This document shows positions 1 through 61,450 of a stretch of 61,450 nucleotides of DNA, in pieces. The notes under the pieces are model-generated. The model saw nothing but the letters and a program-made list of their open reading frames with translations, was not told the origin of the DNA and searched no databases. A program made the translations under genes and the position numbers. Numbering within the stretch: position 1 is the stretch's first letter; every line of letters starts with the position of its first letter. Source of the stretch: an uncultured Nitriliruptoraceae bacterium (GTDB taxonomy: Bacteria > Actinomycetota > Nitriliruptoria > Nitriliruptorales > Nitriliruptoraceae); contig CAJXTG010000007.1 of NCBI GenBank assembly GCA_913060655.1, positions 1 to 61,450 on the forward strand. The letters are read 5' to 3'.

Positions 1-8
1 CCTCGAAC

Positions 9-692
9 TCAGTCGTCCCGATCCGCCTCGTTGCGCACCCAGCGGGTGATCAGCGCGATCAGCGCGACGAGCACCACCAGGCCCGCGACGGTGATCCAGA
101 TGCCGTAGTCCTCGTAGGCCTCGCCGAGGACGAGCCCCGCACCGACCATCAGGGCGAACGACGCGAACGCGCCGACGAGGTCGGCGGCGAGGTAGCGGCG
201 ACCGTCCACGTCCGACGCGCCGGCCGCCGCCGCCATGATCGTCGGGGGCAGCGCCGCCAGCCGGCCCATCACCGCGATCAGCGGGCCGCGACGGGTGAGC
301 ACCCGCCGACCGAGGTCCAGCTGCTCCGGCGGCAGGATGCGGGTCAGCCACCGGGGCGCCTCCCCCGCGTCGAGCGCCGGGCGGAAGATGCGGCCCACCA
401 CGAAGAACGCCCACACGGCGACGATCATCAGCGGCACGTACGCGGCCAGCAGCAGCGGGACGCTCGGCGCCCCCGTCCGTGCGAGCTGCGCGGCCGACAG
501 CAGCAGGAACTCCTTCTGCGGGCGCAGCAGCACGAGCAGCGCCAGCTCGCCGCGGGCGATGAGGAACGGGATCGCCGGGATGACCGCCAGCGGGATCACG
601 TACCGGGCGATGGCGACGCCGACGGCCACACGCCGCACGAGCGGTGGCGGCGCGGCCGGCGACGCGGCGGGGGTCATGCCCTCCGCGCTCAT
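9..692 (-). CDS. VTT/DedA-like integral membrane protein
   Basis: A 227-residue membrane protein with about five hydrophobic segments. After a Pro/Ala-rich start there are long apolar stretches, then a GRLAALPP...AAAAGAS segment that resembles the G-R-x-x-P...AG core of VTT (SNARE-associated/DedA) proteins, and a final transmembrane helix followed by a charged tail. The ATG at 690-692 overlaps the stop of the upstream nei gene (ATGA), so the two are probably cotranscribed and translationally coupled. DedA-family proteins act in the cytoplasmic membrane and some flip lipids; the substrate here is unknown. The VTT assignment rests on a weak motif match and other small membrane families are possible. 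Confidence 0.6.
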   Translation of the reverse strand: MSAEGMTPAASPAAPPPLVRRVAVGVAIARYVIPLAVIPAIPFLIARGELALLVLLRPQKEFLLLSAAQLARTGAPSVPLLLAAYVPLMIVAVWAFFVVGRIFRPALDAGEAPRWLTRILPPEQLDLGRRVLTRRGPLIAVMGRLAALPPTIMAAAAGASDVDGRRYLAADLVGAFASFALMVGAGLVLGEAYEDYGIWITVAGLVVLVALIALITRWVRNEADRDD

Positions 693-1537
693 CGGCGCGA
701 CCTCCTCGTGCGCGACCCTCGTGGAGGCGGCTGGCACGTCTCGCACGCGTACGCCCACCGTCCGGCGAGGTCCCAGCGGCGCACCGGCGTGCCGCAGCGG
801 CGGCACGCCGCCTGGTGGTAGACGTAGGTCGCCTCCGCGCGGCGGATGCGCGAGCGCGGCTTGCCGAGCTCCTTGGGGTCCATGGTGACGATGCGCCGCT
901 CCTTCACCCCGCGGCGCAGCCACGCCACCAGCGTCGCCCACATCGCGTCCCACGTCGCGCGCTCCACCTCGCGCGCGGGCACCTCCGGGTGCAGGCCGTG
1001 GACGAACAGCACCTCGGCGCGGTAGACGTTGCCCACCCCGGCGAGCACCGCCTGGTCCATCAGTGCACGGCCGATGCCGACGCTGCGCCGCTGCAGCGCC
1101 GCCCACGCCCGCTCCGGATCGGCGTCGTCACGGATCGGGTCGGGCCCGAGCCGGGCGACGATCGCGTCGACCTGCGGCTCGTCGAGCAGCTCGCACGCGG
1201 TCGCCCCGACCAGGTCGATGCCGTGCCCGCCGTCCCGCCCGTTCGCGTGCACGCGGTAGCGGACCGTGTCCCGCGGCGGCGGGGGAGCGGTGCGCGGCTC
1301 GAGCCGATGGTGGAACACCTTGCCGAACAGGCCCAGGTGGATGTGCACGCTCCGGCCGTCGTCGTACCGGTGGAACAGGTGCTTGCCGAACGCGTCGGTC
1401 GCGACCAGCCGACGCCCGTCCAGCTGCGCCGCGGCCGCCGCGAAACGGCCCTGCGGGGAGGCGACGTGCACCTTGCGGCCGGCGAACCACTCGCCGTGGT
1501 CGCGGGCGAGCCGGTGGATGGTGTGACCCTCGGGCAC
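689..1537 (-). CDS. nei: Endonuclease VIII-like DNA glycosylase (Nei1 type)
   Basis: Base-excision repair enzyme of the Fpg/Nei family, 282 residues. The mature N-terminus PEGHTIHR supplies the catalytic Pro2 and Glu3. The middle carries the helix-two-turn-helix region (GVGNVYRAEVLF), and the C-terminus has a zinc finger with Cys245, Cys248, Cys265 and Cys268. It resembles mycobacterial Nei1 (Rv2464c) from memory. The GTG at 1535-1537 is chosen because the family starts exactly at (M)PEGH and an AAGGAGG ribosome binding site lies just upstream; longer frames reaching 1627 lack family support. It removes oxidised pyrimidines from DNA. Its stop overlaps the next gene's ATG. Confidence 0.93.
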   Translation of the reverse strand: MPEGHTIHRLARDHGEWFAGRKVHVASPQGRFAAAAAQLDGRRLVATDAFGKHLFHRYDDGRSVHIHLGLFGKVFHHRLEPRTAPPPPRDTVRYRVHANGRDGGHGIDLVGATACELLDEPQVDAIVARLGPDPIRDDADPERAWAALQRRSVGIGRALMDQAVLAGVGNVYRAEVLFVHGLHPEVPAREVERATWDAMWATLVAWLRRGVKERRIVTMDPKELGKPRSRIRRAEATYVYHQAACRRCGTPVRRWDLAGRWAYACETCQPPPRGSRTRRSRR

Positions 1538-1608
1538 CGGGCCTCCTTGCTGCTGGGCGAGGCCCGCGGCCTCTAGGTTCCCCGCCACGAGGACGGAGGG
1601 GGATGCCG

Positions 1609-2604
1609 ATGGAGTCGCTCGCGACACTGTACGGGAACCATCGCGGCAAGGTCTCCCAGCGGTGGGAGAGCTACCTGACCGTCCTCGACCGCACCCTCGG
1701 CGAGCGTCGGCACGACCCGGTCCGCCTGCTCGAGATCGGCGTGCAGAACGGCGGATCGCTCGAGGTGTGGGCTTCGTATCTGCCTGAGGCCCGGGTCCTC
1801 GTCGGGACCGACATCGACCCGCGCTGCGGCGCGTTGACCTTCACCGACCCGCGGATCAGGCTCGTCGTCGGCGACGTCACCGACCCCGCCGTCCAGCAGC
1901 AGGTCGCCGACCATGCCGACCGGTTCGACGTCATCATCGACGACGGCTCGCACCGGTCATCGGACATCATCGACACGTTCGTCGCCCTCTACCCGCTGCT
2001 CGAGGACGGCGGCGTCTACGTCATCGAGGACCTCCACTGCTCCTACTACGCCTCCTACGGCGGCGGCCTGTTCACCCAGCGCTCCGCCCTCGGGTTCCTC
2101 CGCCGGCTCGTCGACGTCGTCAACCACGACCACTGGGGTCTGGAGCGAACGGCCGGCCAGCACCTGCAGCCCCTCGTCGACCAGCCGCTCCCGCCGTCGT
2201 TCATCGACGCGCTGCCGACGATCGCCAGCGTCGCGTTCCACGACTCGATGGGTGTCATCCGTCGGGACCATGGCCCGAGGCCGCGGCTGGGGAACCGCAT
2301 CGTCGCCGGTGACGTCGCCGCGGTCGACACCGGGCCGCTGACGGAGGCGGGCCGACCCCTCGTCGGCGAGCCGCAGCTCGAGTCGGCCGACAACGTCGAC
2401 CCGCTCGCCCACGAGACGGAACTGCGGCAGCTCCGGGAGGAGCGGGCACGGCTCGTGCACCGGGAGAAGGAGCTCACGCAGGAGCTCGGAGAGGTGTGGC
2501 GCCGGCTCGAGCGGACCCTCGCCAGCCCGTCCTACCGGCTGATGAACGGTCCGCGACGCATCTTCCGGGCGCTGTTCCGACGGGGCGTCAGCGGTAGTTC
2601 GTGA
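1609..2604 (+). CDS. MycE-like class I SAM-dependent methyltransferase with C-terminal coiled coil
   Basis: 331 residues. The first ~200 form a Rossmann methyltransferase: LLEIGVQNGGSLEVW is the SAM-binding glycine motif, GTDID the acidic loop, DVIIDDGSH the metal/active-site region and YVIEDLHCSYY a later core strand. This pattern resembles MycE/rhamnosyl O-methyltransferase proteins of antibiotic and polysaccharide clusters. The tail (about 270-331) is a charged coiled coil ending in a PSYRLMNGPRRIFRALFRR segment like those at the ends of polysaccharide-cluster glycosyltransferases. GGAGG at 1595-1599 favours ATG 1609 over ATG 1603. The last 17 nt overlap the converging yajQ gene. The acceptor is unknown; a sugar is likely by family. 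Confidence 0.8.
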   Translation: MESLATLYGNHRGKVSQRWESYLTVLDRTLGERRHDPVRLLEIGVQNGGSLEVWASYLPEARVLVGTDIDPRCGALTFTDPRIRLVVGDVTDPAVQQQVADHADRFDVIIDDGSHRSSDIIDTFVALYPLLEDGGVYVIEDLHCSYYASYGGGLFTQRSALGFLRRLVDVVNHDHWGLERTAGQHLQPLVDQPLPPSFIDALPTIASVAFHDSMGVIRRDHGPRPRLGNRIVAGDVAAVDTGPLTEAGRPLVGEPQLESADNVDPLAHETELRQLREERARLVHREKELTQELGEVWRRLERTLASPSYRLMNGPRRIFRALFRRGVSGSS

Positions 2605-3079
2605 ACTTCAGCGGCGCCGGATGATCCTTCTCGGTGATCATCGCCTGGATGGCCTGCAGGTCGTCCTTCGACTTCCCGGCGATGCGGACCCGGTCGCCCA
2701 TGTTCGTCGGCGTGACCTTGCGCTTCGTCGCCTTGACGTCCTTCACGATCGTCTTCGCCAGGTCCGCCGGCATCGTCGTCACCAGCGTCACGTCGATGCG
2801 GGAGCGGCCACCGCCGACCTCACGCGCCTCCGCGACGTCGAGCGCCTTCAGCGACACCTTCCGCTTCACGCACTTGTCGCGCAGCACCTCGAGCGCCGCC
2901 TTCGCCCGGTCCTCCGAGACCGACTCGAGCTTGATGCCGGCCTCGCCGGCCCACTCGATGACCGTGTCGGTGTCCTTGAAGTCGAAGCGGGTCGCCACCT
3001 CACGGGCCGCCTGGTTGATGGCGTTGTCGACCTCCTGCCGGTCGAACCCCGCCTCCACGTCGAAGCTGGACTCCGCCAT
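2588..3079 (-). CDS. yajQ: YajQ family nucleotide-binding protein
   Basis: 163 residues, the normal YajQ length. It starts MAESSFDV and contains the typical EVDNAINQAAREVATRFDFK and KVTPTNMGDRVRIAGKSKD segments of the duplicated ferredoxin-like fold; it ends in TNYR. Family members bind cyclic di-GMP or nucleic acid in some bacteria; the role here is not shown. The ATG at 3077-3079 follows GAGGAGGG. It converges on the methyltransferase with a 17-nt tail-to-tail overlap, and faces away from the tRNA-Tyr promoter region. Confidence 0.93.
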   Translation of the reverse strand: MAESSFDVEAGFDRQEVDNAINQAAREVATRFDFKDTDTVIEWAGEAGIKLESVSEDRAKAALEVLRDKCVKRKVSLKALDVAEAREVGGGRSRIDVTLVTTMPADLAKTIVKDVKATKRKVTPTNMGDRVRIAGKSKDDLQAIQAMITEKDHPAPLKFTNYR

Positions 3080-3153
3080 GCGCACCCTCCTCACCGCCGT
3101 CGAACACCGCCGTCGCGGGCCGGCCGTGAAGGTAGCCGTGGGCCGGATGGCGT

Positions 3154-3183
3154 TTGGAGGGGGCCTCGGGGAGCGCGTACCCT
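3154..3183 (+). promoter_or_regulatory. Candidate promoter of tRNA-Tyr
   Basis: TTGGAG (3154-3159) and TACCCT (3178-3183) are separated by 18 nt. The -10 hexamer lies 11 nt before the tRNA 5' end. The same -10 word occurs before tRNA-Thr (3342-3347), infA and rplM. Inferred from the consensus only. Confidence 0.6.
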
Positions 3184-3194
3184 GCGCCCGTCCC

Positions 3195-3276
3195 GGTGGG
3201 ATGCCCGAGTGGCCAAAGGGACCTGACTGTAAATCAGGCGGCTCAGCCTTCGCAGGTTCGAATCCTGCTCCCACCA
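3195..3276 (+). tRNA. tRNA-Tyr (GTA)
   Basis: An 82-nt class II tRNA. The acceptor stem GGTGGGA/TCCCACC pairs fully with discriminator A3276. The anticodon loop CTGTAAA (3227-3233) gives anticodon GTA at 3229-3231. It has a long variable arm and a T-arm with GGTTCGAATCC. The 3' CCA is not fully encoded (ACG follows). Confidence 0.97.
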
Positions 3277-3359
3277 CGCACGGACATGCACGCGAACCGA
3301 ACCGACGGCCGGCACGGTCGCGGCGGCCACGACGGCGTCGCTACCCTCCGCGCCACAAC

Positions 3360-3432
3360 GCCCTGGTAGCTCAGTCGGCAGAGCACATCCATGGTAAGGA
3401 TGGGGTCCGGAGTTCGATTCTCCGCCAGGGCT
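3360..3432 (+). tRNA. tRNA-Thr (GGT)
   Basis: A 73-nt cloverleaf. The acceptor GCCCTGG pairs with CCAGGGC and the discriminator is T. The anticodon stem CATCC/GGATG flanks loop ATGGTAA, giving anticodon GGT (3393-3395), threonine. A TACCCT -10-like box sits at 3342-3347 with no clear -35. CCA is not encoded. The next coding gene starts only 14 nt after the 3' end, with no terminator between. Confidence 0.97.
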
Positions 3433-3446
3433 CAGAGGACAGCACG

Positions 3447-3806
3447 ATGGGATCCGAGCGGCTCCTGACGATGGAGTTCGGGCGCGTCCACCCCCTCTAC
3501 GTCGCGAAGGCCGAGCGCAAGGGTCGAACCCGCGACGAGGTCGACACCATCATCCGTTGGATGACCGGCTACGCGCAGGCGGACCTCGAGGACCTGATCG
3601 ACGCCGACGTGGACCTCGCGACCTTCTTCGCGGCTGCGCCCGCCCTGAACCCGGCACGCGAGCACATCACCGGCAAGGTCTGCGGGGTGCAGGTCGAGAC
3701 CATCGAGGACCCCACGGTCCGCGAGATCCGCCGCCTCGACAAGCTGGTCGACGAGCTCGCCAAGGGCCGGCCGATGGACCGCATCCTCCGCACGGTGCCC
3801 GCATGA
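3447..3806 (+). CDS. DUF2200 family protein
   Basis: A 119-residue soluble protein. It shows the hallmarks of DUF2200: FGRVHPLYVAKAERKGRT, then EVDTIIRWMTGY, FFAAAPALNPAREHITGKVCGV and RLDKLVDELAKGRPMDRILR near the end. The function of this family is unknown. The ATG at 3447 has only a weak AGAGGA site upstream and lies 14 nt beyond tRNA-Thr, so it may be expressed from a tRNA read-through transcript. Its TGA overlaps the ATG of the ABC ATPase gene by 4 nt. Confidence 0.88.
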   Translation: MGSERLLTMEFGRVHPLYVAKAERKGRTRDEVDTIIRWMTGYAQADLEDLIDADVDLATFFAAAPALNPAREHITGKVCGVQVETIEDPTVREIRRLDKLVDELAKGRPMDRILRTVPA

Positions 3807-4810
3807 GCACGCACGACCTCGCGGTCCGCGCCGAGGGGCTCGTCAAGCGGTACGGCGACGTGACCGCCCTCGACCGGCTCGACCTCGCGGTGCCGGTCGG
3901 CGGGATCCTCGGCCTCCTCGGCCCCAACGGGGCCGGCAAGACGACCGCGGTGCGCATCCTCACGACCCTGCTGGTCCCCGACGAGGGCCGTGCCGTCGTC
4001 GCCGGCCACGACGTCGTCGACGACCCGGAGGCGGTCCGCGCCCGCATCGGACTCTCCGGGCAGTACGCGGCCGTCGACCAGGACCTCACCGGCCGTGAGA
4101 ACCTCGTCATGGTCGGACGGCTGTGCCGGCTCGGGCTGCGGGGTGCGCGCCGCCGCGCCGACGAGCTCCTCGACCGCTTCGACCTCGTCGACGCCGCCGA
4201 CCGGCCGGTGAAGGGCTACTCCGGCGGGATGCGCCGCCGCCTCGACCTCGCCGGCGCGCTCGTCGCCACCCCGCCGGTGCTGTTCCTCGACGAGCCGACG
4301 ACCGGCCTCGACCCGCGCAGCCGGCTCGGCATGTGGGACGTCATCCGCGAGCTGACCGCCGGCGGGACGACGCTGCTGCTCACCACCCAGTACCTCGAGG
4401 AGGCCGACCAGCTCGCCCGCGACGTCCTCGTCATCGACCACGGCCGGGCCATCGCCCGCGGCACCCCCGACGAGCTGAAGGCGATGGTCGGCGGCGAACG
4501 CGTCGAGGTCGTCGTCCCCGACCGGACGCGCATCGGCGACGCCGCCGCCGTCCTCGCCCGCTTCGCCACCGACGAGGTCCGCACCGACGCGCAGACCGGC
4601 CTCGTCAGCGCGACCGTCACCGGAGGTGCTGCGACCCTCGGCGACGTCATCGCCGCGCTCGCCACGGCCGCCGTCACCGTCGGGGAGGTCGGCCTGCGCC
4701 GCGCCACCCTCGACGAGGTGTTCCTCACGCTCACCGGCGAACCGGCGGGCGACGGTGACACGGCCACCGAAACCGCCACCGACGCCGCCGGGCAGGAGGT
4801 CGGCGCATGA
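3803..4810 (+). CDS. DrrA-type ABC transporter ATP-binding protein
   Basis: 335-residue cytoplasmic ATPase of the daunorubicin-resistance (DrrA) subfamily. Walker A GPNGAGKT is at residues 40-47, followed by the Q-loop (SGQYAAVD), signature YSGGMRRRLD, Walker B LFLDEPTTGLD and a switch region TTQYLEEAD typical of DrrA. A C-terminal domain of about 100 residues ends in the LDEVFLTLTG motif of this family. It couples ATP hydrolysis to export through the permease encoded immediately downstream (ATGA overlap). The substrate is unknown; hydrophobic drugs or lipids are usual for the family. Confidence 0.93.
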   Translation: MSTHDLAVRAEGLVKRYGDVTALDRLDLAVPVGGILGLLGPNGAGKTTAVRILTTLLVPDEGRAVVAGHDVVDDPEAVRARIGLSGQYAAVDQDLTGRENLVMVGRLCRLGLRGARRRADELLDRFDLVDAADRPVKGYSGGMRRRLDLAGALVATPPVLFLDEPTTGLDPRSRLGMWDVIRELTAGGTTLLLTTQYLEEADQLARDVLVIDHGRAIARGTPDELKAMVGGERVEVVVPDRTRIGDAAAVLARFATDEVRTDAQTGLVSATVTGGAATLGDVIAALATAAVTVGEVGLRRATLDEVFLTLTGEPAGDGDTATETATDAAGQEVGA

Positions 4811-5610
4811 GCCGGCTCGGCTGGGCGCTGCACGACGGGCACGTCATCGCCCTGCGCAACATCATCCTCATCCGGCGCGTCCCCGAGGTGCTCGTCGGCG
4901 TGCTCATCTCGCCGATCATGTTCGTCCTGCTGTTCGCCTACGTGTTCGGCGGCTCGATCGACACCGGCGGCGTCAGCTACCGCGAGTTCCTCATCGGCGG
5001 CATCTTCGCCCAGACCGTCGTGTTCGGGGCGACGTTCACCGGCGCCGGCCTCGCCCAGGACGTCCAGAAGGGCATCATCGACCGGTTCCGGTCGCTGCCG
5101 ATGGCCCGCTCCGCCGTCCTCGTCGGCCGCACCGCCTCCGACGTGATCTACAACGTGCTCACCATCGCGATCATGTCGCTGTCCGGCCTGCTCGTCGGCT
5201 GGCGGATCCGCTCGTCGATGCTCGAGGCGCTCGGCGGGTTCCTGCTCCTCCTCGTGTTCGCCTACGCGTTCTCGTGGGTGATGGCGTACGTCGGGCTGCT
5301 CGTCCCCAAACCCGAGGTCGTCAACAACGCGTCGTTCATCGTCATCTTCCCCGCGACGTTCATCGCCAACACGTTCGTCCCGTCGGAGAACCTGCCCGGC
5401 CTGCTGCGCACCTTCGCCGAGTGGAACCCGGTGTCGTCGGTCACCCAGGCCGCCCGCGTCGCGTTCGGCAACACGTCCCCGCTCGTCCCCACCCCCGACG
5501 TGTGGGCGCTGCAGCATCCGGTCGCCTACACGCTCATCTGGGTGGGCGTGCTGCTCACCATCTTCGTGCCGCTGTCGGTGCGGCAGTTCCAGCGGGCCGC
5601 CCTGCGCTGA
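4807..5610 (+). CDS. DrrB-type ABC-2 permease
   Basis: 267-residue ABC-2 membrane protein with six predicted hydrophobic segments. It has an N-terminal LRNIILIRRVPEVL region, the EFLIGGIFAQTVVF segment, the cytoplasmic GIIDRFRSLPMARSAVLVGR motif typical of DrrB permeases, and the FIANTFVPSENLPG...WNPVSSVTQAAR segment before the last helix. The ATG overlaps the ATPase stop, so both proteins are probably made together as a DrrAB exporter. No further operon gene follows; 190 nt separate it from the next start. Confidence 0.93.
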   Translation: MSRLGWALHDGHVIALRNIILIRRVPEVLVGVLISPIMFVLLFAYVFGGSIDTGGVSYREFLIGGIFAQTVVFGATFTGAGLAQDVQKGIIDRFRSLPMARSAVLVGRTASDVIYNVLTIAIMSLSGLLVGWRIRSSMLEALGGFLLLLVFAYAFSWVMAYVGLLVPKPEVVNNASFIVIFPATFIANTFVPSENLPGLLRTFAEWNPVSSVTQAARVAFGNTSPLVPTPDVWALQHPVAYTLIWVGVLLTIFVPLSVRQFQRAALR

Positions 5611-5681
5611 GGTCCCGGTGGCGCGACGACGGCACCGGGGCGGACGGCGGCGGAGGTCCTCCACAGGCCCGCATCGAGCCG

Positions 5682-5710
5682 TTGACCACGTCTGGCCGTC
5701 GCGGTATCTT
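5682..5710 (+). promoter_or_regulatory. Candidate promoter of the Xre/PIN pair
   Basis: TTGACC (5682-5687), a 17-nt spacer, then TATCTT (5705-5710). This is one of the best sigma-70-like matches in the window and lies about 90 nt before the antitoxin ATG. Consensus-based inference. Confidence 0.65.
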
Positions 5711-5722
5711 CGACTTCCGGCG

Positions 5723-5740
5723 CTGAAGGCAGAACTTCAG
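5723..5740 (+). promoter_or_regulatory. Inverted repeat, candidate antitoxin operator
   Basis: A perfect CTGAAG-N6-CTTCAG palindrome sits 12 nt downstream of the -10 box, at the expected start of transcription. A position and size like this suit an autorepressor of the HTH antitoxin type. Binding is inferred. Confidence 0.5.
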
Positions 5741-5800
5741 ACGAGGGCCAGACCGGGTTCCAGAAGGGGCTCCGGGCAGGACGCGAGGCAGGACGCTGCC

Positions 5801-6283
5801 ATGAACGGATCCGAGGCGGCGGCGGAGATCGGCGGACTCCTCCGGCAGGCGCGGCTCGCCCGTGGGCTGAGCGTGCAGGAGGCCGCGGACCTCGCCGAGG
5901 TGTCGCCGAGCCGCATCTCCCAGGTGGAGCGGGCCGAGACCGCAGGGACGCTGCAGCTCGACACGCTCGACCGGTTCGCGACCGCGCTCGGCTACCGCGT
6001 CGCCTATGAGCTCGTCCCCTCGGAGTCCCCCGAGCAGGACCACCATCTGCCCGTCCTCGCGGCGGAGGCGGTCGGCGGCCCCTACCGGCCCGGTCCGCGG
6101 CGGGCGCGGGAGCAGGGCTCAGGGTTCGAGGATCTCATCGCCCGAGGGCTCGCCGTCCCCGCGACGCGCAGCCTGCGTGACCTGCCGCCCCCGATGCCGC
6201 TCAGCCCCGAGGCCATCGAACGGCTCGGCGGGCGCACGGTCAGCGAGCTCCTCATCGAGGAGCGGGAGTCGGACACGCGGTGA
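5801..6283 (+). CDS. Xre-family HTH antitoxin with Phd/VapB-like C-terminal tail
   Basis: 160 residues in two parts. Residues 8-70 form an HTH_3 domain whose end (QVERAETAGTLQLDTLDRFA...LGYRVAYELVP) recalls the HTH of mobile mystery protein A. Residues 108-160 (FEDLIARGLAVPATRSLRDLPPP, then TVSELLIEER) resemble the toxin-binding tail of Phd/VapB antitoxins. ATG 5801 is preceded by a GC-rich leader without a strong ribosome site. Its stop overlaps the PIN gene's GTG (GTGA), as in toxin-antitoxin operons. Role inferred: neutralises the PIN toxin and represses its own promoter through the 5723-5740 palindrome. A plain regulator is the alternative. Confidence 0.78.
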   Translation: MNGSEAAAEIGGLLRQARLARGLSVQEAADLAEVSPSRISQVERAETAGTLQLDTLDRFATALGYRVAYELVPSESPEQDHHLPVLAAEAVGGPYRPGPRRAREQGSGFEDLIARGLAVPATRSLRDLPPPMPLSPEAIERLGGRTVSELLIEERESDTR

Positions 6284-6738
6284 CGGCCGTCACGCTCGAG
6301 CATCCGCCGGCCGACGCCACCACACGTGTCGGCCCGCGGGAGGACTGGTACCTCGAGAGCACCGCACTCGTGAAACGCATCCTCGACGAGCCCGGCTCGG
6401 CGGCGCTGACACGCTGGCTCGATCGGCTGCTCGAGACCGGGGGCAGCTTCTTCACGAGCGACCTCGGGCGCACCGAGGCGTACCGCGCCGTCGCCCGGAA
6501 CGACCCTCACGCGATCCCGGGGGCACGGGTGATCCTCGACAGCCTCCTGCGGGTCCGCGTGGGCGAGCAGACGTACGTCCTCGCGATGGAGCTCGAGCCG
6601 GCCGTGCTGCGGACGCTCGACGCGCTCCACCTCGCGGTCGTGCTCGGCCTCGACGGCCGCTGCGCCGGCATCGTCACCTACGACCGCCGCATCGTCGAGG
6701 CGGCGGGCATGCTCGGCATCCGGACCGTCTCACCCTGA
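6280..6738 (+). CDS. PIN-domain ribonuclease toxin (VapC-like)
   Basis: 152 residues. A PIN nuclease pattern is visible: YLESTALVKRILDEPGS at about 24-40, TEAYRA with Glu66, LDALHLAVVLG with Asp114, and IVTYDRRIVEAA with Asp135. The first acidic ligand, usually Asp in YLDTSALVK, is Glu26 here. There is an unusual 23-residue lead before the domain; GTG 6280 is the only supported start, with GAGGAGCGGGA upstream. PIN toxins cut RNA, often tRNA or rRNA, using Mg2+. Together with the preceding gene it forms a type II toxin-antitoxin pair. Activity is inferred. Confidence 0.85.
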   Translation: MTAVTLEHPPADATTRVGPREDWYLESTALVKRILDEPGSAALTRWLDRLLETGGSFFTSDLGRTEAYRAVARNDPHAIPGARVILDSLLRVRVGEQTYVLAMELEPAVLRTLDALHLAVVLGLDGRCAGIVTYDRRIVEAAGMLGIRTVSP

Positions 6739-6796
6739 AGGTGGGCTGGGCGCCGGGCCGGCGCCCCGAGCGGCGCGGTAGCCTCCACCGGCACCC

Positions 6797-6871
6797 GGCG
6801 GCGTAGCTCAGTGGCAGAGCAAGCGACTCATAATCGCTGTGTCGGTGGTTCGAACCCACCCGCCGCTACCA
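6797..6871 (+). tRNA. tRNA-Met (CAT), probably elongator
   Basis: A 75-nt gene with encoded CCA. The acceptor GGCGGCG/CGCCGCT has one G-T pair; the anticodon stem AGCGA/TCGCT flanks loop CTCATAA (anticodon CAT). The GACTCATAATC surroundings match actinobacterial elongator tRNA-Met better than initiator tRNA; a lysidine-type tRNA-Ile2 is not fully excluded. A TAGCCT -10-like box lies at 6779-6784 without a clear -35. Confidence 0.93.
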
Positions 6872-6917
6872 CCCCGGTCGGCCGCCGCGCCGGCCCGCAG
6901 GGAGCGAGGAGGGGCCG

Positions 6918-7397
6918 ATGGCGCTGAACCAGTCCAAGGTCGGGACGGCCTACCCGGCCTACCGCTACGAGGTGTCGCGCGAGAAGATCCGCGAGTACGC
7001 GCTCGCGCTCGGCGAGACCGACCCGCGCTACCAGTCCGACGGGGACGACTGCGTCGCCCCGCCGACGTTCGCCGCCGCGTTCACCCTCACCAAGGGGCTG
7101 ATGGCGCTGCTCGGCGACCCCGACCTCGGCGCCCACCCCGCGCTCGTCCACGGCTCGCAGACGTTCCGCTGGGGCGAGCGGCCGCTGCGGCCCGGCGACG
7201 TCCTCGACTGCACCCCCCGCATCGACGCGATCACCGTCCGCGGGCGCAACGAGTTCCTCACCTCCGTCGTCGAGTGCCGCTTCGCCGACTCCGGCGAGCT
7301 CGCCGTCGAGGGCGAGGCCGTCATCGTGTTCCTCGGCTCCGCCCCGCAGGACGACGCCGACGGCGCGCAGGACGCGGCACAGGAGGGGGCGGCATGA
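6918..7397 (+). CDS. MaoC-like dehydratase, FAS1-DH N-terminal type (HadA-like)
   Basis: 159-residue single hot-dog protein. EVSREKIREYALALGETDPRYQ opens the domain, followed by APPTFAAAF, LVHGSQTFRWGERPLRPGD and a C-terminal beta strand VEGEAVIVFL, then an acidic Ala-rich tail. It matches the non-catalytic partner (HadA/HadC type) of the actinobacterial (3R)-hydroxyacyl-ACP dehydratase and lacks the D-x-N-P-x-H site. It probably forms a heterodimer with the next gene's product and works in fatty-acid elongation. The gene lies in the conserved actinobacterial slot before tRNA-Trp-secE-nusG. GAGGAGGGG precedes ATG 6918. Confidence 0.88.
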   Translation: MALNQSKVGTAYPAYRYEVSREKIREYALALGETDPRYQSDGDDCVAPPTFAAAFTLTKGLMALLGDPDLGAHPALVHGSQTFRWGERPLRPGDVLDCTPRIDAITVRGRNEFLTSVVECRFADSGELAVEGEAVIVFLGSAPQDDADGAQDAAQEGAA

Positions 7398-7789
7398 GCC
7401 TCACGTTCACCGTCGGCGCCGAGCTCGACCCGATCAGCCAGCCGTCCAGCCTCGTCACGTCCGTGATGTACGCGGGCGCGTCCACCGACTACAACCCGCT
7501 CCACTACGACCCCGACTTCGCCGGCCAGGTGTCACCGACCGGCGCGCCGATCGCCCACGGGATGTACTCGATGGGCCTCGTGTCGCGGATGCTGACCGCC
7601 GCCGCCGGCGGCCCCGAACGGGTCGCCGACCTGCAGGTCCGCTTCTCCAAGCCGTGGCCGCTCGGCACGACCGCCACGTTCACCGGGACGGTCACCGAGG
7701 TCACCGGCGGCCTCGCCACCGTCGAGGTCACCGGCACCGCCGAGGACGGGCAGACGATCCTGTCGGGCGTGGGGCACGTCCGCGTCTGA
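7394..7789 (+). CDS. MaoC-like (R)-hydratase (HadB-like)
   Basis: 131-residue hot-dog hydratase. The catalytic motif of R-specific hydratases is clear: YAGASTDYNPLHYDP with Asp32 and His37, followed by APIAHGMYSMGLVSRML and QVRFSKPWPLGTTATFTG. It would supply the active site of a HadAB-type dehydratase with the upstream partner. The ATG at 7394 overlaps the previous stop (ATGA) and follows AGGAGGGGG. In mycobacteria the equivalent genes make mycolic-acid precursors; here general fatty-acid elongation is the safer inference. Confidence 0.9.
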   Translation: MSLTFTVGAELDPISQPSSLVTSVMYAGASTDYNPLHYDPDFAGQVSPTGAPIAHGMYSMGLVSRMLTAAAGGPERVADLQVRFSKPWPLGTTATFTGTVTEVTGGLATVEVTGTAEDGQTILSGVGHVRV

Positions 7790-7818
7790 GCGGCCGTCCG
7801 ACCCCCTCCGGGGGCCGG

Positions 7819-7847
7819 TTGTCGGGCCGTGCGGCGGGCGGTACGCT
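7819..7847 (+). promoter_or_regulatory. Candidate promoter of tRNA-Trp / secE-nusG
   Basis: TTGTCG (7819-7824), a 17-nt spacer and TACGCT (7842-7847). A 7-bp stem-loop (CGCTGCC 7853-7859 / GGCAGCG 7869-7875) begins at the expected mRNA start. About 100 nt of leader separate it from tRNA-Trp. Consensus-based. Confidence 0.6.
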
Positions 7848-7971
7848 GCGCTCGCTGCCTCCCTGTGGGGCAGCGTTCCCGTGTCGGGGGCGACCGCGCA
7901 CGCGGCCCCGACGGCGGAGGTCCCCGAACCCCGGACGCGTCCGGCGCCGGGTGGACGGACCTCCGGGACCG

Positions 7972-8045
7972 ACGGGAGTAGCTCAATCTGGTAGAGCACC
8001 GGTCTCCAAAACCGGCGGTTGGGGGTTCAAGTCCCTCCTCCCGTG
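7972..8045 (+). tRNA. tRNA-Trp (CCA)
   Basis: A 74-nt cloverleaf. The acceptor ACGGGAG/CTCCCGT pairs perfectly; the anticodon stem CCGGT/ACCGG holds loop CTCCAAA with anticodon CCA at 8006-8008; the T-arm has TTCAAGT. It sits immediately before secE, the standard actinobacterial arrangement, and no terminator separates them. Confidence 0.97.
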
Positions 8046-8127
8046 CGAGACGCAGGCACCGGACGAGCCGTGGACCGTGCCCGCCGCCGGCGGGTGCACG
8101 CAGGGACCGAGGACCGAGGAGGACGTG

Positions 8128-8337
8128 GTGAGCGAGGCCGACCGCCCGCGCGAACGCACCCCTCTGCCCGAGTTCCTCCGCGAGGTCCGGGCCGAGCTGC
8201 GCCGCGTCAACTGGCCCAACCGCCAGCAGATCGTGTCCTACACGGTCGTCGTCCTCGTCATCACCTTCGTCCTGACGACCTTCGTCTGGGGCGCCGACGA
8301 GGGCATCCGCCGCATCGTGCTCAACACCCTGGGGTGA
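8128..8337 (+). CDS. secE: Preprotein translocase subunit SecE
   Basis: 69-residue single-span SecE. The amphipathic helix [20 protein letters not shown] carries the conserved VxWP segment and is followed by one transmembrane helix (about 41-60). It clamps the SecY channel in the cytoplasmic membrane. Two adjacent GTG codons (8125, 8128) are possible; GAGGAGG at 8116-8122 gives the better 5-nt spacing to 8128. The length is short, as in Gram-positive bacteria. nusG follows almost immediately. Confidence 0.93.
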
Positions 8338-8342
8338 ACGCC

Positions 8343-9194
8343 GTGACCGACGAGACCACCACCGAGACGTCCGACGTCGACGAGCTGCTCGCGCTCGCCG
8401 GCGCCGGCGACGCCGCACCGGCCGACGACGCCCCGGCGGAACCCGCCGCCGAGGAGCCCGCCGACGCGCCCGCCGCCGACGCGGCCGATGCCGCGGACGC
8501 GTCCGCCGCGGACCCCGAGCCCGCCCCGGCCCCTGACCCCGCCCCGGCCGCGCCGGCCGCCGGCCCGCGCCCGCGGCCCCGCAGCCTCGACGACGTGCGC
8601 GACCAGAAGGACCTCGCCCGCCTGCGCGGCGACTGGTACGTCGTGCACACCTACGCCGGCTACGAGCAGCGGGTCAAGGAGAACCTCCGCACCCGCATCG
8701 ACTCGTTCGAGGCGCACGACCGCATCCACGAGATCGTCATCCCCACCGAGGAGGTCACCGAGTACAAGAAGGGGAAGAAGACGGTCTCGCAGAAGAAGTT
8801 CCTCCCCGGCTACGTGCTCGTCCGCATGGACATGGACGACGAGGTGTGGTCGATCGTGCGCCACACGCCCGCCGTCACCGGCTTCGTCGGCTCGCCCGGC
8901 TCCCGGCCCGTCCCGCTCGTCACCAAGGAGGTCGCGGGCCTGCTCCACCTCCCCGCCGAGTACGTCGAGGAGACCGTCGTCGAGGAGCAGCGCGCCGCCG
9001 CCGTCGAGAAGGCCGTGCAGGAGATCGACCTCGAGATCGGCGAGACCGTCCGCGTCACCGGCGGCCCGTTCGCCGACTTCACCGGCACCATCGCCGAGAT
9101 CAACCTCGACCAGGCCAAGCTCAAGGTCCTCGTCAGCGTGTTCGGCCGCGAGACCCCGCTGGAGCTCGCGTTCGACACCGTCGCGAAGCTCTGA
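8343..9194 (+). CDS. nusG: Transcription termination/antitermination factor NusG
   Basis: 283 residues. An acidic, Ala/Pro-rich head of about 90 residues precedes the NGN domain ([34 protein letters not shown], then [15 protein letters not shown]) and the C-terminal KOW domain ([18 protein letters not shown]). NusG binds RNA polymerase and couples it to Rho or ribosomal S10. GTG 8343 is used; GTG 8334, overlapping the secE stop, would add three residues and cannot be excluded. Long acidic heads are common on actinobacterial NusG, but this one is unusually Ala/Asp-rich. Confidence 0.93.
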
Positions 9195-9268
9195 CCGCAC
9201 CCACCCTCACGAACCTCACGAACCCAGGCTTCACGGCCCAGGCGTCACGAACCCCCAGGAGGACCGTC

Positions 9269-9694
9269 ATGGCGAAGAACGCCGTCGGCTTCATCAAGCT
9301 CCAGATCCCCGCCGGGCAGGCCAACCCCGCCCCGCCGGTCGGTCCTGCGCTCGGCCAGCACTCCGTCAACATCATGGAGTTCTGCAAGGCGTTCAACGAC
9401 GCGACGGCGCAGATGACCGGCGACATCGTCCCCGTCGAGATCACCGTCTACGAGGACCGCTCGTTCACCTTCATCATGAAGACGCCGCCGGCCGCCCAGC
9501 TGCTGCTGCGCGCCGCCGGGATCGAGAAGGGCGCCCCGACGCCGCACACCGTCAAGGTCGGCAAGGTCACCAAGGACCAGGTGCGCGAGATCGCCGAGAA
9601 GAAGATGCCCGACCTGAACGCCAACGACGTCGACGCCGCGATGCTCATCATCGAGGGCACCGCCCGCTCCATGGGCATCACCGTCGACGGCTGA
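9269..9694 (+). CDS. rplK: 50S ribosomal protein L11
   Basis: 141 residues, normal length. The proline-rich [15 protein letters not shown] switch region, the [13 protein letters not shown] segment and the rRNA-binding C-terminal domain with [21 protein letters not shown] are all present. L11 forms the GTPase-associated centre with 23S rRNA and is the thiostrepton target region. ATG 9269 follows AGGAGG. It begins the rplKA pair; the 74-nt spacer from nusG contains repeated TCACGAAC words. Confidence 0.97.
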
Positions 9695-9706
9695 GCCCCA
9701 GCATCC

Positions 9707-9758
9707 GCACCACCCCGCACGTTCCGCCCCGCACGTTCCGCACCACCCCGCACGTTCC
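9707..9758 (+). repeat. 19-bp direct repeat in the rplK-rplA spacer
   Basis: GCACCACCCCGCACGTTCC occurs at 9707-9725 and 9740-9758, with a partial copy (CCCCGCACGTTCC) at 9727-9739 between them. The block is C-rich and poor in G on the coding strand. Confidence 0.9.
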
Positions 9759-9818
9759 ACCGACGACCGTGGGAGACGCGGCCCCGAGCCCGTCGCCAGC
9801 ACCACGAGGAGCATGAGC

Positions 9819-10535
9819 ATGCCGAAGCGTTCCCGCCGCTACCGGGCGGCCCTCGACCGCATCGAGGCCGACACCCTCTACCCGGCCCCCGCCGCCATCG
9901 AACTCCTCAAGGAGATCGGCGGCGCCGCCTACGACCCGACCGTCGACACCGTCATCCGCCTCGGCGTCGACACCCGCCAGGCCGACCAGATGGTCCGTGG
10001 CGCCGTGTCGCTGCCGCACGGCATCGGCCGCACCGTCAAGGTCGCCGTCGTCACCGGCGGCGAGAAGGCCGCCCAGGCGCGTGACGCCGGCGCGGACCTC
10101 GTCGGCGGCGAGGAGCTCGTCGAGGAGCTCGGCGCCGGCAAGCACCTCGACGGCCTCGGTGCCGTCATCGCCACCCCCGACATGATGGGCAAGCTCGGCC
10201 GCTACGGGAAGGTCCTCGGCCCCCGCAACCTCATGCCGAACCCGAAGTCCGGCACCGTCACCATGGACGTCGCCAAGGCCGTCAGCGAGATCAAGGCCGG
10301 CCGCGTCGAGTTCCGGGCCGACCGCAACGGCAACGTCCACGCCGTCATCGGCAAGCTGTCGTTCACCGCCGAGCAGCTGCTCGACAACTACGCGGCGCTG
10401 CTCGACGAGCTCGTCCGGCTCCGCCCGTCGTCCGCGAAGGGCCGCTACCTGCGCTCCGCGGGCGTCTCGACGTCCACGAGCCCCGGCGTGCCGATCGACA
10501 CCTCCGCGCCCGTGCGGGCCACCGCCGAGGCCTGA
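9819..10535 (+). CDS. rplA: 50S ribosomal protein L1
   Basis: 238 residues. Typical L1 features are present: [15 protein letters not shown] start, [56 protein letters not shown] and a C-terminal strand with [13 protein letters not shown]. It shapes the L1 stalk that helps release E-site tRNA and can repress its own mRNA in many bacteria. GAGGAG at 9806-9811 is correctly spaced for ATG 9819; the ATG at 9813 would be too close. Confidence 0.96.
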
Positions 10536-10576
10536 TAGCCTCCGCGCCCGCAGCACCGCACCACCGCACCATCCCC

Positions 10577-10725
10577 ACCGAAGACCGCCGGACGCCCGCA
10601 CGCGGGCCGAAGGCTCCGACAGCCGCCGCCACCGGGCGCCGGCACCCCGGAGCGTCCTGCGCAGGCGGGCAGCCGGCACCCCGTGCCGTCGAGCCTCCTG
10701 CGCGCGCCCCCGGGACCCGCGCGGG
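10577..10725 (+). promoter_or_regulatory. Ribosomal protein L10 leader
   Basis: The 229-nt gap before rplJ holds a structured GC-rich leader containing CCGAAGACCGCCGGACG, a downstream GGCCGAAGG element and TGCGCAGG, the kind of blocks seen in actinobacterial L10 leaders. In that family the L10(L12)4 complex binds the leader to repress rplJL. Boundaries are approximate, and a covariance-model search would settle the call. Confidence 0.6.
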
Positions 10726-10764
10726 ACCCCCTCAGGGGCGTCCCCGAGCAGGAGGAGGCACGAC

Positions 10765-11481
10765 GTGGCCCGTGAGGACAAGGTCGCCGAGGTCGCCGAG
10801 GTCCGCGACCGCATCGGCGCGAGCGCCGCGACGCTCCTGACCCACTACCGCGGGCTCAGCGTCAAGGAGCTCGCCGAGCTGCGGCGCGAGCTCAACCAGG
10901 CCAACGCCGAGCTGCGCGTCGTCAAGAACACGCTCGCGAAGCGCGCCGCCGCCGACGCCGGCGTCGAAGGGCTCGACGACCTGTTCGAGGGCCCCACCAG
11001 CCTCGTGTTCTGCGCCGAGGACCCCGTCGGCCCCGCCAAGGCGCTGAAGAAGTTCGCGAAGGACCACCCGGACCTCGTCATCCGCGGCGGCTACCTCGAC
11101 GGCAGCGTCATGGACGCCGAGGAGACCACCCGCCTCGCCGACCTCGCCTCCCGCGAGGAGCTGCTCGCCAAGCTCGCCGGCCTCATGCAGGGCGCGCTGT
11201 CCGGCTTCGCCCGCCTGCTCCAGGCGCCGCTGTCCCAGCAGGCCCGCCTCATGCAGGCCCTCATCGACGACCGGGCCGCGAAGGGCGAGACCGCCGACGC
11301 GCCGGCCGCCGAGGCCGCCCCGGCCGCCGACGCGCCGGCCGCCGAGGAGCCCGCCGCCGAGGAGCCCGCTGCGGAGGAGGCCCCGGCCGCCGAGGAGCCC
11401 GCCGAGGAGCCCGCTGCGGCCGTCGAGGATGCCCCTGCGGACGAGGCGGCGGCCGAGGACGAGCCGGCCGAGGACGCCTGA
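10765..11481 (+). CDS. rplJ: 50S ribosomal protein L10 with acidic tail
   Basis: 238 residues. The first ~172 are normal L10: AREDKVAEVAEVRDRI, TLLTHYRGLSVKELAELR, VVKNTLAKRA and the L7/L12-binding C-terminal helix. Residues 173-238 add a low-complexity Ala/Glu/Pro tail (repeats of PAAEE). L10 anchors the L7/L12 stalk on 23S rRNA. GTG 10765 follows GGAGGAGG. It is preceded by a candidate L10 leader, so autogenous control is likely. The tail is absent from standard L10 and may be unstructured. Confidence 0.96.
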   Translation: MAREDKVAEVAEVRDRIGASAATLLTHYRGLSVKELAELRRELNQANAELRVVKNTLAKRAAADAGVEGLDDLFEGPTSLVFCAEDPVGPAKALKKFAKDHPDLVIRGGYLDGSVMDAEETTRLADLASREELLAKLAGLMQGALSGFARLLQAPLSQQARLMQALIDDRAAKGETADAPAAEAAPAADAPAAEEPAAEEPAAEEAPAAEEPAEEPAAAVEDAPADEAAAEDEPAEDA

Positions 11482-11489
11482 GCGGCCCC

Positions 11490-11556
11490 GCACCACCCGA
11501 CCTGCACCACCCGACCTGCACGAATCCAGCCTGCACGACCAGACCTGCACGACCCA
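11490..11556 (+). repeat. Degenerate 14-bp tandem repeat in the rplJ-rplL spacer
   Basis: Units run GCACCACCCGACCT (11490-11503), the same again (11504-11517), then two diverged copies (GCACGAATCCAGCCT, GCACGACCAGACCT) and a final partial. The rplL ribosome site follows directly. Confidence 0.88.
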
Positions 11557-11568
11557 GGAGGAAGCACG

Positions 11569-11961
11569 ATGGCGAAGCTGAGCACCGACGACCTCATCGA
11601 GCAGTTCAAGGAGCTCACGCTCCTCGAGCTGTCCGAGCTCGTCAAGAAGTTCGAGGAGACCTTCGAGGTCACCGCGGCGGCCCCCGTGGCCGTGGCGGCC
11701 GCCGGCGCGGCCGGTGGCGGCGACGCCGGTGGTGACGCGGCGGAGGAGAAGAGCTCCTTCGACGTCGTCCTCACCAGCGGCGGCGAGAAGAAGATCCAGG
11801 TCATCAAGGAGGTGCGCGCGCTGACGAACCTGGGCCTGAAGGAGGCCAAGGACCTCGTCGAGGGGGCGCCGAAGCCGATCCTCCAGGGCGTGGACAAGGA
11901 CGCGGCCGAGGCGGCCAAGGCCCAGCTCGAGGAGGCCGGCGCCACCGTCGAGCTGGCCTGA
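11569..11961 (+). CDS. rplL: 50S ribosomal protein L7/L12
   Basis: 130 residues. It has the N-terminal dimerisation helix ([26 protein letters not shown]), a flexible Ala/Gly-rich hinge at about 40-65, and the compact C-terminal domain with [29 protein letters not shown] and [10 protein letters not shown]. Several copies form the stalk that recruits EF-G, EF-Tu and IF2. AGGAGG precedes ATG 11569. Cotranscribed with rplJ; a strong stem-loop follows 29 nt after the stop. Confidence 0.97.
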
Positions 11962-11990
11962 GTCCGGCACGGCCCGCACGTGCGGTCACG

Positions 11991-12021
11991 GACCGTCCCG
12001 GGGCAGCCCCGGGGCGGTCCG
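11991..12021 (+). terminator. Stem-loop after rplL
   Basis: Nearly perfect 15-nt arms (GGACCGTCCCGGGGC / GCCCCGGGGCGGTCC, one G-T) flank a single A, so the loop opens a few pairs. There is no T-run after it. It may end or attenuate the rplJL transcript just before the rpoB promoter. Confidence 0.6.
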
Positions 12022-12032
12022 GATGCCGCATT

Positions 12033-12062
12033 TGACGGGTCCGACGGGCCGTGGATAGCATC
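12033..12062 (+). promoter_or_regulatory. Candidate rpoBC promoter
   Basis: TTGACG (12033-12038), an 18-nt spacer and TAGCAT (12057-12062). It lies about 370 nt before rpoB, so rpoBC has a long leader (12070-12430) with a stem-loop at 12082-12104 and a C-rich G-poor stretch at 12300-12390. No other coding gene was seen in this 469-nt gap. Confidence 0.65.
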
Positions 12063-12430
12063 CCTCACCGCGTGTGCTCGCCGACCCCTGCCCGCAGGGT
12101 CGGACGCCTTCCGTCAGAGGTCCTGCCATCCCGTCGTCCCGCCCGCCGCACCTCGCCGGAACGCCGGCGCACCGCGCTCCTGCACGCCTGCCCCTGACGC
12201 CCCGTTGCCGGGTCCGTCCCGGGCTCCCGCCGCCCGGACCCCCATGGGCTGCGGTCCCGGGTCCCGGCTGACCGGCCGTCGCCCGTCGGACCGCCGCGTC
12301 CCCACCGGGGTCGCGCGTCCACCGCACCGCCCGCACCGCCACGCCGCACCGCCCGCGCCGCACCATCCGCGCGCCGCTCCACCCAGGACCGCCCGTCCCG
12401 CGGGCGTCCGCCGCCGAGGGAGGGTCCACG

Positions 12431-15940
<3,510 letters not shown>

Positions 15941-15954
15941 CCCGCGCCACCGCC

Positions 15955-15998
15955 GCACCACCCGCACCGCCGCACCAGCGCACCACCCGCACCGCCGC
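15955..15998 (+). repeat. 19-bp direct repeat in the rpoB-rpoC spacer
   Basis: GCACCACCCGCACCGCCGC occurs at 15955-15973 and 15980-15998. Like the other spacers in this region it is C-rich and G-poor on the coding strand. Confidence 0.88.
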
Positions 15999-16038
15999 CG
16001 CACCACGACACGCCGTCAGGCCTGAGGAGGTCGTCCCG

Positions 16039-20019
<3,981 letters not shown>

Positions 20020-20029
20020 GCCCGGCCGG

Positions 20030-20059
20030 GCCCCGGCTGCCCGGTGCGGCCGGTGGGGC
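20030..20059 (+). terminator. Candidate terminator after rpoC
   Basis: GCCCCGGCTGC and GCGGCCGGTGGGGC form an imperfect stem around a CCGGT loop, starting 10 nt after the rpoC stop. It has no T-run. The rpsL promoter follows at once. Confidence 0.45.
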
Positions 20060-20069
20060 AGGACGCCGT

Positions 20070-20099
20070 TTGACAGGCGTGCGCGGCCCACGGTACGGT
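20070..20099 (+). promoter_or_regulatory. Candidate str-operon promoter (rpsL)
   Basis: A perfect -35 TTGACA (20070-20075), an 18-nt spacer and TACGGT (20094-20099). The 305-nt gap between rpoC and rpsL contains this promoter, the stem-loop below and otherwise a GC-rich leader with no gene. Confidence 0.75.
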
Positions 20100-20106
20100 T
20101 CGCGCA

Positions 20107-20128
20107 CTGCGGCCCTCCGGGGCCGCAG
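20107..20128 (+). promoter_or_regulatory. 5'-terminal stem-loop of the rpsL leader
   Basis: A perfect 9-bp stem CTGCGGCCC/GGGCCGCAG closes a TCCG tetraloop, starting 8 nt after the -10 box, that is at the expected mRNA 5' end. The infA leader carries a comparable stem with the same loop. Possible roles are mRNA stabilisation or control of initiation. Confidence 0.6.
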
Positions 20129-20324
20129 CCTGTGTTCCGGCGCCCTCCGCGGCACCGCTCCCACACGAGCAGACGGGATGCAGTGACCACCACCCGGTGG
20201 TGGGACGCCCGGCCCCGTGGGTCGGACCGGCCCGCCGCCACCGCCCACGAGACCCTGTCCGCGCCCCTGCGCGCGCCCGGGGTCGAGCACGCCCGCACGC
20301 AGGCCGACACGGAGACGAAGCAGG

Positions 20325-20696
20325 ATGCCCACCATCCAGCAGCTGGTGCGCAAGGGACGGCAGCGCAAGCCGGCCAAGAACTCGACCCTGGCGCTCAAGG
20401 GCTCGCCCCAGCGCCGCGGGGTCTGCACCCGCGTGTACACGACCACGCCGAAGAAGCCGAACTCGGCCCTCCGGAAGGTCTGCCGCGTCCGCCTCAGCTC
20501 CGGCACCGAGGTCACCGCCTACATCCCCGGCGAGGGCCACAACCTGCAGGAGCACTCGATCGTGCTCGTCCGCGGCGGCCGGGTGAAGGACCTGCCGGGT
20601 GTCCGCTACAAGGTCGTCCGTGGCGCCCTCGACGCCGCCGCGGTGCGGGACCGCAAGCAGAGCCGCTCCCGCTACGGCGTGAAGAAGGAGGGCTGA
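20325..20696 (+). CDS. rpsL: 30S ribosomal protein S12
   Basis: 123 residues. The [12 protein letters not shown] start, [12 protein letters not shown] with the decoding-centre lysine, and [11 protein letters not shown] with the second lysine region are intact, so no classical streptomycin-resistance change is visible. S12 lies at the decoding centre of the 30S subunit. It is the first gene of the str operon (rpsL, rpsG, fusA, tuf). The ribosome site is weak, and ATG 20325 is set by homology. Confidence 0.97.
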
Positions 20697-20697
20697 C

Positions 20698-21171
20698 ATG
20701 CCGCGCAAGGGTTCCCCGGGGCGCCGCAAGCTCCTGCCCGACCCGAAGTACGGGTCGACCATCGTCACCCAGCTCGTCGCCCGCATCATGCGCGACGGCA
20801 AGCGCTCGGTCGCCGAGGGCATCGTCTACGACGCGCTCGCCAACATCGGCAACCGCACCCAGGGCGGCGACCCGATCAGCGTGCTCAAGCGCGCCGTCGA
20901 GAACGTCAAGCCCGCCCTCGAGGTGAAGTCCCGCCGCGTCGGTGGTGCGACCTACCAGGTCCCCATCGAGGTCCGCCCGGCCCGCTCGACCGCCCTCGCG
21001 CTGCGCTGGCTCGTCGGCTACGCGCGCATCCGCCGCGAGCACTCGATGGGCGAGCGGCTCGCCGGCGAGATCATGGACGCCTCCAACGGGGTCGGCGCGG
21101 CCGTCAAGCGGCGCGAGGACACCCACAAGATGGCCGAGGCCAACCGCGCGTTCGCCCACTACCGCTGGTGA
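20698..21171 (+). CDS. rpsG: 30S ribosomal protein S7
   Basis: 157 residues, full length. It starts [20 protein letters not shown] and carries [43 protein letters not shown] and the C-terminal [21 protein letters not shown]7 nucleates assembly of the 30S head and contacts E-site tRNA. Only one nucleotide separates it from the rpsL stop. An 8-bp stem-loop follows the stop at 21178-21197, then a C-rich spacer to fusA. Confidence 0.97.
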
Positions 21172-21263
21172 CCCCACGCCGCCGGTGACCCGGCGGCACC
21201 GACCCGCACCACCCGACCACTCCCGACCCGCTCCCGCACGACCGACCACGAGGACCGTCCGCG

Positions 21264-23384
<2,121 letters not shown>

Positions 23385-23439
23385 CCAGCTGAACCACTGA
23401 GGTCGCCCAGCGCGACAGAGGAACCACAGGAGGACTGCA

Positions 23440-24627
<1,188 letters not shown>

Positions 24628-24670
24628 CCGACCCCGGTCCGGGCCCCCACCGGGGCCCGGACCGGGTCGG
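24628..24670 (+). terminator. Strong stem-loop between tuf and rpsJ
   Basis: Arms CCGACCCCGGTCCGGGCCCC and GGGGCCCGGACCGGGTCGG pair over 19 bp with one bulged C and a loop of 4 nt. The stem starts at the tuf stop codon. There is no T-run. No clear promoter lies between it and rpsJ (32 nt on), so it may attenuate rather than fully terminate. Confidence 0.7.
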
Positions 24671-24701
24671 CACCCGCGGTCAGAGACGCACAGGGACAGA
24701 C

Positions 24702-25010
24702 ATGGCAGACGACAAGATCAGGATCCGCCTCCGGTCGTACGACCACGAGGTCCTCGACCGCTCCGCGCGGGAGATCGTGGACACCGTGGAGGCGACGGGC
24801 GCGCACGTCACCGGCCCCGTGCCGCTGCCGACCGAGCGCAACGTCTGGTGCGTCATCCGCTCCCCGCACAAGCACAAGGACTCGCGGGAGCACTTCGAGA
24901 TGCGCACCCACAAGCGCCTCATCGACATCCACCTCCCCAACCAGGCCACCGTCGACAAGCTGATGGGCCTCGCCGTCCCCGCCGGCGTCGACATCGCCAT
25001 CGAGACCTGA
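24702..25010 (+). CDS. rpsJ: 30S ribosomal protein S10
   Basis: 102 residues, standard length. It starts [19 protein letters not shown] and has [34 protein letters not shown] and the end [11 protein letters not shown]10 lies in the 30S head and also serves as NusE, binding NusG in antitermination. ATG 24702 is chosen because the family starts there; an in-frame upstream start exists but is unsupported. It is the first gene of the S10 operon. Confidence 0.97.
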
Positions 25011-25095
25011 TCGGCCGCCGCGGGCCCGCCCGCGGCCGCACCCCCGCCACACCACGACGTTCGCAGCGCCACCGGCGCCGCAGGAGATCGACCAC

Positions 25096-25764
25096 ATGGG
25101 CTCCAGAGGGATCCTCGGGACCAAGCTCGGCATGACGCAGGTGTTCGACGAGGAGGGACGCGTCGTCCCCGTCACCGTCGTGCACGCGACGCCGAACACG
25201 GTGTCGCAGGTCAAGTCGACCGCGACGGACGGCTACACGGCCGTCCAGATCGCCTACGGCACCGCCAAGCGCACCACCCGTCCGCTGGCGGGGCACCTGC
25301 GCAAGGCCGGCGTCGAGTCCGCCCGCGCCATCACCGAGCTGCGCCTCGCCGACGGCGACGAGCTGCCCGAGCTCGGTGCCGCCGTCACCGTCGCCACCTT
25401 CGGGACCGGCGACCTCGTCGACGTGACCGGCACCAGCCGCGGCAAGGGCCACGCCGGCGTCATGAAGCGGCACAACTTCTCCGGCATGGGCGACGGGCAC
25501 GGCATCAAGAAGAAGAACCGTCACCCCGGTGCCGTCGGCGCCTGCGCCACCCCCGGCCGCACGTTCCGCGGGACCCGCATGGCCGGCCGCATGGGCGGCG
25601 AGCGCGTCACCGTGCAGAACCTCGAGGTCGTCGAGGTCGACACCGAGCGCGACCTGATCCTCATCCGCGGCGCCATCCCCGGCGCGGACGGCGGGGTCGT
25701 GCTCGTCCGCTCCGCCGTGAAGCACCCCGACCGCGCCCCGGCGCTGCAGGGAGGTGAGGCCTGA
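25096..25764 (+). CDS. rplC: 50S ribosomal protein L3
   Basis: 222 residues. The MGSRGILGTKLGMTQVFDE start, GTSRGKGHAGVMKRHNFSG, HGIKKKNRHPGAVGACATPGR and GRMGGERVTVQNL blocks are typical. The central loop reaches the peptidyl-transferase centre. AGGAGA precedes ATG 25096. Its TGA shares one nucleotide with the rplD ATG, so translation is coupled. Confidence 0.97.
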   Translation: MGSRGILGTKLGMTQVFDEEGRVVPVTVVHATPNTVSQVKSTATDGYTAVQIAYGTAKRTTRPLAGHLRKAGVESARAITELRLADGDELPELGAAVTVATFGTGDLVDVTGTSRGKGHAGVMKRHNFSGMGDGHGIKKKNRHPGAVGACATPGRTFRGTRMAGRMGGERVTVQNLEVVEVDTERDLILIRGAIPGADGGVVLVRSAVKHPDRAPALQGGEA

Positions 25765-26468
25765 TGGCCCCCCGCACCGCGTCCGACGCCGTCGCCGCGA
25801 CCGTCGACGTCCTCGACGTCGCCGGGAAGAAGGTCGGCAGCGTCGACCTGCCCGCCGAGTGGTTCGGCGGCGAGGTCAACATCCCCGTCATGCACCAGGT
25901 CGTCACCGCCCAGCTCGCGGCGGCCCGTCAGGGCACCCACAGCACCCGCACCCGCGGCGAGGTCCGCGGTGGCGGGGCGAAGCCGTGGAAGCAGAAGGGC
26001 ACCGGCCGCGCCCGCCAGGGCTCGACCCGCTCGCCCCAGTGGGTCGGCGGTGGCGTCGCCCACGGCCGCACCCCCAGCGACTGGTCGCAGCGCGTCAACC
26101 GCAAGATGCGCCGCAGCGCGCTCCGCTCGGCCCTCGCCGACCGGCTGGCCGGCGGCAACGTCGTCGTCGTCGACCGCTTCGCCTTCGACGCGCCCCGCAC
26201 CAAGGACGCCGTCGCCGCGCTCACCGCGCTCGAGGCCGGCCCGAAGGTGCTGCTCGTCCTCGCCGACTTCGACGAGGCGGCCGTGCTGTCGGTGCGCAAC
26301 CTCGGCGACGTGCACACCGTGCTCGTCGACCAGCTCAACACCCACGACGTGCTGATCAGCGACACCGTCGTCATCGAGGAGGCCGCCGTCGCCCTCATCG
26401 GCACCGGCGTGCGCAGCGGTGACGCCGACGTCGAGACGGTCACCGCCGGGCAGGAGGACGGACAGTGA
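25764..26468 (+). CDS. rplD: 50S ribosomal protein L4
   Basis: 234 residues. The extended-loop motif TRTRGEVRGGGAKPWKQKGTG and ARQGSTRSPQWVGGGVAHGRTP are clear, followed by VNRKMRRSALRSALADRL and a C-terminal NLGDVHTVLVDQLNTHDVL. L4 lines the exit tunnel; in E. coli it also represses the S10 operon, but no such leader was identified here. It overlaps rplC by one nucleotide and rplW by four. Confidence 0.96.
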   Translation: MAPRTASDAVAATVDVLDVAGKKVGSVDLPAEWFGGEVNIPVMHQVVTAQLAAARQGTHSTRTRGEVRGGGAKPWKQKGTGRARQGSTRSPQWVGGGVAHGRTPSDWSQRVNRKMRRSALRSALADRLAGGNVVVVDRFAFDAPRTKDAVAALTALEAGPKVLLVLADFDEAAVLSVRNLGDVHTVLVDQLNTHDVLISDTVVIEEAAVALIGTGVRSGDADVETVTAGQEDGQ

Positions 26469-26755
26469 AGGACATCCACGACGTCATCGTCCGGCCCGTC
26501 ATCTCGGAGAAGTCCTACGAGATGCTCGACGACAACAAGTACACGTTCATCGTCGACCGGAACGCCAACAAGACGCACATCAAGCAGGCCGTCGAGCAGA
26601 TCTTCGACGTCAAGGTGGTGGGCGTCAACACGCTGAACCGTCGCGGCAAGGTGAAGCGGCGCGGCCTCGTCGTCGGGAAGCGCCCCGACACGAAGCGCGC
26701 GATCGTCACCGTCGCCGAGGGCGACCGCATCGAGCTGTTCGACGCCGGGCTCTGA
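26465..26755 (+). CDS. rplW: 50S ribosomal protein L23
   Basis: 96 residues. DVIVRPVISEKSYEML, NKYTFIVDRNANKTHIKQAVEQIF and KRAIVTVAEGDRIELF are typical. L23 surrounds the tunnel exit and docks trigger factor and SRP. GTG 26465 overlaps the rplD TGA and follows GGAGGAC. Confidence 0.96.
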   Translation: MKDIHDVIVRPVISEKSYEMLDDNKYTFIVDRNANKTHIKQAVEQIFDVKVVGVNTLNRRGKVKRRGLVVGKRPDTKRAIVTVAEGDRIELFDAGL

Positions 26756-26775
26756 GCCGGCCGGAGACGTAGACC

Positions 26776-27609
26776 ATGGGTATCCGCAAGTACAAGCCGA
26801 CCACGCCCTCGCGGCGCGGTGCGTCGGTGAGCGACTTCGCGACGGTGACGCGTGCGCGTCCCGAGAAGTCGCTGCTGGCCCCGCACCGCTTCCAGGCCGG
26901 TCGCAACACCTACGGGCGCATCACCAGCCGTCACCGCGGCGGGCAGCACAAGCGTCGCTACCGGCTCATCGACTTCCGGCGCGACAAGGACGGCGTGCCC
27001 GCCACCGTCGCGGCCGTCGAGTACGACCCGAACCGCAGCTCGCGCATCGCCCTGCTCCACTACCACGACGGCGAGAAGCGCTACATCCTCGCGCCCCGCA
27101 ACCTGCAGGTCGGGCAGCTCGTCGAGTCCGGGCCGAAGGCCGACATCAAGGTCGGCAACGCCCTGCCGCTCGCCAACATCCCCGTCGGGACCGTCGTCCA
27201 CGCCGTCGAGCTGCGGCCCGGCGGCGGCGCGAAGATGGGCCGCTCCGCCGGGACCGCCATCCAGCTGCTCGCCAAGGAGGGCGCGACCGCCGCGCTGCGG
27301 CTGCCCTCCGGGGAGATCCGGCTCGTCGACGCGCGCTGCCGCGCGTCCGTCGGCGCGGTCGGCAACGAGGACCACGAGCTGATCAAGCTCGGCAAGGCCG
27401 GCCGGACCCGCTGGAAGGGTCGCCGTCCGCAGTCCCGCGGTGTCGTCATGAACCCGATCGACCACCCGCTCGGTGGTGGTGAGGGTCGCTCGTCCGGCGG
27501 GCGCCACCCGGTCGACCCCTGGGGCAACCCGGAGCGCCGGACCCGCAGCAAGAAGAAGGCCTCGAACCGCGCGATCATCCGTCGTCGCGGCCGCAACCGG
27601 AGTCGCTGA
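26776..27609 (+). CDS. rplB: 50S ribosomal protein L2
   Basis: 277 residues. It starts [20 protein letters not shown], with [53 protein letters not shown] and the [21 protein letters not shown] loop whose histidine is important for peptidyl transfer. It is needed for subunit association. The Lys/Arg-rich end ([21 protein letters not shown]) is typical. Confidence 0.97.
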
Positions 27610-27611
27610 CC

Positions 27612-27899
27612 ATGCCACGCAGCCTCAAGAAGGGTCCGTTCGTCGACGACCATCTGATGAAGAAGGTCGACGAGCAGAACGCCAAGGGCGACAAGAAGGT
27701 CATCCGCACCTGGTCGCGCCGCTCGACGATCTTCCCGGAGATGGTCGGCCACACGATCGCCGTCCACGACGGGCGCCAGCACGTGCCCGTGTTCATCTCC
27801 GAGTCGATGGTCGGGCACAAGCTCGGCGAGTTCGCCCCGACGCGCGCCATCAAGTGGGGCGGCGCCGGTGAGAAGCAGTCGCAGAAGGGTCGCCGATGA
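27612..27899 (+). CDS. rpsS: 30S ribosomal protein S19
   Basis: 95 residues. [40 protein letters not shown] and [11 protein letters not shown] are diagnostic. S19 lies in the 30S head next to S13. It follows rplB by two nucleotides, and its TGA overlaps the ATG of rplV. Confidence 0.97.
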
Positions 27900-28252
27900 C
27901 CACCGGGACGAAGGAGACGCGCGCCACCGCGAAGTACGTGCGGGTCAGCGCGTCCAAGGTTCGCCAGCTCATGCCGCTGATCGTCGGGCGCACCGTGCCC
28001 GAGGCGGTCACCGTGCTGCGCTTCGCCGACAAGGGCGCCGCCGAGCCGCTGCGCAAGGTGCTCGAGTCCGCCGCGGCGAACGCCGAGAACAACGACGGCT
28101 ACGACCCCGACGAGCTCGTCGTCGCCCGCGCCTGGGCCGACGAGGGTCCGACGATGCGCCGGTTCCAGCCGCGCGCCCAGGGTCGCGCCTACCGCATCCG
28201 CAAGCGCACGAGCCACATCACGGTCGTCGTCACCCCGGCCGAGGAGGACTGA
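27896..28252 (+). CDS. rplV: 50S ribosomal protein L22
   Basis: 118 residues. [20 protein letters not shown] opens the globular domain. The beta-hairpin that lines the exit tunnel is in the segment [20 protein letters not shown] followed by TSHITVVV. The ATG overlaps the rpsS stop. Macrolide-contacting hairpin residues are intact as far as can be judged. Confidence 0.97.
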
Positions 28253-28253
28253 C

Positions 28254-29327
28254 ATGGGTCAGAAGGTCAACCCGTACGGGTTCCGCCTCGGCGTGACCAC
28301 GGACTGGAAGTCCAAGTGGATCGCGAACCGCAAGGACTACGCGCGGTTCCTCCACGAGGACGACCGGATCCGCGGCTACCTGCGCGAGCGGGTCCGTCAC
28401 GCCGGCGTCAGCCGCATCGAGATCACCCGCGACGGTGACAAGACCGACGTGGCCATGCACGCCGCGCGGCCGGGCATCGTCATCGGCCGCAAGGGCTCCG
28501 AGGCGGAGGCGATCCGCGACAGCCTCGAGAAGCTCGTCGGCCGCAAGGTCAAGCTCAACATCCTCGAGATCAAGAACCCCGACCTCGACGCCCAGGTCGT
28601 CGCGTTCAACGTCGCCGAGCAGCTGCGCGGCCGCGTGTCGTTCCGCCGTGCCATGCGCCGGGCCGTCCAGTCCGCGCAGAAGGCCGGCGCGAAGGGCATC
28701 CGCATCCAGGTCGGTGGCCGCCTCGGTGGCGCCGAGATGAGCCGCACCGAGTGGTACCGCGAGGGCCGCGTCCCGCTGCACACGCTGCGGGCGAAGGTCG
28801 ACTACGGCTTCGACGAGGCGCGCACCACCTACGGCCGCATCGGCGTGAAGGTGTGGGTCTACACCGGCGACGTCATCGGCTCCGGTGAGGAGGCCGAGGC
28901 GCAGCGCGCCATGGACCGCGCGAAGGCGCTGGCCGAGGGCCGCACCGTCGACGACCGTCCGCGCCGCAAGGCGACCCGCAAGGCCGCCAGCGTCGCGAAG
29001 AAGGTCACCGGCGTCGGCGCCCCGCGTCCCGCCGCCCCCGCCGAGGCCCCCGCGGCCGACGGTGCCGAGGCGCCCGCCGCTGACGCCCCGGCTGCGGAGG
29101 CCCCGGCTGCGGAGACGCCGACCGCGGAGGCCCAGGCTCCTGAGGCGCAGGCCCCTGAGGTTCAGGCCCCCGAGGCCGAGGCTCCTGCGGCGCCGGCCGC
29201 CGAGGCCGTCACCGAGGCGCCGGCCGAGGAGGCTCCCGCTGCGGAGGCCCCGGCCGCCGAGGAGGCACCGGCCGCCGAGACCCCGGCCGCCGAGGCCGAG
29301 GCCGAGGACAAGGGGGGTGACGCCTGA
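28254..29327 (+). CDS. rpsC: 30S ribosomal protein S3 with long acidic tail
   Basis: 357 residues against about 210-280 in most bacteria. Residues 1-215 are normal: [20 protein letters not shown], the KH domain with [12 protein letters not shown], and the C-terminal domain ending VWVYTGD (200-206). After a short basic linker (RPRRKATRK, ~236-244) comes a tail of about 100 residues made of Ala, Pro and Glu ([15 protein letters not shown] and similar). S3 binds mRNA at the entry channel; an acidic disordered tail there is unusual. One reading frame with no sign of frameshift. GAGGAG precedes ATG 28254. Confidence 0.96.
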
Positions 29328-29743
29328 TGCTCGCCCCCAAGCGTGTCCGCCACCGCAAGCAGCACCGTCCGCGCCCGCTCAAGGGGCTGTCGACGGGCCA
29401 CACCGACGTGTACGTCGGCGACTTCGGCCTGATGGCGACGACCCCCGGCTGGATCACCGCCCGGCAGATCGAGGCGGCCCGTATCGCCATGACGCGTGCG
29501 ATCAAGCGTGGCGGGAAGGTCCGCATCACGATCTTCCCGGACCGTTCGATCACCCGCAAGCCGCTCGAGACCCGCATGGGGTCCGGGAAGGGCAGCCCCG
29601 ACCACTGGGTCGCGCCGGTCAAGCCCGGCCGCATCATGTTCGAGCTCGGCGGGGTGTCCGAGGAGCTCGCCCGTGAGGCGATGCGCAAGGCCGCGCACAA
29701 GCTGCCGGTCCAGACCAAGTTCATCACCCGTGAGGAGGCGTGA
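29327..29743 (+). CDS. rplP: 50S ribosomal protein L16
   Basis: 138 residues. [14 protein letters not shown] start, [44 protein letters not shown] and [16 protein letters not shown] are diagnostic. L16 positions A-site tRNA on the 50S subunit. The ATG shares one nucleotide with the rpsC stop (TGATG). Confidence 0.97.
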
Positions 29744-29745
29744 GC

Positions 29746-29961
29746 ATGACGGCCGCCGAACTCCGTGAGCTCCCCGACGACGAGCTCCGCCAGCGCTACA
29801 CCGAGGGCAAGGAGGAGCTGTTCAACCTCCGCTTCCAGGTGGTGACCGGGCAGCTCGACGACCCCCGTCAGCTGAGCAGGGTGCGCCGCGACATCGCGCG
29901 CGTGCTGACCGTGATGCGCGAGCGCGAGATCGCCGCCGCGCGCGGGAAGGTTGGAGCATGA
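29746..29961 (+). CDS. rpmC: 50S ribosomal protein L29
   Basis: 71 residues forming two helices: [27 protein letters not shown] and [21 protein letters not shown]29 sits at the tunnel exit near L23. GAGGAGG at 29732-29738 gives proper spacing to ATG 29746; GTG 29740 would be too close. Its TGA overlaps the rpsQ ATG. Confidence 0.95.
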
Positions 29962-30221
29962 GCGAGCAGACCCGCAACGACCGCAAGGTCCGGCAGGGCG
30001 TCGTCGTCTCCGACGTCCAGGACCGCACCATCGTGGTGCGCGTCCAGCGGACCACCACCCACCCGCTCTACAACAAGACCGTGCGGGTCTCGAAGAAGTA
30101 CCACGTCCACGACGAGGCGAACGACGCCAAGGTCGGGGACACGGTGCGCATCGTCGAGACCCGTCCGCTGTCCAAGCTGAAGCGCTGGCGCCTCGACGAG
30201 GTCGTCGAACGCGCCAAGTGA
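29958..30221 (+). CDS. rpsQ: 30S ribosomal protein S17
   Basis: 87 residues. It has [21 protein letters not shown], the loop [19 protein letters not shown], and [21 protein letters not shown] primary 16S rRNA binder. The ATG overlaps the rpmC stop by 4 nt. The 34-nt gap to rplN includes GCACCACC, a word common to many spacers in this locus. Confidence 0.96.
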
Positions 30222-30255
30222 CCGTCGCACCACCGGCTCGACCAGAGAGAGAACG

Positions 30256-30624
30256 ATGATCCAGACCGAATCGCGACTCGGGGTCGCGGACAACTCGGGC
30301 GCCCGCGAGGTGCTCGTCATCCGCGTGCTCGGCGGGTCCAACCGTCGCTACGCGTCGGTCGGTGACGTGTTCATCGGCACCGTCAAGCAGGCGATCCCCC
30401 AGGCGAACGTGAAGCGTGGGGAGGTCGTGCGCTGCGTGGTCGTGCGCACCCGCAAGGAGCAGCGCCGTCCCGACGGGTCCTACATCCGCTTCGACGACAA
30501 CGCGTGCGTCATCATCCGCCCCGACGGCACCCCGCGCGGCACCCGCATCTTCGGGCCCGTCGCGCGCGAGCTGCGGGACCAGAAGTTCATGCGGATCATC
30601 TCGCTCGCCCCGGAGGTGCTGTGA
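30256..30624 (+). CDS. rplN: 50S ribosomal protein L14
   Basis: 122 residues, the exact family length. [20 protein letters not shown] start, [32 protein letters not shown] and [28 protein letters not shown] end. It forms intersubunit bridges. One-nucleotide overlap with rplX (TGATG). Confidence 0.97.
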
Positions 30625-30950
30625 TGGAGCGCATCCGCAAGGACGACCAGGTCAAGGTCATCGCCGGCAAGGACGCCGGCAAGGTCGGACGTGTCGTGCA
30701 GGTCCTGCGCGAGCGCGACCGGGTGATGATCGAGGGCGTCAACTACGTCAAGAAGCACCAGCGGGTGCAGACGCAGTCCGGCACGACCGAGGGCGGCATC
30801 ATCGAGACGGAGGCGAGCGTGCACGTGTCCAACGTGATGCCCGTCTGCCCGTCGTGCGGCGAGGCCACCCGTGTCGGCTACGTCTACGAGACCGAGGGTG
30901 ACCGTCGCAGCAAGGCCCGCAGCTGCCGCCGCTGCCAGGGCACGTTCTGA
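30624..30950 (+). CDS. rplX: 50S ribosomal protein L24
   Basis: 108 residues. The KOW motif is in [22 protein letters not shown], followed by [15 protein letters not shown]. The end carries a zinc-ribbon-like [12 protein letters not shown]...CRRCQGTF. L24 starts 50S assembly. The two CxxC pairs suggest zinc binding, as in several bacterial L24 proteins. Confidence 0.96.
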
Positions 30951-31002
30951 CCCGCAGCACCGGACCCGCCACCGCACCGCACCCCGTGAGGAACGAGCAG
31001 CC

Positions 31003-31575
31003 ATGAGCACCACGACCACCGCGCGCCTGCCGCGCCTGAAGCAGCGCTACCGCGACGAGATCGCGGCGGCCCTGCGCACCCAGCTGGAGCTGGGCAACGC
31101 CATGCAGATCCCGCGGCTCGAGAAGATCGTCGTCAACGTCGGGCTCGGCGAGGCGATCAACGACTCGAAGGCGCTGGACGGGGCGATGGCGGACCTCGCC
31201 GCGATCACCGGGCAGAAGCCGCGCATCAACCGCGCCCGCAAGTCCATCGCCGCGTTCAAGCTGCGCGAGGGCATGCCGATCGGGCTGAAGGTGACGCTGC
31301 GTGGCGACCGGATGTGGGAGTTCTTCGACCGGCTCATCACGATCGCGCTGCCGCGCACGCGTGACTTCCGCGGCATGAACCCGCGCTCGTTCGACGGCAA
31401 CGGCAACTACACGTTCGGGCTCACCGAGCAGCTCGTCTTCCCCGAGGTCGCCTACGACACGGTCGACAAGGTCCGCGGGATGGACGTGACGATCGTGACC
31501 ACGACCAGCGAGGACGCCCACGCCCGCGCGCTGCTGGACGCGTTCGGGTTCCCCTTCGTGCGTGAGGAGGCCTGA
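31003..31575 (+). CDS. rplE: 50S ribosomal protein L5
   Basis: 190 residues. [13 protein letters not shown], the [16 protein letters not shown] core, [21 protein letters not shown] and [21 protein letters not shown] are diagnostic. L5 binds 5S rRNA. GTGAGGAACGAG precedes ATG 31003. It follows a 52-nt C-rich spacer. Confidence 0.97.
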
Positions 31576-31576
31576 G

Positions 31577-31762
31577 ATGGCCAAGAAGTCGAAGATCGCC
31601 GCGACGAAGCGTGGCGCCAAGTTCAAGGTCCAGGAGTACACGCGCTGCGAGCGCTGCGGCCGGCCCCGTGCCGTCTACGCGCGCTTCAAGCTGTGCCGCA
31701 TCTGCTTCCGCGAGATGGCCCACGCCGGCGAGCTGCCCGGCGTCACCAAGGCCAGCTGGTAA
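31577..31762 (+). CDS. rpsN: 30S ribosomal protein S14, zinc type
   Basis: 61 residues, the short type Z S14. The zinc site is CERCGRPR and LCRICFRE. It starts [13 protein letters not shown] and ends GVTKASW as in other Gram-positive S14. No zinc-independent copy is in the window. GGAGG and a one-base gap couple it to rplE. The spacer behind it (31763-31861) is C-rich and contains the 13-mer GCACCACCCGACC at 31770-31782. Confidence 0.96.
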
Positions 31763-31861
31763 CCGACCGGCACCACCCGACCGACCACCACCGGACCACC
31801 ACCACCGGACCACGAAGGGAAGTACGGGGCAGGTCCCCGCAACCCCGATGGAGCGACACCG

Positions 31862-32260
31862 ATGACCATGACCGACCCCGTCGCCGACATGCTGACGCGT
31901 GTCCGCAACGCCTCGCTCGCGCACCACGAGTCGACCGCGATGCCGTCCTCGAAGATCAAGGTGAACCTCGCCAAGGTCCTCGAGCAGGAGGGCTACATCT
32001 CGGGCTACTCGGTCGAGCAGACCGAGCCGCAGCCGACGCTGACGATCCAGCTGAAGTACGGGCCGAACCGTGAGCGCGTCATCACCGGGCTGCGCCGCAT
32101 CTCCAAGCCCGGCCTGCGCGTCTACGTCAAGCGCACCGAGATCCCCCGGGTGCTCGGCGGGCTCGGCGTCGCCATCCTCTCGACGAACGAGGGGCTCGTG
32201 ACCGACCGTTCGGCCCGCAGCCGTGGGCTCGGTGGCGAGATCCTCGCCTACGTCTGGTGA
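31862..32260 (+). CDS. rpsH: 30S ribosomal protein S8
   Basis: 132 residues. [39 protein letters not shown], and the C-terminal [20 protein letters not shown] with GGEILAYVW end. S8 is a primary 16S binder and represses the spc operon in E. coli. Two in-frame ATGs (31862, 31868); GGAG at 31850-31853 is better placed for the first. Confidence 0.96.
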
Positions 32261-32274
32261 GCTGAGGAGCCGAC

Positions 32275-32814
32275 ATGTCACGCATCGGAAAGAACCCCGT
32301 CCCGGTCCCCGCGGGCGTCGAGGCCGTCGTCGACGGCCTGCACGTCCGTGTCACCGGGCCGAAGGGCGAGCTCGAGGCCACCATGCCCGTCGGCGTCGCC
32401 ATCCGCAGCGCGGACGGTGAGGTCGTCGTCGAGCGCGACGGCGACTCGCCGAAGGAGCGGTCCCGCCACGGCCTCGTCCGCTCGCTCATCGCCAACATGG
32501 TCACCGGCGTCACCGACGGCTACACGATCGCGCTGGAGATGGTCGGCGTCGGCTACCGCGCGGCGCTGAAGGGCAAGGACGTGGAGCTGCAGGTCGGCTT
32601 CTCCCACCCCGTGCTCATCGAGGCGCCCGAGGGCATCACCTTCGAGGTGCCCGCCCCCACGCGCATCGTCGTGTCCGGCATCGACAAGCAGGCCGTCGGC
32701 CAGGTCGCCGCCGACATCCGCCGGGTGCGCCCGCCCGAGCCGTACAAGGGCAAGGGCATCCGCTACGAGGGCGAGGTCGTCCGCCGCAAGGCCGGTAAGG
32801 CCGCGGGCCGCTGA
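32275..32814 (+). CDS. rplF: 50S ribosomal protein L6
   Basis: 179 residues with the duplicated L6 fold. [16 protein letters not shown] start, [31 protein letters not shown] and the C-terminal [19 protein letters not shown] with VRRKAGK. It lies near the sarcin-ricin loop. GAGGAG precedes ATG 32275. Confidence 0.97.
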
Positions 32815-32836
32815 TCCGGCGACAGGAGACGAGACC

Positions 32837-33196
32837 GTGAACGACACGATGAGGAAGCGCGCCGCCCGGCGACGCCGGCACCTGCACGTCCGCAAGCGGA
32901 TCAGCGGGACCACGGCGCGGCCGCGGCTGTCCGTCTACCGCAGCAACAGCCACATCTACGCCCAGCTGATCGACGACACGAGCGGCCACACCGTCGCCGC
33001 CGCGTCGTCGCGTGAGCAGGGCGCGTCCGGCGACGGCGACAAGACCGCCGCCGCCCGCCGCGTCGGCACGCTCCTCGGGGAGCGGGCCAAGGCGGCCGGC
33101 GTCGACGCCTGCGTCTTCGACCGCGGCGGCAACCGGTACATGGGACGGATCGCGGCCCTCGCAGAGGGCGCCCGCGAAGCCGGCCTCGACTTCTGA
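32837..33196 (+). CDS. rplR: 50S ribosomal protein L18
   Basis: 119 residues. [23 protein letters not shown], then [23 protein letters not shown] and [27 protein letters not shown]. It binds 5S rRNA together with L5. The start is GTG 32837 after AGGAGA. Confidence 0.96.
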
Positions 33197-33213
33197 CGGC
33201 CTGAGGAGCAGAG

Positions 33214-33831
33214 ATGCCAGCCAACCAGCGAACGGGAGCCCCCGGCGGACCGGGCGGTCCGGGCCGTGGACGCGGCCAGGGCGGCCGTGGCGGCCGCGGT
33301 GGCCGTGACGAGCCGCGCGGCGAGCAGTTCGACGAGCGCGTCGTCTCCATCAACCGCGTCTCGAAGGTCGTGAAGGGCGGACGCCGCTTCCAGTTCACGG
33401 CCCTCGTCGTCGTCGGCGACAACAAGGGACGCGTCGGCGTCGGCCTCGGCAAGGCCCGCGAGGTCCAGTCGGCGATCCAGAAGGGCGTCGAGGAGGCGAA
33501 GAAGGGCATGTTCCGCGTGGCGATGGTCGGCTCGACCATCACCCACCCGGTGCAGGGCCACGCCGGCGCGGGCCGCGTCATGCTCAAGCCCGCCGCCCCC
33601 GGGACCGGGGTCATCGCCGGCGGGCCGGTCCGCGCCGTCGTCGAGGCCGCCGGGATCTCCGACCTGCTCGCGAAGTCGCTGGGCACGTCGAACCCGATCA
33701 ACGTGGTGCAGGCGACCATCGCCGGGCTGCGCTCGATGCGCTCGCCGAAGCAGGTCGCCGACCTGCGCGGCAAGGCCGTCGAGCACGTCGCCCCCAAGGC
33801 GATGCTCGAGTCGATGGGAGGTGGCCGCTGA
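33214..33831 (+). CDS. rpsE: 30S ribosomal protein S5 with Gly/Arg-rich head
   Basis: 205 residues. The core starts near residue 40 ([20 protein letters not shown]), with [23 protein letters not shown], the [19 protein letters not shown] site and [15 protein letters not shown]. The first ~35 residues are an RG/GG-rich stretch ([14 protein letters not shown]) not found in standard S5. S5 works in decoding accuracy. GAGGAG precedes ATG 33214. One-nucleotide overlap with rpmD. Confidence 0.96.
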
Positions 33832-34373
33832 TGGCGACGATGCTGCGCATCACCCAGGTCGGCTCGCCCATCGGCCGGACCGCGGACCAGCGCGCCACGG
33901 TGCGCTCCCTCGGGCTGCGCCGCATCCGCCACACCGTCATCCGGCCCGACCGGCCGGAGGTGCGCGGCATGCTGCGCAAGGTCGCCCACCTCGTGACCTT
34001 CGAGGAGATCGACGCGGCCGAGGCCGAGGCGCACGCCGCCGCGCAGGCGGGCGGGGCCGAGCGCACCGCGTCGACCGGACCGCGGGCGAAGCACCTCGCC
34101 CGCGCGACCGCCCGCAGCCGCCGCACCGCGGCCACCACTGCCCCGGCGCCCGCCGCCGGTGACGACGCGCCGGCCGACGACGAGCAGGCGACCGCGCCGG
34201 CCGCGAAGAAGACGGCTGCGAAGAAGACCGCCGCCAAGAAGGCGCCGGCCAAGAAGACGGCCGCCAAGAAGACCGCGGCCAAGAAGTCGACGGCCAAGAA
34301 GGCGCCGGCGAAGAAGACGGCCGCGAAGAAGACGGCGGCGAAGAAGACCGCGGCGAAGAAGTCGGAGGGCTGA
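33831..34373 (+). CDS. rpmD: 50S ribosomal protein L30 with histone-H1-like tail
   Basis: 180 residues; normal bacterial L30 has about 60. Residues 1-60 are a full L30: [21 protein letters not shown], then [30 protein letters not shown] linker (61-120) rich in Ala/Arg then Asp/Pro leads to residues 122-178, a run of AAKKT/APAKK pentad repeats like histone H1 or HU tails of actinobacteria. The frame is continuous from core to tail with no frameshift and the same base usage. The tail would be strongly basic and probably binds RNA or DNA. Confidence 0.95.
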
Positions 34374-34374
34374 C

Positions 34375-34812
34375 GTGACGATCAAGCTCCACCACCTGAA
34401 GCCCGCCGAGGGCGCCTCGACCCGCAAGAAGCGGGTCGGTCGGGGTGACGCCGGCAAGGGCGGCAAGACCGCCGGCCGCGGCACCAAGGGCACCGGCGCC
34501 CGCGGCACCGTGCCCGCAGGGTTCGAGGGCGGCCAGATGCCCCTGATCCGCCGGCAGCCGAAGCGGCGCGGGTTCACCAACCCGAACAAGGTCGAGTTCG
34601 CCGTCGTCAACGTCGCCCGGCTCGAGGGCGCCTTCGAGGCCGGCGACGTCGTCACCCGCGACGTCCTCGTCCAGCGCGGCCTCGTCCACAAGAAGGGCCC
34701 CGTGAAGGTCCTCGGCCAGGGCGACCTGACCAAGGCCCTGACCGTCGACGTCGACGCCGTCAGCGCGGCCGCCCGCGAGAAGATCGAATCGGCCGGGGGC
34801 AGCGTCCGCTGA
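34375..34812 (+). CDS. rplO: 50S ribosomal protein L15
   Basis: 145 residues. [21 protein letters not shown], the Gly/Lys-rich [38 protein letters not shown] and [19 protein letters not shown] are typical. A late 50S assembly protein. The start is GTG 34375, two nucleotides after the rpmD stop. A TAGGTT box at 34818-34823 could be a weak -10 for secY. Confidence 0.96.
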
Positions 34813-34850
34813 GCCGGTAGGTTCGTCCACCACCACACGCCGAGGGACCC

Positions 34851-36131
34851 ATGCTGAGCGCCTTCGTGACCGCGGTCCGCATCCCGGACCTGCGTCGCAA
34901 GCTGCTGTTCACGCTGGCCATGATCGTCGCCTACCGCGTCGGCGCGTGGATCCCCGTCCCCGGCGTCGACGTCGAGATCCTGCGCAACGCCACCGCCGGC
35001 ACCGCCGCGGCGAACATCGTCGGCATCATCAACGTGTTCGCCGGTGGTGCGCTGCAGCAGATGGCCGTCTTCGCGCTCGGCATCATGCCCTACATCACCG
35101 CGAGCATCATCCTCCAGCTGCTCGTCGTCGTCATCCCCCGCCTCGAGGAGCTCAAGCGCGAGGGTGAGCAGGGGCGCCGCAAGATCACGCAGTACACGCG
35201 CTACGCGGCCGTCGCCCTCGCCCTCGTCCAGTCGTCGACGCTCGTCACCCTCGCCCGCAACGGCGCCGCGTTCAACGGCGTCGACGTGATGCCGGGGGCG
35301 GGCACCGCGACCGTCATCGTCGCCGTGATCACGCTGACCGCCGGCACGGCCGTGGTGATGTGGCTCGGCGAGCTCATCACCGCCCGGGGTGTGGGCAACG
35401 GCATGTCGCTGCTCATCTACGTGTCCATCATCAGCCAGTTCCCGTCGCAGCTGCAGATCGTGCGCGTCTCCAACGGGTGGCAGTGGGTCGCCGGCGTCCT
35501 GCTGATGGGCGCGTTCCTGACCGTCGCCGTCGTGTTCGTCGAGATGGGCCAGCGGCGCATCAAGGTCGAGTACGCGCGCCGGCAGGTCGGACGCCGCACC
35601 GTCGGCGGCCAGGCGACCTACATCCCGCTGAAGGTCAACCAGTCCGGCGTCATCCCCGTCATCTTCGCGTCGTCGCTGCTGTACCTGCCCGCACTCGGCG
35701 CGTCGGTGTCGGGCAGCCTCGCCGTGCAGGACTGGGTCGACGCGAACCTGTCGGACGCGACGAGTCCCGTCTTCATCCTCGTGTTCGCCGTCCTCACCAT
35801 CTTCTTCGCCTACTTCTACTCGGCGATCACGTTCAACCCGACGGAGATCGCCGACAACCTGCAGCGGTACGGCGGCTTCATCCCCGGCATCCGCCCGGGC
35901 CGGCAGACCGCCGAGTTCCTCGACAAGGTCCTCACCCGCATCACCCTGCCGGGTTCGCTGTACCTCGCCGCCGTCGCCGTGCTGCCGTTCGTCCTGCTCG
36001 CCGTCGCCAACATCCAGGCGTTCCCCCTCGGTGGCGTCAGCCTGCTCATCATGGTCGGCGTCGCCCTGCAGACGGCGCAGCAGGTCGAGAGCCAGCTGCT
36101 GCAGCGCAACTACGAGGGCTTCATCAGCTGA
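34851..36131 (+). CDS. secY: Preprotein translocase subunit SecY
   Basis: 426 residues with ten transmembrane helices. [25 protein letters not shown] in TM1 region, [24 protein letters not shown] (TM2), [37 protein letters not shown] and [18 protein letters not shown] are hallmarks. It forms the protein-conducting channel with SecE (8128) and SecG. It follows the spc ribosomal genes by 38 nt, and adk comes 65 nt later. Confidence 0.97.
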
Positions 36132-36196
36132 ACCGGTCACCGTCGGCCGTTCGGCGCGGACCCGTCACGGCGGGGCCGCACACGGAAGGGGTGGGT

Positions 36197-36874
36197 ATGC
36201 GCGTCATCCTCCTCGGACCTCCCGGGGCCGGCAAGGGCACCCAGGCGGTCCGGCTCGTCGAGCGCTGGGGTGTCCCGCACATCTCCACCGGCGACATCCT
36301 GCGGGCGAACGTCCGCGAGGGCACGCCGCTCGGCCAGGAGGCGAAGCGGTACATGGACGCCGGCGACCTCGTCCCCGACGACGTCATCGTCGGGATGGTC
36401 GGCGACCGCCTCGCCGAGCCCGACGCCGCCACCGGGTTCCTCCTCGACGGCTTCCCCCGCACCGTGCCGCAGGCGCGCGCCCTCGAGGCGCTCGTCAACG
36501 AACGTGACACCCCCATCGACGTCGTGCTCCGGCTCGTCGTCGACCAGGACGACGTCGTCGCCCGCCTCACCGGCCGGCGGACCTGCGCCGAGTGCGGCCG
36601 CATCTTCCACGTCGACACCGACCCGCCGTCGCAGCCGGGCCGCTGCGACGACTGCGGCGGCGACATCGTGCAGCGCGACGACGACCGCGAGGAGGTCGTC
36701 CTCAACCGGCTCGAGGTCCACCGCACCCAGACCGCACCGCTCGAGGACTTCTACTTCGAGCGTGGTGTGCTGCGCGACATCAGCGCCGTCGGCAGCGTCG
36801 ACGAGGTCACCGACCGGGCCGTCGCCGTGCTCACCGAGTACGACGCGCCGGCCGACGGTGGGGACGCGGCATGA
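36197..36874 (+). CDS. adk: Adenylate kinase, zinc-lid type
   Basis: 225 residues, the long form. P-loop GPPGAGKG at 7-14, STGDILRANV, GFLLDGFPRT (80-89), and a full-length LID with a four-cysteine zinc site: Cys130, Cys133, Cys150, Cys153. It interconverts ATP+AMP and 2 ADP. Many actinobacterial Adk proteins have a short lid or lack these cysteines, so the zinc lid is a point to note. ATG 36197 follows GGAAGGGG. Its TGA overlaps the map ATG. Confidence 0.96.
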   Translation: MRVILLGPPGAGKGTQAVRLVERWGVPHISTGDILRANVREGTPLGQEAKRYMDAGDLVPDDVIVGMVGDRLAEPDAATGFLLDGFPRTVPQARALEALVNERDTPIDVVLRLVVDQDDVVARLTGRRTCAECGRIFHVDTDPPSQPGRCDDCGGDIVQRDDDREEVVLNRLEVHRTQTAPLEDFYFERGVLRDISAVGSVDEVTDRAVAVLTEYDAPADGGDAA

Positions 36875-37665
36875 TCCTGCGCAAGTCCGCCCCCGAGCTG
36901 GCGCTGATGGAGCGGGCCGGCCAGATCGTCGCGCGCGCCAACACGGCGGTGCGTGAGGCGCTGCGGCCGGGCATGACGACCGCCGACCTCGACCGCATCG
37001 CCGAGGACGTCATCGTCGGTGAGGGTGCGGTGCCGTCGTTCAAGGGCTACCACGGCTTCCCCGCGACGCTGTGCACGTCCCGCAACCAGGAGATCGTCCA
37101 CGGCATCCCCTCCCGCGACGTCGTCCTCGACGAGGGCGACGTCATCTCCGTCGACTGCGGCGCCATCTGGGAGGGCTTCCACGGCGACTCGGCGATGAGC
37201 CTCGTCGTCGGCGGGGACGAGGCCGCGACCGACGAGGTCCGCGACCTGCTGCAGGTCACCCGCGACGCCCTGTGGAGCGGCATCCGCGCGGCGACCGTCG
37301 GCAACCGGCTGGGCGACATCGGGGCGGCCGTGCAGGCCCACGCCGACGCGCGCGGCTACGGGCTCGTCCGCGAGTACGTCGGCCACGGGGTCGGCCGGGC
37401 CCTCCACGAGGCCCCGTCGGTGCCGAACTACGGCCGGGCCGGCAAGGGGCTGAAGCTCGCCGAGGGGCTCGTCATCGCCATCGAGCCGATGTTCAACCTC
37501 GGGACCGCCGAGACCGTCCAGCTCGACGACGGCTGGACCGTCGTCACCGCCGACGGGAGCCTGTCCGCCCACTGGGAGCACACGATCGCGGTGACCCCCG
37601 ACGGGCCGAAGGTGCTCACCGCCCGCGACGACGACGAGGCCTACCTCGGCCTGCTGGCCGCCTGA
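36871..37665 (+). CDS. map: Methionine aminopeptidase, type I
   Basis: 264 residues. The pita-bread fold ligands are visible: FHGDSAMS and SVDCG (aspartates), GHGVGRALHEAP (His), IAIEPMF (Glu) and SAHWEHTIAV (final Glu). It removes the initiator methionine from nascent proteins. The N-terminal zinc-finger extension of some actinobacterial MetAPs is absent. ATGA overlap with adk. The infA promoter follows 16 nt after the stop. Confidence 0.96.
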   Translation: MILRKSAPELALMERAGQIVARANTAVREALRPGMTTADLDRIAEDVIVGEGAVPSFKGYHGFPATLCTSRNQEIVHGIPSRDVVLDEGDVISVDCGAIWEGFHGDSAMSLVVGGDEAATDEVRDLLQVTRDALWSGIRAATVGNRLGDIGAAVQAHADARGYGLVREYVGHGVGRALHEAPSVPNYGRAGKGLKLAEGLVIAIEPMFNLGTAETVQLDDGWTVVTADGSLSAHWEHTIAVTPDGPKVLTARDDDEAYLGLLAA

Positions 37666-37681
37666 GCCGTCCCCGGCGGGG

Positions 37682-37711
37682 TTGCCGGCGGCCCACGGGG
37701 GGCGGTACCCT
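37682..37711 (+). promoter_or_regulatory. Candidate infA-alpha operon promoter
   Basis: TTGCCG (37682-37687), an 18-nt spacer and TACCCT (37706-37711), lying between map and infA. Same form as the rplM and tRNA-Tyr promoters. Confidence 0.62.
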
Positions 37712-37717
37712 TCGCCA

Positions 37718-37737
37718 CGCCCCGCTCCGGCGGGGCG
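37718..37737 (+). promoter_or_regulatory. 5'-terminal stem-loop of the infA leader
   Basis: CGCCCCGC/GCGGGGCG, a perfect 8-bp stem with a TCCG loop, begins 7 nt after the -10 box. Because it lies just downstream of the promoter it is more likely an mRNA 5' structure than a map terminator. The rpsL leader has a matching element. Confidence 0.6.
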
Positions 37738-37869
37738 TTCGCTCGTCGCCGTGCCCCCGAGGCGCTCCGCGCGCGGGTGGCCGGCATCCGGTCCCTGAGC
37801 ACGGTCCGCCCGTGCTGTGCGGCCGACGGACGAGGTCACCGACCGGTGACGCGACGGCACGGAGGCGTG

Positions 37870-38091
37870 GTGGCGGAGAAGGAAGACTCCATCCAGATGG
37901 AGGGCACCGTCCGTGAGGCGCTGCCCAACACGCAGTTCAAGGTGGAGCTCGAGAACGGCCACAACGTCCTGGCCCACATCAGCGGGAAGATGCGGATGCA
38001 CTACATCCGGATCCTCCCCGGGGACAAGGTCGTGGTCGAGCTCTCGCCCTACGACCTCAGTCGCGGTCGCATCACCTACCGGTACAAGTAG
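37870..38091 (+). CDS. infA: Translation initiation factor IF-1
   Basis: 73 residues of the S1/OB fold. [41 protein letters not shown] and [20 protein letters not shown], ending TYRYK. It binds the 30S A site during initiation. Two GTG codons are adjacent (37867, 37870); GGAGG at 37861-37865 and homology favour 37870. Confidence 0.96.
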
Positions 38092-38114
38092 GCGCACGAC
38101 CCGCCCCGACCCGG

Positions 38115-38136
38115 CGGCCGCCCTGCCAGGCGGCCG
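38115..38136 (+). terminator. Stem-loop after infA
   Basis: CGGCCGCC/GGCGGCCG, an 8-bp perfect stem with a 6-nt loop, lies 24 nt after infA. A second 7-bp stem (GCACCGG/CCGGTGC, 38162-38180) follows. They may attenuate between infA and rpmJ. No other gene is seen in the 230-nt gap. Confidence 0.4.
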
Positions 38137-38321
38137 GACCACCGGGGGAGGGGGGCACAACGCACCGGCCCGTCCGGTGCCACATGCGGCGCACGGGACC
38201 CCGTGACGTCGGAACGGCCGGCTCGCGCGGCACCGCCGCGTGGAGGGCTCCGGACCTCGGGAGGCAGCCCTGGTCCGCGTCGGCGGGACCCCGTCGACGA
38301 ACGCCGAGAGAGGAAGCAGCA

Positions 38322-38435
38322 GTGAAGGTCAGAGCATCCGTGAAGCGGATGTGCGACAACTGCCGAGTCATCCGCCGCCGAGGCCGGGTGCGCGTGATCT
38401 GCACGAACCCGCGCCACCGCCAGCGCCAGGGCTGA
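38322..38435 (+). CDS. rpmJ: 50S ribosomal protein L36, zinc type
   Basis: 37 residues. [20 protein letters not shown] and [13 protein letters not shown] give the Cys-Cys-Cys-His zinc site (Cys11, Cys14, Cys27, His32). GTG 38322 follows AGAGGAAG. It leads the alpha operon (rpmJ, rpsM, rpsK, rpsD, rpoA, rplQ). Confidence 0.95.
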
Positions 38436-38446
38436 GGAGGAAGCAC

Positions 38447-38830
38447 ATGGCTCGCATCGCAGGTGTCGACATCCCACGCGACAAGCGCGTGGTCATCGCA
38501 CTCACCTACATCTACGGCGTCGGTCCGACGCGCGCGAAGGACTCCCTCGCCGCGGTCGGCATCGACCAGTCCACGCGTGTCCGCGACCTCTCCGACGAGG
38601 AGGTCCAGCGGCTCCGCTCGCACGTCGAGGGCACCTTCCGGCTGGAGGGCGACCTCCGTCGTGAGGTGGCGGACAACATCAAGCGCAAGATGGAGATCGG
38701 CTCCTACCAGGGGATCCGTCACCGTCTCGGCCTGCCGGTCCACGGCCAGCGCACCCACACCAACGCCCGGTCCCGCAAGGGGCCGAAGCGCGCCGTCGGC
38801 GGCATCCGCAAGCCGACGAAGAAGCACTGA
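38447..38830 (+). CDS. rpsM: 30S ribosomal protein S13
   Basis: 127 residues. [30 protein letters not shown], then [20 protein letters not shown] and [19 protein letters not shown]13 contacts tRNA and bridges to the 50S subunit. GAGGAGG precedes ATG 38447. Confidence 0.97.
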
Positions 38831-38841
38831 GGGGGCTGGTC

Positions 38842-39225
38842 ATGGCACAGAAGCGGCAGCGGAAGCGTGAGCGCAAGAACGTGCTCCACGCCCAGGCGCA
38901 CATCAAGTCCACCTTCAACAACACCGTCATCACCTTCACCGACCTGCAGGGCAACGTCATCGCGTGGTCGACCGGCGGCAACGCCGGCTTCAAGGGCTCA
39001 CGCAAGTCGACGCCGTTCGCCGCGCAGCTCGCGGCCGAGCAGGCCACGAAGGTCGCCATCGAGAACGGCGTCCGCAAGGTCGACGTGCTCGTGAAGGGTC
39101 CGGGCGCCGGTCGCGAGACCGCCATCCGCACCCTCGCGTCGCTCGGCATCGAGGTCCTGTCCATCCGGGACGTCACGCCGGTCCCGCACAACGGCTGCCG
39201 GCCGCCCAAGCGGCGCCGGACCTGA
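38842..39225 (+). CDS. rpsK: 30S ribosomal protein S11
   Basis: 127 residues. [40 protein letters not shown] and [15 protein letters not shown] at the end. It lies on the 30S platform near the Shine-Dalgarno helix. Close to rpsM (11 nt) in one transcript. Confidence 0.97.
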
Positions 39226-39247
39226 CGCGACGAGGAGCATCGACGAC

Positions 39248-39853
39248 ATGGCTCGTTACACCGGACCGATGACCAAGAAGTCGCGCCGCCTCGGCGTCGA
39301 CCTCAAGGGCAACGACAAGAGCTTCGAGAAGCGCCCGTACCCGCCGGGCCAGCACGGCCGTGGCCGCATCAAGGAGTCGGAGTACCTGCTCCAGCTCCGC
39401 GAGAAGCAGAAGGCCCGCTACTACTACGGCGTGCTCGAGAAGCAGTTCCGCCGCTACTACGAGGAGGCGTCGCGCCGCGACGGTCGGACGGGTGAGAACC
39501 TGCTCGTCCTCCTCGAGCTGCGGCTCGACAACGTGCTGTACCGCGCCGGCTGGGGCCGCTCCCGCGCCGAGTCGCGGCAGATGGTCTCGCACCGTCACGT
39601 GACGGTGAACGGCCGCACGACGAACATCCCCTCCTACCGGGTCAAGCCCGGTGACGTCGTCGAGATCCGTGAGGGCGCGCGCGAGTCGCAGGCCGTCATC
39701 GGCTCGCTGCAGGTGTTCGGGCAGCGTGACGTGCCCGGCTGGCTGCAGACCGACCAGAACGCGTTCCGCGTGACCGTCGTCGACGTGCCCGTCCGCTCGC
39801 AGATCGACACGCCGGTCACCGAGCAGATGATCGTCGAGCTGTACTCCAAGTAG
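39248..39853 (+). CDS. rpsD: 30S ribosomal protein S4
   Basis: 201 residues. ARYTGPMTKKSRRLGVDLKG, PPGQHGRGRIKESEYLLQLREKQ, the S4 domain RLDNVLYRAGWGRSRAESRQ and HRHVTVNGRTTNIPSYRVKPGD. The zinc-free form. It initiates 30S assembly and controls its own operon in some bacteria. GAGGAG precedes ATG 39248. A stem-loop lies in the following 169-nt spacer. Confidence 0.97.
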   Translation: MARYTGPMTKKSRRLGVDLKGNDKSFEKRPYPPGQHGRGRIKESEYLLQLREKQKARYYYGVLEKQFRRYYEEASRRDGRTGENLLVLLELRLDNVLYRAGWGRSRAESRQMVSHRHVTVNGRTTNIPSYRVKPGDVVEIREGARESQAVIGSLQVFGQRDVPGWLQTDQNAFRVTVVDVPVRSQIDTPVTEQMIVELYSK

Positions 39854-39884
39854 TCCACGCAGTCCGACCGCACCACCACCGACC

Positions 39885-39906
39885 GCCGCGGGCGCCCGCC
39901 CGCGGC
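39885..39906 (+). promoter_or_regulatory. Stem-loop between rpsD and rpoA
   Basis: GCCGCGGGC/GCCCGCGGC, a perfect 9-bp stem around GCCC. No T-run follows. It could tune rpoA expression relative to the ribosomal genes or be a processing site. The rest of the 169-nt spacer is GC-rich and holds no gene. Confidence 0.4.
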
Positions 39907-40022
39907 CCGTGCACCGGCCCGGGTCCCGGCGCACGGCGACGCGCATCCGCCACCGATGGCCCCGGGAACGAGGGTGGCGGGTGGCAGGGGGACGTCCCTG
40001 CCGAACGACGAGGAGCACACCC

Positions 40023-41060
40023 ATGTCCGAGTTCGGGTTCTACGACGAGGAGTCCTTCCTCCTGGAGGAGACCGAGGACGGTTCGCCGTTCGTCTCCTAC
40101 CGCCCCAAGCTGACGGAGGAGCAGGTCGACGAGGGCGTCAAGTCGCGCTTCGTCATCGACCCGCTCGAGCCGGGCTTCGGCTACACGCTCGGGAACGCCC
40201 TGCGGCGCACCCTGCTGTCGTCGGTCCCCGGCGCGGCCGTCACCCGCATGCGCTTCACGTCCGCGCAGGCGGCCGGCCCCGACGGCGGCTCCGTGCTGCA
40301 CGAGTTCTCCGCCATCGAGGGCGTCAAGGAGGACGTGACCGACATCATCCTCAACATCAAGGACCTCGTCGTCCGCTCGTCGTCCGACGAGCCCGTCGAG
40401 ATCTTCCTCGGTGGTGACGGCCCCGGTGTCCTCACCGCGGAGAACATCTTCGCGCCGTCGCAGGTCGAGGTCGTCAACGAGGACCTCGTCCTCGCCACCC
40501 TCAACGCCTCCGGGCACCTCGAGCTGTACCTGACCGTCGAGCGTGGCCGCGGCTACCGCACCGCCGACCAGAACAAGCGTGGCGACGACCCGATCGGCGT
40601 CATCGCCGTCGACTCGGTGTTCAGCCCCATCCGGCGCGTCGCCTACCGCGTCGAGTCGACCCGTGTCGCCCAGATGACGAACTACGACAAGCTCGTCCTC
40701 GACGTCGAGACGGACGGCTCGCTCACCCCGGCGCAGGCGCTCGCCTCCGCCGGCTCGACCCTCAAGGCGCTGTTCGAGCAGTTCGCCGAGTACGACCTGT
40801 CCGGCCCCGGTGGCATCGTCATCAACCCGGAGGAGGTGCTCTCCTCCCTCGGTGGCGACCCGGTCCGCATGACCAGCGTCGACGACCTCGACCTGACCGT
40901 CCGCACGCACAACTGCCTCAAGCGGGAGGGCATCGAGACCGTCGGTGAGCTCATGGACCGCACCGAGCAGGAGCTGATGGAGATCCGCAACTTCGGCTCC
41001 AAGTCCGTCGACGAGATCCGCGTGAAGCTCGCGGAGCTCGGCGTCGGCATCCGCGAGTAA
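40023..41060 (+). CDS. rpoA: RNA polymerase alpha subunit
   Basis: 345 residues. The N-terminal dimer domain includes LEPGFGYTLGNALRRTLLSSVPG, then VLHEFSAIEGVKEDVTDIILNIK. The C-terminal domain (~260-325) has LDLTVRTHNCLKREGIETVGEL and IRNFGSKSVDEIRVKLAELG, which contacts UP elements and activators. It is the alpha of the polymerase encoded at 12431-20019. GAGGAG precedes ATG 40023. Confidence 0.97.
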   Translation: MSEFGFYDEESFLLEETEDGSPFVSYRPKLTEEQVDEGVKSRFVIDPLEPGFGYTLGNALRRTLLSSVPGAAVTRMRFTSAQAAGPDGGSVLHEFSAIEGVKEDVTDIILNIKDLVVRSSSDEPVEIFLGGDGPGVLTAENIFAPSQVEVVNEDLVLATLNASGHLELYLTVERGRGYRTADQNKRGDDPIGVIAVDSVFSPIRRVAYRVESTRVAQMTNYDKLVLDVETDGSLTPAQALASAGSTLKALFEQFAEYDLSGPGGIVINPEEVLSSLGGDPVRMTSVDDLDLTVRTHNCLKREGIETVGELMDRTEQELMEIRNFGSKSVDEIRVKLAELGVGIRE

Positions 41061-41069
41061 GGAGACGAC

Positions 41070-41444
41070 ATGCCGACCCCGACCCGAGGGCCGCGGCTGG
41101 GCGGCGACGCCGCCCACCAGAAGCACATCCTCGCCAACCTCGCGACCGAGCTGTTCCGCCACGGGGCGATCACCACGACGCAGGCCAAGGCGCGCGCGCT
41201 GCGGCCCTACGCCGAGCGGCTGATCACCAAGGCGAAGCGGGGCGACCTGCACGCGCGCCGGCTCGTGCTCGCGAAGCTGCGGGACCGTGACGTCGTCGCC
41301 CACCTGTTCGAGCAGGTCGCGCCGCGCTTCGCCGAGCGTGACGGCGGCTACACGCGCATCCTCAAGCTCGACCCGCGCAAGGGCGACCGTGCCCGCATGG
41401 CGCGCATCGAGCTCGTCGAGCGCGGCGACGTGAGCGCCGACTGA
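41070..41444 (+). CDS. rplQ: 50S ribosomal protein L17
   Basis: 124 residues. [43 protein letters not shown] and [24 protein letters not shown]. The last gene of the alpha operon, 9 nt after rpoA, with AAGGAGA before ATG 41070. Confidence 0.97.
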
Positions 41445-41485
41445 CCCTGCCGGCCGACCCCGACGTCGGGGCGGACGTCGCCACC

Positions 41486-42316
41486 GTGCGGCTCCGCCTC
41501 GACCTCGGCTACGACGGCGGCCCGTTCCACGGGCTCGCCCGGCAGCCGGGACTCACGACCGTGCAGGGCGTGCTCGAGGAGGCGCTCGCGACGCTCGTCG
41601 GCACGCCCGTGCGCACCACCGCGTCCGGACGGACCGACCGGGGCGTGCACGCCCGCGCGCAGGTCCTCCACGGCGACGTGCCCGCCGCCGCCGTCCCCAC
41701 CGACGTCGCCGCGCTCGCCGGGGCGCTCACCGCCCTGCTGCCGGCGAGCATCACCGTGCACGCGGTGCGCCGCGTCCCCACCACGTTCGACGCGCGCTTC
41801 TCCGCCACCGCCCGCGCCTACCGGTTCCGGCTGCGCGACGGCGTCGACCCGCGGGTCCACGGCCGCGGCGTCGCCGGCGACGAGCCGGACGTGTGGGGGG
41901 TGCGCGCCGCCCTCGACGTCGCCGCGATGCGGCGCGCGTCGCGGGCGCTGCTCGGTGAGCACGACTTCGCCGCGTTCTGCCGCCGGGCACCCGGCCGCAG
42001 CACCGTGCGGCGGCTCGACGTGCTCACGCTGCGGCGGCTGGGGGCGGCCCCCGGCCGCATCGACGTGTCCCTGCGTGGCCCCGCGTTCTGCCACCAGCAG
42101 GTCCGCTCCATCGTCGGCTGCCTCGTCGAGGTCGGTCGCGGCCGGCGGCCGGAGGGGTGGGTCGGCGACGTCCTCGCCGCCCGGGACCGTGCCCGGGCCG
42201 CCCCCGTCGCCCCGCCCCACGGGCTCACCCTCGAGGAGGTCCGGTTCGGCCCCGGGATCCCCGCCGCGCCCCCACCGGCGGCGAGGGCGTCGTCCGCCCG
42301 CCCCGGCGCCGGTTGA
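41486..42316 (+). CDS. truA: tRNA pseudouridine(38-40) synthase TruA
   Basis: 276 residues. LGYDGGPFHGLARQPGLTTVQ start, catalytic Asp51 in SGRTDRGVHA, FDARFSATARAYRFRL, EHDFAAFCRR and FCHQQVRSIVGCLVEVGRG are typical. It makes pseudouridine in the anticodon stem of tRNAs. GTG 41486 is used; no strong ribosome site is seen, so translation may depend on the rplQ transcript 41 nt upstream. The Ala/Pro-rich tail after residue 255 is not conserved in the family. Confidence 0.95.
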   Translation: MRLRLDLGYDGGPFHGLARQPGLTTVQGVLEEALATLVGTPVRTTASGRTDRGVHARAQVLHGDVPAAAVPTDVAALAGALTALLPASITVHAVRRVPTTFDARFSATARAYRFRLRDGVDPRVHGRGVAGDEPDVWGVRAALDVAAMRRASRALLGEHDFAAFCRRAPGRSTVRRLDVLTLRRLGAAPGRIDVSLRGPAFCHQQVRSIVGCLVEVGRGRRPEGWVGDVLAARDRARAAPVAPPHGLTLEEVRFGPGIPAAPPPAARASSARPGAG

Positions 42317-42342
42317 CCCCCTCCGCGGGGGAGCGGTACCCT
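42313..42342 (+). promoter_or_regulatory. Candidate rplM-rpsI promoter
   Basis: TTGACC (42313-42318), an 18-nt spacer and TACCCT (42337-42342). The -35 overlaps the last codon of truA. An 8-bp stem-loop (GCGCGGCG 42352-42359 / CGCCGCGC 42365-42372) lies at the expected mRNA 5' end; about 150 nt of leader follow. Confidence 0.7.
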
Positions 42343-42501
42343 CCGAGGGTCGCGCGGCGCTCGTCGCCGCGCCTCGTCACGTCAGGCGCCCCGTCCGCAC
42401 GGCCGCGCCGCGGCGCACGGGGCAGCACCCCGAGCCGCCGGCCGTGACCGCCCCGGAACCGAGCGCCGTCGGCCCACGCCGTCCGCACTGAGGAAGCAGC
42501 G

Positions 42502-42945
42502 ATGCGAACGTTCTCGCCCAGCGGGAAGGACATCCCGCGCGACTGGTACGTCGTCGACGCCGACGGCATGACGCTCGGCCGGCTCGCGACGCGCGTCGCC
42601 AGCGTCCTGCGCGGCAAGCACAAGCCGACGTACACGCCGAACCTCGACATGGGCGACCACGTCATCGTCCTCAACGCCGACCGGGTCCGCCTCACCGGCA
42701 ACAAGGCCGACGCGAAGGCCTACCACCACCACTCCGGCTTCCCCGGCGGGCTGCGCTCCGTGCCGTTCACCCGCCAGATGCAGCGCTCGTCCGCGAAGGT
42801 CGTCGAGGCGGCCGTCCGCGGCATGCTCCCGAAGAACTCGCTGGGGCGCACGATGCTCGGCAAGCTGAAGGTCTACCCGGGTGCGGAGCACCCCCACGCC
42901 GCGCAGCAGCCGCAGCCGCTGCCCGACCACGTCATGAAGGGCTGA
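42502..42945 (+). CDS. rplM: 50S ribosomal protein L13
   Basis: 147 residues. [57 protein letters not shown] and [19 protein letters not shown] are typical. An early 50S assembly protein. GAGGAAG precedes ATG 42502. Operon with rpsI, one base apart. Confidence 0.97.
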
Positions 42946-42946
42946 C

Positions 42947-43330
42947 ATGTCCGCCATCTTCACCGGCCGCCGCAAGACGTCCGTCGCCCGCCTGCGCATC
43001 AGCCGCGGCGCCGGCACCGTCACCCTCAACGGGCGGGACTTCGCCGACTACCTGCCGACGGAGAAGCAGCGCGCCCAGGTCCTCGAGCCGCTCGTCGTCC
43101 TCGAGCAGGTCGGCCAGTGGGACATCGACGCCCGCGTCGTCGGCGGCGGCACGACCGGCCAGGCCGGCGCGCTGCGCCACGCCCTCGCCCGCGCCCTCGC
43201 CGCGCAGGACCCCGAGTGGCGCGCCCCGCTGAAGGCCGCCGGCATGCTGACCCGCGACGCCCGCGCCGTCGAGCGCAAGAAGTACGGCCTGAAGAAGGCC
43301 CGTCGGGCACCGCAGTTCTCCAAGCGCTGA
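42947..43330 (+). CDS. rpsI: 30S ribosomal protein S9
   Basis: 127 residues. [44 protein letters not shown] and the end [17 protein letters not shown], whose C-terminal arm contacts P-site tRNA. It lies one nucleotide after rplM. A 12-bp terminator stem follows 22 nt after the stop. Confidence 0.97.
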
Positions 43331-43352
43331 CGCGTCCCGACCACCGTCCTCC

Positions 43353-43383
43353 GACCGCCCCGGCTCCCACGGCCGGGGCGGTC
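43353..43383 (+). terminator. Terminator after rpsI
   Basis: GACCGCCCCGGC/GCCGGGGCGGTC, a perfect 12-bp stem with a 7-nt loop. It has no T-run. A TAGCCT -10-like box at 43390-43395 comes directly after, probably for glmM, without a clear -35. Confidence 0.72.
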
Positions 43384-43449
43384 GCCGTCTAGCCTGCGGC
43401 GGACATCCCGGGCCGAGCGCTCCCCACCGAGCGCTCCGTGGAGGGCGTC

Positions 43450-44862
43450 GTGAGTGCACCCACCGCCGCCGGTGCGGCGACCGACCCCGACGGGGCCGTC
43501 GGCGCCCTGCCGCTGCCGCCGGTCCGCTTCGGCACCGACGGGGTCCGCGGCCGCGCGAACGAGGACCTCACCCCCGAGGTCGCCCTCGCACTCGGCCGCG
43601 CCCTCGTCACCGTGCTCCACGAGGTCGGGGAGAAGCGCCCGTCGATCCTCGTCGGCCGTGACCCGCGCTGGTCGGGCGACATGCTCGAGGCGGCGATGAT
43701 CGCCGGCATCACCTCCGCCGGCGGTGACGCCGTGTCCGTCGGCGTGCTGCCGACCCCCGGCGTCGCCTACCTCACCGCCCGCTCCACCGCCGGCGCCGGC
43801 GTCATGCTGTCCGCGTCGCACAACCCGGTCGGGGACAACGGCATCAAGTTCTTCGGGCCGGACGGCTTCAAGCTGTCCGACGACGAGGAGGCGCGCATCG
43901 CCGAGCTGTACGCGGCCGGCAGCCCGCGCCGGCCCGTGTCGACCCGCATCGGCCGGCGGCTCGCCGACCCCGCCGCCGTCGCCCGCTACGTCGAGCATCT
44001 CGCGAGCAGCGTCGACGTCGACCTCGTCGGCCTCCGCCTCGTCGTCGACGGCGCGAACGGCGCCGCGTCGAGCGTCGCCCCGCAGGTCTACCGGCAGCTC
44101 GGCGCGGAGGTCGTCACCGTCCACTGCGCCCCCGACGGGGCGAACATCAACGACCGCTGCGGCTCCACCCATCCGGAGGTCGTGCGGCAGGCGGTGCTGA
44201 CCGAGGGCGGGGACGTCGGTATCGCCCACGACGGGGACGCCGACCGGCTGGTCGCCGTCAGCCACCGCGGCGAGATCGTCGACGGGGACGCGCTGCTCGC
44301 GATCCTCGCCCGCCAGGCGCACCTGCAGGGCCGGCTCGTCGACGGCACCGTCGTCACCACCGTCATGACCAACCTCGGGTTCCACCGGGCGATGCGCGGG
44401 CTCGGCATCGACGTGCTCACCACGCCGGTGGGGGACCGCTACGTGCTCGAGACGATGCGGGAGCGCGGCCTGAACCTCGGCGGCGAGCAGTCGGGGCACC
44501 TCATCGACCTCGACCACGCCACCACCGGCGACGGCGTCCTCGCCGCCCTGCGCGTCCTCGAGGTCGTGCGCTCCACCGGCGCGACGCTGTCGGAGCTCGC
44601 CGGCGTGATGGAGCGGCTGCCGCAGGTGCTCGTCAACGTCGACGGCGTCGACCGTGACGCGCTCGCCACGTCGACGACCGTCGCGGACGCCGTCGCCGCG
44701 GCCGAGGCCCGCCTCGGCGACGACGGCCGCGTGCTCGTGCGCCCGTCGGGCACCGAACCGCTCGTGCGCGTCATGGTCGAGGCGCCGGAGCAGACGCTCG
44801 CCGACGAGGTCGCCGCGGCCGTCGCCGCGGCCGTGCGTACCGACTGCGGGGTGGGACGATGA
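43450..44862 (+). CDS. glmM: Phosphoglucosamine mutase
   Basis: 470 residues. After a short Ala-rich lead come RFGTDGVRGRAN, the phosphoserine loop VMLSASHNPVGDNGIKFF with active Ser123, the metal loop HDGDADRLVAV, the sugar loop GGEQSGHLI and the phosphate site RPSGTEPLVRVMVEA. It converts glucosamine-6-P to glucosamine-1-P for UDP-GlcNAc and peptidoglycan. GTG 43450 follows GGAGGG; GTG 43438 is an alternative. It leads a tight run of genes with glmS two genes on. Confidence 0.96.
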   Translation: MSAPTAAGAATDPDGAVGALPLPPVRFGTDGVRGRANEDLTPEVALALGRALVTVLHEVGEKRPSILVGRDPRWSGDMLEAAMIAGITSAGGDAVSVGVLPTPGVAYLTARSTAGAGVMLSASHNPVGDNGIKFFGPDGFKLSDDEEARIAELYAAGSPRRPVSTRIGRRLADPAAVARYVEHLASSVDVDLVGLRLVVDGANGAASSVAPQVYRQLGAEVVTVHCAPDGANINDRCGSTHPEVVRQAVLTEGGDVGIAHDGDADRLVAVSHRGEIVDGDALLAILARQAHLQGRLVDGTVVTTVMTNLGFHRAMRGLGIDVLTTPVGDRYVLETMRERGLNLGGEQSGHLIDLDHATTGDGVLAALRVLEVVRSTGATLSELAGVMERLPQVLVNVDGVDRDALATSTTVADAVAAAEARLGDDGRVLVRPSGTEPLVRVMVEAPEQTLADEVAAAVAAAVRTDCGVGR

Positions 44863-45899
44863 GCGGCAGGCTCGGCGGGTACGGCGTCGCGATCGGCGGG
44901 CCGTACGCGTTCCTGCCCGAGCTCGCCCGGCAGGCGGAGGGGCACGGCTTCGACGCCGTCTGGGTGTCGGAGACCAGCCAGGAGTCGATCGTCCAGGCGA
45001 CCGTGTGCCTCACCGCCACCGAGCGCATCCAGGTCGGCACCAACATCACGCTCGCGTTCCCCCGCTCGCCCACGATCACCGCGATGCAGGCGTGGGACCT
45101 CGACGAGCTGTCCGGCGGACGGTTCATCGTCGGGCTCGGCAGCCAGGTGAAGCGCATCATCGAGGAGCGCTTCTCCTCCGCGTTCGACCAGCCGGCGAAG
45201 CGCATGGCCGAGTACGTGCAGGCCATGCGGACCGTGTGGCGCATCGAGCAGGGCGAGGACGTCACCTTCGACGGTGACCTGTACCGGGTGCTGCGGCCCG
45301 GCCTCGGCGGTCCCGGCCGTGCCGCCGACCGGACCATGCCCCGCGCGTACGTCGCGGCCGTCGGGCCGCGCATGACCGCCGCGGCCGCCACGCACGCCGA
45401 CGGCATCCTCGGCCACCCGTTCACGTCGCTGCGCTACCTCACCGACGGGGTGCTGCCCCGCATCGACGAGGCGCTGGCGACCGCCGGCCGCAGCCGCGAC
45501 GACTTCACCGTCGCGCAGGGGCTGATCCTGTGCATCGCCGAGGACCGCGAGGTCGCCCGCCGCGAGGCCGCCACCCAGATCGCGTTCTACGGCACGACCC
45601 CGAACTACCTGCCGGTGTTCGCCGCCCACGGCGACGAGCACCTGATGGACACGTTCCGGGAGGTGTTCGTCGCCTCCGGCAAGGACCCCGAGGCGATGGC
45701 CGCCGCCGTCGACGACGACGTCATCGACCGCTACGCGGTCGCCGGCACGCCCGACGAGGTCCGCGACCGGGTCGCCGAGTTCTCCGCCCACCTCGACCAC
45801 CTCATCCTCGGCGGGGCCTGGTACCGGGTGCCGCCGCAGCGCATGGCCGAGAACCTGTGGGCCATCCTCGAGACGTTCGGCCGGCCCACCGACGGCTGA
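44859..45899 (+). CDS. LLM-class F420-dependent oxidoreductase
   Basis: 346-residue luciferase-like monooxygenase/F420 enzyme. LARQAEGHGFDAVWVSETSQES is the first TIM-barrel part, with NITLAFPRSPTITAMQAWDLDELSGGRFIVGLGSQVK, then PRAYVAAVGPRMTAAAATHADGILGHPF and AGTPDEVRDRVAEF. The pattern resembles the TIGR03617 F420-dependent group from memory. The substrate is unknown. It overlaps the glmM stop (ATGA) and splits glmM from glmS, which is unusual. FMN use cannot be ruled out. Confidence 0.88.
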   Translation: MSGRLGGYGVAIGGPYAFLPELARQAEGHGFDAVWVSETSQESIVQATVCLTATERIQVGTNITLAFPRSPTITAMQAWDLDELSGGRFIVGLGSQVKRIIEERFSSAFDQPAKRMAEYVQAMRTVWRIEQGEDVTFDGDLYRVLRPGLGGPGRAADRTMPRAYVAAVGPRMTAAAATHADGILGHPFTSLRYLTDGVLPRIDEALATAGRSRDDFTVAQGLILCIAEDREVARREAATQIAFYGTTPNYLPVFAAHGDEHLMDTFREVFVASGKDPEAMAAAVDDDVIDRYAVAGTPDEVRDRVAEFSAHLDHLILGGAWYRVPPQRMAENLWAILETFGRPTDG

Positions 45900-45968
45900 C
45901 GCCGACCACCCCGGCACTACCCTCGCCCGCCGGGCCGGCCACGCGCCCGACCCGCGGGAGGCAGCGCG

Positions 45969-47807
45969 ATGTGCGGCATCATCGGCGTCACCGGACGGCC
46001 GTCCGCCGTCGACGACATCCTCGCCGGCCTGCGGCGCCTCGAGTACCGCGGCTACGACTCGTCCGGCGTCGTCGCCGTGCTCGAGGACGGCCTCGGCGTC
46101 GTCAAGCGCTCCGGCAAGCTCGACCGGCTCGACGCGGCGCTCGCGACCGCCCCGCTCGCCGCGGCCACCGGCATCGGCCACACCCGCTGGGCGACCCACG
46201 GCGCGCCGACCGACGCGAACGCGCACCCGCACCTCGACCCGGCCGGCCGCGTCGCCGTCGTCCACAACGGCATCATCGAGAACTACCGGGCGCTGCGTGA
46301 CGACCTCGCCGGCGCCGCGTTCACCTCCGACACCGACACGGAGGTCGTCGCCCACCTCGTCGCCCGCGAGCTCGACGGACCCGACGGCGTCGACCTGCTC
46401 GAGGCCGTGCGGAGGGTCTCCGGCCGGCTGGAGGGCGCCTACGCGCTGTGCGTCGTCAGCGCCGACGAGCCCGACACGATCGTCGTCGCCCGCCGCCAGG
46501 CGCCGCTCATCGTCGCCGCCGTCGACGGCGTCGGCCTGTGCGCCTCCGACGTCGCCGCCCTCATCGAGCACACCGACACGTGCGCGGCGCTGCTCGACGG
46601 GCAGCTCGCCCGCATCCGCCCCGACGGCTACACCGTCGTCGACGCGGACGGGACGGCCGCGGCCGCCGACGAGTTCACCGTCGACTGGGACCTGTCGTCC
46701 GCGGAGAAGCAGGGCTACGAGCACTTCATGCTCAAGGAGATCCACGAGCAGCCCGTCGCCGTCGCCGAGACGCTCCTCGGCCGTGACGACGGGGCGGGGA
46801 ACGTCACCCTCGACGAGCTGCGCATCGACCCGTCGGAGCTCGCCCGCATCGACAAGGTGTTCATCCTCGCCGCCGGCACGTCCCTGCACGCCGGCATGGC
46901 CGGCAAGCTCGCCATCGAGCACTGGGCGGGCGTGCCCGTCGAGGTCGAGGTCGCCAGCGAGTTCCGCTACCGCGACCCGATCGTCACCGACCGCACCCTC
47001 GTCATCGCGATCTCCCAGTCGGGGGAGACGACCGACACGATCGCCGCGGCCGAGCACGCCCGCGCCCAGGGCGCGCCGGTCATCGCCATCAGCAACGTCG
47101 TCGGCTCGACCCTCGCCCGCGCCGCCGACGGCGTGCTGTACACGCGGGCCGGCCCGGAGATCGCCGTCGCCTCCACCAAGGCGTTCACCACCCAGATCGT
47201 CGCCTGCCTCGTCCTCGCCCTGCACCTCGCGCAGCGCAAGGAGCGGCTGTTCGCCAGCGAGGCCCGTGACGTCCTCGACCGGCTCGACACGCTCCCGGCG
47301 CTCGTGCAGCGGGTCGTCGCCGACGACACGGCCGTGCTCGCCGCCGCGGAACGGTTCAAGGACGTCGGCTACACGATGTTCATCGGCCGGCACGGCGGGC
47401 TGCCCATCGCCTACGAGGGGGCGCTGAAGCTCAAGGAGGTCAGCTACCTCCACGCCGAGGCGTTCCCCGCCGGGGAGATGAAGCACGGGCCGATCGCGCT
47501 GATCGAACCGGGGTCGCTCGTCGTCGCCGTCGCCCACGACGGGCACGTGTTCGCCAAGATGGTGTCCAACATCCAGGAGGTGCGGGCCCGCGGCGCGTCG
47601 GTGCTCGCCGTCGCCACCGCGTCGTCGCGTGACGCGCTCGCCGAGCACGCCGACGTCGTCCTCACCGTCCCCGACGCGCCCCACGAGCTCGCCGCGCCGC
47701 TGCTGACCGTCCTCCCGCTGCAGCTGTACGCGTACCACGTCGCCGTGCTGCGCGGCGCCGACGTCGACCAGCCGCGCAACCTCGCCAAGACCGTCACGGT
47801 CGAGTGA
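45969..47807 (+). CDS. glmS: Glutamine-fructose-6-phosphate aminotransferase (isomerizing)
   Basis: 612 residues. The N-terminal glutaminase has the nucleophile Cys2 (MCGIIGVTG), RRLEYRGYDSSGV, HTRWATHGAPTDANAHPH and HNGIIENY. Two SIS domains follow (AAGTSLHAGM, AISQSGETTDTI, YEGALKLKEVSYLHAEAFPAGEMKHGPIAL), ending PRNLAKTVTVE. It makes glucosamine-6-phosphate, the substrate of GlmM after isomerase steps. No glmS ribozyme was seen in the 69-nt upstream gap. A TACCCT box lies at 45918-45923. Confidence 0.97.
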   Translation: MCGIIGVTGRPSAVDDILAGLRRLEYRGYDSSGVVAVLEDGLGVVKRSGKLDRLDAALATAPLAAATGIGHTRWATHGAPTDANAHPHLDPAGRVAVVHNGIIENYRALRDDLAGAAFTSDTDTEVVAHLVARELDGPDGVDLLEAVRRVSGRLEGAYALCVVSADEPDTIVVARRQAPLIVAAVDGVGLCASDVAALIEHTDTCAALLDGQLARIRPDGYTVVDADGTAAAADEFTVDWDLSSAEKQGYEHFMLKEIHEQPVAVAETLLGRDDGAGNVTLDELRIDPSELARIDKVFILAAGTSLHAGMAGKLAIEHWAGVPVEVEVASEFRYRDPIVTDRTLVIAISQSGETTDTIAAAEHARAQGAPVIAISNVVGSTLARAADGVLYTRAGPEIAVASTKAFTTQIVACLVLALHLAQRKERLFASEARDVLDRLDTLPALVQRVVADDTAVLAAAERFKDVGYTMFIGRHGGLPIAYEGALKLKEVSYLHAEAFPAGEMKHGPIALIEPGSLVVAVAHDGHVFAKMVSNIQEVRARGASVLAVATASSRDALAEHADVVLTVPDAPHELAAPLLTVLPLQLYAYHVAVLRGADVDQPRNLAKTVTVE

Positions 47808-47814
47808 GGCGGGC

Positions 47815-49515
47815 ATGACCGTGCCGGCCCTCCCGCTGCTCGACGCCGCCGGCGCCCGGGCCGCCGACGCCGCCGCGATCGCCGCCGGCGACGGCGCCGA
47901 CGTGCTCATGGCCCGCGCCGCCGGGCATCTCGCCCGCACCGTCGTCGCGACCGCCGGGCGGGCGTACGGCCTGCGCGTCGCGCTCGTCGTCGGCCGGGGC
48001 GACAACGGCGGCGACGGGTGGGCCGCCGCCCCGCTGCTCGCCGCCCGTGGCGCCCACGTCACCGTCGTCGCCCCCGACGGGGTCGACACCACCGGCTCGC
48101 CCGCAGCGACCGCCGCACGCGCCCGGTGGCTCGCCGCCGCAGGGACGGTGCGCACCGGTCCGGCCGGCCCCCACCTCGTCGACGGCGACGGGCGCTCCCG
48201 CGTCGACGTCGCCGTCGACTGCCTGCTCGGCACCGGCGCGGCCGGCCCGCTGCGCGGCAGCACCGTCGAGGCCGCCGCCGCGCTCGCCGCCGCCCGTGCC
48301 GGCGGTGCGACCGTCGTCGCCTGCGACCTGCCGTCCGGCGTCGACGCCGACACCGGGGCGGCCGCCGACGGTGCCGTCGTCGCCGACGTCACCGTCACCT
48401 TCGGCGCACTCAAGCGCGGCCTGCTGCTCGCCCCCGGCGTCGCCCACACCGGCGCCGTCCACGTCGCCGGGCTCGGTGTGCGCTTCGCCGCCGCCGCGGG
48501 CGAGGTGGCTGGCGGCGGGGCGGGCTGGTCGGCGCTGACCGCCGCCGGCGCACGGCCCGACGTGCCCGATCCGCTGACGGAGAAGCGCCGCCGCGGCGTC
48601 GTCCTCGTCGTCGCCGGCAGCACCGGCAGCGCCGGCGCGGCCGTGCTCGCCGGCCGCGGTGCGCTCGCCGCCGGCGCCGGGCTCGTCACCGTCGCCGTGC
48701 CCGACCCGGTGCGTGCGGAGGTCGCCGCCGCCCACCCGGCGCTGATGACCGTCGGGCTGCCCGCCGACGTCGACGGCGCGCTGCACCCCGACGCCGTCCA
48801 CGCGCTGCCCCTCGACGGGGTCGACGCGGTCGTCGCCGGACCGGGGCTCGGGCACGGTGCCGGCACGGCCGCCGTCGTCACCCACCTGCGTCGCACCTGC
48901 CGCCGGCTCGTCCTCGACGCCGACGCGCTCAACGTGCACCGCGACGACCCGGCCGCCCTCGCCGACCATCCGGACGACGCGACGCTCGTGCTCACCCCCC
49001 ACGCGCGCGAGCTCGACCGCCTCGGCGGCGACGGCACGTATGCCGACCGGAGCACGCAGGTGCCCGCCCTCGCCGCCCGGCTCGGTGCCCACGTGGTCGC
49101 CAAGGGGCCCGGCACGCTCGTCGCGGCGCCCGACGGTCCCGTGCACGTCACCCCCTTCGCCGAGGCGGCGCTCGCCACCGCCGGCAGCGGTGACCTGCTC
49201 GCCGGGATGCTCGGCGCGACCCTCGCCGGCCGTCCGGCCGCCGTCACCACCGCGCTGGCCCGTACCGTCTGGTGGCATGCGGCCGCCGGCCGGGCCGCCG
49301 GCGCCCGCGGCGCCGGACGGGGGGACGTCACCGACGTGCTCGCCGCCCTGCCCGGCGTGCTCGCCGGCCTCGCCGGTGCCACCGCACCGCCCCATGGCAC
49401 GTCCGCAGGCCCGTCCGCACGGGTCGCGCTCGCACCGCTGCTCGCCGTCGACGCACCGACGGGGCCGCCGACAGGCCCGCCGACGGGGCCGCCGAGGAAG
49501 GAGGGACGCCGATGA
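47815..49515 (+). CDS. nnr: Bifunctional NAD(P)H-hydrate epimerase / ADP-dependent dehydratase
   Basis: 566 residues. The N-terminal YjeF_N epimerase (~1-215) has GRGDNGGDGWAAAPLL and DCLLGTGAAGPLRG with CDLPSGVDADTG. The C-terminal carbohydrate-kinase-like domain (~245-520) has VVAGSTGSAGAAVLAGRGAL, VVAGPGLGHG, LDADALN, TPHARELDRL and TAGSGDLLAGMLG. It repairs damaged NAD(P)HX. It occupies the usual actinobacterial place between glmS and alr, but the acpS gene normally found in front is missing. A Pro/Gly/Thr-rich end (TGPPTGPPTGPP) is low complexity. Confidence 0.95.
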   Translation: MTVPALPLLDAAGARAADAAAIAAGDGADVLMARAAGHLARTVVATAGRAYGLRVALVVGRGDNGGDGWAAAPLLAARGAHVTVVAPDGVDTTGSPAATAARARWLAAAGTVRTGPAGPHLVDGDGRSRVDVAVDCLLGTGAAGPLRGSTVEAAAALAAARAGGATVVACDLPSGVDADTGAAADGAVVADVTVTFGALKRGLLLAPGVAHTGAVHVAGLGVRFAAAAGEVAGGGAGWSALTAAGARPDVPDPLTEKRRRGVVLVVAGSTGSAGAAVLAGRGALAAGAGLVTVAVPDPVRAEVAAAHPALMTVGLPADVDGALHPDAVHALPLDGVDAVVAGPGLGHGAGTAAVVTHLRRTCRRLVLDADALNVHRDDPAALADHPDDATLVLTPHARELDRLGGDGTYADRSTQVPALAARLGAHVVAKGPGTLVAAPDGPVHVTPFAEAALATAGSGDLLAGMLGATLAGRPAAVTTALARTVWWHAAAGRAAGARGAGRGDVTDVLAALPGVLAGLAGATAPPHGTSAGPSARVALAPLLAVDAPTGPPTGPPTGPPRKEGRR

Positions 49516-50762
49516 CGTCGACCCGGCACCGTCCGACCGTCGCTGTCGTCGACGCCGGCGCGATCGCGCGCAACACCGCCCGCCTGCGCACCGCCGCCGG
49601 CGACGGCGCCCACGTGTGCGCCGTCGTCAAGGCCGACGGGTACGGGCACGGGCTCGTCACCGCCGCCCGTGCCGCCCTCGCCGGCGGCGCCACCTGGCTC
49701 GCCGTCGCCCTCGTCGAGGAGGGGGAGGCGCTGCGGGCCGCCGGCGTCGACGCGCCCGTCCTCGTCCTGTCCGAGCCGCCGCCCGCCGCCGCCGGCGCGC
49801 TGCTCGCCGCCCGGCTCACCCCGACCGTCTACCGCCCCGAGTTCCTCACCGCCCTCGAGGACGCGCACGCGGCGGCCGACCCTGACGCCGCACCGGTCGC
49901 CGTCCACGTGAAGCTCGACACCGGCATGACCCGCGTCGGCGTCGCCCCCGCCGACCGGGACGCGCTGCTCGCACGGCTCGCCACGTCCGAGCGGCTCGAC
50001 GTCGAAGGGGTGCAGACGCACCTGGCGCGCGCCGACGAGCTCGACGTGCCCACGACCGCCGAGCAGCTCGCCCGCTTCCGCGCCGGCCTCGACGCGGTCC
50101 GCGACGTCGGGCTCACCCCCCGGCTCGTCCACGTCGCGAACTCCGCGGCGACGCTGCACCACACGCCCGCATGGCGGGCCGCCGTCGCCGCCGTCCCCGA
50201 CGCCGCGCCGCTCGTCCGCACCGGCATCGCGCTGTACGGGCTCGACGCGGGCCCGCAGGTCACCGCCGCCGCCCACGGGCTGGAGCCCGCCCTGCGGCTC
50301 GTCAGCGCCGTGTCCCACGTCCGGCACGTCGACGCCGGCACGCCCGTGTCCTACGGGCACCGCTGGTCCGCGCCGGCCGCCGGATGGCTCGCCACCGTCC
50401 CCATCGGCTACGCCGACGGGGTGCCCCGGGGGCTCACCGGCCGGCTCGACGTGCTGCACCGCGGCCGCCGCCGTCCCGTCGTCGGCACCGTCACGATGGA
50501 CCAGGTGCTCGTCTGGTGCGGCGACGACGAACCGGCCCACGGGGACGAGGTCGTGCTGCTCGGCACGCAGGCCGGCCCGGAGGGGGAGGGGCGCATCGGC
50601 CTCGAGGAGTGGGCGGAGCGGCTCGACACGATCACCTACGAGCTCGCCACCGGCATCTCCGCCCGCGTGCCGCGTGTCGTCGTCGGCGCCGACCAGGCCG
50701 ACGCCGCCGCCCCCGCGGCGCAGGACCCGGAGCCGTCCCGTGCGTCGGGGGAGGGACGCTGA
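49512..50762 (+). CDS. alr: Alanine racemase
   Basis: 416 residues. The PLP lysine is Lys40 in AVVKADGYGHG. KLDTGMTRVGV, HVANSAATLHH, RTGIALYGLDAGP, VSYGHRW (catalytic Tyr region), TVPIGYADGVPRG and VGTVTMDQVLV are typical. It supplies D-alanine for peptidoglycan. The ATG overlaps the nnr stop by 4 nt and its TGA shares one base with the next ATG. The acidic Ala-rich end is extra. Confidence 0.96.
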   Translation: MTSTRHRPTVAVVDAGAIARNTARLRTAAGDGAHVCAVVKADGYGHGLVTAARAALAGGATWLAVALVEEGEALRAAGVDAPVLVLSEPPPAAAGALLAARLTPTVYRPEFLTALEDAHAAADPDAAPVAVHVKLDTGMTRVGVAPADRDALLARLATSERLDVEGVQTHLARADELDVPTTAEQLARFRAGLDAVRDVGLTPRLVHVANSAATLHHTPAWRAAVAAVPDAAPLVRTGIALYGLDAGPQVTAAAHGLEPALRLVSAVSHVRHVDAGTPVSYGHRWSAPAAGWLATVPIGYADGVPRGLTGRLDVLHRGRRRPVVGTVTMDQVLVWCGDDEPAHGDEVVLLGTQAGPEGEGRIGLEEWAERLDTITYELATGISARVPRVVVGADQADAAAPAAQDPEPSRASGEGR

Positions 50763-51715
50763 TGGTGCTCGGCGTCGACGGCGTGCGGGTCGGGACGTGG
50801 ACGGCGCCCGGTGCGGTCACCGGCTGCACCGTCGTCGTCCCCCCGCCGGGGACCGTCGGGGCGCTGGCCGTGCGCGGCGCCGCCCCCGGCACCCGTGAGG
50901 CCGCCGCCCTGTCGCCGGCCGGCACCGTCACCACCTGCCACGCCGTCGTCCTCGCCGGCGGATCCGCCTACGGCCTCGCCGCCGCCGACGGGGTGATGAC
51001 CCGCCTGGAGGCCGCAGGGGTCGGCCATCCCGTGCCCGGCGCGGTCGTCCCCATCGTCGGCGCCGCGATCGTCCTCGACGCGGCCGTCGGCGACCCGACC
51101 GTGCGACCCGGACCGGACGCCGGCGCCGCCGCCTACGACGCCGCCCTCGCCGACGACGCCGCGCCGGTCGAGGGGCGTGTCGGTGCGGGCGCCGGCTGCA
51201 CCGTCGCGAAGGTCGCCGGCCTCGAGCACGCGTGGCGGTCCGGTCAGGGCGTCGCCGTGCGCCGCGCCGGCGGCGTCACCGTCGCCGCCCTCGTCGTCAA
51301 CAACGCGCTCGGCGAGGTCGTCGACGCCGACGGGACGTGGCTGGCCCGCGCCCGCGTGCCCGACGGCACCCCCCGCTACCCGCGACTCGACCCCGGGTCC
51401 GAACAGGCGGCGGCGGACGCCGGCCGGGCCAACACCGTCATCGGCGTCGTCGTCACCGACGCGCGGCTGACGAAGGCCGACGTGCACCGGGTCGCCGACC
51501 TCGCCCACTCCGGTGTCGCCCGGGCGGTCCGCCCCGCCCACACCGCCCTCGACGGTGACGCGCTGTTCGGCCTCGCCACCGGCACCGTCGACGCCGGGCC
51601 GGCCGCCGTCGACCTCGTCGCCGACCTCGCCGCCGACGCCGTCGCCGACGCGACGCGCCGGGCCGTGCGCCTCGCGACCGGCGACGCGACGCTGCCCGGC
51701 CTCGCCGACGGCTGA
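50762..51715 (+). CDS. P1 family peptidase (DmpA/S58-like)
   Basis: 317 residues resembling mycobacterial Rv1333. VTVVVPPPGTVGAL-like start, RGAAPGTREAAALSP, LAGGSAYGLAAADGVM, VVPIVGAAIVLD, AALVVNNALGEVVDADG and the autocleavage site near Asn224-Thr225 (RANTVIGVVV), followed by RPAHTALDGDALFGLATG. P1 enzymes are N-terminal-nucleophile aminopeptidases/amidases that split themselves into two chains. Its role between alr and tsaE is unknown; D-amino-acid peptide hydrolysis is a guess from context. Confidence 0.88.
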   Translation: MVLGVDGVRVGTWTAPGAVTGCTVVVPPPGTVGALAVRGAAPGTREAAALSPAGTVTTCHAVVLAGGSAYGLAAADGVMTRLEAAGVGHPVPGAVVPIVGAAIVLDAAVGDPTVRPGPDAGAAAYDAALADDAAPVEGRVGAGAGCTVAKVAGLEHAWRSGQGVAVRRAGGVTVAALVVNNALGEVVDADGTWLARARVPDGTPRYPRLDPGSEQAAADAGRANTVIGVVVTDARLTKADVHRVADLAHSGVARAVRPAHTALDGDALFGLATGTVDAGPAAVDLVADLAADAVADATRRAVRLATGDATLPGLADG

Positions 51716-51785
51716 CCGGCCGCCGGCCGGCGCCCCCGCCTAGCCTGCAGCACGCCTGCACGTCCGGCGGGCGAGGTGAGGTCCG

Positions 51786-52388
51786 ATGCCCGTGCGTGTG
51801 CGCACCACCGGTCCCGACGCGACCGCGGCGGTCGGGATGGCGCTGGCCGCCCTGCTGCGGCCCGGTGACGTCGTCGTCCTCGGCGGGCCGCTCGGCGCCG
51901 GCAAGACGCGGTTCGTGCAGGGCGTCGCCGCCGGGCTCGGCGTCCCCGGCCGGGTGACGTCGCCCACGTTCGTGCTCGTGCGCCGCCACGCCGGCCGCCT
52001 GCCGCTCGTCCACGTCGACGCGTACCGGCTGGACGACGCGGCCGCCCTCGTCACCCTCGACGACGACGTGCTCGCCGACGACGTCGTCACCTGCGTCGAG
52101 TGGGGCGGCAACGTCGCCGCGGCGCTGCCCGCCGACCGGCTCGACGTGCAGCTCACCGTCGACGGCGACGTCGCCGACGCACCACGGCGGTGCACCCTCA
52201 CCCCGCACGGCCCGACCTGGGCCGCACGTCGCGGGCCGCTCGCCACCGCCCTCGGCGACGTCGCCGGCACCGTCGACGGGGTGACGCTCCTGCCGGACGG
52301 GCCGGACGGGCCGGACGGGCCGGACGGGTCGGACTCGGCGTCCGGTCCAGCGGCCGAGCGGGGACCTGCGACGGGGGCCGGGACGTGA
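51786..52388 (+). CDS. tsaE: tRNA t6A biosynthesis ATPase TsaE
   Basis: 200 residues. P-loop GGPLGAGKTRFVQGVAAGLG, TSPTFVLVRRHAG, HVDAYRLDD and CVEWGGN are typical. It energises TsaB-TsaD in making N6-threonylcarbamoyladenosine on ANN-decoding tRNAs. The end carries a DGPDGPDGPDG repeat encoded by a 9-bp tandem repeat and an unconserved tail. A TAGCCT box at 51741-51746 may be a -10. Its TGA overlaps the tsaB GTG. Confidence 0.95.
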   Translation: MPVRVRTTGPDATAAVGMALAALLRPGDVVVLGGPLGAGKTRFVQGVAAGLGVPGRVTSPTFVLVRRHAGRLPLVHVDAYRLDDAAALVTLDDDVLADDVVTCVEWGGNVAAALPADRLDVQLTVDGDVADAPRRCTLTPHGPTWAARRGPLATALGDVAGTVDGVTLLPDGPDGPDGPDGSDSASGPAAERGPATGAGT

Positions 52389-53158
52389 GGGTCCTCGGCA
52401 TCGAGACGTCCACGGCCCGCTCGTCGGTCGCGCTCCTCGACGACGGCCGGGTGTGCGCCCACGTCGCCCACGTCGACGCGCGCGGGCACGGCGCGTTCCT
52501 CGCCCCCGCGCTGCGCCGCGCCCTCGACGCCGCCGACGGCCCCGTCGACGCCGTCGCCGTCGGGGTCGGCCCGGGGCTGTACACGGGGCTGCGCGTCGGC
52601 ATGGCGACCGCCGCCGCGTACGCGGCCGCCCGCCACCTGCCCGTCGTCGGCGTCAGCGGCCTCGACACGCTCGCGAGCCGTGCGGCGGCCGACGCCGGTC
52701 CCGCCGCCGCGGGGGCGACGTGGGTGACGACGCTCGACGCACGCCGCGGCCAGTGGTTCTGGGCGGTGCACACGGGCGAGCGGCCCGACCCGGTCGCCGG
52801 CCCGCACGTCGGCACACGGGCCGAGCTCGACGCCGACCTCGCCCGCCTCGCCGCCGACGGTCCGGTGCACGTCATCGGCGAGGCCGCCGACCCCACCGAG
52901 GCCGCCGACCCCGCCGACCCCGCCGACCCCGCCGGGAAGGAGCCGGACCGGCCCGACGCCGCCGACACCGCCCGGCTCGCCGCCGCCCGCCTCGCCGCCG
53001 TGTCCGCCGCCGAACGGGCCGTCACGTTCGCCCCGGCGGCGCTGCGGCCCGTCTACCTGCGCGACGCCGACGTGCGGATCGGCTGGGACGTGCGCGGCGG
53101 CCGGGCCGGCATCCCGCCCGGCACCCCGTCCGGCACCTCTTCCGGGACGCCGTCATGA
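52385..53158 (+). CDS. tsaB: tRNA t6A biosynthesis protein TsaB
   Basis: 257 residues. [37 protein letters not shown] and a short C-terminal lobe mark the TsaB pseudo-enzyme of the ASKHA fold. It pairs with TsaD. The middle holds a short repeat ([14 protein letters not shown]) and the end is [14 protein letters not shown], both low complexity and not conserved. GTG 52385 overlaps the tsaE stop; the stop overlaps rimI. Confidence 0.94.
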
Positions 53159-53691
53159 TCGTCGAGCGGCTCACCGACCTGCCGGCCGCCGACGGTGCGG
53201 ACGCCGCCGCGCTCGCCGCGCTCGAGACGGCGACGCAGCTGCGACCGCTGCCCCTCCCGCTGCTGCTCGCCGAGACCGGCGCCGGCCCGCACGCCACCGA
53301 CGGCGTCGTCCTCGTCGCCCGCGGCCCGGACGGGACGGTCGTGGGGATGGCCAGCGGCCGCCGCATGGTCGACGAGCTGCACGTCCTGCGCCTCGCCGTC
53401 GACCCGGCGCACCGGCGGCGCGGGGTCGGCGCGGCCCTGCTCGCCGGCCTGCTCGCCGCCGCGACCGACCCGCCGCTGCGCGCCGTCGTCCTCGAGGTCC
53501 GCGCCGACAACACCGCCGCCCGGGCGCTGTACGCCGCCGCCGGGTTCGTCGCCGACGGGCGCCGCCCCCGCTACTACCCCGACGGGGAGGACGCGCTGCT
53601 GCTGCGCCGGCCCGTCGACCGGTCCGTCCACCGGCCCGTCGACCGGCCCGTCGCACCGGCGGCCGGTGGCGCGCCGGGGGAGGGACGCTGA
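53155..53691 (+). CDS. rimI: Ribosomal protein S18-alanine N-acetyltransferase-like GNAT
   Basis: 178 residues. The GNAT acetyl-CoA site is [21 protein letters not shown], followed by [21 protein letters not shown] and [15 protein letters not shown], the RimI pattern. Its place between tsaB and tsaD is the usual one. It likely acetylates protein N-termini; S18 as the target is by analogy. The end is a Pro/Val/Arg-rich repeat ([15 protein letters not shown]). Confidence 0.9.
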
Positions 53692-54710
53692 TGCTGGTGC
53701 TCGGCATCGAGACGTCCTGCGACGAGACCGCCGTGGGGATCGTCGAGGACCGGCTGCACCTGCGCGCCGACGTCGTCGCCTCGCAGGTCGACCTGCACGC
53801 CCGCTTCGGTGGCGTCGTGCCCGAGGTCGCCGCCCGCGCCCATCTCGAGGCGGTCCTGCCGACCGTCGACCGGGCCCTCGCCGACGCCGGGGTGACCCTC
53901 GACGACCTCGACGGGATCGCCGTGACCCGTGGACCGGGGCTCGCCGGCGCGCTGCTCGTCGGCGTCGCCGCCGCGAAGGGGCTCGCGCTCGCGGGTGACG
54001 TGCCGCTGCTCGGCGTGAACCATCTGCGTGCCCACCTCGAGGTCGCCCAGCTCGAGCACGGCGACCTCGCCGGGCTCGGCGCACCCGTCGTCGCCCTCAT
54101 CGTCTCCGGCGGGCACACGAGCATCGTCGCGCTCGAGGCGGACGGGACGATGCGCGAGCTCGGCGCGACCCTCGACGACGCGGCCGGCGAGGCGTTCGAC
54201 AAGATCGCCCGCTACCTCGGACTGGGCTTCCCCGGTGGACCGGCGATCGACCGGGCGGCACGTGACGGCCGGCCCGACGCGCACGCGTTCCCCCGGCCGA
54301 TGCTCGACGAGCCCGGCTACGACCTGTCGCTGTCGGGGCTGAAGACGGCGGTCGTGCGCGAGCTCGACCGGCTCGACGCCGCCGGCACGCCGGTGCACCT
54401 GCCCGACGTCGCCGCGTCGTTCCAGGAGGCCATCGTCGACGTGCAGGTGCGGCGCACGCTGCGGGCCGCTGCGGACCTCGACGCGCCGACGGTGCTGCTC
54501 GCCGGCGGGGTCGCGGCGAACTCGCGCCTGCGCGCCCGGTTCGAGACCGCCTGCGCCGCTGCGGGCGTGCGGCTCGTCGTGCCGGCCCCGCGGCTGTGCA
54601 CCGACAACGGGGCGATGGTCGCCGCGTCCGGCGCGAACCTGCTGGCCGCCGGCGACGTCGCCGACCTCGCCCTGGAGGTCGACCCGTCGCTGCCGCTGGG
54701 GCCGCCGTGA
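53691..54710 (+). CDS. tsaD: tRNA t6A biosynthesis protein TsaD
   Basis: 339 residues. [58 protein letters not shown], the metal-binding [10 protein letters not shown] histidines, [33 protein letters not shown] and [10 protein letters not shown]. It transfers the threonylcarbamoyl group to A37 of tRNA. One-nucleotide overlap with rimI; the stop overlaps the next GTG. Confidence 0.97.
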
Positions 54711-55585
54711 TCGGCGGGCTGGCGACGCGCCGCTGGCGCCGCCCCGACCCCGCCGAGCTGGCCGCGCTCGTCGCCGACCTCGAACGCTGGCCCGCCCCCG
54801 CCGGCGGGGCCGTGCGCCATCTGCTGCCGCTGGCCGTCATCGACGCGTCCGGCGCGGCGGCGGTGCGCCTCACCGGCACGCCCGGTGCGCGCCGTGACGA
54901 CGGCACCGTCCCCGTCGGTGTCGCCGTGCGCGCCGCCCGCGACGTCCTCGCCGTCGCCGGTGACGCCCGCACGCTGACCCGGGCGGTCGGCCCGACCCCG
55001 TCGTGGCGGCTGCTCGTCGGTGAGCCGTCCGCCGCCGACGCCGTCCTCGCCCGTTCGGCACGCGGCCGCGGGGTCGTGCACGACCAGCGGTACCTCGCCG
55101 TCGACGTCGCCGCGCTGCCGGAGCGGGTGGAGGACCCGGGGGTGCGGCCCGCCGAGGCGGACGACGTCGAGGCGCTCGCGGACCTGGCGGTGCGGCTGCA
55201 CGTCGACGACGGGTTCGGCCCCGACCCCGGCGCCGCCGGCCGGCGCGGCTACCGCGACCGGCTGGCCGTGTCGGTGCGCGCCGGCGTCATCGACGTCGTC
55301 GGCCCCCGCGGCCGGCCCGTCGCGAAGCTCGAACGGTCCGTCGACCACCCCCGCTACGGCGTGCAGCTCGCCGGCATCGTCGTCGCCCCCGACCACCGGG
55401 GGCGCGGCATCGGCCGCGGGCTCGTCGGGGTCGTGACCCGCCGGGTCGTGGACGCGCGGGCGGCGCGGGGCGAGCCGGCGCCGGCGGTGACGCTGCACAC
55501 GCGGGCCGAGAACGCCCCGGCGCTGGTCGCCTACGCCGCCGCCGGGTTCCGGGTCGTCGAGCCGTGGAGGCTCGCGGTCGCCTGA
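54707..55585 (+). CDS. GNAT-family acetyltransferase with extra N-terminal domain
   Basis: 292 residues. The first ~135 form an unrecognised domain with [21 protein letters not shown] and [21 protein letters not shown], like the DUF4081-type lead of some actinobacterial GNAT proteins. The C-terminal GNAT domain has [41 protein letters not shown] and [20 protein letters not shown]. The substrate is unknown. GTG 54707 overlaps the tsaD stop. The last eight codons and stop lie within the first unit of a 3 x 25-bp perfect tandem repeat. Confidence 0.85.
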
Positions 55586-55633
55586 GCCGTGGAGGCTCGC
55601 GGTCGCCTGAGCCGTGGAGGCTCGCGGTCGCCT
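55559..55633 (+). repeat. Three perfect 25-bp tandem repeats
   Basis: Units at 55559-55583, 55584-55608 and 55609-55633, each starting GAGCCGTGGAGGCTCGCGGT and ending CGCCT. The first unit encodes the GNAT protein's end (EPWRLAVA) and its TGA begins at the unit boundary. Each unit contains a GAGCC...GGCTC inverted repeat. The region after it (55634-55677) is plain. Confidence 0.95.
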
Positions 55634-55677
55634 GAGCCGGGGTGGCGCAGATCGGTGGATCCGGGGCCGCTCAGCCC

Positions 55678-55704
55678 TTTGCACTCGCAGGGGGAGAGCG
55701 CTAG
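55678..55704 (+). promoter_or_regulatory. CIRCE operator 1 (HrcA site)
   Basis: TTTGCACTC-N9-GAGCGCTAG matches CIRCE (TTAGCACTC-N9-GAGTGCTAA) with three mismatches. It overlaps a candidate promoter, TTTGCA (55678-55683), 18 nt, TAGCGT (55702-55707), so HrcA bound here would block RNA polymerase. Confidence 0.8.
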
Positions 55705-55707
55705 CGT
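55678..55707 (+). promoter_or_regulatory. Candidate groES-groEL promoter
   Basis: TTTGCA and TAGCGT separated by 18 nt, the same spacing as the rpoB, rpsL, infA and rplM promoters. Both boxes lie within or next to CIRCE 1. Confidence 0.6.
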
Positions 55708-55711
55708 CCCG

Positions 55712-55738
55712 CTGGCACTCCCCGAACCCGAGTGCAAA
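55712..55738 (+). promoter_or_regulatory. CIRCE operator 2 (HrcA site)
   Basis: CTGGCACTC-N9-GAGTGCAAA, a close CIRCE match, begins 7 nt after CIRCE 1 and lies at the expected transcription start. Tandem CIRCE sites suggest tight heat-shock repression by HrcA; hrcA itself is not in this window. Confidence 0.88.
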
Positions 55739-55825
55739 CGCCCCGGAGGGGCTCCCAAGGACCCTCCGGGCCCAGTACGGACCTCAGCACGACCATCCGA
55801 ACCATCCCCCGAAGGAGGGCGAACG

Positions 55826-56128
55826 TTGGCGACCGACGTCAAGATCAAGCCCCTCGAGGACCGGGTCCTCGTCACGGTCGACGAGAGCGAGCAGACCACC
55901 GCGAGTGGCCTCGTCATCCCGGACACCGCGAAGGAGAAGCCGCAGCAGGGCACCGTGATCGCCGTGGGCGCGGGCAAGCGCTCCGACTCCACCGGTGACG
56001 TGATCCCCCTCGACGTCAAGGAGGGCGACACCGTCCTGTTCTCGAAGTACGGCGGCACCGAGGTGAAGGTCGGCGGGACCGACTACCTCATCCTCTCCGC
56101 CCGCGACATCCTCGCCGTCGTCGGCTGA
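55826..56128 (+). CDS. groES: Co-chaperonin GroES
   Basis: 100 residues. [35 protein letters not shown] start, the GroES mobile loop being at about 18-34, and [32 protein letters not shown] end. It caps GroEL. The start is TTG 55826 after AAGGAGGG. It is transcribed with groEL 56 nt downstream under two CIRCE sites. Confidence 0.97.
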
Positions 56129-56169
56129 CGACGGACCGAACCCACCACCGCTACCACAGCTACGACTGA

Positions 56170-57816
<1,647 letters not shown>

Positions 57817-57836
57817 GCCACGCCGCACCGTTCGAG

Positions 57837-57864
57837 GGAGGCCCCCGCCACGGCGGGGGCCTCC
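57837..57864 (+). terminator. Terminator after groEL
   Basis: GGAGGCCCCCGCC/GGCGGGGGCCTCC forms a long perfect GC stem with a minimal AC centre (the innermost pairs must open). It lacks a T-run but is the clear end of the groESL unit. A TAGGCT box for the next gene follows at 57895-57900. Confidence 0.75.
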
Positions 57865-57910
57865 CCGCGTTCCGGGCCACGACGGGCCCCACCGATAGGC
57901 TCCGACGACG

Positions 57911-59518
57911 ATGAGCGACCTCCAGCGCCCGCCCGCCAGCCCGTCCGCCGGCCCGCCCGACACCCCCGGGACGGCCGCCGCGCCCCGTGCACTCCCGCCG
58001 CTGTGGGCCGTCGAGCTGCTCGACGTCCTCGGCCGGCGCGGACGCTTCGCCGTCGTCCTCGCGGCCGTCCTCAGCGCCCTCGGCCTCGTCGCCGCCCTCA
58101 CCGTCCCCGACGTCGTCGCACCCTCCGCGCTCGTCGGCGTGCTCGTCGGCCTCACCACGCTGGCCGTCGGCATCGCCCTCGCGCTCGCGCTCGACGCGCT
58201 CGACGTGCGCGTCCGCGGCCCCCGCCACGTCCGCTCCAGCGGCGGAGAGCTCGTCGCGCTGCTGCCGGAGGACGCCGCCGCCCGTGACGCGTCCGACCTC
58301 GCCGCCGCCGTCCGCGCGGTGCACCCCGCCGGCTCGACCCTGCACCTCGGGGTCGCCCCCGTCGGCGAGGACCTCACCTCCGCGGGCGCGTGGGCGCGAG
58401 CGCTCGCCGAGGCGCTCGCCGACGCCGGCTCGTCCGTGCTGCTCGTCGACGTCGCCACCGGCACGACCGGCGGCCGCGGCATCCTCGAGGTCGTCCGCGA
58501 CCGCGTCCCCCTCGCCGACGTCGTCACCTACGCCGACGGACGCACCCTCGCCGTCGCCGGCCCGGGCGCCGACCGCGCCCAGGCGCTGCAGGCGCTCGTC
58601 ACCCTGCCGACCGTGCTGCCCGCCGACGTCGACGTGCTGCTCGTCGCCCTGCCGCCCGTCGTCACCCGCACCGCCGTGAACGCGTCGCGCGTGCTCGACC
58701 AGGTGCTGTTCGTCGCCGAGGCGAACCTCACCTCCCGCGTCGAGCTGATGGCGTCGCTCGACGCGCTGCGTGTCGCCGGCTGCGCCCCGCAGGTCATCCT
58801 CGTCGACGAGGGCACCTACCGGGTGTTCCGCCCCGGCACCGACGGCCCGGCCCGCTCCTCGACACGGATCGACCCGGTGCCGCTCGGTGGCGCCACACCG
58901 CCCGCCGCCGTCACCCCGACGCCGGTCGCCGCCCCCGTCGACCCCGCACCACCGGCCGTGCCGGCGCCTGCAGCGGAGCCGGAGCCTGCACCGGAGCCGG
59001 CGCCCGCACCGGAGCCGGAGCCCGCACCGGCGGCTGCACCCGCGCCTGAGCCTGAACCCGAGCCCGGCCCTGCACCGGAGCCGGCGCCGGAGCCGACGTC
59101 GCCGCCGCGCATGGCGGGGGAGCCGTCCTCACCGCTGCGCACCGTCGACGTGCTCGAGGCCGCCGCACGCGAGCAGGCCCAGACGACGCTGGACGCCGCC
59201 TCCGTCGACACCGTCCCGCTGCAGCGCGACGAGGTCGTCACCGGACCGCCGCCCGAGCCGCAGCCGGCACCGGAGCCCGAGCCGGAGCCCGAGCCGGAGC
59301 CTGCGCCCGAGCCGGCGCAGGCCTCAGCTCCGGCACCGGAGCCCGCGCCCGAGCCGCCGCCGGCTCCGGCGGGCCACGACGACCGCACGACCGAGCTGAC
59401 CGTCGACCCCGGTCCGACGCCCGCATGGGCCTCCGTCGAGGACGAGGAGGACCTGCTGCGGACCACCGTGCAGATGAGCGCGTTCAGCGAGGAGCTCGAG
59501 CTCCGCGATGAGGACTGA
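57911..59518 (+). CDS. Membrane protein with degenerate BY-kinase/ParA-like domain and PE-rich tail
   Basis: 535 residues. Two transmembrane helices (about 46-64 and 72-95) precede a domain (110-310) that aligns by eye with CpsD/Wzc tyrosine kinases: LHLGVAPVGEDLTSAGAWARALAEALADAGSSVLLVD. The glycine-lysine-serine of a real P-loop is missing, so ATP binding is doubtful. DVLLVALPPVV could match Walker B. Residues ~330-500 are Glu/Pro/Ala repeats, then an acidic end. It may regulate polysaccharide assembly, given ugd two genes on. The function is not established. Confidence 0.65.
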   Translation: MSDLQRPPASPSAGPPDTPGTAAAPRALPPLWAVELLDVLGRRGRFAVVLAAVLSALGLVAALTVPDVVAPSALVGVLVGLTTLAVGIALALALDALDVRVRGPRHVRSSGGELVALLPEDAAARDASDLAAAVRAVHPAGSTLHLGVAPVGEDLTSAGAWARALAEALADAGSSVLLVDVATGTTGGRGILEVVRDRVPLADVVTYADGRTLAVAGPGADRAQALQALVTLPTVLPADVDVLLVALPPVVTRTAVNASRVLDQVLFVAEANLTSRVELMASLDALRVAGCAPQVILVDEGTYRVFRPGTDGPARSSTRIDPVPLGGATPPAAVTPTPVAAPVDPAPPAVPAPAAEPEPAPEPAPAPEPEPAPAAAPAPEPEPEPGPAPEPAPEPTSPPRMAGEPSSPLRTVDVLEAAAREQAQTTLDAASVDTVPLQRDEVVTGPPPEPQPAPEPEPEPEPEPAPEPAQASAPAPEPAPEPPPAPAGHDDRTTELTVDPGPTPAWASVEDEEDLLRTTVQMSAFSEELELRDED

Positions 59519-60047
59519 CCGCGCGGCACGACCGTCCGCGCGGCTCACGAGGTGGGTGGCCGCGCTCCTGCTCGTGCCGCTCCTCGCCGCCTGCGGCGGG
59601 TCCGACCGGATCGAATGGCCCGGCGTCCGGCTCGACCTGCCCGAGGGGTGGGAGCTCGTCGCGCAGGAGACGGTCCGCCTCGTCCTCGCCGACCACGTCG
59701 CCGCCGAGGGGGAGCGCGGCGTCCACGTCACGTTCCTCCGCGAGCCGGGCACGCTGCCCGACGACTGGCGGCGCCGCATCGCCGACCAGGGCCTGACCCT
59801 CGAGTCGGACACGCAGGTCCTCATCGCCGGCGACGTGCCCGCCACCCAGCTGATCGTCCTCGCGAGCACCGACGGGGTGCCCGTCCGGCAGGTCATCCTC
59901 GTCGTCGCGTCCCGCGGGCTCGTCATCTCCGTCGACCCCGTCCTCGCCCCCGGCGAGCAGGACGGGCCGGAGCTGCTCCTCGAGTCCCTCGACGGTGTCC
60001 GGGCCATGCTGGACACTGTCGAACTGGCCCTGCCGGAGTTCGGATGA
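59508..60047 (+). CDS. Predicted lipoprotein
   Basis: 179 residues. A signal peptide (RLTRWVAALLLVPLLAAC) with lipobox L26-A-A-C29 predicts lipid attachment and export. The mature part starts GGSDRIEWPGVRLDLPEGWELVAQ and has a beta-rich pattern like the LpqN/PsbP-type small lipoproteins of actinobacteria; the exact family is not recognised. It overlaps the previous gene by 11 nt, suggesting coupled expression. Role unknown. Confidence 0.78.
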   Translation: MRTDRAARPSARLTRWVAALLLVPLLAACGGSDRIEWPGVRLDLPEGWELVAQETVRLVLADHVAAEGERGVHVTFLREPGTLPDDWRRRIADQGLTLESDTQVLIAGDVPATQLIVLASTDGVPVRQVILVVASRGLVISVDPVLAPGEQDGPELLLESLDGVRAMLDTVELALPEFG

Positions 60048-60115
60048 CCGCCCGCACGGGCTAGCGTCCCTGCCGGGCGCACGGCCCACGAGCGCGGCAT
60101 GGATGGGGGAGCAGC

Positions 60116-61450
60116 ATGAGGATCGCCATCGTCGGGGTCGGCCACGTCGGGCTCGTGTCCGCCGCCGCGTTCGCCCGCTGGGGCCACGACGTCGTCGGCT
60201 ACGACGACGACGCCGAGAAGGTCGCGACGCTGCAGGACGGGCGCGCCTGGTTCTACGAGCCGGGCCTGCAGGAGCTCCTCGACGAGGTCATCGCCGCCGG
60301 CCGGCTGCGCTTCACCGCCGACCCGGCCGAGGCGATCGGTGGCGTCGAGGCCGTGTTCGCCTGCGTCGGCACGCCGCCGCTCGAGGACGGCAGCCCCAAC
60401 CTCGCCTACCTCGAGGCCGTCGCCCGCACCGTCGCCGAACACTCCGACTCCGACACGCTGCTCGTCGAGAAGTCGACCGTGCCGGCGAGCACCGGCCGTC
60501 GCCTCGAGCAGGTCATCGCCCGCGAGCAGACACGCCTCGGGAAGTCGCTGCGCATCGAGGTCGCCTCCAACCCCGAGTTCCTCCGGGAGGGCACGGCCGT
60601 CGAGGACACGCTCCACCCCGACCGCATCGTCTACGGCACCTCCAGCGACTGGGCCCGTGACGTGCTGCGCCGCGTCTACCAGCCGCTCGTCGACGAGGAC
60701 GGCTGCCCCGTCGTCGAGACCGACGTCGCCACCTCCGAGGTCATCAAGCACGCGTCGAACGCGTTCCTCGCGACCCGCATCTCGTTCATCAACGCCGTCG
60801 CCCGCATCTGCGACCAGGTCGGCGCGGACGTCGAGGTCGTCGCCGACGGCATGGGCCACGACGCGCGCATCGGCCGCGGGTTCCTCTCCGCCGGGCTCGG
60901 CTACGGCGGCTCGTGCTTCCCCAAGGACGTCGACGCGTTCGCCCATCTCGCCCGTCAGGTCGGCGTGCCGTTCCGCCTCCTCGACGAGGTCCGCGCGATC
61001 AACGTCAGCCAGCGGCGCCTCATCGTCGACAAGCTGCGGCAGGAGCTGTGGCACCTCGACGGCAAGACGATCGTGCTGCTCGGTGCGGCGTTCAAGCCCG
61101 GCACCGACGACCTGCGCGAGGCGCCCGCGGTGCACCTGACCCGTGAGCTCGCCGAGGTCGGCGCCGACGTCCGCGTCTACGACCCCGTCGCGACGGCCCA
61201 GATGGAGGCGATGTTCCCCGGCCTCGCGACCTTCGACGACGTCACCCCGGCCCTCGCCGGCGCGCACGCCGCCGTCGTGTGCACCGAGTGGGAGCAGGTG
61301 CGGGCGCTCACCCCCGACGACTACCTGCGTGCGCTCGCCTACCCGATCGTCGTCGACGGTCGCAACGCGCACGATCCGGACGTGATGCTCGACGCCGGCC
61401 TGCGCTACCACTCCATCGGCCGTCGCAGCGCCGCCGGTCAGGCGGGCTGA
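60116..61450 (+). CDS. ugd: UDP-glucose 6-dehydrogenase
   Basis: 444 residues. The NAD-binding start MRIAIVGVGHVGLVSAAAFA, VFACVGTPPLEDGSPNL, EKSTVPASTG, NPEFLREGTAVEDTLHPDRIV, SNAFLATRISFIN and the catalytic Cys267 in GGSCFPKDVDAF are complete. The third domain has GAAFKPGTDDLREAPAV. It oxidises UDP-glucose to UDP-glucuronate for surface polysaccharide. The gene is complete and its stop is the last codon of the window. A TAGCGT box at 60062-60067 may be a -10. GGGGAGCAG precedes ATG 60116. Confidence 0.96.
   Translation: MRIAIVGVGHVGLVSAAAFARWGHDVVGYDDDAEKVATLQDGRAWFYEPGLQELLDEVIAAGRLRFTADPAEAIGGVEAVFACVGTPPLEDGSPNLAYLEAVARTVAEHSDSDTLLVEKSTVPASTGRRLEQVIAREQTRLGKSLRIEVASNPEFLREGTAVEDTLHPDRIVYGTSSDWARDVLRRVYQPLVDEDGCPVVETDVATSEVIKHASNAFLATRISFINAVARICDQVGADVEVVADGMGHDARIGRGFLSAGLGYGGSCFPKDVDAFAHLARQVGVPFRLLDEVRAINVSQRRLIVDKLRQELWHLDGKTIVLLGAAFKPGTDDLREAPAVHLTRELAEVGADVRVYDPVATAQMEAMFPGLATFDDVTPALAGAHAAVVCTEWEQVRALTPDDYLRALAYPIVVDGRNAHDPDVMLDAGLRYHSIGRRSAAGQAG

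Follow-up and report, generated by a model that had tools for sequence, protein, structure and literature searches.

Can a type II antitoxin be assembled from the DNA-binding head of one family and the toxin-gripping tail of another, and can both sources still be recognised? This question is raised by two small genes in a 61,450-nucleotide stretch of DNA from an uncultured Nitriliruptoraceae bacterium (contig CAJXTG010000007.1; hereafter the window), whose genome (G000) is a 1.67-Mb assembly, 96.6% complete. The original prediction took them for a recombined toxin-antitoxin pair, in which the first 70 residues of the antitoxin resembled the helix-turn-helix (HTH) of mobile mystery protein A (MmpA), its end resembled a Phd/VapB tail, and the partner was a PIN protein with an altered metal ligand.

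Results

Layout, promoter and palindrome

The two genes are flanked by an ABC permease gene and a tRNA-Met gene, and both reading frames of the feature predicted at 5682-6738 were recovered in place (5801-6283 and 6280-6738; Table 1). They are co-directional, with the antitoxin first, and the stop of the antitoxin gene and the start of the PIN gene share the bases GTGA, a 4-base overlap. This arrangement of small overlapping genes, kept in three species, is that of VapBC-like type II modules.

Table 1. Features of the HTH-PIN locus, in window coordinates
Feature	Position	Strand	Details
Sigma-70-like promoter TTGACC-17 bp-TATCTT	5682..5710	+	Sole promoter-like match in 5600-6900
Candidate operator palindrome CTGAAG-GCAGAA-CTTCAG	5723..5740	.	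Uniqueness; alignment across sister species
Shine-Dalgarno-like AGGA of antitoxin gene	5790..5793	+	Sequence; 7 nt upstream of ATG
Putative chimeric antitoxin gene, 160 aa	5801..6283	+	ATG start
XRE HTH head, residues 9-68	5825..6004	+	HTH_31 5e-10, HTH_3 5e-9; nearest model TIGR02612
Flexible linker, residues 81-104	6041..6112	+	pLDDT below 50 (AlphaFold)
Phd/VapB-type toxin-binding tail (putative), residues 106-160	6116..6280	+	Purpose-built profile 21.3 bits; hhalign 4.5e-8; pLDDT about 90
PIN-domain toxin gene (putative), VapC-like, 152 aa	6280..6738	+	GTG start; PF01850 9.3e-8; VapC-like model
N-terminal lead of PIN protein, 22-23 residues	6280..6345	+	Low model confidence; lead also in G033
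Glu26 codon, in place of first catalytic Asp	6355..6357	+	Alignment of 48 PINs
Glu66, second acidic ligand	6475..6477	+	Invariant in 32
Asp114, third acidic ligand	6619..6621	+	Alignment
Asp135, fourth acidic ligand	6682..6684	+	Alignment

The promoter and the palindrome CTGAAG-N6-CTTCAG that had been announced upstream of the pair are both there. Against 0.1 promoter-like matches expected in 5600-6900 one is observed, and the palindrome, for which the chance expectation in the window is 0.03 with one mismatch allowed, is predicted to fall at about +6 to +23 of the transcript. Its 16-base core, TGAAG-N6-CTTCA, is found once in the whole of G000, at the HTH-PIN promoter, and once in the genome of a sister species (G032), at the promoter of that species' own HTH-PIN pair. 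Because the palindrome is unique in two genomes, and located at the promoter both times, there is strong evidence for regarding it as the probable cognate operator of the pair. A search of the genome of the other sister species (G033) did not find the core; the aligned palindrome there is partly eroded and still in register, and from the -10 box (CGGTA...T) through the palindrome the three species align without a gap. The distance from the palindrome to the ATG is almost nil in the sister species, the window having some 60 extra bases there.

The head of the antitoxin

The N-terminal domain of the antitoxin is an XRE/Cro HTH, with both HTH_31 (Pfam; residues 9-64) and HTH_3 above their cut-offs. 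In all three species the closest NCBIfam model is that of MmpA, TIGR02612, which gives the head 47 bits in the window and 53 and 40 bits in the other two. For the window protein this match (2.5e-12, 46.9 bits) remains far under the cut-off of 122.6 and is limited to the HTH, at profile positions 28-94 of 150. A genuine MmpA of the same phylum, taken for comparison, scores 135.7 bits over the full length of the model, and the gene after it encodes what, judged by eye, is a Fic-like protein. MmpA identity of the window antitoxin was rejected on its score and its partner, which is a PIN and not a Fic protein. As the protein is below the cut-off, has no MmpA tail and has no Fic partner, its head is MmpA-like only: what stands of the original prediction here is an XRE HTH closest to that of MmpA, a resemblance and not membership of the family.

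In the AlphaFold model of the single chain the head consists of five helices, mostly at pLDDT about 90. The PDB matches of the antitoxin model are HTH antitoxins and regulators such as HigA2, with weak E-values, and HTH proteins are also the only PDB matches of note to its sequence. Downstream of the HTH, the motif P-[VM]-L-A-x-E-x-x-G-G (residues ~79-98, window 6035-6100) is conserved in the three chimeras; it lies outside both the HTH and the tail profile, in a stretch predicted to be disordered.

The tail of the antitoxin

Curated profiles (Pfam and NCBIfam, and PADLOC with the whole protein) leave the C-terminal half without a match, and so a tail profile was built from relatives, namely the tails of 40 Phd/VapB antitoxins encoded ahead of related PIN genes, with the three HTH proteins left out. 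Over the last ~55 residues this profile scores 21.3 bits in the window and 26.2 and 19.7 bits in the two congeners, against a best score of 4.2 bits among 53 control HTH loci (a few duplicated) picked by similarity to the head. None of 3000 shuffles reached the real score for any of the three proteins (shuffle counts, not database E-values). Similarly, hhalign aligns the tail with 26 Phd antitoxins (94.9%, E 4.5e-8), and the alignment keeps its register to the C-terminal end. This short segment contains much Pro and Ala and has an invariant Arg155 near its end; it is modelled with confidence (pLDDT about 90), behind the helical head and the disordered linker. On these alignments, the window tail is a homologue of the toxin-binding segment found in Phd antitoxins that partner related PIN toxins. 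Separate searches of each half, as suggested originally, therefore recovered both, the HTH by Pfam and the Phd/VapB-like tail by the purpose-built profile instead of curated ones.

What is not seen in the window protein is the Phd head. PF02604, the N-terminal DNA-binding domain of Phd, has no match there (Pfam), whilst it matches all 26 Phd antitoxins tested, covering residues 1-42 (the head) alone in the member viewed in full; likewise, the Phd N-half score is about 0 for the window protein and 66-85 for complete Phd heads. A tail-only search covered 396 genomes of the phylum, of which 30 loci were read, and the pair counts depend on that sample: the N-half is Phd in 26 of the 30, HTH in three and apparently frame-broken in one, and a PIN gene adjoins the tail in 29, the remaining locus being at a contig end. 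At the apparently frame-broken locus (L141 in G130) the tail is without a readable Phd head, apparently that of a frameshifted Phd antitoxin, and the PIN gene still adjoins. Tail similarity follows PIN similarity in the window (rho 0.46, 4 of 2000 permutations) and in G033 (rho 0.61, 0/2000); in G032 the relation is weak (rho 0.34, 39/2000) and the control correlation is as strong. That control, of the proteins' own HTH against Phd tails, is weakly positive (rho 0.31, p 0.049 for the window; 0.35, p 0.026 for G032). The locus counts and the tail-PIN similarity together lead to the conclusion that tail and PIN stay together, whereas the head varies.

The PIN protein

The product of 6280-6738 matches PF01850 (Pfam), and its AlphaFold model (pLDDT 90, pTM 0.83) is matched by Foldseek to VapC structures such as M. 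tuberculosis VapC20 and VapBC11 and R. felis VapBC2; by sequence (phmmer, profile) no PIN relatives were found in the PDB. The N-terminal lead of about 23 residues is real, as there is no other in-frame ATG, GTG or TTG before the PIN core, and its residues 1-20 are modelled at pLDDT about 50. The substitution predicted at the first metal ligand is also borne out: in the acidic tetrad Glu66, Asp114 and Asp135 are intact and the first residue is Glu26. This is a rare state: 46 of the 48 PINs collected have Asp at the position, and the two with Glu are those of the window and of G033, whereas G032 keeps the Asp. The enzyme could be weakened, as Glu26 replaces a nearly invariant ligand. Glu can in principle bind metal, and acidic residues in other parts of the H. 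influenzae VapC1 active site are reported to allow some flexibility (PMC4229260); no published test of Asp-to-Glu at the first PIN ligand was found in the literature.

Distribution and evolution

The HTH-tail-PIN unit was seen in three congeners only (three MAGs: G000, G032 and G033), with the order permease, HTH, PIN, tRNA-Met identical in all of them. A fourth congener, 78% complete, has neither the HTH-tail gene nor the PIN gene. The chimera was not found in GTDB contigs beyond the two sister species, among plasmids, among viral contigs, or outside the genus in the 396 phylum genomes. The empty insertion site was unreadable, the permease homologues fetched from other genera having no tRNA-Met in reach.

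Elsewhere in the class and phylum the nearest PIN genes are nearly all preceded by a Phd-type antitoxin, and the HTH-partnered PINs nest among Phd-partnered ones in the PIN tree, with weak support. The AU test (p 0.47) neither establishes nor rejects a single origin of the three. Since nearly all other tail bearers are Phd, we infer that the swap went from Phd to HTH, and replacement of the head in the ancestor of the genus would be the simplest history. A genome of another family (G149) carries the best non-genus relative of the PIN, paired with a Phd antitoxin (L085), and also a genuine MmpA that has a Fic-like neighbour (L059); it is suggestive that relatives of the chimera's two parent modules meet in one genome.

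Between G000 and G033 the products of the two genes of the pair are 57 and 55% identical in amino acids, compared to 90% for the adjacent permease, and their dN/dS is 0.5-0.6 compared to 0.19. In a comparison of window 4807-6738 with L111, L003 and L032, dS is 0.69 for the pair and 0.33 for the adjacent permease. The pair thus differs as if it were evolving fast or had been replaced in place by homologues, and fast divergence of both genes may leave room for relaxed constraint.

Three other loci touch on the same subject. L065 (G108) holds an HTH ORF (1426-1917) overlapping a PIN-like ORF (1893-2312; reverse-strand coordinates), with the PIN visibly different and the HTH tail different, and is apparently an independent Xre-PIN combination. 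In L104 (G380) the antitoxin ahead of a related PIN seems, by eye, to join an RHH-like head to a similar tail, which may be a further case of head exchange. In L060 (G189) the ORF after the HTH gene is nucleotidyltransferase-like, and a PIN gene stands apart, about 600 bp upstream.

Discussion

Both domains, the homology of the tail, its linkage to the PIN, the synteny, the genome-unique palindrome and the overlap of the two genes are observed, and the locus is very probably a VapBC-like, autoregulated type II module whose antitoxin has a swapped DNA-binding head. The recombined system of mixed modules that had been proposed is well supported, as both halves are traced and three congeners keep the pair with the operator at the same position. 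According to this interpretation, the PIN protein would act as a toxic RNase on an RNA target, and the C-terminal ~55 residues of the antitoxin would be the toxin-gripping tail that this PIN subfamily usually meets on Phd/VapB antitoxins, neutralising it by threading into the PIN groove. An XRE HTH head resembling that of MmpA would have taken the place of the Phd DNA-binding head in the ancestor of the genus. The operon would be repressed by the HTH dimer, with or without bound toxin, sitting on the palindrome that follows the -10 box, and degradation of the antitoxin would free the PIN to exert its toxicity. It is tempting to go further and suppose that the genus-specific XRE head on a VapB tail and an attenuated or differently metal-dependent RNase with its Glu ligand co-evolved, the head exchange and the retuning of the toxin going together in a small genome, although we consider this rather unlikely.

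The most serious alternative, itself rather improbable, is a decayed or repurposed module, in which the Glu26 PIN would be inactive or nearly so and its complex with the HTH-tail protein kept as an autoregulated DNA-binding unit or as an immunity remnant. The first ligand is indeed changed in two of the three species, the dN/dS of the pair is well above that of the neighbouring permease, and regulatory roles have been reported for inactive toxin-antitoxin pairs (PMC11826091). The reading frames are, however, intact in all three species, the fold and the other three acidic residues are kept, and the possible metal binding by Glu and the flexibility reported for VapC1, both mentioned above, also speak against it.

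Far less probable is that the HTH gene encodes an unrelated regulator that happens to adjoin a PIN gene, with a tail resembling those of Phd antitoxins in composition only. The lack of a curated match for so short a segment, rich in Pro and Ala, would agree with that, but composition alone would hardly produce scores that no shuffle reaches and no control approaches, an hhalign match in register up to the C-terminus, PIN genes next to 29 of 30 tails and a GTGA overlap. Equally remote is the idea that the locus is a true MmpA/MmpB system in which a PIN took the place of the Fic partner. The rank of TIGR02612 among NCBIfam models in all three species speaks for this, whereas the scores of 40-53 bits are confined to profile positions 27-94 (the HTH), MmpA positions 95-150 find no match, the genuine MmpA of the phylum is matched in full with a Fic-like protein behind it, and the tail is of Phd/VapB type.

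The swapped-head module would be a clean natural case of an antitoxin made of a DNA-binding head and an exchangeable neutralising tail, in which the tail family, the exchanged head, the operator and the genomic site are all identifiable. It also points to a blind spot of annotation: curated profiles cover antitoxin heads and not tails, so that such a chimera would be annotated merely as an XRE regulator. In addition, two sister species with Glu at the first ligand and a third with Asp offer a natural comparison for the metal chemistry of PIN proteins.

Amongst known systems, the Phd-PIN VapBC modules (PF02604 with PF01850) share with the pair the PIN subfamily, the antitoxin tail, the antitoxin-first order, the short overlap or spacing and the autoregulatory layout; their N-terminal Phd/YefM half, however, is here replaced by an XRE HTH and a flexible linker of ~25 residues. 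MmpA HTH with MmpB Fic provides the nearest curated model for the head, but the window protein is sub-threshold, is without the MmpA C-terminal half and neighbours a PIN instead of a Fic protein. Xre-PIN pairs, which likewise join an XRE antitoxin to a PIN toxin, were catalogued in 2009 (Makarova et al. 2009; 67 pairs), PIN-Xre being under-represented (PMC2701414); for the window pair, the source of the tail is followed back to the Phd antitoxins that partner its own PIN subfamily. According to the NetFlax work, fusing a linear neutralising motif to a DNA-binding domain should be enough for a toxin-antitoxin operon, and the C-terminal region of Phd, when fused to SUMO, neutralised its cognate toxin Doc (PMC10440598); that fusion is engineered and sets a Phd tail against Doc, whilst the window chimera is natural and its partner is a PIN. 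As Xre-PIN pairs and antitoxin modularity were described before, this locus is an instance of a known principle, and what is newly seen is a head swap, specific to one genus and open to tracing, on a VapB tail of known type.

Follow-up and report, generated by a model that had tools for sequence, protein, structure and literature searches.

Do BY-kinase domains matter through catalysis, or through holding glycan machinery together? This question is raised by a locus at the 3' end of the window, by which is meant the whole stretch of 61,450 nucleotides that was analysed, from an uncultured Nitriliruptoraceae bacterium. An earlier note on this DNA had described a 535-residue protein (COP) laid out like a polysaccharide co-polymerase/BY-kinase, an exported lipoprotein (LIPO) and a UDP-glucose dehydrogenase (UGD, gene ugd), and had suggested that together they may form a surface-polysaccharide control module of a new form. 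The coordinates confirmed the placement of the reading frames, with ugd downstream and an 11-nt overlap between the COP stop and the LIPO start; the same overlap is found in a genus-mate (L061). The end of the contig coincides with the UGD stop codon. The features of the locus are listed below.

57835..57866, +, strong RNA hairpin between groEL and COP (folding energy; no T run 3' of the hairpin)
57911..59518, +, COP, membrane-anchored BY pseudokinase, 535 aa (ORF, homologues, fold, profile)
58001..58102, +, COP juxtamembrane segment and TM helix 1, residues 31-64 (AF2 helix 12-45 of the model; aligns to the PCP-2a N terminus)
58127..58201, +, COP TM helix 2, residues 73-97 (AF2 helix 54-78 of the model; aligns to PCP-2a TM2)
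58214..58828, +, COP RGPRHV linker and pseudokinase domain, residues 102-306 (alignment and model)
58364..58381, +, COP degenerate Walker A position, GEDLTS instead of a GKS/T loop (HMMER alignment to BceF; GK[S/T] in 0/21 homologues)
58631..58654, +, COP degenerate Walker B position, DVLLVALP, with Ala at the expected Asp (alignments)
58829..59515, +, COP Glu/Pro/Ala tail without Tyr, residues 307-535 (composition)
59138..59179, +, tail motif M1 (RTVDVLEAAAREQA), candidate docking helix (pattern counts against shuffles)
59444..59515, +, C-terminal tail motif M3 (EEDLLRTTVQMSAFSEELELRDED) (core pattern counts against shuffles)
59508..60047, +, LIPO, lipoprotein with Mog1/PsbP/LpqN-like fold, 179 aa (ORF, lipobox Cys in relatives, model)
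60116..61450, +, UGD, UDP-glucose 6-dehydrogenase-type nucleotide-sugar dehydrogenase, 444 aa (TIGR03026 and Pfam)

The hairpin has a folding energy of -40.9 kcal/mol (z -3.1, folded segment 57817-57880); scanning detected neither a sigma-70 promoter nor a U-tract terminator.

Layout and fold of COP

The COP domain is present in 27 of the 35 family genomes and in the single order-level relative searched (G035), and comparison with a genus-mate gives a dN/dS of about 0.34 for the domain and 0.30 for the tail (NG86). A chance ORF was therefore rejected. The same constraint bears on whether COP is a decaying remnant, as loss of the outer domain and of the tested catalytic motifs might suggest. 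With its pairing with LIPO conserved and the gene retained in a reduced genome, decay is extremely improbable and was also rejected.

No Pfam or NCBIfam family matched COP over cut-off. Among 21 homologues (set A1), no Pfam family matched more than two members, the best E value being 0.0013 for BT1 in one of them; NCBIfam gave weak matches to TIGR03007 (7/21, best E 0.1) and TIGR03018 (6/21, best E 0.0027). The homologue sets used here (A1, A2, Walker B, tail and EX2RX2R) were selected for RGPRH[VI]; the invariance of this pattern in these alignments is therefore built in, and two homologues without it (L076 and L112) were excluded from them. Literature searches on Nitriliruptor and Nitriliruptoria turned up no papers about COP-like proteins.

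The earlier note had proposed structure comparison with CapB/CpsD/Wzc. The best 50 Foldseek matches of COP in the PDB were all BY-kinases, and the AlphaFold2 model gave VIA Z scores of 17.2-22.0 against 19 BY-kinase rows. The highest was for 7nib_E (Z 22.0, rmsd 6.8, 273 aligned), where the TM helices were covered; 4jlv CapA1B1 (Z 21.1, rmsd 2.5, 200 aligned) and 6z0p BceF (Z 20.2, rmsd 2.6, 200 aligned) also scored highly. As judged from the model, the domain has the BY-kinase fold, with Wzc, CapB, BceF and Etk clearly above MinD/ParA. Of the two findings that would have refuted the earlier note, a different fold and a trio scattered in relatives, neither was made.

A ParA/MinD-like positioning protein outside glycan assembly was considered, as MinD chains were found as weak profile matches among PDB sequences (E 0.36 and 0.93) and ParA/MinD proteins rank after the BY-kinases in the fold list. 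However, the top MinD, 4v03_B, reached only Z 13.6 (rmsd 4.1, 162 aligned), with all MinD/ParA at or below this value, and in the profile search BceF (E 7e-5) and Etk (E 0.0033) scored clearly better. The alignment also covers the TM helices and linker, and the Walker A motif that ParA/MinD require is missing in COP. This identity is very improbable and was rejected on the higher BY-kinase profile and fold scores.

When COP was compared by hhalign with five actinobacterial PCP-2a proteins, COP columns 46-274 aligned on 241-502 (97%, E 8.4e-11), and the N terminus alone aligned 9-39 on 12-42 (E 1.5e-4, probability 52%). This profile alignment indicates an internal loss from a PCP-2a protein, in which TM1 and the TM2-linker-kinase part were kept and about 200 extracytoplasmic residues lost. 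PCP-2a proteins carry an extracytoplasmic domain flanked by two TM helices; in COP the helices are about 8 residues apart, both in the AF2 model and in the PCP-2a alignment. The comparison profile included proteins from G283 and G381, the two weak matches beyond the class in a search of the phylum (396 genomes drawn evenly, family members included, six candidates scored per genome). The G283 protein has Wzz, GNVR and AAA_31 over cut-off, a GKT and a Tyr-rich stretch, the G381 protein lacks GK[S/T] at the aligned place, and both look like full PCP-2a proteins.

Catalytic motifs and the tail

The absence of GKS/T from COP, reported in the earlier note, extends to its relatives: none of the 21 aligned homologues has GK[S/T] at Walker A (the L058 row was out of register, and its Walker A region was read from another alignment). 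One homologue (L056) retains GDGK followed by Arg, and the looser pattern G[KR][ST] has a single match, a GRS located elsewhere in L072. In the 25 sequences where the Walker B segment can be recognised, Ala, Ser or Thr takes the place of the Asp. Only the first Asp of Walker A', invariant in A1, is left and the second is gone. EX2RX2R, the BY-kinase oligomer motif according to PMC3795738, occurs in 0 of 27 listed ORFs (among them L085 and L112, which are chance ORFs). With a BY-kinase fold and without catalytic motifs, COP agrees with BY pseudokinases of the EcpK/HfsB type.

As the earlier note had recognised, a very long Glu/Pro/Ala tail takes the place of the C-terminal Tyr cluster. The 229-residue tail of the window's COP is 27% Pro, 20% Glu+Asp and 17% Ala and lacks Tyr, Cys and Lys altogether; none of 21 tails has more than 3 Tyr. 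Its composition predicts disorder. The M1 pattern was found in 10 of 21 complete tails and in none of 500 shuffles, and the M3 core pattern in 14 of 21, with at most one in each of 500 shuffles, both patterns being derived from the same sequences used for counting. Sequence and model together show COP to be a PCP-2a-type polysaccharide co-polymerase/BY-kinase from which the extracytoplasmic co-polymerase domain and the catalytic motifs that were tested are gone, while the hairpin, the kinase-shaped domain and the tail with its recurrent short motifs remain.

A protein of this kind might act in trans on an active BY-kinase and modulate it, a mode of action suggested for CapB1/CapB2 in PMC3795738. 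BY-kinases over the TIGR01007 cut-off are found in 7 of the 35 family genomes, and therefore COP could act via them there. Against this, all four genomes in the window's genus lack a Wzz match and a TIGR01007 match over cut-off, although COP is kept in three, and EX2RX2R is missing; action in trans is improbable. Below cut-off, each of the four genomes has two TIGR01007 matches (best E 5.5e-11, in G000). As to a PCP-2 partner without a kinase domain, with which pseudokinases of the EcpK/HfsB type work, no match to Wzz (PF02706) was found in the four, although a divergent PCP could escape detection and COP has helices of its own. Wzy_C had no match in the genus.

Gene neighbourhood

LIPO is an exported lipoprotein, as first noted, with a lipobox (LLAAC, Cys29) whose Cys is kept in relatives. 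Neither a Pfam nor an NCBIfam family matched over cut-off and its profile found no relative among PDB sequences. The model has the Mog1/PsbP fold, matching LpqN 6e5d (Z 10.6, rmsd 3.1, 129 aligned) and PsbP 2xb3 (Z 10.4, rmsd 3.6, 130 aligned); LIPO thus shares its fold with LpqN, PsbP, DcrB and Mog1-fold proteins but differs in having no Pfam family over cut-off. UGD matched TIGR03026, PF03721, PF00984 and PF03720 over cut-off.

The neighbourhood search for the trio that had been proposed found COP adjoining LIPO on 22 contigs from 21 genomes; the order-level relative G035 has COP and no LIPO match. In 19 of 23 testable genomes ugd lies 3' of LIPO, at most 13.4 kb away and in the same orientation, as measured from hand-entered positions. 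COP, LIPO and UGD are all retained in three of the four genomes of the window's genus, and the window genome is small (1.67 Mb).

In this genus the next genes encode an ABC exporter, glycosyltransferases and an initiating sugar transferase. ABC exporter, GT and PGT genes are found at the locus in G003, exporter genes at that of G002, and six genes in conserved order on contig C42 of G000; in G005 and G027 ABC exporter genes are close to COP, LIPO or UGD, and in the window genome the exporter genes are on a different contig. Neighbour genes were called with a home-made codon-usage caller, which set some starts wrongly and made a few erroneous long, G+C-rich calls. We assigned the names Wzm, Wzt, CsaB and UDP-glucuronate decarboxylase ourselves; for the genes scanned, Pfam gives ABC2_membrane, ABC_tran and PS_pyruv_trans. 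The two neighbourhood locus sets share some records and are therefore not independent.

Several larger genomes have SLH-domain proteins and CsaB-type pyruvyltransferase genes near COP. This would suit a general envelope role of COP and LIPO at an S-layer/SLH surface, with ugd as a chance neighbour. However, neither SLH nor PF04230 had a match in any of the four genomes of the window's genus, three of which keep COP, LIPO and UGD. An S-layer-only role is unlikely and was set aside for this reason. As the neighbours vary by genus, the glycan served may differ.

The position of ugd could also mean that COP regulates UGD directly and non-catalytically, by binding it and setting its activity or recruiting it to the membrane, in place of BY-kinase phosphorylation. 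According to PMC2516531, E. coli Wzc and Etk activate Ugd by phosphorylation at Tyr71, and PMC3795738 reports phosphorylation of CapO at Tyr89 by CapB2. On the other hand, at least one gene or at least 1.4 kb separates LIPO from ugd in 10 of the 19 genomes, and contact is not demonstrable by gene order alone. Direct regulation of UGD is conceivable but doubtful.

Role of COP and known systems

The kinase shape of COP, its lost catalytic parts and outer domain, and its retention beside a lipoprotein and a sugar enzyme in many genomes of the family suggest a scaffold rather than an enzyme. With moderate confidence, COP is proposed to act without phosphorylation as a scaffold anchored in the membrane, on the cytoplasmic side of a machine that exports surface glycans. 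Its kinase-shaped domain and tail motifs would hold cytosolic partners beside the exporter, candidates being UGD, the initiating sugar transferase and the exporter's ATPase. LIPO would act at the outer face. The export machine in the window's genus is probably an ABC-exporter (Wzm/Wzt-like) pathway, because of the gene order and the lack of Wzz and Wzy_C matches.

A broader history is offered tentatively: a BY-pseudokinase lineage in Nitriliruptoraceae may have shed the extracytoplasmic domain, gained a disordered motif tail and moved from the Wzx/Wzy to an ABC-exporter glycan pathway, where, jointly with a Mog1-fold lipoprotein, it would couple export to the supply of UDP-glucuronate. If COP serves an ABC exporter, the BY-kinase fold would be extended to another pathway class, in which, to our knowledge, it was not expected. 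COP would also isolate the scaffold part of such proteins: lacking active site, Tyr cluster, oligomer motif and outer domain, it is conserved in a reduced genome that gave no Wzz match and no BY-kinase over cut-off.

Among known systems, PCP-3 proteins (KpsE type) are, like COP, two-TM membrane proteins whose genes lie together with those of ABC glycan exporters, but they have an extracytoplasmic domain and are not known to carry a kinase-shaped one. Wzc, CapAB, Etk and BceF share the kinase-domain fold and linker with COP, and Wzc also the membrane helices, whereas COP lacks their Walker A, Walker B Asp, Tyr cluster, EX2RX2R and outer domain. Fused PCP-2 pseudokinases (e.g. Sinorhizobium SMc01795, as given in PMC12004946) and the actinobacterial L114 combine a membrane part and a pseudokinase in one chain, as COP does; in L114, judged from its sequence, a large stretch lies between the two membrane helices, in contrast to the about 8 residues in COP.

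The glycan setting suggested in the earlier note was strengthened by genes beyond the window, but the form is new only in the sense of a variant, since PMC12004946 already describes BY pseudokinases (EcpK, HfsB and fused types). What COP adds to them is the lack of an outer domain, the motif-bearing tail and the ABC-exporter setting. EcpK of Myxococcus xanthus, as presented in PMC12004946, resembles COP in its BY-kinase fold, its lack of Walker motifs and Tyr cluster and its polysaccharide gene setting. It differs in being stand-alone and partnered by a distinct PCP, EpsV, in a Wzx/Wzy pathway. In COP the membrane hairpin and the tail belong to the protein itself, and in its genus Wzz had no match and an ABC exporter adjoins it. 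The same source proposes scaffold action for EcpK, which is a precedent for such action by COP.

The COP-LIPO-ugd locus and its retention in relatives

Reading of the open reading frames in the window bore out a three-gene layout directly downstream of groEL:

57911-59518, + strand: COP, a membrane-anchored, kinase-shaped protein of 535 aa; starts 94 nt past groEL
59508-60047, + strand: LIPO, a lipoprotein; its start precedes the end of COP by 11 nt (overlapping genes)
60116-61450, + strand: ugd, encoding a UDP-glucose 6-dehydrogenase-type protein (UGD); starts 68 nt past LIPO, its stop codon being the contig end

A G+C-rich hairpin lies between groEL and COP (57835-57866; -40.9 kcal/mol, z -3.1); no T run follows it, and it is possibly the terminator of groESL. 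Contig C7, which is the window, belongs to a 1.67 Mb genome (G000, 96.6% complete), whereas family genomes outside its genus are about 2.3-5.6 Mb; this is a reduced-genome genus within the family.

A gene-neighbourhood search, proposed in the earlier note as a check, showed that the three genes are kept together in relatives. COP and LIPO are adjacent on 22 contigs from 21 genomes, most of which had their gene calls inspected. In six family genomes (G003, G005, G006, G009, G020 and G021) COP was found without LIPO on the same contig; each of these has its COP match truncated by, or running close to, the contig edge that faces LIPO. G023 and G024, two family genomes without a COP match, have a COP-like tail at a contig end, immediately 5' of LIPO. 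Outside the family, G035 carries COP and gave no LIPO match. LIPO and UGD are both present in 23 genomes (UGD matches with E up to 1e-100) and share a contig in 19 of these, on 21 contigs (G000, G002, G003, G004, G005, G007, G010, G014, G015, G018 (twice), G019 (twice), G020, G023, G024, G025, G027, G028, G029 and G034). UGD is then always downstream of LIPO on the same strand, the spacing between the matched stretches ranging from 41 nt to 13.4 kb (<0.8 kb in 9/19 genomes). In G006, G011, G016 and G030 UGD is on a separate contig; the LIPO contig stops about 3.5 kb or less past LIPO in each, so contig breaks could explain the split.

Other genes accompany the locus in places. At eight loci (L042, L046, L048, L049, L050, L053, L054 and L055) COP is closely preceded by a gene for an unassigned protein of about 215-304 aa (cluster c4; the single member scanned had no Pfam match), with a short gene between the two in three cases; the window's genus did not show it at this position. 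In two lineages (L057 and L058), a HEAT-repeat and an HD-domain protein (clusters c36 and c37), identified by scanning those of L058, are encoded between UGD and COP or LIPO.

Fold and lost motifs of COP

No curated family (Pfam, NCBIfam) covers COP. A profile of 21 homologues, searched against PDB sequences, matched the tyrosine kinases (BY-kinases) BceF (E 7e-5) and Etk (E 0.0033) best, followed by IMP dehydrogenase (E 0.033) and MinD (E 0.36). An AlphaFold2 model of residues 20-317, built from 17 sequences (mean pLDDT 89.8, pTM 0.82), starts with two helices, the first of them long, joined by a turn of 8 residues, and continues into an alpha/beta domain. All of the best 50 Foldseek matches to it were BY-kinases, and a second structural comparison (VIA) gave 19 BY-kinase rows at Z 17.2 to 22.0, among them Wzc (7nib_E; Z 22.0, rmsd 6.8, 273 aligned), CapA1B1 (4jlv; Z 21.1, rmsd 2.5, 200 aligned) and BceF (6z0p; Z 20.2, rmsd 2.6, 200 aligned). 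The highest-ranking chain of another kind was MinD (4v03_B; Z 13.6, rmsd 4.1, 162 aligned). The Wzc alignments run from the first membrane helix into the kinase domain, in agreement with the co-polymerase/BY-kinase layout (two helices, then a ParA-like fold) given for COP in the earlier note.

COP was also aligned with a profile of five actinobacterial full-length proteins of the polysaccharide co-polymerase/BY-kinase type (PCP-2a; three from the family, plus those of G283 and G381). Columns 46-274 correspond firmly to PCP-2a columns 241-502 (hhalign 97%, E 8.4e-11). The N-terminal correspondence (columns 9-39 with 12-42) is of moderate strength: aligned by itself it scores E 1.5e-4 with probability 52%, and when the whole is aligned it comes up as a second hit at E 0.0015 and 17%. 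Taken together, the two parts indicate a loss of about 200 columns from the stretch that separates the membrane helices.

The absence of GKS/T noted earlier was upheld: GK[S/T] occurs in 0/21 homologues, the Walker A region of L058, whose row is out of register, being read separately from the other 20. The L056 homologue retains GDGK, followed by Arg. The place of the Walker B Asp is taken by Ala, Ser or Thr, and of Walker A' the first Asp alone remains. No EX2RX2R motif, which PMC3795738 describes as involved in half the octamer interface, was found in the homologues. The tyrosine cluster is likewise missing, with no Tyr in the window tail and at most three in each of 21 tails.

Other features recur. 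RGPRH directly follows the second helix in most homologues (it also served as a search pattern for the alignments; those of L076 and L112 lack it). Of the 21 complete tails, which are 123 to 504 aa long, 14 carry the core pattern of a C-terminal motif (LLRTTAQL) and 10 an RDVDVLEAAA-like pattern, as against maxima of 1 and 0 when all tails were shuffled 500 times with their composition kept; the patterns had been derived from these same tails, many from related genomes. As the tails otherwise vary in length and make-up, these motifs look like candidate docking sites. Comparison with a genus-mate (NG86 rates) gave dN 0.15 and dS 0.45 for the COP domain, 0.30 and 0.98 for its tail, 0.24 and 0.67 for LIPO, and 0.09 and 0.51 for UGD, indicating that all four are under constraint.

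The LIPO model (pLDDT 86.7) has a Mog1/PsbP-like fold, matching PA94 (1tu1; Z 12.0, rmsd 3.4, 117 aligned), LpqN (6e5d; Z 10.6, rmsd 3.1, 129 aligned) and PsbP (2xb3; Z 10.4, rmsd 3.6, 130 aligned).

Glycan and envelope genes near the locus

In G003, UGD is followed by 1.7 kb without a called gene and then by an ABC-2 permease and its neighbour, an ABC ATPase; next come three glycosyltransferase-type proteins and a Bac_transf initiating transferase, then one more glycosyltransferase and a second nucleotide-sugar dehydrogenase. In G002 an opposite-strand DUF2142 gene lies between UGD and the same exporter genes. The first six genes of the G003 run are present in the window's genome in the same order, starting from the edge of contig C42, so a contig break probably accounts for the missing link between UGD and exporter. 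G005 and G027 likewise have ABC permease and ATPase genes near COP, LIPO or UGD, as does G017, judged from likeness of the protein starts only. G000 also has a gene, which we take to encode a UDP-glucuronate decarboxylase, with 67% identity to the gene past UGD in G004.

None of the four genomes in the window's genus had a match to Wzz, Wzy_C, SLH or PF04230, or a TIGR01007 match above cut-off (each has two weaker TIGR01007 matches); one of these genomes, 78% complete, also lacked matches to COP, LIPO and UGD. SLH matches occur in 24/35 family genomes (up to 105 per genome), and in larger genomes of the family SLH proteins are encoded close to the locus: at L054 (11419-17447) SLH-domain amidase, SLH-SpoIID and SLH-subtilase genes lie near COP-LIPO. 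Larger family genomes also have CsaB-type pyruvyltransferase genes (PF04230) at most 20 kb from COP or LIPO (G007:C87, G010:C1, G015:C151, G018:C154 and G025:C1), which suggests that these genomes make a pyruvylated wall polymer for SLH proteins.

Distribution and possible role of COP

COP is present in 27/35 family genomes and the one order-level relative examined, and in 0/30 other genomes of the class; LIPO is present in 29/61 genomes, exclusively family members. The named records bearing homologues (n=18) are Nitriliruptoraceae or Actinomycetota bacterium MAGs and Salsipaludibacter albus. A phylum search of 396 genomes gave two weak COP matches outside the class (G283 and G381), apparently full PCP-2a proteins. 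That of G381, from another actinobacterial family (L114:2584-4116), aligns with full-length PCP-2a, has neither a Tyr cluster nor GK[S/T] in the aligned place, and is apparently a fused pseudokinase retaining the outer domain.

The locus had been proposed as a possible new form of surface-polysaccharide control module. This holds in part: BY pseudokinases, stand-alone or fused to co-polymerases, are already described in PMC12004946, and no published counterpart in an ABC-exporter pathway was found in a literature search that covered subscription journals thinly.

By computation, COP is kinase-shaped and anchored in the membrane, lacks the catalytic motifs, carries motifs that recur in the tails, and is kept with LIPO and UGD. 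It most likely keeps glycan enzymes of the cytosol in place at the exporter, acting without phosphorylation. Myxococcus EcpK is reported to be important for exopolysaccharide synthesis and to bind its PCP directly, and a scaffold role was proposed for it (PMC12004946). Since active BY-kinases regulate Ugd-type enzymes, according to PMC2516531 and PMC3795738, UGD is by analogy a fair candidate for the partner of COP.
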